From a bacterium (GTDB taxonomy: Bacteria; JAHJDO01): a stretch of DNA of 55,606 nucleotides. Both the position numbers and the translations under genes were made by a program. Positions 1 through 55,606 of this stretch are shown here, in pieces. The notes under the pieces are model-generated. The model searched no databases. It was not told the DNA's origin and was given only the letters and a program-made list of their open reading frames with translations. Every line of letters starts with the position of its first letter. Positions within the stretch are counted from its first letter, which is position 1. The stretch is taken from assembly GCA_030652805.1 (NCBI GenBank), contig JAUSPT010000044.1, positions 1-55,606 on the forward strand, written 5' to 3'.

Positions 1-90
1 CAAGGAGTTATCCACAATATGCACATAATTAACAAAAAGAAAAAGTTTGATCAAAAAGAAAAATTTACTACTACTAATCTTAACAAAATA

Positions 91-131
91 GGACATTTCT
101 AAATGTTTTAAAAGCGGACATTTCTAAATGT
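91..131. repeat. Two tandem palindromic sites upstream of rpmA
   Basis: GGACATTTCTAAATGT occurs at 91-106 and again, identical, at 116-131. Each copy contains the perfect palindrome ACATTT-CT-AAATGT. The copies are 25 bp apart start to start, and the second ends just before the TTGACA hexamers of the rpmA promoter. This could be a double operator or the remnant of a mobile-element end. No protein partner is visible in the window. Confidence 0.6.
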
Positions 132-146
132 GGTTGACACACTTAC

Positions 147-175
147 TTGACAATAGATCAGAAAATCAATATACT
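147..175 (+). promoter_or_regulatory. Sigma-70 promoter of the rpmA operon
   Basis: TTGACA at 147-152, a 17-bp spacer and TATACT at 170-175 form a near-consensus vegetative promoter. A second TTGACA at 134-139 overlaps its upstream side. The expected start of transcription is near 182, leaving a short leader that contains the AGGAG ribosome site at 196-200 before the ATG at 208. Confidence 0.8.
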
Positions 176-207
176 CCCCAATACATTAAAAAGTCAGGAG
201 ATATAGT

Positions 208-468
208 ATGGCACATAAAAAGGGACTGGGAAGTTCGAGGAATGGGAGAGATAGCGCAGGTAAGAGACTTGGCATAAAGTGTTCTGGTGGACAGACTGTA
301 AAAGCTGGTAGTATTATTGTTCGTCAGCGTGGAACAAAATTCTCTCCAGGAAAAAACGTTGGTTGTGGAAGAGATTGGACATTATTTTCTAAAATAAGCG
401 GTGTGGTCTGTTTTGAAAATATCAGCTCCAGAAAATGCGTAAGTGTCTATGAGCCAAATGCAAAATGA
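208..468 (+). CDS. rpmA: 50S ribosomal protein L27
   Basis: This 86-residue basic protein is ribosomal protein L27, located at the peptidyl-transferase centre of the large subunit. The N-terminus [16 protein letters not shown] and the following [20 protein letters not shown] stretch are the family signature, and the length is normal. AGGAG at 196-200 lies 7 bases before the ATG. In most bacteria rplU precedes rpmA; here 207 bases of non-coding sequence with a promoter precede it, so rpmA starts its own operon. Its stop overlaps the dxr start (ATGA), which implies translational coupling. Confidence 0.97.
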
Positions 469-1598
469 AAAACATTGCTGTTCTTGGAGCAACAGGTTCA
501 ATTGGCAGAAATACTCTTGAGATTGTAGAATCCTTTCCTGACAAATTCAAAGTTACAGCCATATCAGGCAAAGCTAATGTCAACCTTTTAGAAAAGCAGA
601 TAAATCAGTTTCATCCCAAATTTGTTGTAGTAATGGACGAGAATACGCAAAATCAACTTTGCGGCCGCATCAAAGATAAAAAGATAAAAATAGAATACGG
701 AGATGAAAGTCTCGTCAAAATATCGACACTTGATGAAGTTGATATTGTAGTATCAGCAATCACGGGTATAACCGGACTAATCCCAACCTTAGAAGCAATA
801 AAAAAAGGCAAGCATATTGCAATTGCAGCTAAGGAACTGTTGGTTGCTGCAGGAGAAATTATGCTGAAAGAGGTTAGGAAAAATAGAGTAAAACTCCTTC
901 CTGTGGATAGTGAACATAATGCCATTTTTCAGTGCGTTGAGGGAAAATCAAAGAAGGATATAAAGAGAATTATCCTTACAGCTTCAGGAGGTCCATTTTA
1001 CAAAGAAAAAAACTTGCATAATATTAGTCCTGAGCAGGCATTAGCTCACCCCGTATGGGAAATGGGGAGAAAAATCAGCATAGATTCTGCAACGCTTATG
1101 AATAAGGGCTTGGAAGTCATAGAAGCGCACTGGTTGTTTGGAATAGATATCTCAAAAATTGAGATCATCATACATCCTGAATGCATTATCCATTCCATGG
1201 TAGAATTTATTGATGGGTCAGTATTTGCCTTGCTTGGAATTCCTGATATGAAAATGCCTATTCAGTACGCATTAACGTATCCGGAGCGAATGCCTACACA
1301 ACTAGAGCCTTTAGACTTAACAAAAATATCCCTGTTCCATTTTTCAGTTCCGAACTTTGATAAATTCCCATGCCTGAAACTTGCTTATGAAGCAGGCACA
1401 ATTGGCGGAACTATGCCTGCTGTTCTTAATAGTGCAAACGATGTTGCTGTTAATCTGTTTCTTAAGAAAAAAATAAAATTTTCGTATATTCCTCAACTAA
1501 TAGAAAAGGTTATGAATAAACATAATGTTATTCAAAATCCATGCCTTGATGATATCCTTGAATCTGATGCTTGGGCGAGGGAAACATGTTTGCTCTAA
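465..1598 (+). CDS. dxr: 1-deoxy-D-xylulose 5-phosphate reductoisomerase
   Basis: Dxr converts 1-deoxy-D-xylulose 5-phosphate to 2-C-methyl-D-erythritol 4-phosphate with NADPH, the committed step of the MEP isoprenoid pathway in the cytoplasm. The Rossmann motif GATGSIG lies at residues 8-14. The metal/substrate segment [11 protein letters not shown] is near residue 148 and the catalytic-loop stretch [13 protein letters not shown] near residue 210. At 377 residues it is full length. It starts inside the rpmA stop codon and overlaps the rseP start by 13 bases. The order dxr-rseP-ispG is a common bacterial arrangement. Confidence 0.97.
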
Positions 1599-2929
1599 AT
1601 TGGCTGATTCATATACTCCCATTTATTGTTGTAATAAGTGTTCTGGTTTTTGTACATGAACTAGGACATTTTCTTGTAGCTAAAAGGTTTGGCATTAAAG
1701 TAGAAAAATTCTCTCTGGGATTTGGCCCTAAGCTTATTGGCTTTCAGAAAGGGGATACAGAATACCTAGTTTCTGCCGTACCTTTAGGAGGATATGTAAA
1801 ACTTGCAGGAGAATCTACTGAAGAAAAAACAGGTGCTGTATGGGAGTTCTATTCTAAGGGGCCTTTTCAGAGAATCCTTGTAATACTTGCAGGCCCTTTT
1901 ATGAATATACTGCTGGCAATTTTTGTCTTCTCTTGTATCTTCTTTACAGGAATAGAACTACCCTATTTTGAGGCTAAAATCGGAGAAATAACCGAAGATT
2001 CGCCTGGTTCCAAAGCTGACCTGAAAGTGGGAGATACAATATTGAAAGCCAATGGCAAACAAATCAAAGATTGGAGCAAGTTCCAACGCATTATCCTGAC
2101 TCATCCAAATCATGCACTGTCTATACTTATTGATAGAAACGGAGAAAGAAAAAGCATTCAGGTCAAAACAGAGTTCAACAAAGAAAAAGGAGGCGGGTAC
2201 TTGGGAGTTTCTCCATTTATTCCGCCTGTAATAGGAATTGTTGAGCCTGAAAGCCCTGCATACAAAGCAGGTATTAGAAAAGGAGATGTTGTTCTATTTA
2301 TTAGTGGCAAACAAATGTCCTCGTGGAATGATATGGCAAGGAGTATTCATAACAGTGCAGGAGAGAAAATCTCACTTATAATAATGCGTGAAAGGAAGCA
2401 ATTGGAAATAAGTGTTGTGCCTAAACTTAATAAAACACTAAACATTGGTCTCATAGGAATAATTCCTGAATTTAAGACAATAACACGTAAATATGGTCCA
2501 ATCGGAGCATTTGTTCAAGGATGCAATCAAACCATAAGTTTAATAGGGCTCACGTATAGGTCTATATGGATGCTTATAAAAAGGGAAATATCTATTAAAA
2601 CACTTGGTGGCCCCATAATGATTGCACAGCTTGCAGACAAACAGGCAAAAGCAGGACTTGTGAACCTGTTTTACCTGCTTGCTTTAATAAGCATAAACCT
2701 TGCTGTAATTAATATGCTTCCAATCCCTGTGCTTGATGGCGGGCATACACTCTTCTTTTTAATAGAAGCCATAAAAGGCAAACCAGTCAGTGAGAAATGG
2801 CTTGAATGGACAACAAAATTCGGCATTGCGCTTCTTGTAACTTTGATGGTATACGTAACATTTAATGATATTATGAGAAATGTTGGAGATAAAATAAAAA
2901 ATGTCTTCTCCTCCACTCAAACGCCGTAA
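1586..2929 (+). CDS. rseP: RIP metalloprotease RseP (site-2 protease)
   Basis: This is an intramembrane zinc protease of the S2P family that cleaves membrane-bound anti-sigma factors and signal-peptide remnants. HELGH at residues 24-28 is the zinc motif in the first membrane helix. Two PDZ domains occupy roughly residues 115-290. NMLPIPVLDGGH near residue 380 is the third-helix LDG motif that completes the zinc site. I take the ATG at 1586, preceded by GAGG, over an in-frame TTG at 1571; this gives 447 residues. It overlaps dxr upstream and ispG downstream, so the four genes are tightly coupled. Confidence 0.96.
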   Translation: MFALNWLIHILPFIVVISVLVFVHELGHFLVAKRFGIKVEKFSLGFGPKLIGFQKGDTEYLVSAVPLGGYVKLAGESTEEKTGAVWEFYSKGPFQRILVILAGPFMNILLAIFVFSCIFFTGIELPYFEAKIGEITEDSPGSKADLKVGDTILKANGKQIKDWSKFQRIILTHPNHALSILIDRNGERKSIQVKTEFNKEKGGGYLGVSPFIPPVIGIVEPESPAYKAGIRKGDVVLFISGKQMSSWNDMARSIHNSAGEKISLIIMRERKQLEISVVPKLNKTLNIGLIGIIPEFKTITRKYGPIGAFVQGCNQTISLIGLTYRSIWMLIKREISIKTLGGPIMIAQLADKQAKAGLVNLFYLLALISINLAVINMLPIPVLDGGHTLFFLIEAIKGKPVSEKWLEWTTKFGIALLVTLMVYVTFNDIMRNVGDKIKNVFSSTQTP

Positions 2930-3971
2930 CACCAGGCCTGTTAAAGTCGGAAATATTATAATAGGCGGCGGTGCGCCAATATCTGTCCAGTCCATGACAA
3001 AAACAGACACCGGAGATATTGATGCTACAGTTAGACAGATAAGTAGTCTTGAGAAGACAGGGTGCGAGATTATAAGAGTGGCAGTTCCTGATATCAAAGC
3101 AGCAAAATGCTTGGGAAAAATAAAAAAACAGATTAATATCCCTCTTGTTGCAGATATACATTTTGACTACAAACTTGCATTGGAAGCAATAAAACAGGGT
3201 GTTGATAAATTAAGACTTAACCCGGGAAATATTTCCAGTCAAAAGCATCTTAGTATGATCATCTCCGCAGCCGCAGAGAAAGACATAGCAATCAGAATAG
3301 GTGTAAATGCGGGCTCAATAAAAAAAAATCCGAAATCCGAAATCCGAAATCCGAAATTAATGGTAGGAGAGTGTCTTAAGTATCTAAAGATTTTTGAAAA
3401 GCGTAAATTTTACAACATTATCATATCCCTTAAATCTTCAGACGTACTCTCTACAGTGGAAGCTTACAGGCAAATGGCAAGTAAATGCGATTATCCGTTT
3501 CACCTTGGTATTACAGAGGCAGGTCCATTGCCTGAAGGACTTATTAAATCCTCTGTTGGCCTGGGCATACTCCTCTCAGAAGGCATTGGAGATACTCTCA
3601 GGGTTTCATTGACTGCGCCTCCTGAAGAAGAAGTAAAAGCAGGCTTCCAGATATTACAATCACTAAAACTCAGAGAATATGGTCCGGAGATCATCTCCTG
3701 TCCTACTTGTGGCAGATGCAAAATTGATGTTATAAAAATTGTAACTAAATTAAAAAAACAGCTTGAACCCATTGCCTTACAATTGCCATCTATAAAGATT
3801 GCTGTTATGGGTTGCGAAGTAAACGGACCAGGGGAAGCCAAAGAAGCTGATATTGGAATTGCAGGAGGAAAAATCTCAGGGATTCTGTTCTGCAAGGGAA
3901 AAATCGTCAAAAGAGTCAAAAAAGAAAAACTTGTTCAGGAACTGATAAGCGGAATAAAAATCCCCCGTTGA
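2901..3971 (+). CDS. ispG: 4-hydroxy-3-methylbut-2-en-1-yl diphosphate synthase
   Basis: IspG (GcpE) is the [4Fe-4S] enzyme that reduces MEcPP to HMBPP in the MEP pathway. The C-terminal cluster ligands are visible as SCPTCGRC and GCEVNGPGE, and the N-terminal TIM-barrel contains VQSMTKTDT and LVADIHFD. The gene starts within the last 29 bases of rseP. Near residues 140-153 the protein contains the peptide KKNPKSEIRNPKL, encoded by a 7-bp tandem repeat (3327-3354) that is not part of the family's conserved sequence. The reading frame is kept, so the enzyme is probably active. A terminator overlaps its stop codon. Confidence 0.96.
   Translation: MSSPPLKRRNTRPVKVGNIIIGGGAPISVQSMTKTDTGDIDATVRQISSLEKTGCEIIRVAVPDIKAAKCLGKIKKQINIPLVADIHFDYKLALEAIKQGVDKLRLNPGNISSQKHLSMIISAAAEKDIAIRIGVNAGSIKKNPKSEIRNPKLMVGECLKYLKIFEKRKFYNIIISLKSSDVLSTVEAYRQMASKCDYPFHLGITEAGPLPEGLIKSSVGLGILLSEGIGDTLRVSLTAPPEEEVKAGFQILQSLKLREYGPEIISCPTCGRCKIDVIKIVTKLKKQLEPIALQLPSIKIAVMGCEVNGPGEAKEADIGIAGGKISGILFCKGKIVKRVKKEKLVQELISGIKIPR
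3327..3354. repeat. AATCCGA tandem repeat (x4) inside ispG
   Basis: Four perfect head-to-tail copies of the heptamer AATCCGA lie within the ispG reading frame and encode a SEIRNPK-type peptide. Related sequence (AATCCGAAATCC) appears in the non-coding stretch near 27006-27017. The repeat type therefore occurs between genes as well as within this one. Confidence 0.85.
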
Positions 3972-4000
3972 AGGGGGATTCAGCCCCCGCCCTTTTTTTT
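3959..4000 (+). terminator. Rho-independent terminator of the rpmA-ispG operon
   Basis: AATCCCCC (3959-3966) and GGGGGATT (3973-3980) form an 8-bp stem around the ispG stop codon. The run of eight T at 3993-4000 follows. An alternative stem pairs GGGGG (3973-3977) with CCCCC (3984-3988) and sits closer to the T run, so the two structures compete for the same G tract. Confidence 0.75.
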
Positions 4001-4035
4001 ATGATTTTGGGATGGTGGGGTATAATTAGGGGTAT

Positions 4036-5232
4036 ATGAAAAAGGAGCGAGAGAATAAGAGGGGATTGTATAACGAAATAATGATGTCAATAATAGACCT
4101 TGAATATACAATGATAAGAATTAAAGCTATTTTAGAAGGGCCTGAGCCTAATAAAAACAGTGCTAAGTTCTATGACTCTGATGGAAAATTTCGCAATAAA
4201 AAAGTTGAATTATTGCTACAACTTGTAGAACGTATAGATAATCCTGAGGTAAAGAGAAAATTTTGGTCTTTAATGGGTTTTCCCTTTCTGAGCCCTCCTC
4301 TCAAAAGCCCAATGATTGGGGAACCTTCCTCTGCAAGAAGATATTATATGAGGACTAGAATGGCTATTTATAAGAATTGTGATTACGGATTTTTTCTTTA
4401 CATAAAATCAAAAAAGCAAAAAGAGGCTGTGGATGGTTTTTATGAACGGTTAAAAAACGAAAATAAATTTAAGGAGATTATTCAAGCTAAACAAATTCCA
4501 GAGAGTTATGTGAAACTTTTATCCTGTATATATTCCATTCTTCGAAATGAAGATATGTTATTACAAAGTGATTCTCTTTTAAATTGCACAGAAAACATAG
4601 CTTATAGAATGCATTCACTTATCGTTGAAATTCGCAAAAATGAGACTCCTTTCGAAGATATATCTCATATGAATAAATTGGAGAATTTAATGAATTTAGT
4701 CTCTTCAATAAACAGTGAAATACGCACAATACGCTTTGAGAGGGTAGAAGAGGAACTTAGCCCGATTAATTTAGAAATCAATCAGGACAAAAAAGACCTC
4801 AAAAAACAAATAAAAAAGTATAATTTGCCAAACGCGCTTGGGGAAAGTTTAGACAACATTGAAAAAAAATTGCGAGAATCTAAAACCAAGTTTGACTATA
4901 AAAGTTGTATTGACCATATACGAAGTTTTATAGAATCACTACTAATAACAATTGCGAAAAATGTTCGATTAATTTGCGAAATACCAATAACAGAGCCTTT
5001 GGATAAATTTGTTGCAGCCAGAAATTACCTAAAAAACAAGAGTGTTGGATTTTACAGTGTGAAGCAAGACAAATTATTGGAGGGCATTTATGCATTTCTA
5101 TCTGATTCAGGAACCCATAAGTTAACATCAGACAAAGAATATGCTCGACTTGGGATAAACACTGCAGTTGAATCTGCTCTTTTTCTGTTTAAAAGACTTG
5201 AGAAGTACTCTGCTGAGAAGGGGAATAAGTAA
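4036..5232 (+). CDS. Uncharacterised protein, possible HEPN/Abi-like C-terminus
   Basis: I cannot name this 398-residue soluble protein. It has no signal peptide or membrane segment and is mostly predicted helical, with charged stretches around residues 235-290. The last 100 residues run FLSDSGTHKLTSDKEYARL followed by an amphipathic helix. This resembles, from memory, C-terminal helical domains of abortive-infection/HEPN-type proteins; that is a weak inference. TATAAT at 4021-4026 and AGGGG just before the ATG could drive it separately, since a terminator precedes it. It interrupts the usual ispG-proS neighbourhood, which fits an accessory insertion. Confidence 0.6.
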   Translation: MKKERENKRGLYNEIMMSIIDLEYTMIRIKAILEGPEPNKNSAKFYDSDGKFRNKKVELLLQLVERIDNPEVKRKFWSLMGFPFLSPPLKSPMIGEPSSARRYYMRTRMAIYKNCDYGFFLYIKSKKQKEAVDGFYERLKNENKFKEIIQAKQIPESYVKLLSCIYSILRNEDMLLQSDSLLNCTENIAYRMHSLIVEIRKNETPFEDISHMNKLENLMNLVSSINSEIRTIRFERVEEELSPINLEINQDKKDLKKQIKKYNLPNALGESLDNIEKKLRESKTKFDYKSCIDHIRSFIESLLITIAKNVRLICEIPITEPLDKFVAARNYLKNKSVGFYSVKQDKLLEGIYAFLSDSGTHKLTSDKEYARLGINTAVESALFLFKRLEKYSAEKGNK

Positions 5233-5338
5233 GATATAGCTGTTATATAAAAAAACGACACATCGCCCTTTCTCCAAATACCTCAACAACATTTGTTGAT
5301 ATCGTTGACAAAATTCTTGCTCTCACCAAATCTACAAT

Positions 5339-5362
5339 AACCGCCAGCTAAAGCAGGCGGTT
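5339..5362. repeat. Hairpin at the end of the MFS gene
   Basis: AACCGCC (5339-5345) and GGCGGTT (5356-5362) form a perfect 7-bp stem with a 10-base loop that spans the MFS stop codon. There is no T run on either side, so intrinsic termination is doubtful. The last residues of the MFS protein are encoded by this element and its flank. Confidence 0.5.
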
Positions 5363-6640
5363 GCGACGGAGGGGACACAAAACTGATATAAGGGCTAAAA
5401 ATCGCGAAAAAGAATCGGGTAAAAGCAGAACTATATAAATTGTAGATATAATAGTTAATCCGCCAAGAAAACCAAACGCTCCGGCAGGAGATAATCCAAT
5501 CACTTCAAGAATTAACCACAACATTCCTGAAGCTGCCAAAATACCAGTGAAGGACAGGAAATTAGTTGTAGCCAGAAACTTACCTCTTGAATCTTTCGGG
5601 CTGTTTTCCTGAATATACGCATTGAGCGGAATAACAAAAAACCCGCTGGAGATACCAAGAAAAACAAGGCAAATAACTGTGAATGGAATAGATGCATATG
5701 AAAATGCAAGAAGTATTGAGAAAATGCTTAATCCAACTGAACCCAATGGTACAAATCCAAACTCAATCTTTCCTCTTGAGAGCTTTCCAGCAAGAAAACT
5801 GCCTGTACCCACGCCAAGAGCAACTACAGTGAGCAATAATCCTGTTGCAAGCTGTGAAACATGCATCATCTTACTGGTATATAAGAGGATATTTAATTGA
5901 AATAAAGCTCCTAGAAACCAGAAATAGACTATGCCTGTCATAGAAAGATACATCGGGCGTTTTTCCTTTACAATCTTTATTGTGGACCAGATATCGCTAA
6001 GAAAATTTATTTGGAATTTGCGTTTTGACCCGGATGGAAGAACCTTATGAATGTAAAAACTTGTTATTATTCCCAGTAATGAGATTATAATGAATGCAAT
6101 TGACCCAAGATATGCTTTTCCTTTAACTGCTGTCATCAGAAATCCTCCGAATGCCATGCCGAGAATTATTGCCAGAAATGTCCACATCTGCATAAGCCCA
6201 TTACCTTCGGAGATTTCCTCCTCAGTAAGAACTTCCGGAAGAATTCCATATTTTGCAGGGCCGAAGAAAGCACTCTGTGTTCCCATCAAGAAAAGCACTG
6301 CATAAATAAAAGCAAAATTTCCTGAGAACAACGCAATCATGCCCAGAGTCATAATGGCAAGCTCTGCAAATTTGGCATAAATCATAATGGTCCGTTTACT
6401 AACCCGGTCAGCAAAAAAGCCGGCATAGGAAGAGAAAAGCAGAAACGGCAGGATGAAAAATGCACTTGCTGCGCTCAGATATTGAGCTCCTGCAGCGCTC
6501 TTTATCATATGCTCTACTGCAATAAAGGATATTATCAGCTTAAATGCATTATCATTAAATGCACCCAGAAATTGTGTTGCAAGAAGAGCCTTAAATCCTC
6601 TGCTTTTCAGGTTGTTATTCATGATTACAGAAAGTCTCAT
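5348..6640 (-). CDS. MFS transporter, LplT-like
   Basis: This 430-residue major-facilitator protein has about 12 hydrophobic segments. The N-terminal FLGAFNDNAFKLII is typical of the lysophospholipid transporter LplT and of the transporter half of Aas fusion proteins, which flip lysophospholipids inward for re-acylation. It begins 14 bases after the acyl-activating enzyme gene on the same strand, so the two form a probable operon. Substrate assignment rests on family resemblance and neighbour. The last dozen residues (CPLRRNRLL) look like read-through into an intergenic hairpin. An internal ATG at 6622 is an alternative start. Confidence 0.85.
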   Translation of the reverse strand: MRLSVIMNNNLKSRGFKALLATQFLGAFNDNAFKLIISFIAVEHMIKSAAGAQYLSAASAFFILPFLLFSSYAGFFADRVSKRTIMIYAKFAELAIMTLGMIALFSGNFAFIYAVLFLMGTQSAFFGPAKYGILPEVLTEEEISEGNGLMQMWTFLAIILGMAFGGFLMTAVKGKAYLGSIAFIIISLLGIITSFYIHKVLPSGSKRKFQINFLSDIWSTIKIVKEKRPMYLSMTGIVYFWFLGALFQLNILLYTSKMMHVSQLATGLLLTVVALGVGTGSFLAGKLSRGKIEFGFVPLGSVGLSIFSILLAFSYASIPFTVICLVFLGISSGFFVIPLNAYIQENSPKDSRGKFLATTNFLSFTGILAASGMLWLILEVIGLSPAGAFGFLGGLTIISTIYIVLLLPDSFSRFLALISVLCPLRRNRLL

Positions 6641-6654
6641 TTTGATGAAAAGAC

Positions 6655-8373
6655 TTAAGTTTTATCGTTTCCCGATACTATTTTTTCTACTTCTTTTCGT
6701 TTTATCTTCTGTGTTGACGTTTTGGGGAGTTCTTTTTCTGAGATCAGGAAATTTGTGATTTTCTTGTATGGAGCAAGGAGTTTGCAATGTTTGTGTATCT
6801 CTTCTCTAATAAAAGACCGAATATCTTCCTTTAATGCTAACCCATCCTTCTTAATCTTTTCCAGATTTGGAACTACAATTGCAAATACCTCTTCAGTCCC
6901 TGCCTTTATACCACTGGCAACTTTCTTCCCTAATACACATATTTCCTGTATATAAGGACTCTTTGAGAGGACTTCCTCAACTTCTTCAGGGTGGATTTTC
7001 TTCCCTCCATCAGTAATAATTATATTCTTAAGCCGACCAGTTATATAAAGATAGCCATCTTCATCAGTGTGTCCTATATCTCCTGTATGGAACCAGCCAT
7101 TAGAGAAAGCCTTCTCTGTTGCCCGCGGATTTTTATAATATCCATTCATAACCTGTGGACCTCTTATTAAAATTTCGCCTATTTTGTCTTCAGGATTCTG
7201 AGAAGCAATCTTTATCTCTGTACCGGGCAAAGGCTTTCCTACAGAACCTATCCGATTATGCCTGAATGTATTTACTGTTACAACAGGAGAGGTCTCTGTA
7301 AGTCCATAACCTTCCAGCACTGTAATACCCATTAAATTCAAATTACGGGTAATTTCAGCATCGAGTGGTGCGCCCCCTGATATAAAACACCTTAACTCCC
7401 ATCCAAACTCCTTATGAATTTTTTTAAAAAGCATTTTGCCCGGATTAATACCAAGCTTACCGAACTTAGAAGAAATATCGAGACTCATATTAAATAGCTT
7501 CCTTGTATAACGGGAGCTTGAGCTTAACCTAGATAATATTGAATGATATAAAAATTTGATAAACTTTGGGACTGCAAGTATTATTGTCGGTTGTGTTTTT
7601 CGCATTACGGCGGAAATAGAAGAAAGTTTTATCCCTTTTGACATATATGTAATCCTTGCACCTTTTGAAAGAGGAATAATAAATCCCCCTGTTATTTCAA
7701 ACATATGATTAAGAGGAAGTATTGATAAGAATCTATCCTTTTCTGAGAAACTGATTATCTTACTAATCGCCTCTATCTGATGAAGAATGTTATTGTATGT
7801 CAGCTTAACACCTTTTGGATCGCCTGTTGTGCCCGAAGTATAGACAATTGAGATTAAATCCTCATTATCAATGTCCCTATGGTATGGTTCATTTTTTCTC
7901 CACCTGAGCTCTCCAAAAGACAGAAGGTTTTCATCTGTCTTTTCATATTCAAGCGATATAAGAAAAATGTCCTTGCCAAAACCTGATATTATGCTTTTTG
8001 TTTTTTCTATATACTTGCCTGAGACTATAATAGCTCTGGCTTCCGAATGAGTAAGTATAAAACTTATTTCTTTTTCTTCTAACTTTATATCCAGAGGAAC
8101 AACAACAGCTCCTGCAGTCACTATCCCGAAAAATGCAATTCCCCATTCAGGTCTGCTTTCAGAGAAGATACAGACTCTATCTCCTTTTTCTATGCCATTC
8201 TTTATCAGTGTTGCTGAAATATCTCGGGTTCTATCAGTAAGTTCACAGTAGGTTACCATTCTCATTCTGCCATCTTTTTCGAAAATCTCCAGAGCAACTT
8301 TGTCTGAATACAGATCATTAGCCTTCTGTAAAATCTGAAGCACTGATAGTTTATTAAAGTATTTTTCCTGCAT
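6655..8373 (-). CDS. AMP-dependent acyl-CoA/acyl-ACP synthetase
   Basis: This ANL-superfamily adenylating enzyme probably activates fatty acids with ATP and transfers them to CoA or ACP. The P-loop signature YTSGTTGDPKGVKLTY is near residue 178, the A5 motif GYGLTETSP is mid-protein, and the hinge GWFHTGDIG precedes the C-terminal lid with GRLKNIIIT. I place the start at the ATG at 8373: AGAGG precedes it, and the longer in-frame TTG would put a TATAAT box inside the gene. This gives 572 residues. With the following LplT-like MFS gene it resembles a split Aas/LplT lysophospholipid repair unit. The exact acyl substrate is unknown. Confidence 0.88.
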   Translation of the reverse strand: MQEKYFNKLSVLQILQKANDLYSDKVALEIFEKDGRMRMVTYCELTDRTRDISATLIKNGIEKGDRVCIFSESRPEWGIAFFGIVTAGAVVVPLDIKLEEKEISFILTHSEARAIIVSGKYIEKTKSIISGFGKDIFLISLEYEKTDENLLSFGELRWRKNEPYHRDIDNEDLISIVYTSGTTGDPKGVKLTYNNILHQIEAISKIISFSEKDRFLSILPLNHMFEITGGFIIPLSKGARITYMSKGIKLSSISAVMRKTQPTIILAVPKFIKFLYHSILSRLSSSSRYTRKLFNMSLDISSKFGKLGINPGKMLFKKIHKEFGWELRCFISGGAPLDAEITRNLNLMGITVLEGYGLTETSPVVTVNTFRHNRIGSVGKPLPGTEIKIASQNPEDKIGEILIRGPQVMNGYYKNPRATEKAFSNGWFHTGDIGHTDEDGYLYITGRLKNIIITDGGKKIHPEEVEEVLSKSPYIQEICVLGKKVASGIKAGTEEVFAIVVPNLEKIKKDGLALKEDIRSFIREEIHKHCKLLAPYKKITNFLISEKELPKTSTQKIKRKEVEKIVSGNDKT

Positions 8374-8397
8374 CTTGATAACCTCTTTTAGCTCTTT

Positions 8398-8406
8398 ATT
8401 ATACCA
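8398..8406 (-). promoter_or_regulatory. Extended -10 promoter of the acyl-synthetase operon
   Basis: On the minus strand TGGTATAAT matches the extended -10 consensus (TGnTATAAT). No good -35 hexamer is visible, as is usual for this promoter class. It lies 24 bases upstream of the chosen start and back to back with the proS promoter. Confidence 0.55.
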
Positions 8407-8440
8407 TAAATACTTCAAGATTTGCGAAAATTCATTCTGC

Positions 8441-8469
8441 TTTACAACCCAGCATAGATAAATTATAAT
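8441..8469 (+). promoter_or_regulatory. Sigma-70 promoter of proS
   Basis: TTTACA at 8441-8446, a 17-bp spacer and TATAAT at 8464-8469 give a near-consensus promoter with an expected start near 8476. The leader to the proS ATG at 8513 is A/T rich and has no clear ribosome site close to the start; AGAAGG at 8481-8486 is too far upstream. Confidence 0.7.
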
Positions 8470-8512
8470 TCATAGCAATAAGAAGGTATAAATAAAAAAA
8501 GTATAAAATATT

Positions 8513-9766
8513 ATGCGTTGGACCGAATCTCTTATAAATACTCTGTGGCAGGCACCATCTGAGGCAGAAATTTCCTCTCATAAACTAATGCTTCGCGCCG
8601 GGCTTATCAAAAAGCTCGCTGCAGGCATATACATTTTTATGCCTCTAGGACTTAAAGTATTACGCAAAATAGAAAATATCGTTCGAGAAGAAATGGATGC
8701 CTCTGGAGCTTTAGAACTTCTGATGCCAACTCTTCAGCCTGAAGAGCTATGGCAGGAAAGTGGAAGATGGGATAAGATGGGTAAGGAAATGATAAAGATT
8801 CAAGACCGGCACAAGAGACAATTTGGCCTTGGCCCAACACATGAAGAGATTGTAACAGATATCATTCGCAAAGAGGTAAAATCATATAAGCAGTTGCCTG
8901 TCACACTCTATCAGATTCAAACAAAGTTCAGAGATGAAATAAGACCGCGATTTGGAGTTATCAGAGCCAGAGAATTTATCATGAAAGATGCATACAGCTT
9001 TGATAAGGATATTGATGGATTAAATGAAAACTATAAGAAAATGTACGATACTTATTGCAAAATTTTTGACAGATGTGCATTGAAATATCAGATTGTTGAA
9101 GCAGAATCTGGCATTATGGGAGGAGATGTATCCCATGAATTCATGGCTTTAGCTGATTCAGGAGAAGATGTAATCGTTATATGTCAATCCTGTGGATATA
9201 GCGCAAGTATGGAAAAAGCCGCAGGAGACAAATGTCCCAAATGTGCCAAGCAGATGGAAACTAAGAGAGGTATAGAACTCGGACACATATTTAAACTTGG
9301 CACTAAATACAGCAAGTCTATGGAAGCAAAATTTCTCGATAAACACGGCAAGGAAAAGACAATCATAATGGGTTGTTATGGAATTGGAATATCCAGAATT
9401 ATTGCAGCAGTTATAGAACAAAATAATGACGAAAATGGAATAATATGGCCAAAATCAATAGCTCCATATCAAGTAGAAGTTTTGCCTTTAAATGTTAATG
9501 ATAACGAGACAATGCAGATAGCAAAAAATCTATATAAAAAATTTCTATCAGAAAAAATAGAGGTTATTATTGATGATAGGGATGAACGGCCAGGAATAAA
9601 ATTTAAAGATGCAGATTTAATTGGAATACCAATCAGAATTACAATTAGTCCCCAAAAAGCAAAAGACAATATTGTGGAAATCCATAAAAGAGACACAGGT
9701 GAAAATAAACTGGTGAATATAGATGATCTGTTAGAGAATTTGACAAACGTCCAAAGTCTTGTATAA
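8513..9766 (+). CDS. proS: Prolyl-tRNA synthetase, short form without INS editing domain
   Basis: This class II synthetase charges tRNA-Pro. LRAGLIKKLAAGIYIFMPLG (motif 1 region), FGLGPTHEE and the IMGCYGIGISR motif 3 are all present, followed by the anticodon-binding domain. At 417 residues it is about 150 shorter than the usual bacterial enzyme (about 570). The missing part is the YbaK-like INS editing domain normally between motifs 2 and 3. In its place is a short linker with a CxxC...CxxC pair (CQSCGYSA, CPKCAK) that could bind zinc. The start aligns with known ProRS N-termini. It should need a separate factor to clear Ala-tRNA-Pro. Confidence 0.94.
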   Translation: MRWTESLINTLWQAPSEAEISSHKLMLRAGLIKKLAAGIYIFMPLGLKVLRKIENIVREEMDASGALELLMPTLQPEELWQESGRWDKMGKEMIKIQDRHKRQFGLGPTHEEIVTDIIRKEVKSYKQLPVTLYQIQTKFRDEIRPRFGVIRAREFIMKDAYSFDKDIDGLNENYKKMYDTYCKIFDRCALKYQIVEAESGIMGGDVSHEFMALADSGEDVIVICQSCGYSASMEKAAGDKCPKCAKQMETKRGIELGHIFKLGTKYSKSMEAKFLDKHGKEKTIIMGCYGIGISRIIAAVIEQNNDENGIIWPKSIAPYQVEVLPLNVNDNETMQIAKNLYKKFLSEKIEVIIDDRDERPGIKFKDADLIGIPIRITISPQKAKDNIVEIHKRDTGENKLVNIDDLLENLTNVQSLV

Positions 9767-9797
9767 TCAAACCAGATAAGAGAGGAGCTATCTTACT

Positions 9798-10193
9798 ATG
9801 CCTAACCCAAAAACACCAGTTGAAAGATCGCGGCATGATGTCAGATTCTCTATATCCATTCCTATAGAATATGAGAAAGTCTACACTCTTGCAAAAGAAA
9901 AAATAGTTAAAAAAACAACTGCACGAGATCTTAGTGGAGGAGGCATCCAATTCGAAACAGACGAAGATATTTCAAAAGGCATGAAACTTTCACTTAGAAT
10001 AAAAATGCCGAAATTGGGAAAATTCTTTATAGTTAATGCGGAAGTAACTCACTCCAAAAAAATCAGCAGTGGTGTATATGATATAGGAGCAAAATTCCTG
10101 AATATATCTCAAGAAGCTAAAGAGGCTATAAACATGTTCTATTACATTAACAGATTTGAACGGAAAGGGCCTATAGCTACTTATCAGAAATAG
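9798..10193 (+). CDS. PilZ domain protein (stand-alone)
   Basis: This 131-residue single PilZ domain binds cyclic-di-GMP in known homologues. The N-terminal RxxxR motif is ERSRHDVRF and the DxSxxG motif is DLSGGGIQF, so both ligand-binding elements are intact. AGGAG about 10 bases before the ATG supports the start. It follows proS by 31 bases and converges with the UDG gene, whose end is adjacent. Its target is unknown. Two further, larger PilZ proteins occur in the pilus cluster, so several c-di-GMP receptors are present. Confidence 0.88.
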   Translation: MPNPKTPVERSRHDVRFSISIPIEYEKVYTLAKEKIVKKTTARDLSGGGIQFETDEDISKGMKLSLRIKMPKLGKFFIVNAEVTHSKKISSGVYDIGAKFLNISQEAKEAINMFYYINRFERKGPIATYQK

Positions 10194-10841
10194 CTACGTT
10201 TTCTCATATTCTGCTTTAATCTTCTTCATATCCTGCCAGACAAGTTTTTTTTCATTTGGATTGTATAACAAGTAAGCAGGATGAAACGTAGGAATTAATT
10301 TTGCATTCCTGTATTCAAAGAATCTCCCTCTAAGTTGAGAGATAGGCTGTTGGTTATTGAGAAGAGTTTGTGAAGCAAACTTGCCTAAAGAACAAATAAT
10401 CTTTGGCTTTATTATGCTTATCTGTTCCAATAAATATCCCTGACACATAGCGATTTCATAAGGCTCAGGATTCCTATTCCCCGGAGGCCTGCACTTAAGA
10501 ATATTAGCTATATAAACATCCGTTCTTTTAAGCCCTATTGAATTTATTATTTTTGTTAAAAGTTGTCCTGCTTTACCCACAAATGGCTCACCTTGTAAAT
10601 CCTCATCTCTTCCAGGTGCTTCACCAACAAACATAAGCTTTGCATGCTCACCTCCAGCGCCAAAAACCAGATGAGTTCTTGTTTTTGCAAGTGGACACTT
10701 TTGACAGTCCTTTATTCTCTCCTTCAAGTCTAAGAGTCCTCCTGCGCACTCCTCCTGTACAGGATTCTCAACTTCCATGCCCTGTTCGCATAGATACTGT
10801 TTCGTGAGCCTCACGACATCCAACAGTTCTTTCTTACACAT
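10194..10841 (-). CDS. Family 4 uracil-DNA glycosylase
   Basis: This enzyme removes uracil from DNA in base-excision repair and carries a [4Fe-4S] cluster. The family 4 hallmarks are [10 protein letters not shown] (first cluster cysteines), [20 protein letters not shown] (active site) and [10 protein letters not shown] near the C-terminus. I choose the ATG at 10841, which overlaps the secA stop by 8 bases (ATGTGTAA). The longer frame to 10895 would run back into the secA zinc-finger codons. That gives 215 residues, normal for the family. It is co-transcribed after secA. Confidence 0.93.
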
Positions 10842-13500
10842 TTGCCCCACAGCATTTCTTGTATTTCTTTCCGCTTCCACATGGACAGGACTCATTACGC
10901 CCTATCTTTTTCTCTTCTCTCTTGTATGGCTCCCTTGGAGCTTCTCCCTCAGGTTGATTTGTAGACATCTCCTGCTGCTGAGGCATTTGCCTCTGGCTGA
11001 GATGTCTCATATCCTTTGCCTGTTCGTGACTAAGATGTTGAGACGAAGCATCAAAGACTTCCCTCATATGAATTGCCTCATCTCCAACCTGAACCTTTAA
11101 AAAATACTCAATGATTTCCTCTTCTATGCTCTCAATCATCTCATAGAACATATTAAATCCTTCCCTCTTATATTCTACAAGCGGATCCTTCTGTCCGTAA
11201 GCCTGATAACCTATACCTTCTCTAAGCGTGTCCATAGCATAGAGGAGATCTTTCCACTTTGCATCTATTACATGCAGCATTATTGCCTGCTCAGCCTGGA
11301 GTATAATTGCACTCCTCTTAGCTTTATAAGCCGCCTTAATCCTGCTAACCAAGGAGTTCTTCAGATCCTGATATTCTATCTTAGCAGGATCTACTTCATT
11401 CCTATTAAAAGAGACGCCTGTACTCTGTCTAAGCCAAGCTGAAAGCCCGTCTAAATCCCATTCTTCAGGATGAATATTTTTCGGGGTATAAATAGAAAGT
11501 CTTTTCTCTACAATTTCATTTATCATATCAGATACATAATCTTCCAACTTTTTACCTTCCAGCACCATATCTCTTTGCTGGTAAATTACCTCTCTTTGTT
11601 TATTCATTACATCGTCATACTTGAGCAGGTCTTTACGTATATCAAAATTGCGGCCTTCAACTCTCTTTTGAGCATTTTCTATTGCTTTTGTTACCATTCT
11701 ATGTTCTATCGGCTGCCCGTCAGGCATACCCATTCTTTCCATAAGTCCCTTAATTCTGTCAGAACCAAAAATTCGCATAAGGTCGTCATCAAAAGACAGG
11801 TAAAACCTTGAAGAACCCGGATCTCCCTGTCTGCCTGCCCGTCCGCGAAGCTGATTGTCTATACGTCTTGATTCATGACGTTCTGTGCCTAATATATGCA
11901 GCCCTCCTCGTTCTGCTACGCCTTCTCCCAAAACAATATCTGTGCCCCTGCCAGCCATGTTTGTTGCTATAGTTACAGCTTTCGCCTGACCTGCTTTCTC
12001 TATTATCTTTGCTTCTTTTTCATGGTATTTGGCATTTAAAACCTCATGAGGAATCCTTTCTTTCTTAAGCATCTGATCTAAAACTTCTGACTTTTCTATA
12101 GATATTGTACCTACAAGCACAGGTCTTCCAAGCTTATAAAGCTCTTTAATCTCCTGTATTATAGCCTTGAATTTTTCCTTCTCTGTTTTATAAATCACAT
12201 CCGGATAATTAGTTCTCTTAAGGACTTTGTTTGGGGGTATTACAACTACCTCTAAATTATATATCTTGTGGAATTCCACGGCTTCAGTCTCTGCTGTCCC
12301 AGTCATTCCAGCCAGCTTCTTATACATTCTGAAATAATTTTGGAATGTTACTGTTGCAAGTGTTTGGCTTTCCTGTTCTATCTTCACTCTCTCTTTTGCC
12401 TCAAGCGCCTGATGCAAGCCGTCCGAATAACGCCTTCCGGGCATAATTCTGCCAGTGAACTCATCTACAATAATCACCTGACCATCTTTCACCATATAGT
12501 CCTTATCCCGCTGGAAATTGCAATGCGCTTTAAGCATTTGTTCGGCATGATGTTTATATTCCATGGTCTCAAGAGTGTGAAGGTCTTCTAAACCCAGTAG
12601 TTTGGCTACTTTCATTTCCCCTTCTTCAGTAAGATATGTAGTATGGGCTTTTTCATCCTTTACATAGTCTCCTGTTTCCTGCTTGGTTTCCTCATTGCGT
12701 ATTCCTTCTTTAAGCCGGAGGAAAATTTGTTCCAGTTTATAGTATTTATCCGTAGATTCCTCAGCTGGTCCGGAGATAATTAATGGGGTTCGAGCCTCAT
12801 CTATTAAAATGCTGTCTACTTCATCAACAACAGCATAATTAAGTCCTCTTTGCGCTTTATCCTCTTTTCTTACAACCATATTATCTCTTAAATAATCAAA
12901 TCCGAATTCATTATTTGTTCCATAAGTAATATCTGCTCCATAGGCAATTTGCCTTTCCTGAGGATTCATATCGTGCTGAATGAAACCTACAGACAATCCC
13001 AGAAATTTATATACCTCTCCCATCCAAGCTGCGTCTCTTTTTGCCAGAAAGTCATTCACCGTTACTATATGGACTCCCTTACCGGAAAGCGCATTGAGAT
13101 ATGCAGACAGTGTTGCAACAAGTGTTTTCCCTTCTCCTGTTGACATCTCCACAATCTTTCCATCATGAAGCACTACCCCTCCTATAAGCTGTACATCAAA
13201 GTGCGGTCCAAACCTTCGCTGGTTTGGGTCTCCAAAAAGTTTCTCTGCAATCTCCGGGTTGGAAAATCCGCGTTTTGCAGCCTCTTTGACTACAGCAAAT
13301 GCTTCATGAAGAATCTCGTCCTCAGTTTCACCTTTTTCCAGGCGGCTTCTGAACTCATCAGTTTTAGCACGCAGCTCGGAATCAGAAAGGTTTTGATATT
13401 CCTCCCAGAACTGGTTTATAGCGCTTACATACTTCCACAGCCTTTTGAGCTCACGGTCATTCTTTGTGCCAAAAACCTTACGAAGAATATAGCTGAACAT
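10834..13500 (-). CDS. secA: Preprotein translocase ATPase SecA
   Basis: SecA drives Sec-dependent protein export at the inner membrane using ATP. The Walker A segment [13 protein letters not shown] is near residue 100, [16 protein letters not shown] is in the DEAD motor, and NMAGRGTDI and [15 protein letters not shown] mark the second motor domain. The C-terminus holds the SEC-C zinc finger [14 protein letters not shown] that binds SecB and phospholipid. At 888 residues it is full length. A tRNA-Pro gene lies immediately upstream on the same strand and the UDG gene overlaps downstream. Confidence 0.98.
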
Positions 13501-13518
13501 CTTTTATTCCTGTTAATT

Positions 13519-13595
13519 TGGTCGGGGCGACTGGATTCGAACCAGCGACCTCTTGAACCCCATTCAAGCGCGCTACCAAGCTGCGCCACGCCCCG
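13519..13595 (-). tRNA. tRNA-Pro (anticodon GGG)
   Basis: This 77-nt cloverleaf has a perfect 7-bp acceptor stem CGGGGCG/CGCCCCG. The anticodon stem is CTTGA/TCAAG with loop ATGGGGT (anticodon GGG), the T-loop is GGTTCGAATCC, and the CCA end is encoded. It lies between the MerR-type gene and secA, 6 bases after the former, so it is probably released from a longer transcript. Confidence 0.96.
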
Positions 13596-13601
13596 AGTGA
13601 A

Positions 13602-13943
13602 TTATCTATTCAAAATAGCCCGTATATCAGTAAGCTCTTTCTTAACATCTTTTATTATATTGATTAGTTCATGGTCAGGCGGTCTCTTTAAGCCGTCCTT
13701 TGGCGCTTCAAGTTGTTTCTTTGCGCCATCTCTTGTATATAAATCTTCCCACAGAAGTTTTTTTATTTGCAGTATAAGCTCTATATCTTTTTTAGTATAA
13801 TTCCTTTTACCATCGCCGTCCTTTTGAGGTTTTAACTGCTTAAATTCTCCTTCCCAGTCACGCAGCACATATGGCTCCACTTTCGTGAGTCTGCTTACCT
13901 CGCCTATTGAGAAAAAGATTTTATCAGGTATATTAATTTCCAT
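13602..13943 (-). CDS. Small MerR-type DNA-binding regulator
   Basis: This 113-residue protein has an N-terminal winged helix of the MerR class: [25 protein letters not shown] is followed by the wing [17 protein letters not shown]. After about residue 80 only a short charged tail remains, so no ligand-binding domain is present. It starts 5 bases after gpsA. A small MerR gene with tRNA-Pro behind plsY-gpsA is an arrangement I recall from other Gram-negative lineages. Its target genes are unknown; autoregulation of this operon is possible but not shown. Confidence 0.88.
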
Positions 13944-13948
13944 ATTTC

Positions 13949-14944
13949 TTATTCTATTTCTGATTTTGCATCTCTTGTCATTAAATCCATAACTGCTTTT
14001 CGCGGATCTTTATTATTAAAAAGTACTTCGTAAATTTCAGTTGTTATTGGCATACCTACACTATGCTTTTTTGAAAGAAAGTATGCTGACTGAGTTGTTT
14101 TTACCCCTTCTGAGACCATTGACATTGAATCAAGGATTTGACTAAGTGTCCTTCCCTTTGCAATCTGCTCCCCAACAAACCTGTTTCTGCTGTGTTTACT
14201 TGTGCAGGTTGTAATTAAATCACCTATACCACTTAAACCAGAAAAAGTGTGGGGGTTTGCTCCCATTTTCACACCAAGCCTCCTGATCTCTGCCAATCCT
14301 CTGGTAAGCAAGGCAGACTTTGTGTTATCTCCAAAACCAAGTCCATCAGAAATTCCGGCAGCTATAGCTATTATGTTTTTTAGCGCACCACCTAATTCAA
14401 CACCAATTACATCAGAATTTGTATATACTCTAAAATCGCGAGACATAAAAATTGTTTGAACATGTTTTGCAACATCCATATCTTTTCCGGAAACCACAAC
14501 TGTAGTAGGAATTTTCCTTGCCACTTCCTCTGCATGAGACGGACCTGAGAGAACAACAATATTGGTATTAGTTGTCTCTTCTGCGATTATCGCTGACATC
14601 CTTTTTAACGTTTTATTCTCAATGCCTTTTGCGACACTCAGTTTTACAACTCCTTCAGGAACATGAGAACTTTTTGCAACCTCTCTCATCACATGAGAAG
14701 GCACAGCATAAACTACTAAAGAGACATCTGATATGGCTTCATCTATTTTGGATGTTATATAAATTTCAGCAGGTATGTCTATGCCCGGCAGGAATTTTGG
14801 ATTCTTTCTCTGTTTAAGGAGAACCTCTGCATAATCAGGAAATGCCTCCCACAGCGAAACCTCGAACCCCTTTCTACAAAGATGAATAGCTAGCGTTGTC
14901 CCCCATCCACCAGCTCCAAGCACACATATTTTTTTATTATTCAT
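13949..14944 (-). CDS. gpsA: NAD(P)-dependent glycerol-3-phosphate dehydrogenase
   Basis: GpsA makes sn-glycerol 3-phosphate from dihydroxyacetone phosphate, the backbone for phospholipids. The dinucleotide motif GAGGWGTTLAIHL begins at residue 9. The catalytic LSGPSHAEEVARKIPT is near residue 135, and GVELGGALKNIIAIAAGISDG carries the active-site lysine. The 331-residue length is typical. It lies 24 bases downstream of plsY, which uses its product. Confidence 0.97.
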   Translation of the reverse strand: MNNKKICVLGAGGWGTTLAIHLCRKGFEVSLWEAFPDYAEVLLKQRKNPKFLPGIDIPAEIYITSKIDEAISDVSLVVYAVPSHVMREVAKSSHVPEGVVKLSVAKGIENKTLKRMSAIIAEETTNTNIVVLSGPSHAEEVARKIPTTVVVSGKDMDVAKHVQTIFMSRDFRVYTNSDVIGVELGGALKNIIAIAAGISDGLGFGDNTKSALLTRGLAEIRRLGVKMGANPHTFSGLSGIGDLITTCTSKHSRNRFVGEQIAKGRTLSQILDSMSMVSEGVKTTQSAYFLSKKHSVGMPITTEIYEVLFNNKDPRKAVMDLMTRDAKSEIE

Positions 14945-14968
14945 AACAGACTAAATACTAACAAAGCC

Positions 14969-15610
14969 CTATGTTTTATGCAAGTTTTTTACTTTCTTCC
15001 CAATCCTGTTTTCCCTGCCTTCTAAGAGTCTCTTTATGTTAGTTTTGTGTCTTATAACAACAAACACTGCTGCAATTATTCCAAAAACAAGATTCCCAAT
15101 CCTGAAATTAAAAACACCTATAAAAATAGGTAAGCTTATTGCAGCTATTATAGATGAGAGCGAGACATATCTTGTGATTAAAGCGCATACCCCCCATACT
15201 GCAACGCATAACAGTATAGGGATCGGCGCTATAGCGAGAAATACCCCTGCGCTTGTTGCAACTCCTTTTCCTCCTTTAAAATCCAAAAATATAGTCCAGT
15301 TATGGCCTATTATTGAACTTGTTCCCGCTATTATTTGAAACAAATTATACAACTGATCTGAACAACCTCTATGAAAATATGCCGCTATTATACTTGCGCA
15401 AATCAGGCCTTTGGCAATATCAATAATCAGTGTTATTATTCCGGGAATAATTCCTAGCACTCTAAATACATTAGCTGCTCCCATATTCCCGCTTCCAAAC
15501 TCTCTAACATCAATCTTCTTTATTAATTTCCCAATTATAAAACCTGTTGGAATTGCCCCTAACAGATAACTTACGACCACCATTGCCAGGATCTTTAATA
15601 TAATTGTCAT
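14969..15610 (-). CDS. plsY: Glycerol-3-phosphate acyltransferase PlsY
   Basis: This integral membrane enzyme transfers the acyl group from acyl-phosphate to glycerol 3-phosphate, giving lysophosphatidic acid. The three conserved cytoplasmic motifs are visible: GSGNMGAANVFRVLG near residue 40, HNWTIFLDFKGGKGVATSAG near residue 105, and RHKTNIKRLLEGRE near the C-terminus. Several membrane helices separate them, and the 213-residue length is normal. Its start overlaps the der stop by 4 bases. Confidence 0.97.
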   Translation of the reverse strand: MTIILKILAMVVVSYLLGAIPTGFIIGKLIKKIDVREFGSGNMGAANVFRVLGIIPGIITLIIDIAKGLICASIIAAYFHRGCSDQLYNLFQIIAGTSSIIGHNWTIFLDFKGGKGVATSAGVFLAIAPIPILLCVAVWGVCALITRYVSLSSIIAAISLPIFIGVFNFRIGNLVFGIIAAVFVVIRHKTNIKRLLEGRENRIGKKVKNLHKT

Positions 15611-16929
15611 GTTGTTTCCTTTATTTTGAACCTTATTGGAACACCTTCAAATCCAAAATCATTATACAGATTATTTTTTAGATAGTTTAGATAGTCTTCC
15701 ATAATCAAATTTCTATTATTAACAAACAAAGCAAATGTAGGCGGGCAGGTTGACACTTGAGTTATATATTTTATTTTCAACTGCTTACTGGATGTAGAAG
15801 AGAACGGCCTGCGTTTTTTTGCATCTTCTAACATCTTGTTGAGCACTGCAGTACTTATGCGTTCTGTATAATATTTATGTACATTAAGGGCCATGTCCAT
15901 GACCGTAAAAATCTTTTCTTTTTTCAATGCGGATATAAAAACTACTGATGCAAAATTAAGAAACTTTAAGTTAGCTTTAAACTGTTCGAGCCATATTCCC
16001 TTATCAATACCCAGCTTTTTTGATAAATCTGCTTTATTAATTGCTATTATTAAGCCCTTCCCCTGTTCACAGACAAAAGAGGCTATTTTTTTATCCTCCC
16101 GCGTTGGTCCTTTGGTTATATCTATAATTAAGATCGCTATATCGGATAGTTGTATAGCTTTTTGTGCTCTTATTACACTATATCTTTCAACGTCTGTCTT
16201 TAGTTTGTTTCTCGCTCTAATACCTGCTGTGTCAACTAACACAAAACTTGCGTTTTTGTACTTTAGAAAGCTATCTACTGCATCCCTTGTTGTGCCTGGC
16301 TCCTCATCTACTATAAGTCTTTTATCTCCGAGTATTGCATTTACATAAGAAGACTTTCCAACATTTGGGCCCCCAACAATAGCTATTCTTATCTCATCAG
16401 ATGATGATGCATTTTCCCCATCAGAAAAATCCTCTGTTACCTTATCTAATAAAGTATTAATATTTAAACCATGAGATGCTGAAATTGGCAAAAGCTCATC
16501 AGTGCCAAACTGATAGAAATCATAAATATCATTAGTCTTTGCTTCAGTGTCTACCTTATTAACAACTACAATATATTTCTTATCTGTTCTTCGAATTTTA
16601 TCTATAATCTCCTTATCTACTGGAAGAACACCTGTCTTGGCATCAACCATGAAAATTATAAAATCTGCCTGAACAATAGCTATATCAACTTGTGCTCTAA
16701 CCTGTGCGGATATGTTATCTAATCCCTCGAAATCCAGGCCTCCAGTATCTATAACCTCAAAGTTTTTACCCCCCCATGTACCAGTTCCATAGATTCTATC
16801 CCGTGTTAGGCCGGAAAAAGAGTCTACTATACTTTTTCTTTGTCCAATTATTCGATTAAAAAGCGTTGACTTGCCAACATTGGGACGTCCTAAAATTGCA
16901 ACAATGGGGTTACGCTTTTCTGTCTCCAT
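15607..16929 (-). CDS. der: Ribosome assembly GTPase Der (EngA)
   Basis: Der is an essential GTPase with two G domains in tandem that acts in 50S subunit maturation. The first G1 motif is GRPNVGKST at about residue 14, with DTGG as G3 and NKVD as G4. The second G1 is GGPNVGKSS near residue 188, with DTAG and NKAD. A KH-like domain follows, with the family-typical ending CPPTFALFVN. The 440-residue length is full. It begins inside the last 20 bases of pgsA and overlaps plsY downstream. Confidence 0.97.
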   Translation of the reverse strand: METEKRNPIVAILGRPNVGKSTLFNRIIGQRKSIVDSFSGLTRDRIYGTGTWGGKNFEVIDTGGLDFEGLDNISAQVRAQVDIAIVQADFIIFMVDAKTGVLPVDKEIIDKIRRTDKKYIVVVNKVDTEAKTNDIYDFYQFGTDELLPISASHGLNINTLLDKVTEDFSDGENASSSDEIRIAIVGGPNVGKSSYVNAILGDKRLIVDEEPGTTRDAVDSFLKYKNASFVLVDTAGIRARNKLKTDVERYSVIRAQKAIQLSDIAILIIDITKGPTREDKKIASFVCEQGKGLIIAINKADLSKKLGIDKGIWLEQFKANLKFLNFASVVFISALKKEKIFTVMDMALNVHKYYTERISTAVLNKMLEDAKKRRPFSSTSSKQLKIKYITQVSTCPPTFALFVNNRNLIMEDYLNYLKNNLYNDFGFEGVPIRFKIKETT

Positions 16930-17455
16930 TTAATAGCTTTACTCCATGTATAGTATAATTAATTCCTGATATCACTGTAAAAACCATTGTTGTCCATACA
17001 ATTGGATCAACAAAAAGCACTGAAGAAACTCTTATATTTAACAAGACATAAATAATTGTGAAAATTTGCAAAAAAGTAGTGCATTTGCTTATTTTTGAGG
17101 GCTTTGGCTCAAGACCTCCTAAAACAACGTAAAGTATTAAAAAACCGGATATGATAACTACATCACGCGCAATGACTACGATTGCAAGAAAAGCAGGAAT
17201 GCTCTTATCCAGCGTTAGCATGATAAAAGCTGTTATAAGAAGTATCTTATCTGCTATTGGATCAATGTGTTTACCGAATTTGGACACTTGATCTCTCTTG
17301 CGAGCAATTAAGCCATCTATGGCATCTGTTATACCAGCAATAAAAAATATGCCTAGAGCTATGAGTCTAGTTTCTGGTGTTCCTTTGTGTAGAAAAACAG
17401 CAAAGACAGGCACCAGTAATATCCTAAAAACAGTCAAAAAATTTGCCATATCCAC
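16910..17455 (-). CDS. pgsA: CDP-diacylglycerol-glycerol-3-phosphate phosphatidyltransferase
   Basis: PgsA makes phosphatidylglycerol phosphate from CDP-diacylglycerol and glycerol 3-phosphate at the inner membrane. The CDP-alcohol phosphotransferase motif is read as DAIDGLIARKRDQVSKFGKH followed by IDPIADK. The protein has several membrane helices and 181 residues. A GTG start at 17455, 8 bases after AAGGG, is preferred; the ATG at 17449 is an alternative. It heads the der-plsY-gpsA lipid operon, so acyl-glycerol synthesis is clustered here. Confidence 0.94.
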   Translation of the reverse strand: MDMANFLTVFRILLVPVFAVFLHKGTPETRLIALGIFFIAGITDAIDGLIARKRDQVSKFGKHIDPIADKILLITAFIMLTLDKSIPAFLAIVVIARDVVIISGFLILYVVLGGLEPKPSKISKCTTFLQIFTIIYVLLNIRVSSVLFVDPIVWTTMVFTVISGINYTIHGVKLLNGDRKA

Positions 17456-17506
17456 GAATAAAACCCTTAATATAGACTGCAGAGGTCAAGAGTTTTAATG
17501 CTTGAC

Positions 17507-18442
17507 TTATTGAACCTTTGTCCCGCATTTTGGGCAAAACTTAGCTCCCGGCTTAAGAGATACGCCACATTTCGAACATGTTACGCCCTGAATTTTCTTC
17601 CCGCATTCTGGACAGAATACAGTGCCAGGAGATACTTCAGCGTTACAATATGGACACTCTTCAAGAGTAGCCTGTGGAATTGATGCGCCACAACCCGGAC
17701 AGAATTTTATTCCTGCTTTGACCTGAGTCCCGCATTTTGGACAAGCAACCATCACAGTGCCAGCATCCAGCAAATTCTGACAATGCGACTGAACCTTTAA
17801 CACAATATCATCAATAGCTTTCTGCGTTGCTTCTCCCATAGGAGTCTTCTTAAAACCACCAAAACTTACTCCCAAACTCTTTGCACCAGGCAGAGGTATG
17901 GCAGCTCCCAGGCTTAACCCTCTTCTTTTTGCTTCTCCACTGAACCTGAGTGTCTGCATTTCTGAAGTCTCAGCATTTACAATCTTTATTATTCCAGCAA
18001 CTATTGCAGTTTTAGTTTTTGCTCCAACTGAATATCCGCCAAAGCTCACCCCTCCACCCATGCCCTTCTGTGAATACTCGAACACTGTAATTACCCCATT
18101 AAGAATTATCTGAGCTCCTTTAATCTTTCCAATTTTTGCCCCTGTTTTTTTGCTTACTCTTCCGCTTGCCCCAAGATCCTGCTCACTAATTATATCCTTC
18201 ACATCTATTCTGCTCATAACGGAAAACTGCCCGGTCTCTGTTAATGCACTTTCCAGCATATCAGCCATTCCGGTTCCCATACTTAACTCAGATTTCCTCC
18301 AATAATTAGTTCCTGGAGCATCTTTTGCAGTGAATTTACTTACAGCAACACGCACCTTTTCCGCACATACAGGACTTGAAAACGAGACAGCAACAAATAA
18401 TAAAGCCAAGATAACAACCAATGACTTTTCTACGCACTTCAT
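17507..18442 (-). CDS. Secreted CsgG-like protein with three zinc ribbons
   Basis: The N-terminus has a signal peptide ending near SSPVCA. Residues about 30-240 resemble the CsgG/FlgO-type domain (VAVSKFTAK, MADMLESALTETGQFSVMSR). Three CxxC...CxxC zinc ribbons follow to the end: CPKCG/CPGCG, CPYCN/CPECG, and CSKCG/CPKCG. CsgG relatives form outer-membrane or periplasmic assemblies. Zinc ribbons are usually cytoplasmic, so their export is odd. I take the ATG at 18442 because AAGGAG lies 11 bases before it; the TTG further up overlaps that site. Role unknown. It faces away from pgsA by 51 bases and has its own promoter. Confidence 0.75.
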   Translation of the reverse strand: MKCVEKSLVVILALLFVAVSFSSPVCAEKVRVAVSKFTAKDAPGTNYWRKSELSMGTGMADMLESALTETGQFSVMSRIDVKDIISEQDLGASGRVSKKTGAKIGKIKGAQIILNGVITVFEYSQKGMGGGVSFGGYSVGAKTKTAIVAGIIKIVNAETSEMQTLRFSGEAKRRGLSLGAAIPLPGAKSLGVSFGGFKKTPMGEATQKAIDDIVLKVQSHCQNLLDAGTVMVACPKCGTQVKAGIKFCPGCGASIPQATLEECPYCNAEVSPGTVFCPECGKKIQGVTCSKCGVSLKPGAKFCPKCGTKVQ

Positions 18443-18483
18443 ACCAAAATTTCTCCTTTTCAATTATTAATATTATAGATTAT

Positions 18484-18512
18484 ATATAACATTGTATCAT
18501 GATTTTTGTCAA
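18484..18512 (-). promoter_or_regulatory. Sigma-70 promoter of the CsgG/zinc-ribbon gene
   Basis: On the minus strand TTGACA (18512-18507) is followed after 17 bp by TTATAT (18489-18484). The start codon at 18442 lies about 40 bases downstream, with AAGGAG just ahead of it. The rest of 18464-18639 shows no gene. Confidence 0.55.
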
Positions 18513-18639
18513 GCCCATATACTGCGGGCACTCCCTAAATATGAGATAAAACTTACACTAATTTTTGTATTAATTATTACATGAGGATCAAGAACGCCCT
18601 GAGAAATAAAGAATAGGACAATAAGCGCTTTTTTAAGAA

Positions 18640-18855
18640 TCACGTCTTAGCTAATACATAGGCAGTAAAGAATAAAAAAAAGCTCACAAGAATCAGACAT
18701 ACGCCTATTCCCACACGCAGCTTAATTACAGTTTTATCTACTGAAAAAATACGATTAAAAAAGGTAGATAAGCTTAAAAGAACAAAGGGCAGAAGGAGCA
18801 AAAGAATGGAAAAAACTAAGCACAAAACACCTATTCCTATCAAAATTATGTTCAT
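18640..18855 (-). CDS. Small two-helix membrane protein
   Basis: This 71-residue protein consists of two hydrophobic helices (about residues 3-30 and 46-68) joined by a short polar loop, SVDKTVIKLR. I do not recognise a family. It resembles in layout the 67-residue protein at 24138-24341 (two helices, with FS and a charged residue before a V/RxxG segment), so the two may be distant paralogues at both ends of the pilus gene cluster. It follows the TPR gene by 23 bases on the same strand. Confidence 0.6.
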   Translation of the reverse strand: MNIILIGIGVLCLVFSILLLLLPFVLLSLSTFFNRIFSVDKTVIKLRVGIGVCLILVSFFLFFTAYVLAKT

Positions 18856-18878
18856 CCGTTACTTTTCTTAATATTCAG

Positions 18879-19808
18879 CTATTTTTTATTTTGAATCCTA
18901 AGAATCCACTCTTTTACCAAGGATACATCTTTTGCGTTTGGAGAAAATTTTATATACTGCTGATAATAATGGACCGCCTTTTTATTATTTCTCAGATGAT
19001 CATCATAAAGAATTCCCATGTTGTAATGCACAGCGGAATTATTTGGGTCAAAAGAGAGGACTTTCATATACTCCTTTTCTGCCTCCTCATAACGATCTGT
19101 TTTCTGATAAACCAAAGCTAATTTGTAATGCATAGCTATGCATTCTTTCCGCAGCCGACGTTCATCTCCCCTTTTTTCTCCCTCAGCTATCTGTTTTAAA
19201 AGCATTGCTTGCTCCAATTTTTTTTGGGAATTAGAAACTTCTCCCTGTACTTCAGCAAGTTTTTTATTAAGTTCATGGATAGTCTCAGTTTGGGTGGTTA
19301 ACTGTTGTCTAAAATTCTTTATCTCTTCTTCTTTTCTCGCAAGGGTATCTCCCATTTTAGTTTCTAACTGTTGTATCTGGTTTTCCAAAGTTTCTTTCTC
19401 TCCAGTTACTTTAACCATTCTTTTTTCAAGTCTATCTTTATCTTTTCTTAATTCTTTTACTTCTTCCTCCCACCGGTTTTTTTCTTCATTCAGTTTTCTC
19501 TGTTTCGCCTCTAAAACTGCATAGTCTTTGTCCAAGGCCTCATTTGTTTTCTCTAACTTCTTATTCTCTTTCTCTAAGAGAAGAATGGCTTTTTCTTTTT
19601 CCTCTGATTGAGTTTCCACAGATTCAATGTAAGTTTCCAACCATTTTGATCTCTGTTGACTTCTTTCTATTTCTTCTTTCAATTCCTTTGTCGCTGTCGC
19701 GCCCTCCTGTTTCTGGTCTGAGAAGGCTGTTCCTATGGGCTTAAGACCCATAAGTAAAAACACAACCATCAAACCCACTGTCCTTTTCTTCATAATTTTA
19801 TCTCCCAT
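18879..19808 (-). CDS. Secreted coiled-coil TPR protein
   Basis: This 309-residue protein has a signal peptide (to about IGTAFS). A long coiled coil rich in Glu, Lys and Gln covers about residues 35-215. A C-terminal TPR pair follows: YKLALVYQKTDRYEEAEKEY, then a unit around AVHYNMGILYDDHLRNNKKA. It probably lies in the periplasm. As the gene after the secretin it may be a pilus assembly or stability factor, as PilF/Tgl-type TPR proteins are elsewhere; that role is inferred from position only. AAGGGG precedes the ATG at 19808, and an inner ATG at 19793 is also possible. Confidence 0.75.
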   Translation of the reverse strand: MGDKIMKKRTVGLMVVFLLMGLKPIGTAFSDQKQEGATATKELKEEIERSQQRSKWLETYIESVETQSEEKEKAILLLEKENKKLEKTNEALDKDYAVLEAKQRKLNEEKNRWEEEVKELRKDKDRLEKRMVKVTGEKETLENQIQQLETKMGDTLARKEEEIKNFRQQLTTQTETIHELNKKLAEVQGEVSNSQKKLEQAMLLKQIAEGEKRGDERRLRKECIAMHYKLALVYQKTDRYEEAEKEYMKVLSFDPNNSAVHYNMGILYDDHLRNNKKAVHYYQQYIKFSPNAKDVSLVKEWILRIQNKK

Positions 19809-19830
19809 GTTTTTACCCCTTTTCTATACT

Positions 19831-21327
19831 TCATCTATTCATTTCCTCCTTCAATTTCTTAGGTCTCAGACCAAACTCTTTCTTCAACTTTTTAGAAGTT
19901 TCTTCCATGCTGGCTCTTTCTCCTTCCGTAAGCTGGGGAGTATCCATTATTGTTGGTGTAATGAAGATAAGCAGTTCGGTTTTCTCAGTTACTTTTCTTT
20001 CTCTCTTGAAAAGCCATCCCAAAATCGGAATGTCGCCAATGAGAGGGACTTTATAGCGTGTTACGGTTTCCTTATTCTTTATAAGTCCGCCAATTACAAT
20101 CGTCTCCCCGCTGTTGATAGTTATATTCGTATCAAGCTCCCTTGTTGTGATTCGCTTTACTGTTAACCCAGTGCTGCCTGTAACGTTATCTCCAAGTTCA
20201 GTTACTGCAGGATGAATTGACATATTAACCCTGTCGCCTTCCCATATTATAGGAACAACCTTTAATGTTATGCCGATAGGCTCATAGTGGGCAAGCGATT
20301 CACTTGTAACATTTCCATCCGCCGAAATATCGGTTGTCAGTATCGGATATTTCTCTCCTACAAGAATTGTAGCTTCATGCCCATTAAGAACCAGTATTTT
20401 AGGATTTGAGAGGACATTTGCCTTGCCCTTCTCTTCTAATGCGTTAATAACTGCTTCAAACCTTGGAGATTCCAGTCGTTTGTATGTAGCTGTAAGTCCT
20501 GTAAAACCTGTTGATGGGACTGTTACAGTTCCACCTTCTACCACTCCTCTTAATGTCTCTCCAAAATCTCCATAACGAATGTCCCCTACCGCAGTTCCTA
20601 GCGAGTTAAGAGTTTTCCAGTCAATCCCTATATCCCTTGTTAGGTCATGGCTTACCTCTACAATCAAGGTTTGAATAAGAACTTGTTTTGGAAGCTTATC
20701 AAGTTCTTCAACAAGTTGTCTTATCTTCGTGAGATACTCAGGAAAATCTCTCACTATAAGCATTCTTGAAAATTCTTCCCTCTTGTTAGCGGTTCTCGGG
20801 ACAACTCCCATACTTCCTTCGCCGCTGCTTATTCCTCCAACCGGCCAGCCGCTGCGTATAGTGCTGTAGTAAACAGTTGTATTCCCTTTTGATGAGAGAC
20901 ACTTTTTAATAGTTTTTTCAATCTCTTCTGCGTTTACATATTTCAGATGAAAAATCTCGGTAGTTGTTCCAAGAATCGCTTCGTCTTCTGCCGCTTTCAA
21001 AGATTTCAATCTTTCTAAGCTGCCTACTTCAATAATATTGCCTCTCTTCAAGTATCCAAAATCTTCTGTCCCCAAAATAACCCTAAGAGCGTTCTCTAAT
21101 CTTACCTCCGTAAGATGCACAGTTACTTCGCCCTTTACCTCCTCACTTACAATGATATTAAGATTATGCTGTTCTGCCAGAACCCGAAGTACATCTCTAA
21201 TTTCGGCATTATCAAAATCTAAGCTGATTAAGAGCTCTTCCTCTGAATGTAATATTCCATTCCCTGAAGGAAATAGAAAAAAAACAACTAATAGTAGAAC
21301 AAAAAATTTACGAATCCTTTTATTCAT
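19831..21327 (-). CDS. Secretin (PilQ/GspD family)
   Basis: This is the outer-membrane secretin ring of a type IV pilus or type II-like system. A signal peptide precedes an STN-type domain (LDFDNAEIRDVLRVLAEQHNL). A short N1-like domain follows (FHLKYVNAEEIEKTIKKCL), then the secretin core ending VPLIGDIPILGWLFKR and ELLIFITPTIM. At 498 residues it is short, with few N domains. I take the ATG at 21327, 9 bases after AGAGG, over a TTG at 21336. It follows the PilP-, PilO- and PilMN-like genes, the usual pilMNOPQ order. Confidence 0.92.
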   Translation of the reverse strand: MNKRIRKFFVLLLVVFFLFPSGNGILHSEEELLISLDFDNAEIRDVLRVLAEQHNLNIIVSEEVKGEVTVHLTEVRLENALRVILGTEDFGYLKRGNIIEVGSLERLKSLKAAEDEAILGTTTEIFHLKYVNAEEIEKTIKKCLSSKGNTTVYYSTIRSGWPVGGISSGEGSMGVVPRTANKREEFSRMLIVRDFPEYLTKIRQLVEELDKLPKQVLIQTLIVEVSHDLTRDIGIDWKTLNSLGTAVGDIRYGDFGETLRGVVEGGTVTVPSTGFTGLTATYKRLESPRFEAVINALEEKGKANVLSNPKILVLNGHEATILVGEKYPILTTDISADGNVTSESLAHYEPIGITLKVVPIIWEGDRVNMSIHPAVTELGDNVTGSTGLTVKRITTRELDTNITINSGETIVIGGLIKNKETVTRYKVPLIGDIPILGWLFKRERKVTEKTELLIFITPTIMDTPQLTEGERASMEETSKKLKKEFGLRPKKLKEEMNR

Positions 21328-21341
21328 TTTTCTCAACCTCT

Positions 21342-21830
21342 TTATTCTTGTGTAAGTATAAGTTCCTTTCCGTCCTTTGTCAAAACAACTCTATTTTTCT
21401 GAATACTGATAACTTTATATTCTCCAACTATATCGCCTTCTTTTACTATTTTATCACCAATTAGCGCCATAGGAGTCTTTCCTTTCCACGCTATACCTTT
21501 AAGAACAAGAGAAGCAATATGATGTCCTTTCGTCTGCATTTCTTTTCCTTCTGAAACTTCAGCTGAAGGAAAGAATGGGTCTCTTCCATATTGTTCAGAA
21601 GCTTTTGCTTTTTGAAGTTCAATAATTTCCTTCAGTTCAGGAGTAACTTTGGATGGCAGGATAACCTCTTCCTTCTTTTCTTTCTTTTGTTTTTCAACAG
21701 AAACTATACTCTTCCCTTCTTTTGCGGGAGATGTTTTCTTTTTTGCTTTTCCTACTTGATTAATAACAACAAATACCAAAACACCCACTAGAATGGCAGT
21801 CATTATTAACTCTTTAGTAGTTTTACTCAT
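21342..21830 (-). CDS. PilP/GspC-like inner-membrane lipoprotein-like subunit
   Basis: This 162-residue protein has one N-terminal membrane helix, a Lys/Glu-rich linker and a C-terminal beta domain. YGRDPFFPS and LVLKGIAWKGKTPMALIGDK, then VKEGDIVGEYKVISIQKNRV, match the PilP/GspC homology-region pattern that contacts the secretin N0 domain. No lipobox cysteine is visible, so unlike classical PilP it stays anchored by its helix. It overlaps the PilO-like gene by 4 bases and precedes the secretin. Confidence 0.8.
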   Translation of the reverse strand: MSKTTKELIMTAILVGVLVFVVINQVGKAKKKTSPAKEGKSIVSVEKQKKEKKEEVILPSKVTPELKEIIELQKAKASEQYGRDPFFPSAEVSEGKEMQTKGHHIASLVLKGIAWKGKTPMALIGDKIVKEGDIVGEYKVISIQKNRVVLTKDGKELILTQE

Positions 21831-22384
21831 TTCCCCGATTCATCTGTGGATAGAAAATAACTGCTCATTACCAGGCGAACCATGAGATAAGGAGCTATTT
21901 TCTCATCCTTTTCAATTTTTAGGTCCTGTACTTTAAATAAGAGCGGTAATTTACTAACGCTCCCCAGGTAGTTAGCTAAGGCAAGGTAAGTAAAATGAGC
22001 AATAATTTCAATATCCATTCTGCCTATTTCCCCTTCCTCTGTTTTTTCTTTTATATCCGGGGTTAAAGAGACTAATTTTATGTCCAATTTATTAAGCTCT
22101 CTGCTCAATTGATTAACAATCTCAGGAATATTTACTGTATCCGGCAATTTTTTATTAAGAGAAGAAAAGCTGCTTTTAGCTTCCTCTATTTTTTGATATA
22201 TTATAGGCAAAGTTGTTACTTCCTTCCGAGCTTTTTCCAATTTATTTTGAACAGACTCTAAATCCTTCCTCAATTCATTCAACTTTTTGTTCCCTGGTAA
22301 AAAACCAAAAAAGAAAAATAGAATTAAAGCAATTAATATTACTCCTAAAACTATAAAACTTTTCTCCTGAGAACCAATTCTCAT
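21827..22384 (-). CDS. PilO-like pilus alignment protein
   Basis: This 185-residue protein has one N-terminal helix (FIVLGVILIALILFFFFG), a coiled coil at about residues 30-75 and a ferredoxin-like C-terminal domain. That layout is typical of PilO, which pairs with PilN in the inner-membrane alignment complex. It lies between the PilMN fusion and the PilP-like gene with an ATGA overlap downstream. The assignment rests on order and architecture more than on sequence motifs. Confidence 0.8.
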   Translation of the reverse strand: MRIGSQEKSFIVLGVILIALILFFFFGFLPGNKKLNELRKDLESVQNKLEKARKEVTTLPIIYQKIEEAKSSFSSLNKKLPDTVNIPEIVNQLSRELNKLDIKLVSLTPDIKEKTEEGEIGRMDIEIIAHFTYLALANYLGSVSKLPLLFKVQDLKIEKDEKIAPYLMVRLVMSSYFLSTDESGK

Positions 22385-22413
22385 AAAATATCCCTATTAG
22401 AATTTCTCATAAG

Positions 22414-24141
22414 TTAGTATACTATTTTACAATTCAGCTCAAAATCTGCTTTTCCTGTTTCCATATTCTTTAGAAAAGATAACATCTCCACCTGAGAGAA
22501 AAATGGAGAAGTTCTAAGTTGGATCAAAAATTCAGCCAAAGGGAACTGTTCAATGGAAGCAGAAGAAACAATGCTTCCCTTCATGAACAATTTCATTACT
22601 TCCTTAGAAGAAGTGTCTAGCGATATAGAACTTAATACTATACCTTCAGGAATAAGTCGGGATACTTCTTTCAAAACTCCTTCCCAAATGGGCTGCTTTC
22701 CTGCCTTAAGAAAAACATTCTTCATCATATCCACTTTTTTTTGCCAATTTTGCAGTTCGTCCAATGCGCCTAATTTCTCCTCAACAGGAGCTAAATATGC
22801 TTTGCTGTTCTTAATCAATTCGTGTTGTTGTTTTATTTTTGCTGAGACCAATCCATAAAGAGAGAACAAAGCAAGAGCAAATGAAATAATTGCTATGGTA
22901 ATACCTGTTTTTATACTGGAAAGTTTATAAGTAAGTTTAAGTTGGGGAGGGAGAAGATTAATCTCTTTTTCCTTATCCAAAGCTGCTCCAAGAGCAAAGA
23001 TTAAATCAGGACCGATCTTTTCTAGGTTTTTTTTCTGTTCAGGAGGCAATTCCAGAGAAAGATTTTTCAAAGGATTAAAGTGAATTATTTCTGAGTTTAA
23101 GCTTTTACTTAAGAATTCATCTAACCCCTTAAGATTAGAACCGCCACCGCATAAGTATATTCTATCCACTTTAGTATTGGACTCTCTCTCATAAAAAGTA
23201 AAGGACCGATTTACTTCTCTTAAAAACCGTTCCGAGAAAGGTCTCATCATAGCGGAAATTTGAGAGAAAGGAATATCTCCTTCAATCTCCTTTTTATCCT
23301 CTTCTCCAATTATTCCATAGTCTTTCTTTATAGCTTCTGCCTGTGTATAAGATAGTGTCTTTTTCCCTTCCTTTGTAATTATAGGTCTTAGTAAGGATTT
23401 AGTTATATCATCCCCTCCCATATATACTTCTCTTGTGAGCTGGAACTTGTTTCCTTTAAAAAAATTCATAGTAGTGACTCTACCCCCCACATTCATAAAG
23501 ACTGCCACTTCCTTTTCATCCATTATTTTACTAATTTTCAGCAGGTTCTGGAGAAGATATCCAACTGTATTGCAACTAACAGGAATAAGTTTTGCCTTTT
23601 GCAAGGTATCAACTTTTTCTTCTATTACTTCCTGAGGGCTGACTACTCCTATGATCCTGCATTCATTACTTCCAGGTAAGGGAGTAGAACTAAAATCATA
23701 GAAACTAGTTTTAAAATCAAAACTAGTTTCTTTCTTTAACCTCATTACAATCGCCCCTTCTAAATCTTTGCCAGAAAGGGTGGATGGCAAGGTGAATGAA
23801 GAAACATTAATCTGCTGAGGACCATTAACGAAAAAATTTACATTTTTACCTTCAAATTTACCATCTTTCAACATAGATGGCAGGGTTTGAATGATAAAAC
23901 GTGAGACTTCTTCCTTATTCGCTCTTATTTCCTGAGGAATTTCTTTATAGGCTGCTCCTGTAAGACGAGATCCTCTAAATTGAGCAATTTTTATACTAAA
24001 AAACCCAATATCTAAACCTAAAAAGAGAGGTGTTAAAGTAAACCTCGTTAGAGATTTATTCCGTAAGCTTGTCGTATAGGGCAGGAAAAACTCTTTATAA
24101 ATCTTCGTGCTACGTTGAGCTAAAATCTCCAATGGAGTCAC
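22414..24141 (-). CDS. PilM-PilN fusion protein
   Basis: Residues about 40-380 are a PilM actin-like ATPase (LGLDIGFFSIKIAQFRGS near the start, a phosphate-binding loop, and YLCGGGSNLKGLDEFL). Residue ~390 onward reads INLLPPQLKL, the conserved PilN N-terminal peptide that docks on PilM in other bacteria. One membrane helix (ITIAIISFALALFSLYGLV) and the periplasmic PilN domain follow. At 575 residues it is a covalent join of two subunits that are normally separate genes. Its start overlaps the upstream small gene by 4 bases. Confidence 0.88.
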   Translation of the reverse strand: MTPLEILAQRSTKIYKEFFLPYTTSLRNKSLTRFTLTPLFLGLDIGFFSIKIAQFRGSRLTGAAYKEIPQEIRANKEEVSRFIIQTLPSMLKDGKFEGKNVNFFVNGPQQINVSSFTLPSTLSGKDLEGAIVMRLKKETSFDFKTSFYDFSSTPLPGSNECRIIGVVSPQEVIEEKVDTLQKAKLIPVSCNTVGYLLQNLLKISKIMDEKEVAVFMNVGGRVTTMNFFKGNKFQLTREVYMGGDDITKSLLRPIITKEGKKTLSYTQAEAIKKDYGIIGEEDKKEIEGDIPFSQISAMMRPFSERFLREVNRSFTFYERESNTKVDRIYLCGGGSNLKGLDEFLSKSLNSEIIHFNPLKNLSLELPPEQKKNLEKIGPDLIFALGAALDKEKEINLLPPQLKLTYKLSSIKTGITIAIISFALALFSLYGLVSAKIKQQHELIKNSKAYLAPVEEKLGALDELQNWQKKVDMMKNVFLKAGKQPIWEGVLKEVSRLIPEGIVLSSISLDTSSKEVMKLFMKGSIVSSASIEQFPLAEFLIQLRTSPFFSQVEMLSFLKNMETGKADFELNCKIVY

Positions 24142-24341
24142 AATCTTAACCCTCTGTAGAGAATGAATGCTCCTAATAAAAATAAGATTATTCCTGCCAT
24201 TCTACGATAAATAAAAGCTCTTTCATCTGAGAAAAGAAGGCGATTGCCTAAATTGTTGGCTTTTTGAAGCATACCAGGGGAAAACACAAAAAGTAATCCT
24301 AAAAGAAAAAAGACTCCTCCCCATACAACGCATGCTGTCAT
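24138..24341 (-). CDS. Small two-helix membrane protein
   Basis: This 67-residue protein has two membrane helices (about residues 3-22 and 47-65) and a polar loop containing LLFSDERAFIYRR. I choose the ATG at 24341, with AAGGA nine bases before it, over a TTG at 24368 lying inside the PilZ gene. It starts one base after the PilZ stop and its own stop overlaps the PilMN start, so it belongs to the pilus operon. Unknown function; possible paralogue of the protein at 18640. Confidence 0.65.
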   Translation of the reverse strand: MTACVVWGGVFFLLGLLFVFSPGMLQKANNLGNRLLFSDERAFIYRRMAGIILFLLGAFILYRGLRL

Positions 24342-24342
24342 A

Positions 24343-24993
24343 TTACCATTTCCTTTGGAGCTGCTCAAGTTCCAGAATATAACTTATAATAATATTCCAG
24401 TTGGCTTGATTTATAGAAACAAATTCAAAAGCAACCTGATATTTGCCATCTACTTCTTTTAATCGAACTACCTTCCCTTTTACTATTAGTGTCTCTTTCG
24501 TTGATAGAATAAAAAGTGTTAATTCCAACTCATCTCCCATCTTTATCTCATCCTTTGAAAAAGGAGAAACAGAAACTCCGCCTTCACTTATATCTACGCT
24601 CCATTTACTCTTTTCCTCTCCATTTTTCCACCGACACCTTATTGGAATCACTGTCTCGTAGCGAAAATGCTTTCTCCTTTTCTCCCATCCAAATTTTGCT
24701 TCCTTTACAGAAAAGCTTATAAGAGGCACAGAAACTTCATTATAGCGCACTATAGAAGCATCAATTACTGGAAGGCCTTTTTCAGTATCAAAATGGCTCA
24801 TTAATGATATTCTTAGCTTTGTGCCAGGGGAAAGCGAAGAAGAAATTTCCTCTTCATAAGAGCCCTCTACTTTTAGCAGATCTGACGTTACATCTTTTAT
24901 CTTTGAGACAAATACATAGCGTTTTTGTCCACTAGAAACAAATACTTTTACCTTTTCTCCCGGCTTTAAGAATTTTATCTCCTCAGGGAACAT
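24343..24993 (-). CDS. YcgR-like PilZ protein (copy A)
   Basis: This 216-residue protein has an N-terminal YcgR-type domain (FLKPGEKVKVFVSSGQKRYVF) and a C-terminal PilZ domain. KRRKHFRYE supplies the RxxxR-type motif and DISEGGVSV the DxSxxG motif, so it should bind c-di-GMP. The leader GGGAGGTATT directly before the ATG is nearly the same as that of copy B (26347-26973), so gene and ribosome site duplicated together. The diguanylate cyclase gene lies between the copies. A TA-rich repeat (25007-25086) lies just upstream. Confidence 0.88.
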   Translation of the reverse strand: MFPEEIKFLKPGEKVKVFVSSGQKRYVFVSKIKDVTSDLLKVEGSYEEEISSSLSPGTKLRISLMSHFDTEKGLPVIDASIVRYNEVSVPLISFSVKEAKFGWEKRRKHFRYETVIPIRCRWKNGEEKSKWSVDISEGGVSVSPFSKDEIKMGDELELTLFILSTKETLIVKGKVVRLKEVDGKYQVAFEFVSINQANWNIIISYILELEQLQRKW

Positions 24994-25006
24994 AATACCT
25001 CCCGCC

Positions 25007-25086
25007 TAAAGCTCAAAGTGCAAAAGTTAAAAGAAAACAAATTTTCTTATCTAATCTTTTACTTTTACTTTTTACTTTTTACTTTA
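25007..25086 (-). repeat. TA-rich inverted-repeat element, copy A
   Basis: On the minus strand this reads as a block of GTAAAAAG units, a centre with AAAATTTG, and a second block CTTTTAACTTTTGCACTTT. The two blocks are roughly inverted. It ends about 14 bases before the PilZ copy A start codon. The same element in the same orientation relative to the next gene is found at 51668-51755. Confidence 0.7.
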
Positions 25087-25114
25087 TTTACTATACCTAA
25101 AACTTTCAGAAAAA

Positions 25115-26377
25115 TCAAGCACTAACCCGATTACGTCCAGCTTTCTTTGCGCGGTAGAGCGCCTTGTCTGCGGCTTTGACCACCTGCTGTGGACTCTTAT
25201 GGCGACCATTTTGTTCAGCCACCCCAATGCTGATGGTAATGGAGACTCCCTTTCGGGAGTTTTTCATGGCTTTTGAGCTTTGCGATTTAGCACGGGAGCG
25301 ACTGCGACTGCGGATGAGAAAGTTCGACAATTGGAGCTCTTTTCTTAATTGCTCCAGGTGCGGTATAACTTCGTCCACAAATTTACCAGGGAAAATTATA
25401 GTGAATTCTTCTCCTCCGTAGCGAAATGCTTGGCCGCCTCCGCTCACTTTAGACAGCTTTGAGGCAACCATGTGCAATACCTGATCCCCCACATCATGTC
25501 CATACCGATCGTTAAACTTCTTAAAATAGTCAATATCAAGCATTGAAACTGTGTAGCCCTCCTCAATCTCAAGTTTGAGGAGGGCCTCGTCCAGGGCTTG
25601 CCGCGCAGGCAGGCCTGTCAATTTATCTTTAAAAGCCATACTGTGGGAAGTTTCAATTACTGAAACAACCAAAATAAGACTAGCTGTAGTAAGGTACATT
25701 GTGGAATGATATTCAACCCAGCCATTGCTTAAGGCAAAAAAAGTCGATATCAATGCCCAGAAAAAGCCGCTTTCAATAGCATCCCGGTGCATAATAAAGC
25801 GAATAACAATAATGATGAATGCTGCTCCAAAAGTGAACAGAGCCGGCTGGGACATGGATGTGCGGCTGAAGAGATGAGTATCAATTATTGAATATTCGAG
25901 ATAGGCGCAAATATCAAAATAATGGTAACGACAGATGTGAACGACAACCGATGCCTGTAAGAGAATCAGACTCATACGCCATAGACCGCGTATAGTCACA
26001 ATTCCTCGCTCCTTTATCAAAGAGAATACAGCAAGATTCAGCGGCAACAGAATGCTTGCAGCGTTATAAATAATTCGTCCTAGTCCCATCGATACCTCAC
26101 TGCCAGAAACAAAGTGAAACAGCGAGCTATCAGCTAAAGCCAAAAAAAGAATAGGGAAAATTAATCTGCTTCTATTGAAACGCCAGCCAATCAATATCCC
26201 TGTGCCCAAAACTACATATGAATAGACATTAACAACCGCAGGCAGCGACTCAGCCAGCATGTCCAGGTGTACAAAGACCATCGCTATCAGGAATAGAAGA
26301 CCACCTGGCATAAAAAATGAGAAGAGAGCTTTTATAATCACAGATATTATGTAATATAACCTATAAGAGTATTCCAA
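25115..26377 (-). CDS. Membrane-bound diguanylate cyclase (GGDEF)
   Basis: About eight hydrophobic segments cover residues 1-240 and a GGDEF domain covers residues 250-420. RYGGEEF is the active site, so c-di-GMP synthesis from two GTP is expected. No RxxD inhibition site precedes it (residues SKVSGG). A basic SR-rich insertion (IRSRSRSRAKSQSSK) sits before ITISIGVAE, as in a subset of GGDEF proteins. Base composition looks more GC-rich than the neighbouring pilus genes, and it is wedged between two PilZ paralogues, so lateral gain is possible. The start is uncertain: TTG at 26377 overlaps PilZ copy B and GTG at 26341 is an alternative. Confidence 0.88.
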   Translation of the reverse strand: MEYSYRLYYIISVIIKALFSFFMPGGLLFLIAMVFVHLDMLAESLPAVVNVYSYVVLGTGILIGWRFNRSRLIFPILFLALADSSLFHFVSGSEVSMGLGRIIYNAASILLPLNLAVFSLIKERGIVTIRGLWRMSLILLQASVVVHICRYHYFDICAYLEYSIIDTHLFSRTSMSQPALFTFGAAFIIIVIRFIMHRDAIESGFFWALISTFFALSNGWVEYHSTMYLTTASLILVVSVIETSHSMAFKDKLTGLPARQALDEALLKLEIEEGYTVSMLDIDYFKKFNDRYGHDVGDQVLHMVASKLSKVSGGGQAFRYGGEEFTIIFPGKFVDEVIPHLEQLRKELQLSNFLIRSRSRSRAKSQSSKAMKNSRKGVSITISIGVAEQNGRHKSPQQVVKAADKALYRAKKAGRNRVSA

Positions 26378-26973
26378 CTGGCTTGGTCCATAGAAACAAA
26401 CTCAAAAGCTGCTTGATATTTGTCGTCCCCTATTGGATCTAAGCGAGTTACTTTCCCTTTTGCTTTTACTATCTCTTTCCCTGAGGGAATAAAAAGATTT
26501 AATTGAAAAATATTTCCTATTTTTATCTCATTCTCCAAGAAGCTAGAAAGAAGAATTCCTTTTTCACTTATATTCGTGCTCCATTTACTCTTTTCCTCAC
26601 CAGTTTCCCATCGGCATCTTACAGGAATCGTTGCTTTATACCTGGAATATTTTCTCTTTTTTTCCCATCCAAGCGTAGCCTCCTTTGTAGAAAAACTTAT
26701 AAGAGGCAGAGGAGTTTCACTATAATGTGTTACAGAAGTATCAATTACTGGAAGACCTTTTTCTGTATCAAAATGCGACATTAAGGATATTTTTAGCTTT
26801 GTGCCAGGGGTAATTAAAGAAGATATCTCTTCTTCATAAGGTCCTTCTACTTTCCCCAAATTTGAAGTTACATCCTTTATCCTTGAAATAAATACATAGC
26901 GTTTTTCCCCACTGTGAATAAATATTCTCACTTTTTCTCCTGGTCTTAAAAAACCTATCTCTCCGGGGAACAT
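26347..26973 (-). CDS. YcgR-like PilZ protein (copy B)
   Basis: This is the paralogue of copy A, collinear over its whole length with clearly more than half of the residues the same by eye (for example SLMSHFDTEKGLPVIDTSV against SLMSHFDTEKGLPVIDASI). The RxxxR-like motif is KKRKYSRYK and the DxSxxG motif is altered to NISEKGIL, where copy A has DISEGG. Ligand affinity may therefore differ. I choose the ATG at 26973, directly after GAGAGGTATT, over a longer frame to 27003. It appears to head the pilus operon. Confidence 0.85.
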   Translation of the reverse strand: MFPGEIGFLRPGEKVRIFIHSGEKRYVFISRIKDVTSNLGKVEGPYEEEISSLITPGTKLKISLMSHFDTEKGLPVIDTSVTHYSETPLPLISFSTKEATLGWEKKRKYSRYKATIPVRCRWETGEEKSKWSTNISEKGILLSSFLENEIKIGNIFQLNLFIPSGKEIVKAKGKVTRLDPIGDDKYQAAFEFVSMDQASWNTLIGYIT

Positions 26974-27000
26974 AATACCTCTCGCTTTGCTTGAGCAAAC

Positions 27001-27061
27001 CACAAAATCCGAAATCCTCCCGAAAGCATTCGGGACGAAATCCTAAACAAATCCAAAATCT
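27001..27061. repeat. Low-complexity repeat with hairpin upstream of PilZ copy B
   Basis: AATCCGAAATCC is followed by a perfect 7-bp hairpin, TCCCGAA (27018-27024) and TTCGGGA (27029-27035), and further AAATCC units. The same heptamer type is found inside ispG. It sits in the leader of the pilus operon. Confidence 0.55.
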
Positions 27062-27087
27062 TAATTTTCAAAATTCTAAACCTGTGT

Positions 27088-27486
27088 TTATCCATTTTCT
27101 AAATTTTCCACAGTAACTTTCTGAGTTCTTTCGGCAAAGCTGATTACAAAAGGAAGAAAAAAATTATCCCTACCTAACAGATTAAATGAGACTGTAAATT
27201 CATAAGAAAAAACAATTTTGCAGGGAAAAGTTTTCTCTCCTAATTTCAATGGCAGAGTATGAACATGTCCAAGTATTCTTCCTCCAATACCTTCTAAGTA
27301 AATTGACTTTCCTTTTTCAATCTCTATTCCTAAATAATCGGCTATTTCTGTTCGGAAGATGGAGAACGTTGCTCCTGAATCGACTAACGCTTTAACAACT
27401 AAAGATCTTTTTCTGCCTTTTAATTCTACATCTATCACAGGAAAAGACTGTTTACCTTTTTTTAAATAAGAAAATTCTTGTTTCAT
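27088..27486 (-). CDS. Retropepsin-like aspartyl protease
   Basis: This 132-residue single-domain protein carries the active-site motif ALVDSGATFSIF near residue 33 and a second hydrophobic-glycine segment NLLGRDNFFLPFVI near residue 103, matching the retropepsin fold that works as a dimer. No signal peptide is seen, so it should act in the cytoplasm. It overlaps the DUF5678-like gene by 4 bases (ATGA). Substrate unknown. Such small bacterial retropepsin-like genes often sit beside short antitoxin-like genes, which hints at a regulatory pair; that is inference. Confidence 0.8.
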   Translation of the reverse strand: MKQEFSYLKKGKQSFPVIDVELKGRKRSLVVKALVDSGATFSIFRTEIADYLGIEIEKGKSIYLEGIGGRILGHVHTLPLKLGEKTFPCKIVFSYEFTVSFNLLGRDNFFLPFVISFAERTQKVTVENLENG

Positions 27487-27698
27487 AGTATGAGAATATA
27501 GGGACCTTCTTCCCTGCGTGGTACTAACAGAACAGATGGTTTTTTCTTAAATGAACGACTTCTCATGCTTCTCATCAAATCTTCAAGCGCCTTGCTATGC
27601 CCCACAATTTTATTTTCATAAAAAGCTACCCACTCACCAGCAAACCGTTCTAAATCAGTACATCCCCCCTTTTTCTCTAATAAAATCTTATCTTTCAT
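27483..27698 (-). CDS. DUF5678-like small protein
   Basis: This 71-residue protein contains GEWVAFYENKIVGHSKALEDLM and SVLLVPRREEGPYIL, the layout I associate with DUF5678 (a short alpha-beta protein that often accompanies retropepsin-like proteins). The family name is from memory. Its start overlaps the stop of the HicB-like frame (ATGA) and its stop overlaps the retropepsin start, so three genes are chained by 4-base overlaps. No strong ribosome site precedes it, so it depends on upstream translation. Confidence 0.65.
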   Translation of the reverse strand: MKDKILLEKKGGCTDLERFAGEWVAFYENKIVGHSKALEDLMRSMRSRSFKKKPSVLLVPRREEGPYILIL

Positions 27699-27902
27699 CC
27701 GGAAAACGTCCCTTCTGTCATTGCGAGCGTTAGCGAAGCAATCTCATCCTGTCTGTTGAATTCCAGAGCTTCTTTCAATGTTATAGCGAGATTTTTCATC
27801 AATTCACCATGCGTATGTCCTTGGCAATTTACGCCTGGCACTTCTTCTATCCAGCCAATCGTCATCTTTTTTTGTTATTGCCGTGTATTTGTTTTCTCTC
27901 AT
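27695..27902 (-). pseudogene. HicB-family antitoxin-like gene with an A7 frameshift
   Basis: A start ATG at 27902 follows a strong AGGAGGG site and encodes RENKYTAITKK, then the frame breaks. In the next frame GWIEEVPGVNCQGHTHGELM is a clear HicB-type sequence that continues to a stop at 27695. The break falls in a run of seven A (plus-strand T at 27867-27873); six A would join both parts into one protein of about 68 residues. It may be a real mutation, a slippage site or an assembly error. The last 16 residues (DEIASLTLAMTEG) come from an interspersed repeat of the type GATTGCTTCGCTAACG. Confidence 0.7.
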
Positions 27903-27949
27903 AGCTAAAACCCTCCTATTCCATTTTTGCTTTCCAATTTTGAGTTTTT

Positions 27950-27977
27950 ATTATACTTAAAACTTTTATAAAATCAA
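27950..27977 (-). promoter_or_regulatory. Promoter of the HicB-like/DUF5678/retropepsin operon
   Basis: On the minus strand TTGATT (27977-27972), a 16-bp spacer and TATAAT (27955-27950) form a plausible vegetative promoter. It lies between the MITE-like element and the strong ribosome site of the HicB-like gene. Confidence 0.55.
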
Positions 27978-27992
27978 ACACATTGTGCTTTA

Positions 27993-28123
27993 GAGTTTCC
28001 CCAAATTTTAACAGATTTGGGGACCAATTACAGGGAGGATTATCTATTCCCACTTCCTAACTTCCACAACTTACTGATATTACTAATGTTACGCTTCCTA
28101 CTATCAAAAAAATGGGGAAACTC
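27993..28123. mobile_element. MITE-like element related to the IS4-family element
   Basis: This 131-bp element is bounded by GAGTTTCCCC and GGGGAAACTC inverted repeats. Its reverse complement matches the left 134 bp of the IS at 39232 with about a dozen mismatches (roughly 90% by eye). It has no coding capacity and contains an internal hairpin (AAATTTTAACAGATTTGGGG). No target duplication is obvious. It sits between the DUF6717-like gene and the HicB-like operon and, with that operon and its promoter, accounts for the 430 bases between 27699 and 28128. Confidence 0.85.
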
Positions 28124-28128
28124 AAGGA

Positions 28129-28560
28129 TCATTCATCTATTGTCTCTGCTTTAGCATATATATTTTTTGGAGTCTTCTTGTAATACTTAAACAGAGCTGG
28201 ACATAACCAGCCTTCCATTTTTAAACTATCTGAATAATACCAATTCCCATCATTTTCTTTTCTTAACCATGTTAATTTTATTTGATAACTTGGAAATGGA
28301 TTAACTGAAAACAATAATCTAAACCCATTTTTAGCATTTGGAATATCCTTTGTAATCTGATTAATTATTTCGGGTATCCCCGCGACAAATGGTTCTTGAT
28401 ATAAATTCACTCTTTTATCGTCAAAGACCCATGTTCCATTATGCCAATATGGCTTTATTATTAATATTGCGTTATCGGGTGCATCTAGATTTTTCTGTTT
28501 ATATGAAAATATTATAAACACGATTGCAATACTTATTAATAAAATAACTAAATATCTCAA
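28129..28560 (-). CDS. DUF6717-like protein with membrane anchor
   Basis: This 143-residue protein has an N-terminal membrane helix (LVILLISIAIVFIIFSY). It is followed by a domain with IKPYWHNGTWVFDDKRVNLYQEPFVAGIP and GFRLLFSVNPFP...EGWLCPALFKYY, which I associate from memory with DUF6717. Biochemical role unknown. A TTG start five bases after AGGAGG is well supported. It lies alone between the PilX-like gene and the MITE, so it is probably an accessory gene. Confidence 0.7.
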   Translation of the reverse strand: MRYLVILLISIAIVFIIFSYKQKNLDAPDNAILIIKPYWHNGTWVFDDKRVNLYQEPFVAGIPEIINQITKDIPNAKNGFRLLFSVNPFPSYQIKLTWLRKENDGNWYYSDSLKMEGWLCPALFKYYKKTPKNIYAKAETIDE

Positions 28561-28689
28561 GTAATCCTCCTTTTATTCTTGTCGAACAACTAATATGCAA
28601 ACTTTGTATTTTCCGTTTTTTATACAATAAAACTTGGTTATTAAGATAATTCTGCGATTATGTACTTTGTACCTCGAATTTAATCTCTT

Positions 28690-30705
28690 TTAATCCTTCA
28701 CTTCCTTCCATGTATAGCTAAAACTGACTGCGCCGGGAACAGCATTGGGGTCATTCTGCTGCCAGGGGAGATCGCCTCGGAAAGCTTCAGTATCTTTCTC
28801 TATTTCTAAATTGGTCAAAGGGCTGTCCGGGGTGAGAGTTAGCCCACGTCTTGTTGCTAAGTTTCCCGTAATTTTAAGATTACTGCTTTCGGGAACTCCG
28901 AATTTATCATCCGCGTAAATACAGCTATATACATCTGTTGCTCCAGCAGGTTTAATATAGATTTGTTTGGCAAAATAGCATCCATCATCTGTGGTAACAT
29001 ATAGATTATACCACCAGTATTCAGTAGTAAGAGCGGGAAGATCAAAGTTACAGGTAATATATGTTCCATCATTGATCTCATTTTCCTGTTCTCCTGAAAG
29101 ATCTTCAACTTCTTGCCGTGGATAGTCGCTTATTTCAATGATATCTATAGCGGCACCTGAATTTTTAGTATAAATCTTAAGATAGATGGTCCCTTCATTC
29201 TCAAACTCACTTGTCTCCTGAGTAAAACCAGCATCCTCATAACATCTAATAGAATGTTGTGGTTCGGAAGGGCTACCGTTAATAAAGTAGGCATAAACCT
29301 GATTTCTCAACTGGGTTCTATTACTTCTTCGGCAAATCTGCACCCGGAAGTAGTACCAGTCATTTCCATCGGGCGGTGGTGGCAAACTACTGGTATGAAA
29401 CGTATAGGAAAAGAGATCCCCACTTGGTGTTCCTATATAGACATCGTTATAATAGGATAGGTCATGGTTAGCAATGGTTATCCAACCGTATGCTGAACGC
29501 CAGTCTCCAGGATTACGTTGATAAGTGATAGTAATATTCTCATTATTAAAAATAAATGTATCTTCTCCCGCGCTATCCTCAATATTCAATATTCTATCAT
29601 CTTCATAATAAGGGGGTTCAATAAGCTCTTCCTGATAACTTACATCCCCAAAAGACACTAAAGCCAAAGTACATCTATCTCTCCAGAGTCCTATTATCCC
29701 ACTATGAGGTTCAATATAGCCATTGATAGTCATGTTTCCCCCGGCTACAATAGTCCCTACCCCGGCAGCATAATTATTCCCGAAAATCTGCGGTCCTCTA
29801 TAGATGACATTTCCAATAGTTACATTACCTTCGGCAAATATCAAAGTAGCTGTCCCGCTGAGGATGGAATTCAGCGGAAGATCTCCTGTAATAGTAAAGT
29901 CACCAAGATGATAATTCCCCTGCGCTTGCGCTCTTTGCCTATAGTAGTCTTTAGTCTCCTCCCCCATATAAGGAGGCAGAATTACACCAGTATCGGCATA
30001 GGCTCCATCTCTCCAAGGGGTGCCAGTCCAGCCGGATGCATCTATTTGATTAGCTGAATAAACAGTGCCAGCCACTACCTGTCCACTGCCATTTAAAAAC
30101 GTAATTGTTTCATTGGAATGGACATCAGCATCGCCGTCATTATCTTCGGTTGTAGAAAGAGTATAACTGCTTCCGTCAAAAACTAATGGGGAATCGGCAA
30201 TAACATCTTGTGAGTCAGTATACAAAGCATAACTATAAATTGGATGAGTGCTTTCATTAATATCATAAATCCCTTCCATTTCTACTATTCTCTGTGCCCG
30301 GAAATTAGTTTCTTGAGGCACATAACCCTTGGAAGTAACTATTATTCCTGTATCACTCTCTACTTTTACCCGCCAGGTGCCCCTGCCCAGAGTTTGTTCC
30401 GGAGTCCAATCTGTAGCCCATAAATTATCCTGTGTATTAAGATACCAGACAGCATACTGCCTGCCGGCTTCAGCAATCTGCAGAGCCTGCTGAGACGCTA
30501 AAAAATTGACCTTGCCAGCGCTTTGAGTGGAAAAAAGCGGACATATCACAAGTCCCAGAAGAGAGAAAAGAATCAGAACAAAAACAGCCATAACTGCAGC
30601 TACGCCTCGGTTGTTTCCAGAAGGCAGAAGGCAGAGGGCAGAAGGCAGAAAATTTTCAGCTTTTGAGTTTTGCGTTTTGCATTTTGCGTTTTGAGTTTTT
30701 TTCAT
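28690..30705 (-). CDS. PilX-like minor pilin with large extracellular domain
   Basis: This 671-residue protein has one N-terminal helix, RGVAAVMAVFVLILFSLLGLV, followed by QQALQIAEAGRQYAVWYL. That is the pattern of PilX-type proteins that prime pilus assembly. The rest is a large beta-rich domain with glycine repeats and few cysteines, probably exposed. The first ~33 residues (KKTQNAKCKTQNSK...) are translated from an interspersed repeat that also supplies the only start codon. It overlaps the next upstream gene by 4 bases, so it belongs to the minor-pilin operon. Confidence 0.82.
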   Translation of the reverse strand: MKKTQNAKCKTQNSKAENFLPSALCLLPSGNNRGVAAVMAVFVLILFSLLGLVICPLFSTQSAGKVNFLASQQALQIAEAGRQYAVWYLNTQDNLWATDWTPEQTLGRGTWRVKVESDTGIIVTSKGYVPQETNFRAQRIVEMEGIYDINESTHPIYSYALYTDSQDVIADSPLVFDGSSYTLSTTEDNDGDADVHSNETITFLNGSGQVVAGTVYSANQIDASGWTGTPWRDGAYADTGVILPPYMGEETKDYYRQRAQAQGNYHLGDFTITGDLPLNSILSGTATLIFAEGNVTIGNVIYRGPQIFGNNYAAGVGTIVAGGNMTINGYIEPHSGIIGLWRDRCTLALVSFGDVSYQEELIEPPYYEDDRILNIEDSAGEDTFIFNNENITITYQRNPGDWRSAYGWITIANHDLSYYNDVYIGTPSGDLFSYTFHTSSLPPPPDGNDWYYFRVQICRRSNRTQLRNQVYAYFINGSPSEPQHSIRCYEDAGFTQETSEFENEGTIYLKIYTKNSGAAIDIIEISDYPRQEVEDLSGEQENEINDGTYITCNFDLPALTTEYWWYNLYVTTDDGCYFAKQIYIKPAGATDVYSCIYADDKFGVPESSNLKITGNLATRRGLTLTPDSPLTNLEIEKDTEAFRGDLPWQQNDPNAVPGAVSFSYTWKEVKD

Positions 30706-31250
30706 AGGTTCCTGGGATAGACTTGAGACTGCAGCGCTATCTCTTCATCGCCCTTTTTAATAGTAAGGTTTATCTGGATTCTTTTAATATTAGTCTCCTC
30801 TTCCTCCGGGGTAGCAGGGTCATTCACTACTGGAGGATTGCCGTCACTGGTAGTATACTGAAAAGTTAGACTGGTCAAGTCAGTTGCCAATTCATCGCTA
30901 TTTCGCAGAAGAGAACCGCCGGAGCGTCTGAAATTGATTAGGTTATAATAAGCATCTTCAAATTCTATTTCTTCGCTATCAGCTTTATAAATGCTATAGA
31001 CATCTTCAATCTGCCTGATCTCTCTGGACATTCTTCCCATAGCTAACTCCCCATCAGATAAAATAACCTCTCTTACAGTTACGAAACTGTACACGTTCAT
31101 CACTTGCAATAACAGCATCGCAGTGATACCCGCTATTATGCCTGTTATTACAATTACCATGATAAGCTCAATTATGGTAAATCCTTTTTTATCAACAGTC
31201 AGAATTTCTTTAAATTTTTGACTTTTGACTTTTGACTTTTGACTTTTCAT
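30702..31250 (-). CDS. PilW/GspJ-like minor pseudopilin
   Basis: This 182-residue prepilin has the cleavage/methylation motif KKGFTIIELIMVIVITGII, cut after Gly at about residue 23. Mature residues cover a membrane helix and an acidic beta-rich head. The leader MKSQKSKVKSQKFKE is translated from a TCAAAAG repeat, longer and more basic than usual. It lies one base from the PilV-like gene and overlaps the PilX-like gene, the classical order of minor pilins. Confidence 0.85.
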   Translation of the reverse strand: MKSQKSKVKSQKFKEILTVDKKGFTIIELIMVIVITGIIAGITAMLLLQVMNVYSFVTVREVILSDGELAMGRMSREIRQIEDVYSIYKADSEEIEFEDAYYNLINFRRSGGSLLRNSDELATDLTSLTFQYTTSDGNPPVVNDPATPEEEETNIKRIQINLTIKKGDEEIALQSQVYPRNL

Positions 31251-31777
31251 TAGTATCCTTGCATTACTGTAACCAATTCTATATCTCCTGTCTGACTGTG
31301 GCTAATCATTACAATAATCTTCTTGAAATCGGTAGGACCTGTTACTTCTATATTTAAATCTCCAGGTTCAACATAATAGACATCTACAGAACTGCTGTAA
31401 TTTGGATAGCCGCTAATGGGATCTTCACTATATCCCTTAAAATCATCAACATCATCATAATCATCTCTGGTTGCTTCTTCAGGACCTAATGTTACTGTCC
31501 ACGGAGGATCCGTGTTCTCGTCGTATCTTTTACTCTCTATTTCTTCAATTAAATCCTGGCCTAAAAGAGTAGCCGTGGGGACAAACTGTCCTTCAGCGCT
31601 CTTAGCGACTACATTGCTAAACATAATAAGAAGGGGCAGCATAGCTATGGAAAGGACTACTATTACTATAATTATCTCTATTAGAGTCATTCCTCTCTTA
31701 ATAAACCACAGACCATAGACCATAGACCATAGACCACAGTGTTTTTTATTTTTCACTTTGCCTTTTGCGATTTTCAT
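31250..31777 (-). CDS. PilV/GspI-like minor pseudopilin
   Basis: This 175-residue prepilin has RGMTLIEIIIVIVVLSIAML as the N-methylation helix, cut after the Gly of KRG. The first 29 residues (with LWSMVYGLWF) come from a 7-bp tandem repeat, AGACCAT x3-4, at 31707-31736, giving a hydrophobic leader unlike normal short basic ones. Whether the prepilin peptidase accepts this leader is unclear. The head domain is Asp/Glu rich (DDYDDVDDF). It probably acts in the pilus tip complex with the neighbouring PilW- and FimT-like proteins. Confidence 0.82.
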   Translation of the reverse strand: MKIAKGKVKNKKHCGLWSMVYGLWFIKRGMTLIEIIIVIVVLSIAMLPLLIMFSNVVAKSAEGQFVPTATLLGQDLIEEIESKRYDENTDPPWTVTLGPEEATRDDYDDVDDFKGYSEDPISGYPNYSSSVDVYYVEPGDLNIEVTGPTDFKKIIVMISHSQTGDIELVTVMQGY

Positions 31778-31779
31778 TT

Positions 31780-32319
31780 CTATTTAACCATTTCTGTTTT
31801 GCCCGTGTTGGGAGTTACCTGTATAGAAATTTGCTCACCACTACATTTTAGCACCACCTCGCCAGTTACTGTCAATGGCGTATCTGATGCATCAGAAGGT
31901 GTACCAAAGCAGTCAAATCTTACTTCATTTCCGCCTGTAAAGTTAGCTGAGTAAAGATCAACCCCTTCAAAATGTTCATCATCATAATCCACAATTAAAG
32001 AAGATCCGGGACGATGGGGATCTTCTACCGGGGTATCTGCACCGTCCTGATATACTGTGTATTTCTCCTGAGCGGGTTCAAACAAAATTCCATGTATCTG
32101 GTGTTTGGACATAGCCAGCTTTTGAGCGTATTTTATATCAGAAACCAGTTTTTGCCCTGCCCCATCAAGCTTAAATGAATGAATGCCTCCAATTTTTGGT
32201 ATTAGAACTACCGCTAAAATAGAAACAATTAAAATCACCATAATTAACTCAATCACTGTAAAGCCATGGCAGCCTATGGCTGCAATTTTTAATTTTAAAT
32301 TTTTAATTATTTTCTCCAT
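31780..32319 (-). CDS. GspH/FimT-like minor pseudopilin
   Basis: This 179-residue prepilin has CHGFTVIELIMVILIVSILAVVLIPKIGG near the N-terminus, cut after Gly. KLVSDIKYAQKLAMSKHQIHGILF is the GspH/FimT consensus after the helix. I take the ATG at 32319 (MEKIIKNLK) over a longer frame to 32376 that runs into the hairpin repeat upstream. It is first in the minor-pilin gene set and two bases from the PilV-like gene. Confidence 0.85.
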   Translation of the reverse strand: MEKIIKNLKLKIAAIGCHGFTVIELIMVILIVSILAVVLIPKIGGIHSFKLDGAGQKLVSDIKYAQKLAMSKHQIHGILFEPAQEKYTVYQDGADTPVEDPHRPGSSLIVDYDDEHFEGVDLYSANFTGGNEVRFDCFGTPSDASDTPLTVTGEVVLKCSGEQISIQVTPNTGKTEMVK

Positions 32320-32362
32320 TCTAATCGCCACTCTTTCCTTGCCCCTCCAACTCATCCCCTTA

Positions 32363-32415
32363 CCCTTCTCTTCCAAGAGAAGGGATAGCCCTTTCCCTCT
32401 CTTCTCAAGAGAGGG
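32363..32415. repeat. Pair of perfect hairpins (REP-like)
   Basis: CCCTTCTCTT/AAGAGAAGGG at 32363-32384 and CCCTCTCTT/AAGAGAGGG at 32395-32415 form two strong stems in the gap between the O-antigen-ligase-like gene and the minor pilins. They may slow or stop transcription between the two gene sets, though no clear T run follows on the minus strand. Confidence 0.6.
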
Positions 32416-32425
32416 TCAGGGTGAG

Positions 32426-34117
32426 TTAAATATTATCTTCTCGCCTTTCTAATTTTTCAAGCAGTTTGTGCGCCGCCTCTTTATCCAGCCCCAAGTCTTT
32501 ATAAAGTATACCCAGCTTAAAACCGAGCCTGTCCTGAGAGGGATTGAGTTTTTTTGCCCTCTCAAGATAGTTTACAGCCCTAATTTTATCGTTTGCAGAA
32601 CCGCTTTTGTATAATATATCAGCTAAGAGCTCATAATTAATCGCTTCATAGGGATTTGACTTAATGGCTTTATGAAACGCCGATTTAGCGCTTTCCGCAT
32701 CTTCCAGCTTAAAATAAGTTTTTCCTAAGTTAGTCCACACATTAGAATTCAAAGAACTTAATCTGCCTGCTTTTTTGAAACTTTCTAAAGCTGTGAGAAA
32801 ATCGCCCTTTTTGGACTGTATCAGTCCTTTCTCGTTATAAATCTGCCCCTGATAAGGAAGGCTGCTAACCCAGACAAGCAGAAGAAATACAATCCCAAGA
32901 CTCGGATAAAGAAATTTCTTGCTTGAAGCAGAAATCTCGAGAGTTTTTACCCCTAAGGAGCTTTCTTTGCCAACAAAAGCAAAATACAGATAAAGAACTA
33001 CCATTAGCGCAGGAATATATATATTGAATTCCAAAAAACTGTGTAGAAAGAAACAGACTGAGCCCATTCCTATACCAATAAAGACAGGCTCTTTTCCTCT
33101 TTTTTTGAAAATAATATTAAAGAGGAGATAGAGATAAAAGAAGATTAGATAGATAAAAGCCCCCAGCCCTAATATCCCTGCTTCAGAAAGAAGCTGCAGA
33201 TAATCATTGTGGGCAAAATGGTGAGTGCAGGATTTGAAACTAGAGTGTTTATACTTGGGATAAATTTGATAGAAAGTTTGGATTCCGGTTCCGAAAGGAA
33301 AACTTCCTTTAATGATTTTAAAGCCGCTTTGCCAGTATTTGAAACGCGCCTGAACACTTGAGACTTTATAAGGGGACAGGAGGCTTTTTGTTCTACTGGC
33401 AAGCCCAGAGTTCCTAAATGTTTGATCATAAGTAAAAAGCAGACCTAAAGAGAGTACTAAAACCAGTAAAGAAATGATGAGCCATTTCCATTTTAGGTAT
33501 TTAATAACCAGAGGAATAAAAATTAAGAAACTTAAGAGAAAAGCTAACCAGCTGCTGCGAGCGCCTGTCAATAAAAGAACCAGAAAATTGAATCCTCCTA
33601 ACCAAAAGAAAAACTTTTTTTCTTTGCCCAAACTTATGGCCAAAGGTACGCTGAGAAGAAGATAACAGGCGAAATTATTGTGATAGGCAAATACAGAATC
33701 AACCGCAGGAACTCTCTCTAGAAAATATTCTATTAGTCCGTATATACTCAAAATAGTAACCCAGATAACCAAAACCTTAAAAATTAAAAGAAATTTAGAA
33801 GTAGAAAGAGTATTCAGAGCTGCTAAGAAGATAAGAAGGTAAGAGAAAATTCTCATAATCTCAGTGAGACTGGAATAAGGGTAAATGGAGTAAAAAAAGG
33901 ACGAGCCAATAATGAATAATAAAAGTAACAGCGGAATATACAGAGGTGTAATAACAAAGGAAATCCTGCTGTTTTTGAGCCCTCTTAAAAGTGAGAAGAA
34001 AAAAAGAGTTAAAGAAAGAAGTAATGTTAAGGTAAGTATCTTTAAATCCAGGAATCCATAATCAAACGGGGTAATTATGATTATGAGGATTAAAACATAT
34101 TGTATAATTCTTTCCAT
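32426..34117 (-). CDS. O-antigen ligase-like protein with TPR tail
   Basis: This polytopic membrane protein of 563 residues has about 11 helices to residue 400. FLVLLLTGARSSWLAFLLS and the large periplasmic loop with THHFAHNDYLQLLSEAGILG match the Wzy_C/O-antigen ligase family. Residues about 425-555 carry three TPR units (ALESFKKAGRLSSLNSNVWTN, AESAKSAFHKAIKSNPYEAIN and a third). It may polymerise or transfer surface glycan or glycosylate pilins. Both roles are known for the family, and it sits between glycan and pilin genes. Confidence 0.85.
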   Translation of the reverse strand: MERIIQYVLILIIIITPFDYGFLDLKILTLTLLLSLTLFFFSLLRGLKNSRISFVITPLYIPLLLLLFIIGSSFFYSIYPYSSLTEIMRIFSYLLIFLAALNTLSTSKFLLIFKVLVIWVTILSIYGLIEYFLERVPAVDSVFAYHNNFACYLLLSVPLAISLGKEKKFFFWLGGFNFLVLLLTGARSSWLAFLLSFLIFIPLVIKYLKWKWLIISLLVLVLSLGLLFTYDQTFRNSGLASRTKSLLSPYKVSSVQARFKYWQSGFKIIKGSFPFGTGIQTFYQIYPKYKHSSFKSCTHHFAHNDYLQLLSEAGILGLGAFIYLIFFYLYLLFNIIFKKRGKEPVFIGIGMGSVCFFLHSFLEFNIYIPALMVVLYLYFAFVGKESSLGVKTLEISASSKKFLYPSLGIVFLLLVWVSSLPYQGQIYNEKGLIQSKKGDFLTALESFKKAGRLSSLNSNVWTNLGKTYFKLEDAESAKSAFHKAIKSNPYEAINYELLADILYKSGSANDKIRAVNYLERAKKLNPSQDRLGFKLGILYKDLGLDKEAAHKLLEKLERREDNI

Positions 34118-34173
34118 AATTCTATTTCTATTGTTTGATCGTAAATAGAAACTGCTTTCACTTTTTTATTCTC

Positions 34174-35259
34174 TCATGAACTTAAATAAACTTTCTCCAA
34201 AACAGCCTTTAACTTGGAAGTATTTACCTTGAGAGAGTAAAAATTTTCAACTGTATTTCGGCCTTCCTTTCCCATCTTTTGCCTGAGAGTCGGGTCCTCA
34301 ATGAGCAAGGATAACTTTTCAATCCATTCATCATTAGAATCCGCTAGAAATCCATTGATTCCATCCTTGATAATTTTGCCATTTTCTCCGATGCGGGAAG
34401 CAACTGCAGGCACGCCTACTCCCATGTATTGTAAGATCTTACAACCACATTTCCCTCGAGTCCATACATCGTCTGTTAGGGGCATTATTCCAATATCAAA
34501 ATCCTGCAGTTCCTTGACCTCGGAATGCAGATTCCAATCACGGCTATCCACCTCGACATCATCGATTTTAAAACCGTTGGCACCAATGATGCGTATGGTA
34601 ATATTATATCTCTGGGAAAGCACCTTAAAAACTGTCCTCAACTGGTCAAGGTAGATGCTAGTGGTAGGATTTCCCATCCAGCCGATGACAATGTTTTTGT
34701 TATTATCATTTTTATAGTCTCTCACAGCATATCGGTCGGTATCTATTACGGTTGGAATTACTGAAACATTGCTATTATAATTTAAGATATAATCCCTGAG
34801 GTAATTATTGCCCGCAATAACATGTCTACTCATCTTTAGGATCCGTGGAATGGCATTATAACGCAATCTGTAAAGGGTGCTTCGCTTGCGGCGCGGCGGC
34901 AAATAGAAGAGGCTTTCATCAATATCGAAGATTAGTTTTTTATTCAAATGAGAAATTATCGTTTCAATGACGGGAAAGGTCTGAGGCAGCACACACTTTT
35001 GCACGAAGATAATGTCATATCCGTTAAGAGAGCTCAGTTCCCTGAGTCGTTTTAGGAAGACTAGACCGTGATAGGGAATTTTTTTAAGGAGACTCTCGGT
35101 GAAATATGCTTTTGAGAAATGTTTGGAAGGTATGCCAGGGCTCACGGTGCATTCAATGCCTTCTTGCTCCAGAAACCTTAAGTACTGATAGACCAGGTAT
35201 CTACTGGCTGCTCCAAGCTCTGCGGTCTGTGTTAAGAATAGGACTCGCATTTTTCTCAT
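34174..35259 (-). CDS. Glycosyltransferase, GT4-like
   Basis: This GT-B fold enzyme has 361 residues. The C-terminal half has GVPAVASRIGENGKIIKDGINGFLADSNDEWI, the nucleotide-sugar binding region, then MGKEGRNTVENFYS. The N-terminal half begins LFLTQTAELGAASRYLVYQYL, typical for retaining GT4 transferases. The donor and acceptor sugars cannot be read from sequence. It overlaps the upstream GT2 gene by 4 bases, so they work in the same glycan pathway. Confidence 0.85.
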   Translation of the reverse strand: MRKMRVLFLTQTAELGAASRYLVYQYLRFLEQEGIECTVSPGIPSKHFSKAYFTESLLKKIPYHGLVFLKRLRELSSLNGYDIIFVQKCVLPQTFPVIETIISHLNKKLIFDIDESLFYLPPRRKRSTLYRLRYNAIPRILKMSRHVIAGNNYLRDYILNYNSNVSVIPTVIDTDRYAVRDYKNDNNKNIVIGWMGNPTTSIYLDQLRTVFKVLSQRYNITIRIIGANGFKIDDVEVDSRDWNLHSEVKELQDFDIGIMPLTDDVWTRGKCGCKILQYMGVGVPAVASRIGENGKIIKDGINGFLADSNDEWIEKLSLLIEDPTLRQKMGKEGRNTVENFYSLKVNTSKLKAVLEKVYLSS

Positions 35260-36188
35260 CGAATAGCCTCTCTAAAAACCGCTAAACAGGCCTTCAATTT
35301 CTGCCTTGCTTCTAATTGCTCCCTGCTCAATAGATAGAGAATAGAAAAGATAAATGTTCTTAGGAGCAGTCCATATACAATCAGAAACCTTAATAAGATT
35401 ACCGAGGTCTGCCCATAATGCTTCCGAAAGAACTTAATCAGGCTGCGATACATTTCCATCAAGTTAATGCCTCTATCCTGGTTGCAGCTGGCTCCCCCAT
35501 AATGAATTATTTGCGCCTGGGGGAGAAAAAACACCTTCCAGCTTCGCTTTTTCATCCGGTAGCACCAGTCAACCTCTTCATAATAGATAAAAAATTGCTC
35601 ATCTAGAAGCCCAACTTGCTCAATGGCTTCCCTCCTTACCATTAGAGCCGACCCCATTGGTTGGTCAACTTCCCAAATATCACCGTGATCCCAATATCCC
35701 ATCCTATATTCACCAATAACCCTATTTTTAGGAAAGATCCTATTTAATAAAGTCTCTTCAAATAATGTCGTTAGAAGCGTAGGAAAGCTTCTGCAGGAAG
35801 GCTGTAAGCTCCCATCTGGATTTAGCAACTTAGGGCCACATGCGCCAGCTTCAGTATGTTCATCCATGAATTCTACCATAATATCTAAAGCATTGGGTAA
35901 AACAATGGTGTCCGGATTTAACATTAATACATATCTTCCTCTACTTTGTTTTATTGCTTGATTATTAGCTCTAGCAAATCCTAAATTCTCTTTATTTTTT
36001 ATTATTTTAACTTGAGGAAATTCGTTCTCGAGCACTTCCATGCTTTTGTCAGAAGAAGAATTATCTACTACAAACACCTCAAGTTTTAACTTACAACTTT
36101 TGTAAATGGAATTTAGGCAATCTTTCAAAAACCCTTCAGCATTCCAATTAACTATTACAATTGAGAGAACTTGCGTCGTAATGTCCAT
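35256..36188 (-). CDS. Glycosyltransferase, GT2 family (rhamnosyltransferase-like)
   Basis: This 310-residue GT-A fold enzyme has IVIVNWNAEGFLKDCLNSI at the N-terminus and VDNSSSDKSMEVL as the nucleotide-binding region. MLNPDTIVLP supplies the metal-binding acid near residue 97. IYYEEVDWCYRMKKRSWKVFFLP is typical of rhamnosyltransferases of polysaccharide clusters. A C-terminal hydrophobic segment may anchor it in the membrane. It shares operon overlaps with its neighbours. Confidence 0.87.
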   Translation of the reverse strand: MDITTQVLSIVIVNWNAEGFLKDCLNSIYKSCKLKLEVFVVDNSSSDKSMEVLENEFPQVKIIKNKENLGFARANNQAIKQSRGRYVLMLNPDTIVLPNALDIMVEFMDEHTEAGACGPKLLNPDGSLQPSCRSFPTLLTTLFEETLLNRIFPKNRVIGEYRMGYWDHGDIWEVDQPMGSALMVRREAIEQVGLLDEQFFIYYEEVDWCYRMKKRSWKVFFLPQAQIIHYGGASCNQDRGINLMEMYRSLIKFFRKHYGQTSVILLRFLIVYGLLLRTFIFSILYLLSREQLEARQKLKACLAVFREAIR

Positions 36189-36194
36189 ATCAAT

Positions 36195-37160
36195 TTAAGA
36201 GAACCAATGTCTCATATCTACTGCAGAAACCACTCTTCTCTCCTGAATTAATCTACGCCGGGAAATGGCATACGGTAACAGCCTTAAGAGTCGGCTTATG
36301 GCCCGGAATCGATAAGGTCGCAGACAAAGAGTGTTTACGAGCTGTTTTATTTCAAACATAGCAAGATGAAATAAATCGTGGAGACAGTTACTCACTATGT
36401 CATTCTTTATCATGGTCAAATACCTGTTCCTGAAAAGTAGGTAGTCCATGGTTCTCGAGCTAGCTCGATGGGGCAACTCATCGGGAAAACTACCCCCAAT
36501 ATGATATCCAACCGCGACCGGGGTATAGATACACTTCCAGCCAAAAAGTTGACTCCTCCAGCTCAAATCAGCATCTTCAAAATACATGAAATAGGCTTCA
36601 TCAAAATACTCTCCGCCGATTTTAATATCGTCCAACATTTCTCTCCTACAAAGGCAAGCAGTCGCAGGAACTCCGAAGACATATAAGCGCGTGTCATATT
36701 GACCACGGTCGGCTTCACCTGAGCCAAGGTTAAGAAAATTTCTGTTCTTTCCAATCTGTATGCCAGCTGAATCGATGATGTTTGTAAATGTTCCATCCAG
36801 CTTCATCCGCAGCAGTTTCCCACAGGATGAGCCAATTTTATTACTACTCTCAACAGCTTTAACAAGCTCGCTTACATATGTCGGCTTTAGATAGACATCT
36901 GCATTGAGAAGCATTATGTATTCTCCCTTAGCCAGCGCAAAGCCACGATTGTTGCCCTTACAGAAACCCTCATTAACAGAATTTCTTACCACTACAGTAG
37001 CAGGGTAGTTCATCGTAACAAATTCTACTGATCCATCAGACGATGCATTATCAATGAGAATTACCTCAATCTTTTCGTAAGTTTGTTGATATACAGAATC
37101 CAAACATCTTTTTAAAAAGCTCACGTCCCTATTGACAATGATAACAGACACAAAATTCAT
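36195..37160 (-). CDS. Glycosyltransferase, GT2 family
   Basis: This 321-residue enzyme has the same fold and motifs as the previous gene: VIIVNRDVSFLKRCLDSV, IDNASSDGSVEFV, LNADVYLKP and YFEDADLSWRSQLFGWKCIY. It lies 6 bases from the downstream GT2 gene on the same strand. The two share only motifs and are probably separate transferases adding different residues. Donor sugar unknown. Confidence 0.87.
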   Translation of the reverse strand: MNFVSVIIVNRDVSFLKRCLDSVYQQTYEKIEVILIDNASSDGSVEFVTMNYPATVVVRNSVNEGFCKGNNRGFALAKGEYIMLLNADVYLKPTYVSELVKAVESSNKIGSSCGKLLRMKLDGTFTNIIDSAGIQIGKNRNFLNLGSGEADRGQYDTRLYVFGVPATACLCRREMLDDIKIGGEYFDEAYFMYFEDADLSWRSQLFGWKCIYTPVAVGYHIGGSFPDELPHRASSRTMDYLLFRNRYLTMIKNDIVSNCLHDLFHLAMFEIKQLVNTLCLRPYRFRAISRLLRLLPYAISRRRLIQERRVVSAVDMRHWFS

Positions 37161-37174
37161 TTTTTGATAGTTTA

Positions 37175-38101
37175 TTATTTAAGTGTTTTACTCCTTGCTC
37201 CACAGATATTTCCCAGCAGGCCGCTAAACCTTAAAATAAAAGTTATGACTCCTTCTTTTAAAACCCTAGCAGGTTTGTAGCCTCTTTGCAAAGCATAAAT
37301 TGTCTGATGTATTATTTGGAGGAAAATATTAAAGGGGGAAAATAAAATCGAATATAAAATACCTTTCCTTGTTCTTGGGTTACCTTTGATATAGTTGAAC
37401 ATTCTTGCGCATTTGAGATGATAGATAAAAAATTCCATTGGAGTATAATTGTGAGAGTGAAATACCATAGAGCTTGGTTCATATATTATTGTATATCCTT
37501 CTTCTAGCATTTTTTTTGACCAATCTTGATCTTCCGCTAAAACTAATCTTTCGTCAAATGGCTCTTTCTCCCAGATTCTTTTTTTTATTGCGCAACTCAC
37601 AGTAGAAAATTGGATTAAATCGTTAATAAAAAGGTTGATCTCATCTTTTGAAACATTCTTAAGTTGCTTTATCATTTTTATTGGTGGCATTCCATTAAAG
37701 AGGTCTAGCTTCATATATAAGTGGCAATTTTCTCTGGGAAGATGTCTGCTATATACTCCAGCCACTTTATCATTATTTTTGAAGTTTCCAATCAGAGATG
37801 AAAGCCAATATTCGTCTTTAGGGATAGCATCACCATTTAGAAAAACCAGATATTGTCCACTGGCTAAACTAGCGCCAAGATTTCTTGTTTTTCCATGGCC
37901 GAATTCTTCGGGTTTGATTTGGATAAGTGTGACCTTCGAAAATTTTTTGATTATTTCTACAGTTTTATCAGTTGAACTGTCATCTATAACCATGACTTCA
38001 AAAGGGAAAGAAGTTCTCTGTTTGAAAACCGTTGTGAGAGTATCAAATATATTTTCTTCCGCATTTTTAGTTAGAATGATTATGGAGACTTTTTCACACA
38101 T
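37175..38101 (-). CDS. Glycosyltransferase, GT2 family
   Basis: This 308-residue GT-A enzyme has IIILTKNAEENIFDTLTTV, VIDDSSTDKTVEIIKKF and FLNGDAIPK as the metal site. ERLVLAEDQDWSKKMLEEGY supplies the catalytic ED region. Its start overlaps the stop of the disrupted radical SAM gene (ATGTGTGA). It lacks C-terminal membrane helices, so it probably works at the inner face of the membrane. Confidence 0.86.
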   Translation of the reverse strand: MCEKVSIIILTKNAEENIFDTLTTVFKQRTSFPFEVMVIDDSSTDKTVEIIKKFSKVTLIQIKPEEFGHGKTRNLGASLASGQYLVFLNGDAIPKDEYWLSSLIGNFKNNDKVAGVYSRHLPRENCHLYMKLDLFNGMPPIKMIKQLKNVSKDEINLFINDLIQFSTVSCAIKKRIWEKEPFDERLVLAEDQDWSKKMLEEGYTIIYEPSSMVFHSHNYTPMEFFIYHLKCARMFNYIKGNPRTRKGILYSILFSPFNIFLQIIHQTIYALQRGYKPARVLKEGVITFILRFSGLLGNICGARSKTLK

Positions 38102-39231
38102 ATTTAATAATTTTCTTAATCCACCCTACGAGTATTTTCCCCAAAAAAGTTTTTTTAATGCGTTCCTTCCAAAACATTAGTTGCTTGTTTTCTAAGAAAA
38201 TTCGGCTTAGGCGTATATTTACCTTCCCATAATGCATTGAGTCTAACAGAGCCTGATTTAAAAATTTATAGTCAACCCCCTTTATTTTTGCCTCACCTGG
38301 ATTTCTTCTATAACTGTCATGGTTAGCAATCAAAGATAAATTATTTTCAATGCAATATGTATATAAATCACTTCCAGGATGCGGTGTATAGTACGCTGGG
38401 CTACAATGAGCGGGCTTAATCTTCTTAATCATTCTCACTGTATCCATCATTTCTTTCTTGGTCTCAGTGGGAATACCCATCATATAATTGGCCCAAATTT
38501 TTATTCCATATTTCTTACACATTTCAGCAGCTTTATAATTCTGTTCAACAGTAGTTCCTTTTCGTAAAAAATTTAATATTCTTTGGTTTCCGCTTTCAAA
38601 CCCGATAATAAACATTGCTAGTCCTGAGTCCCTCATTTGCTTTACCAAATTTTCATTTTTACAAATGATGTCTGCTCTGGTTTGACAGTAGAAAGGCTGG
38701 TTAAATCCATTATTTTTATATTTTTCACAGAATTCATTTATCCATTTTTTATCTTCTGTCAAACAGTCATCATGGATTAAAAAACTCTTGAATCCATATC
38801 TTTTTTTTAAGATTTTCAGTTCTTCAACTACATTGTCAACTGACCTTCGTCGAACTTTTTTCCCAAAAAGAATTTTTTCTGAAGGCTGGCAGAAACTACA
38901 ATTATATATACATCCTCTTCCCGCAATAATAGTGGAAAAAGGGCTGGGGAAGTCTTCTATGCAAGGTTTTTCAAAACCTTCATAAAGCTCTCTATCTATA
39001 AAAGGAAGTTTATCAAGCTCCGGCTTGATTCCTTGAATAATCCTTTTTCTATTTTTGCCTTCTTGAATATTTTTTAATAGATTAGTAAAACTTATTTCTC
39101 CTTCACCAAGCATGATATAATCAATTTTTGAGTTGGAAGCTACTTCATCCAACATCAAACTAGGATGTGGTCCCCCCACTACTATTTTAATCTCCGGATT
39201 AACTTTTTTAATAATGTCAATACATCGCATG
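38094..39231 (-). pseudogene. B12-binding radical SAM protein, 3' part cut by IS
   Basis: This piece encodes the end of a B12-binding domain (CIDIIKKVNPEIKIVVGGPHPSL) and the radical SAM domain with GRGCIYNCSFCQPS (CxxxCxxC cluster). Its 5' end is separated by the IS at 39232-40683. Joining it to 40684-40948 with one copy of the 8-bp duplication restores a single 464-residue frame (NPVM-RCIDIIKK). Enzymes of this architecture modify sugars or lipids in surface glycan clusters. The residual frame that runs into IS sequence may still make a truncated protein. Confidence 0.92.
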
Positions 39232-40683
39232 TTGGAGTTTCCCCATTTTTTTGATAATAAGAAGTATAACGTTAGTAATATCAGTAAGTTAAGGAAGTTA
39301 GGAAGTGGAAATAGAGAATCCTCCCTGTGATTGGTACCCAAATCTGTTAAAATTTGGGGAATCTCTAAAAACCAAAACAAGGAGGATCTCAATGGAGAAT
39401 ACTAGCAAAACAGCAGGCAAATTAAAAGCGCAGATCAAAATGTTCAGTAACAAGATAGGAAGAGGGCTATCGAAACCGAAGCAAAAGTTTTTGTTTGGAA
39501 TGATGTATGGAATACAAGCATGCAAGGATATAAAATTATCAAACATTTCCAGAAGTTTGGAAGAAAAAATACGTTTAATAAAGACAGAGAACAGGTTATC
39601 CAGACAGATGTCACAGAAAGACCTGACACAAGAAATTAACAAGAAAATAATAGAGGAAGGAGCTTTAAGGATAAGTAATGATACAGTGTTAGCAGTAGAT
39701 TTGGGAGATATTTCTAAGGAGCATAGTAAAAGTTTAGAATTTTTAGAGAGGGTGAGAGACGGAAGTACAGGAAAGATAAAGAAGGGATATTGGACATGTG
39801 AGATAGTAGGAGCGGACATAGACGGAGAAGAATTAATTCCGCTTTACAGCGAACTTTATTCAGCAGGAGCAAAAGGATTCAAAAGCGAAAATGAGCAGAT
39901 AGAACATGCAGTAGAAGCGGTAAGCAGTGTGCTGAATGGCAGAGGTATATACTGCATAGACAGAGGAGGAGACCGCAAAAAGATAATAAAACCTTTTTTA
40001 GAAAATAAAAATAGGTTTGTAATAAGGATGGTTGGAACAAGAGATTTATGGATTGGGGATAAAAAGAGAAGGGCTCTAAGGATAGCGAATAACTGTCACT
40101 GCTGGAGAACAAGAGAATTAGTAATCAGAAAAGAAGGAAAACTGGATAGGAGAAAAATATCCATAGGTTCTAAGAAAGTGAAATTAACATTTTGGGATGA
40201 GCCGCTATGGATGGTAGTAATAAAAGGGTTTGGAGATAAACCAATGATGCTGCTAACTAATACAAAGCCGATAAGAAGCAAATATGATATGGAATGGATA
40301 TTGGATACATATTTAACCAGATGGAAATGTGAGGAGAGCTACAGATTCATTAAACAGTCATACAATTTGGAGGACGTCAGAGTTAGAAGTTACATTGCGA
40401 TAAGGAACACAGTAGCTTTGATTCATGCGATATTTTACTTTGTCAGTATTGAGTTAGGGAAAAAGATAAAACTGAACATATTATTGAGAAAGTTGTATGA
40501 GAAAGCGAAAAGATTTTTTGAGATACCAGACTTTAAGCAATACGCCATAGCTGACGGTATATACAAGGTTTTATTCAACTACAAATCTAAAAATTTCGCG
40601 AATTCTGACAAAAATAAATGCTCAAATCAGTTATCCTTCGATTTTGCAGTCACTTATGAATAAATTTTTTGGGGAAACTCCAG
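39232..40683 (+). mobile_element. IS4-family insertion sequence, 1452 bp
   Basis: The inverted ends are TTGGAGTTTCCCCA on the left and CTGGAGTTTCCCCA on the right (read inward). The target duplication ATCGCATG is at 39224-39231 and 40684-40691. A subterminal repeat, GGGGAATCTC at 39356-39365, pairs with the left end, so the first 134 bp form a MITE-like unit. A hairpin CCCAAAT/ATTTGGG lies in front of the transposase and may block read-in transcription. The perfect duplication suggests recent insertion. Confidence 0.93.
39392..40663 (+). CDS. IS4-family DDE transposase
   Basis: This 423-residue transposase begins at an ATG 7 bases after AAGGAGG. A longer frame from 39305 would use no good site. 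The acidic triad is visible as LAVDLGD, YCIDRGGD and the E in YLTRWKCEESYRFIKQ; the last stretch fits the Y-(2)-R-(3)-E-(6)-K signature of IS4. It appears complete and uninterrupted. It reads opposite to the surrounding glycan operon. Confidence 0.93.
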   Translation: MENTSKTAGKLKAQIKMFSNKIGRGLSKPKQKFLFGMMYGIQACKDIKLSNISRSLEEKIRLIKTENRLSRQMSQKDLTQEINKKIIEEGALRISNDTVLAVDLGDISKEHSKSLEFLERVRDGSTGKIKKGYWTCEIVGADIDGEELIPLYSELYSAGAKGFKSENEQIEHAVEAVSSVLNGRGIYCIDRGGDRKKIIKPFLENKNRFVIRMVGTRDLWIGDKKRRALRIANNCHCWRTRELVIRKEGKLDRRKISIGSKKVKLTFWDEPLWMVVIKGFGDKPMMLLTNTKPIRSKYDMEWILDTYLTRWKCEESYRFIKQSYNLEDVRVRSYIAIRNTVALIHAIFYFVSIELGKKIKLNILLRKLYEKAKRFFEIPDFKQYAIADGIYKVLFNYKSKNFANSDKNKCSNQLSFDFAVTYE

Positions 40684-40948
40684 ATCGCATGACTGGGTTG
40701 AAATCTACACTCATCATGGTTATACCAACTACATCAGGATTTTTATTCATTATTTTTTGAGTGAAGTCTTGCCAGTTCTTCAACCTGCGTAAATCTATTA
40801 GTTCAACATTACTAAAACCTTTGCTATTTGCAAAGGCAGCTATAGAACAAAGACCATGACTTATCCATGTGCTTTCAGTAAGGTCTCCTTTGCCAAAACT
40901 GTTAAATCCACACGACGTAATACTTGCATGAACCAGGGCTATTTTCAT
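40684..40948 (-). pseudogene. B12-binding radical SAM protein, 5' part cut by IS
   Basis: This piece encodes the first 88 residues, MKIALVHASITSCGFNSFGKG through GITMMSVDFNPVM, an N-terminal cobalamin-binding-like domain. Its start overlaps the methyltransferase stop by 4 bases. The residual frame continues into the IS end (to 40631) and stops, giving a 105-residue truncated product. Together with 38094-39231 it forms the interrupted gene. Confidence 0.92.
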
Positions 40949-41859
40949 TGCTTATATTTCCTGAGACAGTTCCGTACAAAGGTAAATACCCGTTCAATTT
41001 TTCTTTTGCTCAAAAAACTAATCTTTCTCTCAAGATCGAGAACGTAAGATTTTACATTCTCATAGTCAATAAATTGTTCATTTATCTCCGGAACATCCAG
41101 ACTCTTTGGTATATAATCTGCAACAGAGGCCTTTATCACAAACTGGCCAACAAGAGCATCGCCTTTTAGGAGATACTCTTCAAACTTCTTAATATTATCT
41201 ACCCCTATTGTTTTTGCTACGGACTCGATATAGAAGTGTGAGACACCAAGAATTGTACCATCAATAGATTGTGCCCGATAACCACATTCAACAAGTAGTC
41301 TCAATATGCTTTCTCTGGTGAAATGCTTCAGATGAGTTCTGTCCAATATCCCTCTTTTCTGATAGTTAAATTTGCCCATTAAAAGAGCTAGTCTTATGGT
41401 TACATGTGCTATGTTTGGTACGCTTATTACAATGCTACCATGAGGATGAAGAAATCTCTTTGTCTGTAAAAGTATCCTTTCAGGGTATTTGAGATGTTCC
41501 AAAACATCTGCAAATAGAGCCACGTCATATTTCCCATTCAACTGCTCCTTAAGATTGATGGTGTCAATGTCATGGATTATTACATTTTCGCTGAAAGGGA
41601 TGGCCTTTCTTGCTTCCGCCTCCAAGATATCAATACATGTTACCCTGCATCCTTTATCTTTGAGAATCTTGGTAAAATAACCAGAACCACATCCGAAATC
41701 AATAACCCTTTTATCTCTCCCTATCAACGCAACTATCTTTGAATAGTTCCTGTTTTTCTTTGTAAGGTCTATTTTTTTCTGAAGATATTCTTTGCAAGAG
41801 TCCATAATAGATTTTCTGTCAGTTCCTTTTTTAACGACAGACGTAATATCCCTATCCAA
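40945..41859 (-). CDS. SAM-dependent methyltransferase
   Basis: This class I methyltransferase has motif I as RVIDFGCGSGYFTKILKDKG, then CRVTCIDILEAEA and FADVLEHLKYPERILLQ. ISVPNIAHVTIRLALLMGKFNYQKRGILDRTHLKHFT is typical of methyltransferases in polysaccharide clusters. A TTG start at 41859 gives 304 residues, but no good ribosome site is seen; an ATG at 41805 is an alternative. The C-terminal ~90 residues are extra and include a helical, basic tail. It may methylate the glycan or its terminal sugar. Confidence 0.85.
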   Translation of the reverse strand: MDRDITSVVKKGTDRKSIMDSCKEYLQKKIDLTKKNRNYSKIVALIGRDKRVIDFGCGSGYFTKILKDKGCRVTCIDILEAEARKAIPFSENVIIHDIDTINLKEQLNGKYDVALFADVLEHLKYPERILLQTKRFLHPHGSIVISVPNIAHVTIRLALLMGKFNYQKRGILDRTHLKHFTRESILRLLVECGYRAQSIDGTILGVSHFYIESVAKTIGVDNIKKFEEYLLKGDALVGQFVIKASVADYIPKSLDVPEINEQFIDYENVKSYVLDLERKISFLSKRKIERVFTFVRNCLRKYKQ

Positions 41860-41873
41860 TTAGATTTGGAAAA

Positions 41874-43196
41874 TTAGATTTTGCTTGACTTTTTAACATG
41901 ATCGCCTGTTATTTTGCAAGGTATATATGCCAAGCCTTCGCTCTTGGCCAATCCACTCTTGGCCAATTCACTCTTGACAATAAAAAAACAGGCCTGCTCA
42001 ATTTCGTCGTATCTCATAGGAGAAAGCCAATGTCCCATCAGAAAAACCTTTAAGTAATAATTTCCTTCCAAAATATTGAGTTTTTCGTAATGGAATTCCA
42101 CAGTTGTGCTTTTACCCTTGTTGACATTGAGGGTTAAATCTAATCGATAGGTACTTGCTCCATGAATAAGAATGCCATCTTCTCGGTAAATCTGGCATGC
42201 CACTATTGAATTATCAATAGACCTGTTAGCCTTTATTTTTACTCTAACGGTCATGGGGTCGCCACAATCAAAGATGCCTTTTTGATTTCTATCTTCATCA
42301 CAAGTTGCTACCTCAACTATTTCTAACTTTTTTTTAATTCTCTTTTTTCCTTCTTTGTACAATCTTTCGCCAATTATCTTATCAGTTTTTTCCTGCTTAA
42401 TATATGCATAGTAATAGTCTAATACCTCATTCGTGTCACCATAGGAAACTATCTTGCCTCGATGTAAGCATACTGCTTCAGAACATAGATTTCTAATCCT
42501 TTCTTTATCATGTGAGACAATCACAATGGTTTTTTCTTCTTTTCTGAACTCATCGATCTTCTTTACACATTTATCTTGAAAGTTGAAGTCCCCTACCGCC
42601 AGCACTTCATCCACCAACAGAATATCCGGCTCGCAATGGACTGCGATGGCAAAGCCTAGTCTTACAAACATGCCAGATGAATAAAATTTTACCGGTGTGT
42701 CAAGAAAATCGCCGATATCTGCAAATGCGACAATCTCATCAAATTTTTCATCAATTTCTTTTTTACCCATTCCAAGAATTGCACCATTGATATAGATATT
42801 TTCCCTGCCTGTAAGCATCGGATGAAAACCTGCCCCTACTGCTATAAGAGCGCCAACTCTGCCTCTGACAGTTATTTTGCCTTTATCCGGCCAGAAAATA
42901 CCATTTAGAAGCTTAAGCAGTGTAGTTTTCCCTGAACCGTTAGGCCCGATAATTCCGAGAGTTTCTCCTTTTTTTACTTCAAAAGAAATATCATTTAATG
43001 CCCAGAATTCATCCTTTCGTAATTTCTCAGAGTGCGAACTCAATCCAAGTGTATTCTTTGCGATATCTTTCATACCATAAAGCATGGAGCGTTTTAGGGA
43101 TTTGCAGTACTTTTTTGAAACATGCTCAACTCTGATGGCTGTATCGGCGGTAACGAGTGATGGGTTATGGGTAATGGGTGATGAGGGATGGGTCAT
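41874..43196 (-). CDS. wzt: Polysaccharide ABC transporter ATPase (Wzt-like)
   Basis: This is the ATPase of the Wzm/Wzt exporter. Walker A is GPNGSGKTTLLKLLNG, the signature is YSSGMFVRLGFAIAVHCEP and Walker B is DILLVDEVLAVGD. Residues about 290-430 form the C-terminal beta-sandwich that binds glycan ends in Wzt. The first 16 residues (THPSSPITHNPSLVT) are encoded by the left inverted repeat of the S23 cassette, which also provides the ATG that overlaps the S23 stop. The original start has been lost or replaced. Confidence 0.92.
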   Translation of the reverse strand: MTHPSSPITHNPSLVTADTAIRVEHVSKKYCKSLKRSMLYGMKDIAKNTLGLSSHSEKLRKDEFWALNDISFEVKKGETLGIIGPNGSGKTTLLKLLNGIFWPDKGKITVRGRVGALIAVGAGFHPMLTGRENIYINGAILGMGKKEIDEKFDEIVAFADIGDFLDTPVKFYSSGMFVRLGFAIAVHCEPDILLVDEVLAVGDFNFQDKCVKKIDEFRKEEKTIVIVSHDKERIRNLCSEAVCLHRGKIVSYGDTNEVLDYYYAYIKQEKTDKIIGERLYKEGKKRIKKKLEIVEVATCDEDRNQKGIFDCGDPMTVRVKIKANRSIDNSIVACQIYREDGILIHGASTYRLDLTLNVNKGKSTTVEFHYEKLNILEGNYYLKVFLMGHWLSPMRYDEIEQACFFIVKSELAKSGLAKSEGLAYIPCKITGDHVKKSSKI

Positions 43197-43593
43197 GAGG
43201 GTTTTCCTTTTAAGAATTTTATTAAGCCTAAAAGCATTCGTCTTATCTGTTCAACATTTGCAAAAATTTCTTTCTTATCAGATAGATATCCCAATCTTTG
43301 AGATAAAAGTAATTGTGTTTCCAATTCTGAAAGGGAACCAAGTGCGATATATAGAAACTGAATAAATTCTTTTGTTGAATTTCTTGCCGCACCCTCAGCA
43401 ATATTACTTGGAACAGAAACAGATGCCCTTCTAATTTGATTAATCAATGAAAATTTCTCTTCCTGTGGATATTCTCGTGTGATGTTATATACTTCCTCAA
43501 CTAAACTCATACTACTCTTCCAAACATCTAAATCTTTATGTGTCTTCACACCAATTCCCCTTCACTCATTACTGATCACCGATTACTCATAAC
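43164..43593. repeat. Inverted repeats bounding the S23 copy 1 cassette
   Basis: GTTATGGGTAATGGGTGATGAG (43164-43185) and CTGATCACCGATTACTCATAAC (43572-43593) are inverted copies with 3 mismatches in 22. The left arm is inside wzt codons and the right arm lies just after the wzm stop. Together they enclose the S23 gene on about 430 bp. Confidence 0.7.
43193..43549 (-). CDS. Four-helix-bundle protein (S23/IVP family), copy 1
   Basis: This 118-residue protein has HKDLDVWKSSMSLVEEVYNIT, RRASVSVPSNIAEGAARNSTKEFIQFLYIALGSLSELETQL and an Arg-rich third helix. That is the S23/intervening-sequence four-helix bundle, related in fold to Avd of diversity-generating retroelements. It is unrelated to glycan export but sits between wzm and wzt. 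Imperfect inverted repeats flank it (43164-43185 and 43572-43593, 19 of 22 paired). It appears to be a cassette inserted into the operon. Function in this family outside rRNA is unknown. Confidence 0.9.
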   Translation of the reverse strand: MKTHKDLDVWKSSMSLVEEVYNITREYPQEEKFSLINQIRRASVSVPSNIAEGAARNSTKEFIQFLYIALGSLSELETQLLLSQRLGYLSDKKEIFANVEQIRRMLLGLIKFLKGKPS

Positions 43594-43598
43594 TGTTT

Positions 43599-44444
43599 TT
43601 AAATTCTTTCCGCAACTCTTGTCTCTGTCAGATGAAATACAAGCAGGCATGCGACAAAAACAATTACTGATATGATGCTTGATATTATAAATCCTTTCCA
43701 TTCGGAAATTGTTCCCATCAATACAAGTTCTCTTGGCACTGAAACAAGATAGTATAAAGGGTTATATTTACTAATTGAAGCAAGCATCCCTATTTTGGGT
43801 TTTGTATACAAGACAGGAGTTAGAAACATCAGAAATGTTACAAATATTGAAAGAATATTGCCAATATCCCGCATAATTCCATTTAGAAGAGATAGCATAA
43901 ATCCCAGCCCTAATGTCAATAATATTAACGGAAGCATAAGAAGCGGAACCCATAATGCTGCTATACCTGGTAAAATCCCATACCATGTGAATAAAACACA
44001 CAGGAGAACTAATTGAACTAAAAACGCTATTATTGACTGAGCCCATGAGGCAATTACAAGAGCTTTCTTGGAGAAATTGATTTTCACTATCATTGAGCCT
44101 GCTTTTACAAGCGCGTTTGAGCTATTGATTAATCCTGTAGCGAACAATTGCCAGAAAGCCATACCAAGTATTGCATAGACAGGATAGGGGACACTAATCG
44201 CCCCGATTTTGAATATGCCTGCTCTGTTTAATATAATGAATGTTCCGACACTTACGATAGGCACTATCAATGCCCATAGAACGCCAATAAATGACTGCTT
44301 GTAAAGGGAGAAAAAATCCCTTTTAAATAGCTGCCATGTAAGCCATCTGTTTTTCTTAAGCTCATAGAATATTTCTTTAAAGATAGAATGGTAACCCTGT
44401 TTTAGAGAGTTATCGGGCTGGTAAGTTGTTATAATTTCGTTCAT
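43599..44444 (-). CDS. wzm: Polysaccharide ABC transporter permease (Wzm-like)
   Basis: This 281-residue membrane protein with six helices is of the ABC-2 type. The amphipathic N-terminus LTWQLFKRDFFSLYKQSFIGVLWALI precedes the first helix, and YNPLYYLVSVPRELVL is the conserved segment near the last helices. It forms the export channel with Wzt. Its ribosome site AGAGGA lies within the last codons of the AbiEii gene, so its translation is coupled to the toxin gene; the two are separated by 2 bases. Confidence 0.92.
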   Translation of the reverse strand: MNEIITTYQPDNSLKQGYHSIFKEIFYELKKNRWLTWQLFKRDFFSLYKQSFIGVLWALIVPIVSVGTFIILNRAGIFKIGAISVPYPVYAILGMAFWQLFATGLINSSNALVKAGSMIVKINFSKKALVIASWAQSIIAFLVQLVLLCVLFTWYGILPGIAALWVPLLMLPLILLTLGLGFMLSLLNGIMRDIGNILSIFVTFLMFLTPVLYTKPKIGMLASISKYNPLYYLVSVPRELVLMGTISEWKGFIISSIISVIVFVACLLVFHLTETRVAERI

Positions 44445-44446
44445 AT

Positions 44447-45265
44447 TTATCCTCTATCTTGGATAGATGCTCTATATTGTTCTATCAGTGGCGGGATTAT
44501 ACTGTGAGCGTTTGCAATTAAATCCGCTTCACTTTCCTCGAAAAGAAAAGGTCTCAATATCTCCGCCTGCTTTTTCAATTCTTCTTTTGATAAACTTTTC
44601 ACCTTATCTGATATAACTTTTAAAGGATCTTTCTTTATACCCAGAGATCTTAAGATACTTTTACTGATAGGGAATTTATTTGAAAGCATAAATATAATAT
44701 CATACAGGTGCCTTCCTCTATTCTTTTTGGTAAGCGCGTCTATTTTATCTGCAAATAAAACACTTCTATCTGTGCATATACAGGGATAAAATTCGCCAAA
44801 ACCTGATATTACTTGGGTTTCATTTTTTATTTCCCATTTTGGGTTATTTGTTTCTACTTTTATTATTATGCCTTTTTTCTTCGAATATTTTGATATAACG
44901 CTGTACATTCTTTCTACGTTAGGAAAGATTAGTTTTGAAACATACACATTTCCCCAGTGAGTAAATACTATATGGCTTTCTAATCCTGTTCTTTTGAGTT
45001 CTCGCTTTACATTTCCCAAAAGATTCTCAAATTCTTCCTTTGTTATTTTGTTGGCGTTAAAATCCAGATCTTCTGAGAACCTTTTAGTATTGCGAACTAA
45101 TCTTAAATAGGTTCCTCCTGTAAAATAAAGCTTCTTTCCTGCTTCAGTTCTATAGAGTTCCTTGAGAATGAGGATCTGAAGATATTCTCTTAGAATTCCC
45201 CTAATTTTCGTAGGAGGCATTTCTCTGGATTTTGCTTGTTCTATGAGAGAGTCATAAGTAAGCAT
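44447..45265 (-). CDS. AbiEii-type nucleotidyltransferase toxin
   Basis: This 272-residue protein belongs to the AbiEii/AbiGii family, the toxin of type IV toxin-antitoxin and phage abortive-infection systems. YFTGGTYLRLVRNTKRFSEDLDFNAN contains the nucleotidyltransferase motif (GG...DLDF). Family members transfer nucleotides to tRNA or other targets. It overlaps the AbiEi gene by 14 bases. The C-terminal half is helical with KDPLKVISDKVKSLSKEE. It stands directly upstream of wzm on the same strand. Confidence 0.88.
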   Translation of the reverse strand: MLTYDSLIEQAKSREMPPTKIRGILREYLQILILKELYRTEAGKKLYFTGGTYLRLVRNTKRFSEDLDFNANKITKEEFENLLGNVKRELKRTGLESHIVFTHWGNVYVSKLIFPNVERMYSVISKYSKKKGIIIKVETNNPKWEIKNETQVISGFGEFYPCICTDRSVLFADKIDALTKKNRGRHLYDIIFMLSNKFPISKSILRSLGIKKDPLKVISDKVKSLSKEELKKQAEILRPFLFEESEADLIANAHSIIPPLIEQYRASIQDRG

Positions 45266-45851
45266 ACTGCTCCTTTAAATTTAGCCCATACAATTTTGCA
45301 TACTTATTTAGTTTCTTCTTGTTGAGTTGTGAAATCACATCTTTGTCTAATCTTTCATCTTTGAGGTTCAATTTCTTATTGTAGAGATATAAGTAATCAA
45401 TAAGTGCTTTCTCAGGTTCAGCGATAAGGATATCAAAAGCTCCATGTTTTTCTACATAATATCCTGTGAACTTATCTTGTTTGATTGTTCGGTACATAAA
45501 AAGACCGTGTTTATTCTTAAAGGTTCGCGTTGGCTTCGTAGTAATACAAGTTACTGCCATTGAAACTTCTGGAATAATACTGTAATTGGATAAGGCGGTT
45601 TCTAATGATACATAAGAGGGGCTGTAGAGTTTATTAGCAACATACATATCAGGAATATTAAAGTCTTTAGGGTATGTAAGTTCGTATAATCCCCTTTTTA
45701 AAGGATAAATCCATTCTTTCTTTTTCCATCTAAAAATCATCTTTTTAAGATTGTATTTTTTTTCATCTTGGTAAAACGACAGGATGTCTTCGTATGAAAA
45801 AACGTAGTACTTATATTCTTCCAGTGTTTTATATAAGTCTTTAAATTTCAT
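45252..45851 (-). CDS. AbiEi-type antitoxin/repressor
   Basis: This 199-residue protein has an N-terminal winged helix (LSFYQDEKKYNLKKMIFRWKKKEWIYPLKRGLYELT). AbiEi-type core follows with LYSPSYVSLETALSNYSIIPE and AEPEKALIDYLYLY. In studied systems AbiEi represses its own promoter. A large inverted repeat (45847-45890) covers its start codon and its predicted TSS, which fits autoregulation. There is no clear ribosome site. It precedes the toxin gene as in known abiE operons. Confidence 0.87.
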   Translation of the reverse strand: MKFKDLYKTLEEYKYYVFSYEDILSFYQDEKKYNLKKMIFRWKKKEWIYPLKRGLYELTYPKDFNIPDMYVANKLYSPSYVSLETALSNYSIIPEVSMAVTCITTKPTRTFKNKHGLFMYRTIKQDKFTGYYVEKHGAFDILIAEPEKALIDYLYLYNKKLNLKDERLDKDVISQLNKKKLNKYAKLYGLNLKEQYAYL

Positions 45852-45917
45852 TTCATTAAGTATACTTTTTTGTCTACTTACTGAAATGAATATACCTTAG
45901 CTTTTTACGGCTGTCAA
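45847..45917 (-). promoter_or_regulatory. abiE promoter with large inverted-repeat operator
   Basis: On the minus strand TTGACA (45917-45912), 17 bp, then TATATT (45894-45889) form a strong promoter. TTCATTTCATTAAGTA (45847-45862) and TACTTACTGAAATGAA (45875-45890) are inverted arms that match at 15 of 16 positions with a 12-base loop. The arms cover the start codon, the leader and the edge of the -10 box. Confidence 0.8.
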
Positions 45918-45918
45918 G

Positions 45919-45962
45919 AAAAATCGCAAGTGCGATTTTTCCAAAGGGACTTTGCCCCTTGG
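45919..45962. repeat. Two adjacent inverted repeats in the divergent region
   Basis: AAAAATCGCA/TGCGATTTTT (45919-45940) is a perfect 10-bp inverted repeat with a 2-base centre. It is followed by the near-palindrome CCAAAGGG...CCCCTTGG (45941-45962). They lie between the abiE promoter and the promoter of the receiver gene and may insulate the two or bind regulators. Confidence 0.6.
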
Positions 45963-45989
45963 AAGTTAGCGAGTGCGAGCGAGTCTATC

Positions 45990-46018
45990 TTGACACAACT
46001 GTTTTATTATGATACATA
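45990..46018 (+). promoter_or_regulatory. Possible promoter of the two-component operon
   Basis: TTGACA at 45990-45995 is followed after 17 bp by TACATA at 46013-46018, a weak -10. Transcription would then begin near 46025, the ATG of the next gene, giving a leaderless transcript. Weak evidence; the -35 alone is consensus. Confidence 0.4.
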
Positions 46019-46024
46019 TTGAAT

Positions 46025-46777
46025 ATGATTGTTAAAAAGAAACAAATTCTGGTGATAGAGAACACGCCTGATGTAGCTAGATATTTGAAGGAAAAATTAG
46101 AAAGCTGGGGATTTGAAGTAACTATAGCTTCATCCGGGAGAGCTGCTTTAAATAAGATATCGGAAACGCTGCCTGCTCTTATTCTGTTGGAGGAGAACAT
46201 GCCAGGGATGGATGGGATTCACACTCTTCGGTTAATAAGAGATTTAGACGAAGACATTCCTGTAATAATGTTATCTGATTATATTCCTCAGGAATTAGTA
46301 GATGAGAAAGAAAATCTCAAAATAGCAGGATTCTCCCCTAAGGGATATGAATTTAATAAATCAGCTATAATGATTCGAGAGGCTCTTCTAAAAAAGGAAA
46401 AAACTTCTGAGAAGAAGAAAATTCTGGTGGTAGAAGACGAGCCGGATGTTCGCAAAGCTCTCAAGATACGGCTGGAGGATAACAACTGGGATGTCCTTTT
46501 AGCTGCTGATGGAGATGAAGCTTTAAAAGAAATCCGAAAGTCTCGCATTGATCTCATTATTTTGGATATTATGCTTCCTAAAATGAATGGTTATAAAATA
46601 TGCCGCCTTATCAAATTTGATGCCAAGTACAAACATATACCGGTAATAATGCTGACAGTGAGAGCAGAGAAAGAAGATAAAATATCGGGCATGGAGGCTG
46701 GAGCAGAAGAGTATATAACCAAACCCTATTCTTCCGAACTATTAATAGGTAAGATAAGAAAATATTTAGAAGAGTAA
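46025..46777 (+). CDS. Two-receiver response regulator (first receiver degenerate)
   Basis: This 250-residue protein holds two REC domains. The first (residues ~6-115) reads VIENTPD and LILLEENMPGMDG: the acid pocket is E-N and the phospho-Asp is replaced by Glu, so it cannot be phosphorylated in the normal way. The second (130-248) is intact, with VVEDEPD, LDIMLPKMNG, LTVRAE and YITKPY. No DNA-binding output domain exists. The start is the ATG at 46025; a TTG six bases upstream is an alternative. It precedes a histidine kinase by 2 bases. Confidence 0.88.
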   Translation: MIVKKKQILVIENTPDVARYLKEKLESWGFEVTIASSGRAALNKISETLPALILLEENMPGMDGIHTLRLIRDLDEDIPVIMLSDYIPQELVDEKENLKIAGFSPKGYEFNKSAIMIREALLKKEKTSEKKKILVVEDEPDVRKALKIRLEDNNWDVLLAADGDEALKEIRKSRIDLIILDIMLPKMNGYKICRLIKFDAKYKHIPVIMLTVRAEKEDKISGMEAGAEEYITKPYSSELLIGKIRKYLEE

Positions 46778-46779
46778 AT

Positions 46780-48255
46780 TTGAAGATATTTAAAGAACTT
46801 TCCTCTGATGCCCTTCTCCAGAAAATAGATGCGATTATAGATGAAGGGATTATAGTTGCTGATAAAAATTATAATTTCATATTTCTCAACCCATCAGCTA
46901 GAAGAATACTAGAAATAGGACCTAAAGAGAACTTATCCAGGAAACTCCAGGAAGAGATATTTGTTCCTTTATTTCGCGAATTGAACGAACCCGGGAAAAA
47001 GACAATAAACAAAGAACTTAAAATATTTTTGCCATTAAAAGAAAGGGAAAAGGTCATAAAAACAGCGCTTGCGCCAATAGACGAAAAAGATATGAATTCA
47101 GGATTTATAATTTCCGTTTTTGACGTAAGCTCCCAGAAGGAGAGGGAGAAGTTCCAGTCAGAGCTGATATCCCATGTCTCTCATGAGTTACGTACTCCTC
47201 TGACCACTATCAAAGAGTTCATCTCTATTCTTCTGGATGGTTTAGCAGGCGAGTTGAATCCTACCCAGAAAGATTATTTAGGTATAACTCATAACAATAT
47301 AAATAGATTAGGCAGGATCATCTCAACTCTTCTTGATGTTTCTCGGTTAGAAGCAGGAAAAGTTAAACTTAATTTGGAAATCGCCAGTATAAAGAGACTC
47401 ATTAAGCAGACTGTTTACTTCCTAAAGCCCCATGCAGACAAGGAAAATATCTCTTTAGCTGCAGTTTCTTTTCCCGCCTATTTCCCATACGCTTACATAG
47501 ATGTGGATAGAATAACGCAGGTTTTAACTAATTTAATAGAGAACGCAATCAAACATACTCCGCCTGGCGGGAAAATTAAGGTAAAGGCCAAAAAAGATAA
47601 AGAATGTATTAAGGTTTCTGTTATTGATAATGGCGAGGGCATTCCTCCTGAAGATACAGAAAGAATTTTTACCACTTTCTATCAGATTGGTATAGAACCG
47701 GGCCCTGGAGCTAAAGGATTAGGATTAGGTTTGCCTATATGTAAAGAAATTATTAAGCTGCATCGCGGCGAAATCTGGGTAGAAAGCAGGAAAGGCAAAG
47801 GTTCTGATTTTAGTTTTACCGTTCCGTGTTATAAAATGAAGGGATTAAGTGAATATGTAGAAGATAATGTTAATTTTTCCCGGGTAATTGGAAGAGAATT
47901 TAGCATTCTACGTATAGAAGTAGAAAACATTCACGGCATAGAAAAGAAACTGGGGAAAGAGGGAATTATAATCAAAAGAATCAAAAAGAGTCTTGAAGAA
48001 AAACTACGCAAGGCTGTTGATTACGGGCCTCTGCAAAAAGGCAGTAGTTTATTCATTGGACTGCCCAACAGTAATGTGAAACAATCTTCTGCTTTAGCTG
48101 AGAGACTGGTAAAAGAGTTAAAAGCTGTGCAGTTCCCCATCCCTCTTTCTTTAATAATAGGAATTGCAACCTATCCGGCTGATGGCGGCACAGCGGAAGA
48201 ATTGATTAAAAGCTGCATGAGCACCAGTAAGGAGAAAAAATTTAAAATTGGCTAA
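46780..48255 (+). CDS. Histidine kinase with PAS and degenerate GGDEF
   Basis: This 491-residue cytoplasmic kinase has a PAS-like domain at about residues 8-125 (IIVADKNYNFIFLNPSARRIL). HisKA follows with ISHVSHELRTPL, then HATPase with N-box LTNLIENAIKHT and G boxes DNGEGIPP and GLGLGLPI. Residues ~360-490 resemble a GGDEF domain in layout (SLIIGIATYPADGGTAEELI at the end) but the GGDEF motif is read as GSSLFIGLP, so no cyclase activity. A TTG start follows AGAAGAG. It overlaps the next receiver gene by 8 bases and is likely to phosphorylate the receivers around it. Confidence 0.87.
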   Translation: MKIFKELSSDALLQKIDAIIDEGIIVADKNYNFIFLNPSARRILEIGPKENLSRKLQEEIFVPLFRELNEPGKKTINKELKIFLPLKEREKVIKTALAPIDEKDMNSGFIISVFDVSSQKEREKFQSELISHVSHELRTPLTTIKEFISILLDGLAGELNPTQKDYLGITHNNINRLGRIISTLLDVSRLEAGKVKLNLEIASIKRLIKQTVYFLKPHADKENISLAAVSFPAYFPYAYIDVDRITQVLTNLIENAIKHTPPGGKIKVKAKKDKECIKVSVIDNGEGIPPEDTERIFTTFYQIGIEPGPGAKGLGLGLPICKEIIKLHRGEIWVESRKGKGSDFSFTVPCYKMKGLSEYVEDNVNFSRVIGREFSILRIEVENIHGIEKKLGKEGIIIKRIKKSLEEKLRKAVDYGPLQKGSSLFIGLPNSNVKQSSALAERLVKELKAVQFPIPLSLIIGIATYPADGGTAEELIKSCMSTSKEKKFKIG

Positions 48256-48628
48256 AAAGATATTAGTAGTGGATGATGAAGTGGAGTTAACCAAAGCTAT
48301 GACGATCAGGTTAACTGCAGCAGGTTATGAGGTGAGCATTGCTCATGATGGAGAGGAAGCTTTAAAAAAAGCCCGCCAGGAGAAACCTGATCTTATTATT
48401 TTGGACTTGATGTTACCCAAAATAGATGGGTATAAGGTGTGCCGTCTTCTTAAATTTGACCAGAAGTATAGAGAGATACCTATAATAATGGTTACTGCCA
48501 GGGTTGAGGAAGATGATAAGAGATTGGGCATGGAGACAGGCACTGATGAATATATTACAAAACCATTTGACTGGTCAGACCTTTTGGAAAAAATAACTAA
48601 ATTCATACCATGTGAGGAGAAAGAATGA
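48248..48628 (+). CDS. Single-domain response regulator
   Basis: This 126-residue stand-alone REC domain has VVDDEVE, LIILDLMLPKIDGY (phospho-Asp), IIMVTAR and YITKPFDW, all canonical. It has no output domain, so it may act as a phosphate shuttle or bind a pilus protein, as CheY- or PilG-type proteins do. A TTG start follows AAGGAG. It overlaps the kinase by 8 bases and the following receiver by 4. Confidence 0.9.
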   Translation: MAKKILVVDDEVELTKAMTIRLTAAGYEVSIAHDGEEALKKARQEKPDLIILDLMLPKIDGYKVCRLLKFDQKYREIPIIMVTARVEEDDKRLGMETGTDEYITKPFDWSDLLEKITKFIPCEEKE

Positions 48629-48996
48629 ATGAGAAAATTCTGATAGTAGAAGACGAAGAAGACCTGAGAAAAGCCCTGGAGATCAGACTAAAGCAGCATA
48701 ATTTCAGAGTAATTATGAGTAAAGATGGTGAAGATGGTCTGAAGAAGGCTAAAGAGGAATTTCCCGACCTGATTATTCTGGATGTCGTTCTACCAAAAAT
48801 GAGCGGTTTTGAAGCTTGCCATCGCTTAAAAGCTGACCCTGAATATAAACATATTCCTGTCCTAATGCTCAGTATCAAATCATCAGAGGATGCAGTGAAA
48901 AAAGGATATGAGAATGGCACTGACGAATATATTACAAAACCATTTGATTGGCCTTTTCTTTTTGAAAAAATCAAAAGTCTCCTTTCCAAAAAATGA
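48625..48996 (+). CDS. Single-domain response regulator
   Basis: This 123-residue REC domain closely resembles the previous one: VEDEEDLRKALEIRL, LIILDVVLPKMSGF and YITKPFDW. The switch Thr is Ser (LMLSIK). It lies directly before the pilB-like gene, as PilG/PilH-type receivers may. Tandem duplication of the upstream receiver is likely. Confidence 0.9.
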   Translation: MNEKILIVEDEEDLRKALEIRLKQHNFRVIMSKDGEDGLKKAKEEFPDLIILDVVLPKMSGFEACHRLKADPEYKHIPVLMLSIKSSEDAVKKGYENGTDEYITKPFDWPFLFEKIKSLLSKK

Positions 48997-49007
48997 GGTG
49001 AATGAAA

Positions 49008-50849
49008 ATGGACCAAGAAAATCTGGGACAGAGTCTTCTCTCTAAAGGGCTAATTTCCGAAGAACAACTGGATGAGGCTTTATCAAGAGCAAAGAGGGGC
49101 AGACTATCCCTGTCTCAAGTATTGATAGAGATGGGATTTGTTACCAAGGAAGAAGCGTATAGTATTATAGCTGAAGAAATAGATGTTCCTTATGTGGACA
49201 TGTCCAATTATATTGTGGACCCGAAGGTTATTAATCTGATAGATGGAGAAGATGCTACTCAGCACCTGATTTATCCCCTGTTCAAAATAGAAAATACTCT
49301 GACTATAGCTATGGCAGACCCTACGAATCTGGCGGCTATAGATAAAGTGAGAATGAAAACTAATCTGGAAATAGAAGCCTGCCTGGCTACAGAAGACGAC
49401 ATACGTGAAGCTATAAGAGGGAGTTATGAAAAAGGTGATGCAGCTCTTGCCCTTATAGAGGATGTGGAGGAGCTCATTAAAATTAGCCCGGAATCCTTAA
49501 CCGAGGTTGCAACTAGTACTCCAGTGAGTAAGTTAGTAGATATTATTCTAACTCAAGCTGCAAGAGATGGAGCCAGTGACATTCATATTGAACCTGATGA
49601 AGATTCTTTAAGAATTCGTTTCCGAATAGATGGTATACTCTATGAAGTTCCCTCTCCGCCAAAACATCTGGAACTGGCTATTATCTCTCGGCTAAAAGTT
49701 CTGTCAAACTTAGATATTGCTACCACCCGTATCCCGCAGGATGGTCATTTTAAAAAGAGACTTGAAGGCAAAGAAATTGATTGCCGAATCTCCACTGTCC
49801 CTACCATTTATGGAGAGAATTTAGTTATTAGAGTCTTAAATCCAGCTACTGCTTTACTCGGGCTGGACGAACTTGGTTTTTCTCCTGAAATGCTGACTAG
49901 ATTTGAAGAGATAATATCCCAGCCATGGGGTACTGTTTTGGTTACAGGCCCAACCGGCTCCGGCAAGACTACCACATTATATGCGGCTTTGAACAGAATT
50001 AATACCGTGGAGAAAAACATTGTTACTATTGAGGACCCTGTAGAATACCGGCTCGGTCTCATTCGTCAGATTCAGGCAAATCCAAAAGCAGGTCTTACTT
50101 TTGTCAATGGTCTGCGATCTATAGTACGGCAGGACCCTGATGTTATTATGATTGGAGAGATCAGAGACCATGAAACAGCAGACATTGCTTCTCAAGCCGC
50201 TCTTACCGGGCACTTGGTCTTTTCCACACTTCATACTAATGACGCTCCAGGGGCAGTAATTCGATTGGTTAACATGGGGATAGAGCCTTTCTTAATCGCC
50301 GGGTCTGTGATTGGAGTGGTAGCTCAACGTTTAGTTCGGAGAATATGTTCCAGATGCAAGGAGTCCTACAAACCAAGCAGAGTTCTTCTGCGCAGATTAG
50401 GATTAGAAGAAAATAAATCATACCTTTTCCATCGAGGAAGAGGATGTAAAGAATGTAAAGAGACAGGATATAAAGGAAGAGCCGGTCTATTTGAACTACT
50501 AAGAGTAAGTGATGAAATAAGAGAGTTAATAATTAAGGGAATATCGTCTACTGCTATTAGGAAAAAAGCGGAAAAAGAGGGAATGAAACCGTTAAGAGAA
50601 GATGGAATAAGTAAGATTTTGCAGGGTGTTACTACTATAGAAGAAGTTACCCGGGTTACTCAGATGACTGCTGATATGATGGCGCCTATGGAGGTCAGCC
50701 AGGAAGAAAAGGTGGAAGCAAAGAAAGAGGAAATAAAAGAAAGAAAGATAATAACAGAAGAAAAAGCTCCATCTGCAAATTGGGGAAGAGCTTTAAACCT
50801 GAACGAATATGAGAATAAGATAACCTCCTGGATTGCAAAGGAAAGGTAA
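49008..50849 (+). CDS. Type IV pilus extension ATPase (PilB/GspE family)
   Basis: This 613-residue motor ATPase powers pilus extension. An MshEN-type N-terminal domain (residues ~5-150) that can bind c-di-GMP in relatives is followed by the ATPase with Walker A GPTGSGKTTTLYAAL, Asp box, IMIGEIRDHETADIA (Walker B) and a zinc site CSRCKE...CKECKE. I choose the ATG at 49008, 7 bases after GAGGTG; an ATG at 49002 is too close to that site. It heads the pilB-exeA-ntrC-pilC run. Confidence 0.93.
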   Translation: MDQENLGQSLLSKGLISEEQLDEALSRAKRGRLSLSQVLIEMGFVTKEEAYSIIAEEIDVPYVDMSNYIVDPKVINLIDGEDATQHLIYPLFKIENTLTIAMADPTNLAAIDKVRMKTNLEIEACLATEDDIREAIRGSYEKGDAALALIEDVEELIKISPESLTEVATSTPVSKLVDIILTQAARDGASDIHIEPDEDSLRIRFRIDGILYEVPSPPKHLELAIISRLKVLSNLDIATTRIPQDGHFKKRLEGKEIDCRISTVPTIYGENLVIRVLNPATALLGLDELGFSPEMLTRFEEIISQPWGTVLVTGPTGSGKTTTLYAALNRINTVEKNIVTIEDPVEYRLGLIRQIQANPKAGLTFVNGLRSIVRQDPDVIMIGEIRDHETADIASQAALTGHLVFSTLHTNDAPGAVIRLVNMGIEPFLIAGSVIGVVAQRLVRRICSRCKESYKPSRVLLRRLGLEENKSYLFHRGRGCKECKETGYKGRAGLFELLRVSDEIRELIIKGISSTAIRKKAEKEGMKPLREDGISKILQGVTTIEEVTRVTQMTADMMAPMEVSQEEKVEAKKEEIKERKIITEEKAPSANWGRALNLNEYENKITSWIAKER

Positions 50850-50851
50850 AG

Positions 50852-51667
50852 ATGTATGAAAAATACTGGAAAGTAGAGGAGAAGCCTTTTAAAAACACTC
50901 CTGATCCCAGATATCTGTATTATTCCCCCCAGCACGAAGATGCTTTAATGAAACTCTCATACGCAGTGACTGGAGACATGGGTGGAGCCGTAATGACGGG
51001 TGTATTCGGCTGTGGAAAGACTATTGTTGGTAAGTCGTTGATGCAGCAGCTGGGTGTGGAAAGGTATAATTTTGCATTTATAGATAATCCCATGCTCAGC
51101 TTCCCTGATCTTCTGCGCTCTATAGTAAGAAACCTAAATTCTTCTAAGCTGCCTGATAAAAAAACTGAGCTCTTGGTAGACTCACTTCTGGAAATTCTGG
51201 AGGGTGTCCTGATAGACAACGACAGGGACGGAAAGAAGACTATAATAATCGTAGATGAAGCGCATATTATAGATGACCCAAAGGTGTTTGAAGAGTTGAG
51301 ACTCTTACTCAATTTTCAGACTGAAGGAAAATTTCTCCTGACTCTGCTTCTATTCGGACAGCCAGAACTTAAAAACAAGATATATAATATTAAACAGTTA
51401 GAACAAAGAATGCCTATAAAATGTCATCTGGACAAATTAGAGACAAAAGAGATTTCAGCGTATATGACACACAGGCTCAAAGTTGCCGGGAGAGAAGAAC
51501 CTATTTTTACTCCTGAGGCAATATCAGTAATTCAGGAACATTCAGGTGGTATTCCCAGAAGAATCAATCATATATGTGACCTTTCTATGCTTGTCGGCTT
51601 CGGGAAAAAAGCGGACGAAATAAGCGGGCAATTAGTTCAGCAGGTGATAAAGGATTTTGGGATATAA
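50852..51667 (+). CDS. ExeA/MshM-like AAA ATPase
   Basis: This 271-residue AAA protein has Walker A GVFGCGKTIVGKSL, Walker B IIIVDEAH, sensor LLLFGQPEL and a helical lid ending GGIPRRINHICDLSM. Family members (ExeA, GspA, MshM) help insert the secretin or assemble the pilus machine, normally with a peptidoglycan-binding partner that is absent here. The N-terminal YWKVEEKPFKNTPDPRYLYYSP is the ExeA signature. It starts 2 bases after the pilB-like gene. Confidence 0.88.
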   Translation: MYEKYWKVEEKPFKNTPDPRYLYYSPQHEDALMKLSYAVTGDMGGAVMTGVFGCGKTIVGKSLMQQLGVERYNFAFIDNPMLSFPDLLRSIVRNLNSSKLPDKKTELLVDSLLEILEGVLIDNDRDGKKTIIIVDEAHIIDDPKVFEELRLLLNFQTEGKFLLTLLLFGQPELKNKIYNIKQLEQRMPIKCHLDKLETKEISAYMTHRLKVAGREEPIFTPEAISVIQEHSGGIPRRINHICDLSMLVGFGKKADEISGQLVQQVIKDFGI

Positions 51668-51755
51668 AAACGTAAAAGTAAAAAGTAAAAGCTTAAAAGA
51701 GAGGTAAAAGATAAGGGAATTTTTTTCTTTTGACTTTTGCACTTTAACTTTTGAG
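51668..51755 (+). repeat. TA-rich inverted-repeat element, copy B
   Basis: GTAAAAGTAAAAAGTAAAAG, a centre with ATAAGGGAATTTTTTT, and CTTTTGACTTTTGCACTTT give the same structure and orientation as the element at 25007-25086. The right end lies 8 bases before the ATG of the NtrC-like gene and includes its ribosome site (GAGG). Confidence 0.7.
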
Positions 51756-51763
51756 GTATAAAG

Positions 51764-53122
51764 ATGGCGGTCGCAAAAATTTTAGTTGTAGACGATGAAT
51801 CAGATATCATCCGCGCTGTTAATATAAGACTTGAGAACCTGGGTTATGAAGTAGACACTGCTAACTCAGGTTTTACAGCTCTGGAGAAAATAGCTTTAAA
51901 TAAATATGATGTCGTTCTTTTGGATTTAGCAATGCCTATCATAGACGGCGTAGAAACTTTTAAGAGAATAAAAAATATTGATGAAAAACTACCTGTGATA
52001 TTTATGACCGCTTACGGAGACAGCAAATTAGCAGAGATAGCTAAAAAATGGGAGCCATCCGGGTATATTACCAAACCTTTTGATAAAGAAAAGCTGCAGG
52101 ACTGTATAGAAAGAGCTTTGATATCTAGAGGTTTCCCTTCCACTCCCCTAAGAAAGCATATCCAGCAGAAATATGGATTCAGAGAGATTATAGGAAAATC
52201 TTCAAGTATACGACAAACATTTAAATCCATTGAAAAAGTTAAAGATAATGATGTTACTGTCCTTATTCATGGCGAATCAGGCACAGGCAAGGAACTGGTT
52301 GCCAGGGCTATTCACTTCAATGGCGTCCGTAAAGAGGGCCCTTTTATCTCTATAAACTGTTCAGCTATACCAGAGACTTTGCTGGAATCAGAGCTTTTTG
52401 GTTTTGAAAAAGGTTCTTTTACCGATGCTAAAATGCGCAAATTGGGTAAATTTGAGCTGGCGCATAAAGGCTCTCTATTCCTGGATGAGATTGGAGAAAT
52501 GTCCGCATCTCTGCAGGTAAAAATATTAAGGGTCATGGAAGAGAAAGAGTTTATGAGAATAGGAGGCAGGAAAAAAATAAATGTGGATGTGCGAATTATA
52601 GCCGCTACCAATAAAGACCTGGACAAAGAGGTTCAAAACGGAAATTTCAGGGAAGATTTATACTACCGGATAAATGTTTTTCCAATATATCTTCATCCTT
52701 TAAGAGAAAGAAAAGAAGACATACCTCTGCTTATTCAACACATTGTGGACAGGCTTAATAGTTATAATCACCATAAAATTAAACACATTCTTCCTGAGAC
52801 TGTGCAGCTGCTTACCCATTATAACTGGAGGGGAAATGTCAGAGAACTGGAGAATGTTATTGAAAGGGCTATGATTCTCTCTGACGGCGATACATTAAAA
52901 CCGGAATATCTCCCCGCTTGTATAAATATAAGAAAAGAAAATATTTCTTCCCTTTACTTAAATTTGTCGGATGCGGACATACCTTCCCTGGAAGAGATAG
53001 AGAAAGAAGCGATTTCTAAAATTCTGTCTCTGACTAAAGGGAATATTTCTCAAGCAGCCGAGAAACTTAAAATTGGCAGGACAACATTTTATCGAAAAGT
53101 CAAAAAATATGGAATAATGTGA
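51764..53122 (+). CDS. Sigma-54-dependent response regulator (PilR/NtrC-like)
   Basis: This 452-residue regulator has a REC domain (VVDDESD, VVLLDLAMP), an AAA+ domain with Walker A GESGTGKELVARAIH and Walker B GSLFLDEIGEM, and a Fis-type HTH (NISQAAEKLKIGRTTFYRKV). The sigma-54 contact loop is GSFTDA instead of the usual GAFTGA. A near-perfect sigma-54 promoter lies ahead of the pilin gene at 54941, so this is the obvious activator of pilin expression, as PilR is elsewhere; that link is inferred. The kinase partner may be the gene at 46780. Confidence 0.92.
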   Translation: MAVAKILVVDDESDIIRAVNIRLENLGYEVDTANSGFTALEKIALNKYDVVLLDLAMPIIDGVETFKRIKNIDEKLPVIFMTAYGDSKLAEIAKKWEPSGYITKPFDKEKLQDCIERALISRGFPSTPLRKHIQQKYGFREIIGKSSSIRQTFKSIEKVKDNDVTVLIHGESGTGKELVARAIHFNGVRKEGPFISINCSAIPETLLESELFGFEKGSFTDAKMRKLGKFELAHKGSLFLDEIGEMSASLQVKILRVMEEKEFMRIGGRKKINVDVRIIAATNKDLDKEVQNGNFREDLYYRINVFPIYLHPLRERKEDIPLLIQHIVDRLNSYNHHKIKHILPETVQLLTHYNWRGNVRELENVIERAMILSDGDTLKPEYLPACINIRKENISSLYLNLSDADIPSLEEIEKEAISKILSLTKGNISQAAEKLKIGRTTFYRKVKKYGIM

Positions 53123-53605
53123 AATGTGAAAAGTAAAAGCTTGAAAGAAAGTAAAAGCTTAAAACTTAAAAGTAAAAAGAAGAGGACAAAGTGGAGAAAT
53201 TGCGGACTAAAACTAGCCTAAGAGAACGAGCTTATCAGTATTCTTTAAAAATAATTAAATTAGTTGATAACTTACCTAAACAACACTCTGCTCAAGTCAT
53301 AGGGGCGCAGCTATTAAGATCGGCAACTTCTATAGGAGCTAACATCACTGAAGCCCAAGCTGGAAGCTCTAGAAAAGATTTTGCGAATTTTTATAGCTAC
53401 TCTTTAAAATCAGCCAATGAGACTAAATATTGGCTTGGATTATTAAAAGATTCTAAAAAAGTAACAGAAAATGTAATAGCGCCTTTATTACAGGAGGTCT
53501 GTGAGATAGCAAATATTCTGGGAGCAAGCATCCTAACTTTAAAAAAAAGGAAACTTTAAGAACTTGAATTCTTTTAACTTTTTAACTTTAACTTCTAACT
53601 TTTAA
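53119..53605. repeat. TA-rich inverted repeats around S23 copy 2
   Basis: AAAAGTAAAAGCTT-type units at 53127-53181 and CTTTTTAACTTTAACTTC-type units at 53567-53603 are rough inverted copies. They resemble the two halves of the elements at 25007 and 51668, here separated by the S23 gene. The right half ends 4 bases before the PilC start. Confidence 0.55.
53191..53559 (+). CDS. Four-helix-bundle protein (S23/IVP family), copy 2
   Basis: This 122-residue protein of the S23 four-helix-bundle type contains LRSATSIGANITEAQAGSSRKDFANFYSYSLKSANETKYWLGLL. It begins at a GTG after AGAGG. It differs strongly from copy 1 (few shared residues apart from the family positions). It splits the ntrC-pilC neighbourhood and lies between TA-rich inverted repeats, so it is probably a cassette. 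No reverse transcriptase or target gene of a retroelement is nearby. Confidence 0.88.
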   Translation: MEKLRTKTSLRERAYQYSLKIIKLVDNLPKQHSAQVIGAQLLRSATSIGANITEAQAGSSRKDFANFYSYSLKSANETKYWLGLLKDSKKVTENVIAPLLQEVCEIANILGASILTLKKRKL

Positions 53606-53607
53606 AT

Positions 53608-54819
53608 ATGCCGACTTATCAATACAGAGCCAGGAATAAAGAAGGTGAGATTGTCACGGGCAGATTAGACACAGATAGTGAGCCTCAGGTTATAGCTCAA
53701 CTGGAAGCCCTGGGAAATCTTCCTATTACAGTATCCCTTGTTAAGAAAAAAGAAGGACCAAAATTCAAATTTTCATTAGGAGGAAAGATAAAGGGAAAAA
53801 CTCTGGTGGTCTTTACTCGGCAGCTTGCCACTATGATTCGCGCTGGAGTGCCTATTATTGCGAGTCTTAACACCTTGATAGCAGAATCGGAAAATGAAAA
53901 ATTTAAAGAGATCTTAAGAGAAATAAATATGGCTATTCAGGAAGGGAGCCCTTTTTCAAGAGCTCTTTCCCTGCATCCAAAGGTTTTTACCAAGCTGTAT
54001 ATAAGCACAGTCCTCTCAGGGGAGGCAGGGGGCACCTTAGACGTGTCCCTTAACAGACTGGCTGCCTTACTGGAGCATGAGAGCGAAATCCAGGCAAATA
54101 TAAAAGCAGCTACCAGATATCCTATTATAGTAATAGTCGGAATAACTATAGCATTCTTTGTTCTGGTTACTACGGTTGTCCCTAAGTTTGCAAGTGTTTT
54201 CGCAGCTTCTAAAGTAGCACTCCCATTGCCTACCAGGATTTTGATAGGTATAGATTATGGCATCCGCCACTATTGGTTCTATATTGTCCCGTCTATTCTC
54301 TTTTTGGCATTCGGCCTCTGGAAATATATCCAGACAGAACGAGGGAGGTATCAGTGGGACTGGATCAAGCTTAAACTTCCTATATTCGGTCCCCTTTCCA
54401 CCAAGACTGCTGCGTCCAGATTCGCCCAGACGCTGGCTACCTTAAACAGGTCTGGACTGCCTATCCTTAAAACTCTGGATATAGTAGGAACAACTGTGGG
54501 AAATGTTGTTATAGCTGAAGAAATAAATAAGTTAAGCGCCTCAGTTACGGAAGGAAAAGGACTTGCTGAGCCGCTTCTAGAAGGCAAGTTTTTTCCGCCT
54601 CTTGTTTCTCATATGGTAGCTATAGGCGAGCGGTCCGGGCATCTTGACGAAATGCTGGATTCTCTCCAGCAGCACTACGACCAGGAGATTAACTCTATGG
54701 TTAAAAACTTAACCACTCTGATTGAGCCCATACTCACTGTTGCTCTTGGTGTCATAGTTTTGTTTATAGCTATGGGAATATTTTTACCTATGTGGAATTT
54801 GGCGAGCGCTGTGAAATGA
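53608..54819 (+). CDS. Pilus inner-membrane platform protein (PilC/GspF)
   Basis: This 403-residue protein has two GspF repeats. The first begins LVVFTRQLATMIRAGVPIIASL and contains SRALSLHPKVFTKLYISTVLSGEAGG; the second contains RFAQTLATLNRSGLPILKTL and VAIGERSGHLDEMLDSL. Three membrane helices are visible, at about residues 168-190, 220-240 and 375-400. It holds the pilus base and works with PilB. The start is the ATG at 53608 (MPTYQYRARN, a family pattern) although no ribosome site is seen. Confidence 0.93.
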   Translation: MPTYQYRARNKEGEIVTGRLDTDSEPQVIAQLEALGNLPITVSLVKKKEGPKFKFSLGGKIKGKTLVVFTRQLATMIRAGVPIIASLNTLIAESENEKFKEILREINMAIQEGSPFSRALSLHPKVFTKLYISTVLSGEAGGTLDVSLNRLAALLEHESEIQANIKAATRYPIIVIVGITIAFFVLVTTVVPKFASVFAASKVALPLPTRILIGIDYGIRHYWFYIVPSILFLAFGLWKYIQTERGRYQWDWIKLKLPIFGPLSTKTAASRFAQTLATLNRSGLPILKTLDIVGTTVGNVVIAEEINKLSASVTEGKGLAEPLLEGKFFPPLVSHMVAIGERSGHLDEMLDSLQQHYDQEINSMVKNLTTLIEPILTVALGVIVLFIAMGIFLPMWNLASAVK

Positions 54820-54940
54820 GGAGGATAGAAAAATGGGCTGTATCATATTAGAACAGGTTCTTATTTTTACTGTTTCAGATAGGAATAGAAGATAAAACAC
54901 CTGATTCATAGATAGGTTTGCGGAAAAGGAATTGGCTAAA

Positions 54941-54958
54941 TTGGCACGTATTTTGCTT
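54941..54958 (+). promoter_or_regulatory. Sigma-54 promoter of the pilin gene
   Basis: TTGGCACGTATTTTGCTT matches the -24/-12 consensus TGGCACG-N4-TTGCW, with GG at 54943-54944 and GC at 54955-54956. The start of transcription should be near 54968, about 77 bases before the pilin ATG. The rest of 54820-55044 has no gene. GAACAGGTTC at 54851-54860 is a weak candidate activator site. Confidence 0.9.
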
Positions 54959-55044
54959 CTAATATAATCAGGGTGCGAAATGCAAAAAAGGCTTGACGTA
55001 ATAAAAGTTGATGTGATAGCATCCTAAAAGAGGAGGTGAGAAAC

Positions 55045-55440
55045 ATGTTAAAAAAAATGCTTAAAGTGGACAAAGGATTTACACTGATTGAGCTTGTCAT
55101 GGTAATCGTGATCATCGGAATACTGGCAGCGGTAGCTGTTCCTAAATATATCGCTTTGCAGACAGATGCTAAGAATGCTTCTGAGAAGGGAACAGTTGGA
55201 GGTGTAAGAGCGGGAATCAGTATCTGGCATGCTAGAAATCTAATAGACGGAGGATCGGACGCAGCTTCATGGCCGGATGTCTTGGATTATGCAGGGACAA
55301 CTGCTAATACGACTGATCCGTTTTTTGTCTCAGTATTAGATACACCAATCACTACAGGGTGGACCAGAACTACTAATACTTATACAGGACCTAACGGTAT
55401 TGCATATACTTACAACACTTCAGACGGGTCTTTTAAGTAA
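55045..55440 (+). CDS. Type IV major pilin-like prepilin
   Basis: This 131-residue prepilin has a short basic leader (MLKKMLKVDKG). It is cut before FTLIELVMVIVIIGILAAVAVPKY, the classical N-methylated helix with the Glu at +5. The mature head of about 95 residues has no cysteine pair, unlike many pilins, and ends YTYNTSDGSFK. I choose the ATG at 55045 with the ideal AGGAGGTGA at 55031-55039; the GTG at 55036 lies in that site. The sigma-54 promoter upstream and end position in the pilB-pilC cluster suggest the main fibre subunit. Confidence 0.9.
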   Translation: MLKKMLKVDKGFTLIELVMVIVIIGILAAVAVPKYIALQTDAKNASEKGTVGGVRAGISIWHARNLIDGGSDAASWPDVLDYAGTTANTTDPFFVSVLDTPITTGWTRTTNTYTGPNGIAYTYNTSDGSFK

Positions 55441-55606
55441 TGCCTGAGATGTAATGATTCAGACAAACAAGAGTTCTGCAAAATGGAGAATTAAAGGAAA
55501 AAGAAAAAGAGATAGAGAATAAAAAAAGGCAGAAACATACATCAAAGGTAGAAAAAAGAATGTTAAAGAGATTTTCAGAAGGAATTAGACGATTTAAGAC
55601 ATAGTT
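55441..55606. other. Non-coding tail of the window
   Basis: A-rich sequence after the pilin gene. I see no gene, terminator hairpin or repeat that I can support in these 166 bases. Confidence 0.5.

Follow-up and report, generated by a model that had tools for sequence, protein, structure and literature searches.

The 131-bp segment found at positions 27993–28123 may be the orphan left end, that is a truncated relic, derived from a sister of the resident IS4-family element (probability of about 0.48). This segment had originally been predicted to be a MITE-like copy of one end of the IS, in which the IS's own subterminal repeat acts as a second end. We rank the truncated relic slightly above this reading, and the data do not decide between the two. 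The window, i.e., the whole stretch of 55,606 nucleotides analyzed here (contig JAUSPT010000044.1), contains the following features.

27983–27992, minus strand: overshoot past the inner end of the short unit, TAAAGCACAA against TAAAAACCAA in the IS leader, first 4 bases identical and 7/10 overall
27993–28123, minus strand: 131-bp short unit, which reproduces the left end of the IS and reads GAGTTTCCCC at either end
27993–28002: inner repeat of the short unit, identical to the terminal repeat (one mismatch in the IS counterpart)
28048–28055, minus strand: left-end motif in the short unit, AAGTGGGA, kept with one change, 71 bp from the left terminus
39224–39231, plus strand: left target duplication of the resident IS, ATCGCATG
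39232–40683, plus strand: resident IS4-family element, with 13-bp ends TTGGAGTTTCCCC / GGGGAAACTCCAG
39303–39310, plus strand: left-end motif AAGTGGAA, common to five related ISs, at a fixed distance from the left terminus
39353–39361, plus strand: TTTGGGGAA, 9-bp direct repeat with the right end (40668–40676), possible deletion endpoints
39356–39365, plus strand: inner inverted copy of the terminal repeat, GGGGAATCTC, one base off GGGGAAACTC
39392–40663, plus strand: intact transposase ORF of 423 aa (DDE_Tnp_1), with D103-D190-E314 and Y307-R310-E314-K321
40684–40691, plus strand: right target duplication of the resident IS, ATCGCATG

Read on the forward strand, the short unit starts with GAGTTTCCCC and finishes with GGGGAAACTC, which agrees with the IS-type ends that had been announced. 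It aligned with positions 39235–39365, at a distance of 11 kb, at 119 of 131 positions, with 12 substitutions and no gap (90.8% identity, E 2e-47). The claim of about 90% identity to the first 134 bp of the IS at 39232 was therefore borne out, and both this start and the length of 134 bp hold only if the three outer bases TTG are included.

MITEs are usually explained by the internal deletion of a full IS. The short unit resembles them by its size (131 bp, under 500 bp), by the absence of a transposase gene and of any ORF of at least 100 aa, and by terminal inverted repeats like those of the autonomous element. Also, it copies one IS end and carries the inner inverted repeat exactly at its other boundary, and to this extent the architecture proposed by the original prediction was recovered. 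The mobility that the name implies was not: the unit is present as a single copy in the assembly, its target duplication scored 0 against 7–12 for most comparators, and matching bases continue past its inner end (4 bases, or 7 of 10). A count of 131-bp units against full IS copies gave one of each, with an 8-bp duplication for the IS and none for the short unit. The case named as refuting the original prediction, in which all other copies are decayed full-length relics, was half borne out: within the genus, a left-end relic is the sole further partial copy.

The resident IS is flanked by an exact duplication of 8 bp, a score equaled or bettered at 0.36% of random sites. Its transposase presents the residues D103, D190, and E314 and the sequence Y307-x2-R310-x3-E314-x6-K321, which were invariant across six aligned sequences. 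The IS4 family is recognized by YREK and DDE motifs together with a duplication of 8–12 bp (De Palmenaer et al., 2008, PMC2266710). The spacing D-86-D-123-E falls within D(60-110)D(100-150)E, the signature Y-(2)-R-(3)-E-(6)-K is present, and the duplication (8 bp in the resident IS, 8–12 bp in its relatives) is close to 10 bp rather than 4–6 bp. The transposase also passed the Pfam model DDE_Tnp_1, and a profile search of solved structures weakly retrieved the Tn5 transposase. It reached only 23–37 bits with the NCBIfam models IS4, IS701, and IS1634, whose cut-offs lie between 100 and 250; a score above a curated IS4 model is an NCBI naming criterion which is absent from the 2008 definition (PMC2266710). 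As all NCBIfam models remained below cut-off, we consider the resident IS as a divergent member of the IS4 family. Searches by peptide patterns retrieved no close relative of the transposase among 84,980 genomes or in viral contigs.

The ends and the duplication length point to IS4Sa as the nearest subgroup, to which the resident IS may belong. The resident IS shares with IS4Sa and the IS4 family the YREK motif, the D-86-D-123-E spacing, a single ORF, a length of about 1.45 kb, and the 8-bp duplication. The CAGGA(G/C) ends of its relatives fit the pattern CA------T, and such ends with duplications of 8–10 bp point to the subgroup. In contrast, the ends of the resident IS start with TTG/CTG rather than CA, and its NCBIfam IS4 scores are far under the cut-off.

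For the short unit, we infer the following events, as well as their order. A full IS would formerly have occupied the locus, with its left terminus at 28123, adjoining the DUF6717 gene. A later deletion would have taken the rest of the element, with an inner break about 4–10 bp past the inner repeat of the IS, and would have joined the remnant to the sequence at 27983. The MITE appearance would then result only from the inverted copy of the terminal repeat that lies in the IS leader near the break. We favor this reading because the short unit lacks a target duplication, while the resident IS and most comparable elements have one of 7–12 bp; because the leader homology passes the inner repeat and stops where a stretch shared with the sister genome G002 starts; and because the unit is a single copy, in a rearranged region, with a comparable relic in the genus. 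Nevertheless, in an element of 1.45 kb such a break must have occurred no more than about 10 bp from the inner repeat, which is perfect in the short unit.

Alternatively, the transposase may have used the inner inverted repeat as the partner of the true left end and mobilized a 131-bp cassette, the duplication of which would later have been lost; we hold this reading as possible, on a tentative basis. The exact coincidence of the boundary with a perfect 10-bp copy of the end speaks for it, whereas the single copy and the missing duplication speak against it. The bases adjoining the inner end also bear on this question. In the IS orientation, the inner side reads GGGGAAACTC TAAAGCACAA TGTG... 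in the short unit and GGGGAATCTC TAAAAACCAA AACA... in the IS, and the BLAST match runs 4 bases (TAAA) beyond the repeat, to 39369, with 3 of the next six bases identical. A unit bounded by the 10-bp repeat should lack such matching bases, so that a cassette moved in this way needs a chance extension. The TAAA overshoot fits a remnant broken 4–10 bp deeper in the IS leader, and it is also compatible with a 13-bp repeat TTAGAGTTTCCCC followed by one chance base. As a mark of the truncated relic, the overshoot is short: TAAA has a frequency of about 1% in the window, and three outer bases may be part of the terminal repeat.

The same bases allowed us to weigh a conventional MITE, produced by internal deletion between TTTGGGGAA at 39353 and the right end (40668) with the true right end kept. 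Indeed, TTTGGGGAA stands at both sites of the IS, and the short unit agrees with the right end in reading GGGGAAACTC rather than GGGGAATCTC. However, its outer bases are TAAA as in the inner leader instead of the predicted CAG, and among the readings considered this one fits the overshoot worst. With the missing duplication and the single copy also against it, we regard an internal deletion as quite unlikely.

The stretch shared with G002 covers positions 27945–27983 (95% over 39 bp), and its first base overlaps the last base of the overshoot. This 39-bp match gave a first impression of an insertion junction. It is promoter-like (TTGATT-16-TATAAT, minus strand, 27950–27977), so that the end of the homology, which coincides with it, need not be a recombination junction; the match proves little, and this weakens one of the arguments for the truncated relic. 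On the other side, the DUF6717 gene (28129–28560), found in none of the four other genomes of the genus, has its stop codon about 5 bp from the short unit. The locus of G002 retains the PilZ-side gene and the gene starting at 28690, with about 120 bp of unrelated sequence in place of the short unit and the DUF6717 gene. This indicates that the region has been rearranged, and such remodeling can also account for a lost target duplication. The unit follows the DUF6717 stop codon by about 5 bp and directly precedes the conserved promoter-like stretch, a position that could suggest a regulatory element kept by the host between the two. No terminator was found, the folding of the short unit barely exceeds that of shuffled sequences (z -1.65), and the unit is absent from G002, which makes a host-kept element highly improbable. 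Also, a dispersed repeat, of which G000, G002, and G003 contain several copies, covers positions 27714–27747 (GTCATTGCGAGCG...GCGAAGCAATCTCAT).

The assembly (2.0 Mb, 102 contigs, 95.6% complete) contains one short unit and one IS, and no other copy above threshold; at this completeness a copy of the short unit may have been missed. Two further exact GAGTTTCCCCA 11-mers (L034, L040) had no second end nearby. Among the four further genomes sampled in the genus, the sole other partial copy is a 48-bp left-end relic in G001 (L004), cut at about 50 bp. Like the short unit, it derives from the left end of an IS of this group, comes from this genus, and lacks a transposase; unlike the short unit, it was cut far from the inner repeat and is not bounded by terminal inverted repeats. 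By reading, at five differences between the short unit and the IS, L004 agrees with the unit at 23 and 26 and with the IS at 31, 32, and 37. This split of two against three indicates that the short unit and the resident IS are sisters, and on sequence grounds the resident IS as it stands is better called a sister of the short unit than its demonstrated parent. G002 has a transposase gene 43% identical to the resident one (L007), with no terminal repeats found on either side.

A scan of 84,980 genomes for GAGTTTCCCC-N95-125-GGGGAAACTC gave 14 matches, and the same terminal-repeat pattern was found in none of the viral contigs. Four matches carry the extended repeat GAGTTTCCCCATTTTT at both ends, namely L046 and L049 in one Synergistales genome, L047 in Lachnospiraceae A2, and L053 in a Clostridia MAG, and related transposases are encoded in all three genomes. 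L042 (WOR-3) and L055 (Methylomirabilota) have perfect 10-bp ends, with no related transposase in their genomes. Seven others (L043, L044, L045, L048, L050, L051, L054) lack a convincing extended terminal repeat and appear to be chance matches, and L052 is a different, palindrome-rich sequence. L042 (126 bp) was rejected as a case of the same architecture of left end plus inner repeat: its homology to the short unit is limited to about the first 47 bp (79%), and its interior is no better than shuffles.

Exact copies of the 16-mer numbered 19 in G386, 20 in G387, and 51 in G388. Among the 17 elements measured for target duplications, exact ones of 7–12 bp flank L064, L066, L068, L074, L076, L077, L080, L083, L086, and L090, and imperfect ones L047 and L091; no clear duplication was found for L065 (= L042), L072 (= L049), L053, L055, and L081. 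The duplications typically begin 3 bp outside GAG. True MITEs with this terminal repeat thus exist in other bacteria, where they are common, and this favors a cassette moved by way of the inner repeat. The GAGTTTCCCCATTTTT-ended MITEs (76–219 bp, related transposases in the same genomes) share the terminal repeat of the short unit. They differ from it in that several are multicopy with duplications of 7–12 bp; the short unit occurs once, has no duplication, and reproduces a single IS end. By eye, L053 in G388 is similar at its two ends to the left and right termini of the IS L056, and it seems to carry both true IS ends, contrary to what the pairing with an inner repeat would produce. On reading, size variants in G386 (136 and 76 bp) and in G387 (190, 105, and 115 bp) seem to result from internal deletions, which is in line with the conventional origin considered above. 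In G386, a 136-bp MITE adjoins a fragment of an IS right end (L049:3790–4086), and two tandem IS right-end segments lie about 161 bp apart in L062:504–680, an arrangement suggestive of the insertion of one element into another or of recombination between them.

The left end of the IS group was compared between the window IS and four ISs (L008–L011) from genomes of different families, whose transposases are 37–41% identical to that of the window. In the resident leader, the inverted 12-mer matches at 10/12 (p 0.011 against shuffles). L010 also gave 10/12 (p 0.015), L008 and L009 gave 8/12 (p about 0.35–0.38, not significant alone), and no inner inverted copy was found in the leader of L011. L008 and L010 have TGGGGGAA(G/C)TTCATG in common at different offsets, with 14/16 in a 16-base window against a shuffle maximum of 13. 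Inner inverted copies in some leaders, partly tracking each element's own terminal sequence, also speak for a second end; the inner copy is probably a transposase operator or a second docking site. The motif AAGTG(G/A)AA lies 71 bp from the left terminus in four ISs and 72 bp in one, and none of the five has it at the right end; its shared 7-mer score was equaled by 0 of 2000 permutations, and the leaders are otherwise little alike (26–42% in bases 17–66). The distant elements L056 and L058 have CCAAAATAT at 72–73, which is only suggestive in such AT-rich sequence. AAGTG(G/A)AA is likely a left-end-specific binding or regulatory site. The proposal that the terminal repeat, AAGTGGAA at 71–72 bp, and the inner inverted repeat make the left end an independent module, which serves for transposase docking or autoregulation and can be mobilized alone, as a short element whose second end is the inner repeat, seems rather doubtful.

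Two other observations were made on these ISs. By eye, positions 39310–39391 and the leaders of L008–L011 seem to contain an arm able to pair with the ribosome-binding site, as with GGGTCTCCT...AGGAGACCC in L008; by analogy with IS10/IS50, it could block translation from outside transcripts. Also, the related IS in G258 (L010:1300–2780) is flanked by GGTTCAAATC, which is T-arm-like, and may lie in a tRNA gene.

If the pairing of a true end with an inner repeat is real, it would represent another route to MITEs. If the short unit is a relic, it shows in practice that an inner inverted repeat makes a truncated IS end resemble a MITE, and that this name requires a target duplication and the copy number beforehand. 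The left-end motif, with its fixed spacing from the terminus, would provide a separate clue to the way in which the transposases of this group recognize the left end or regulate it.
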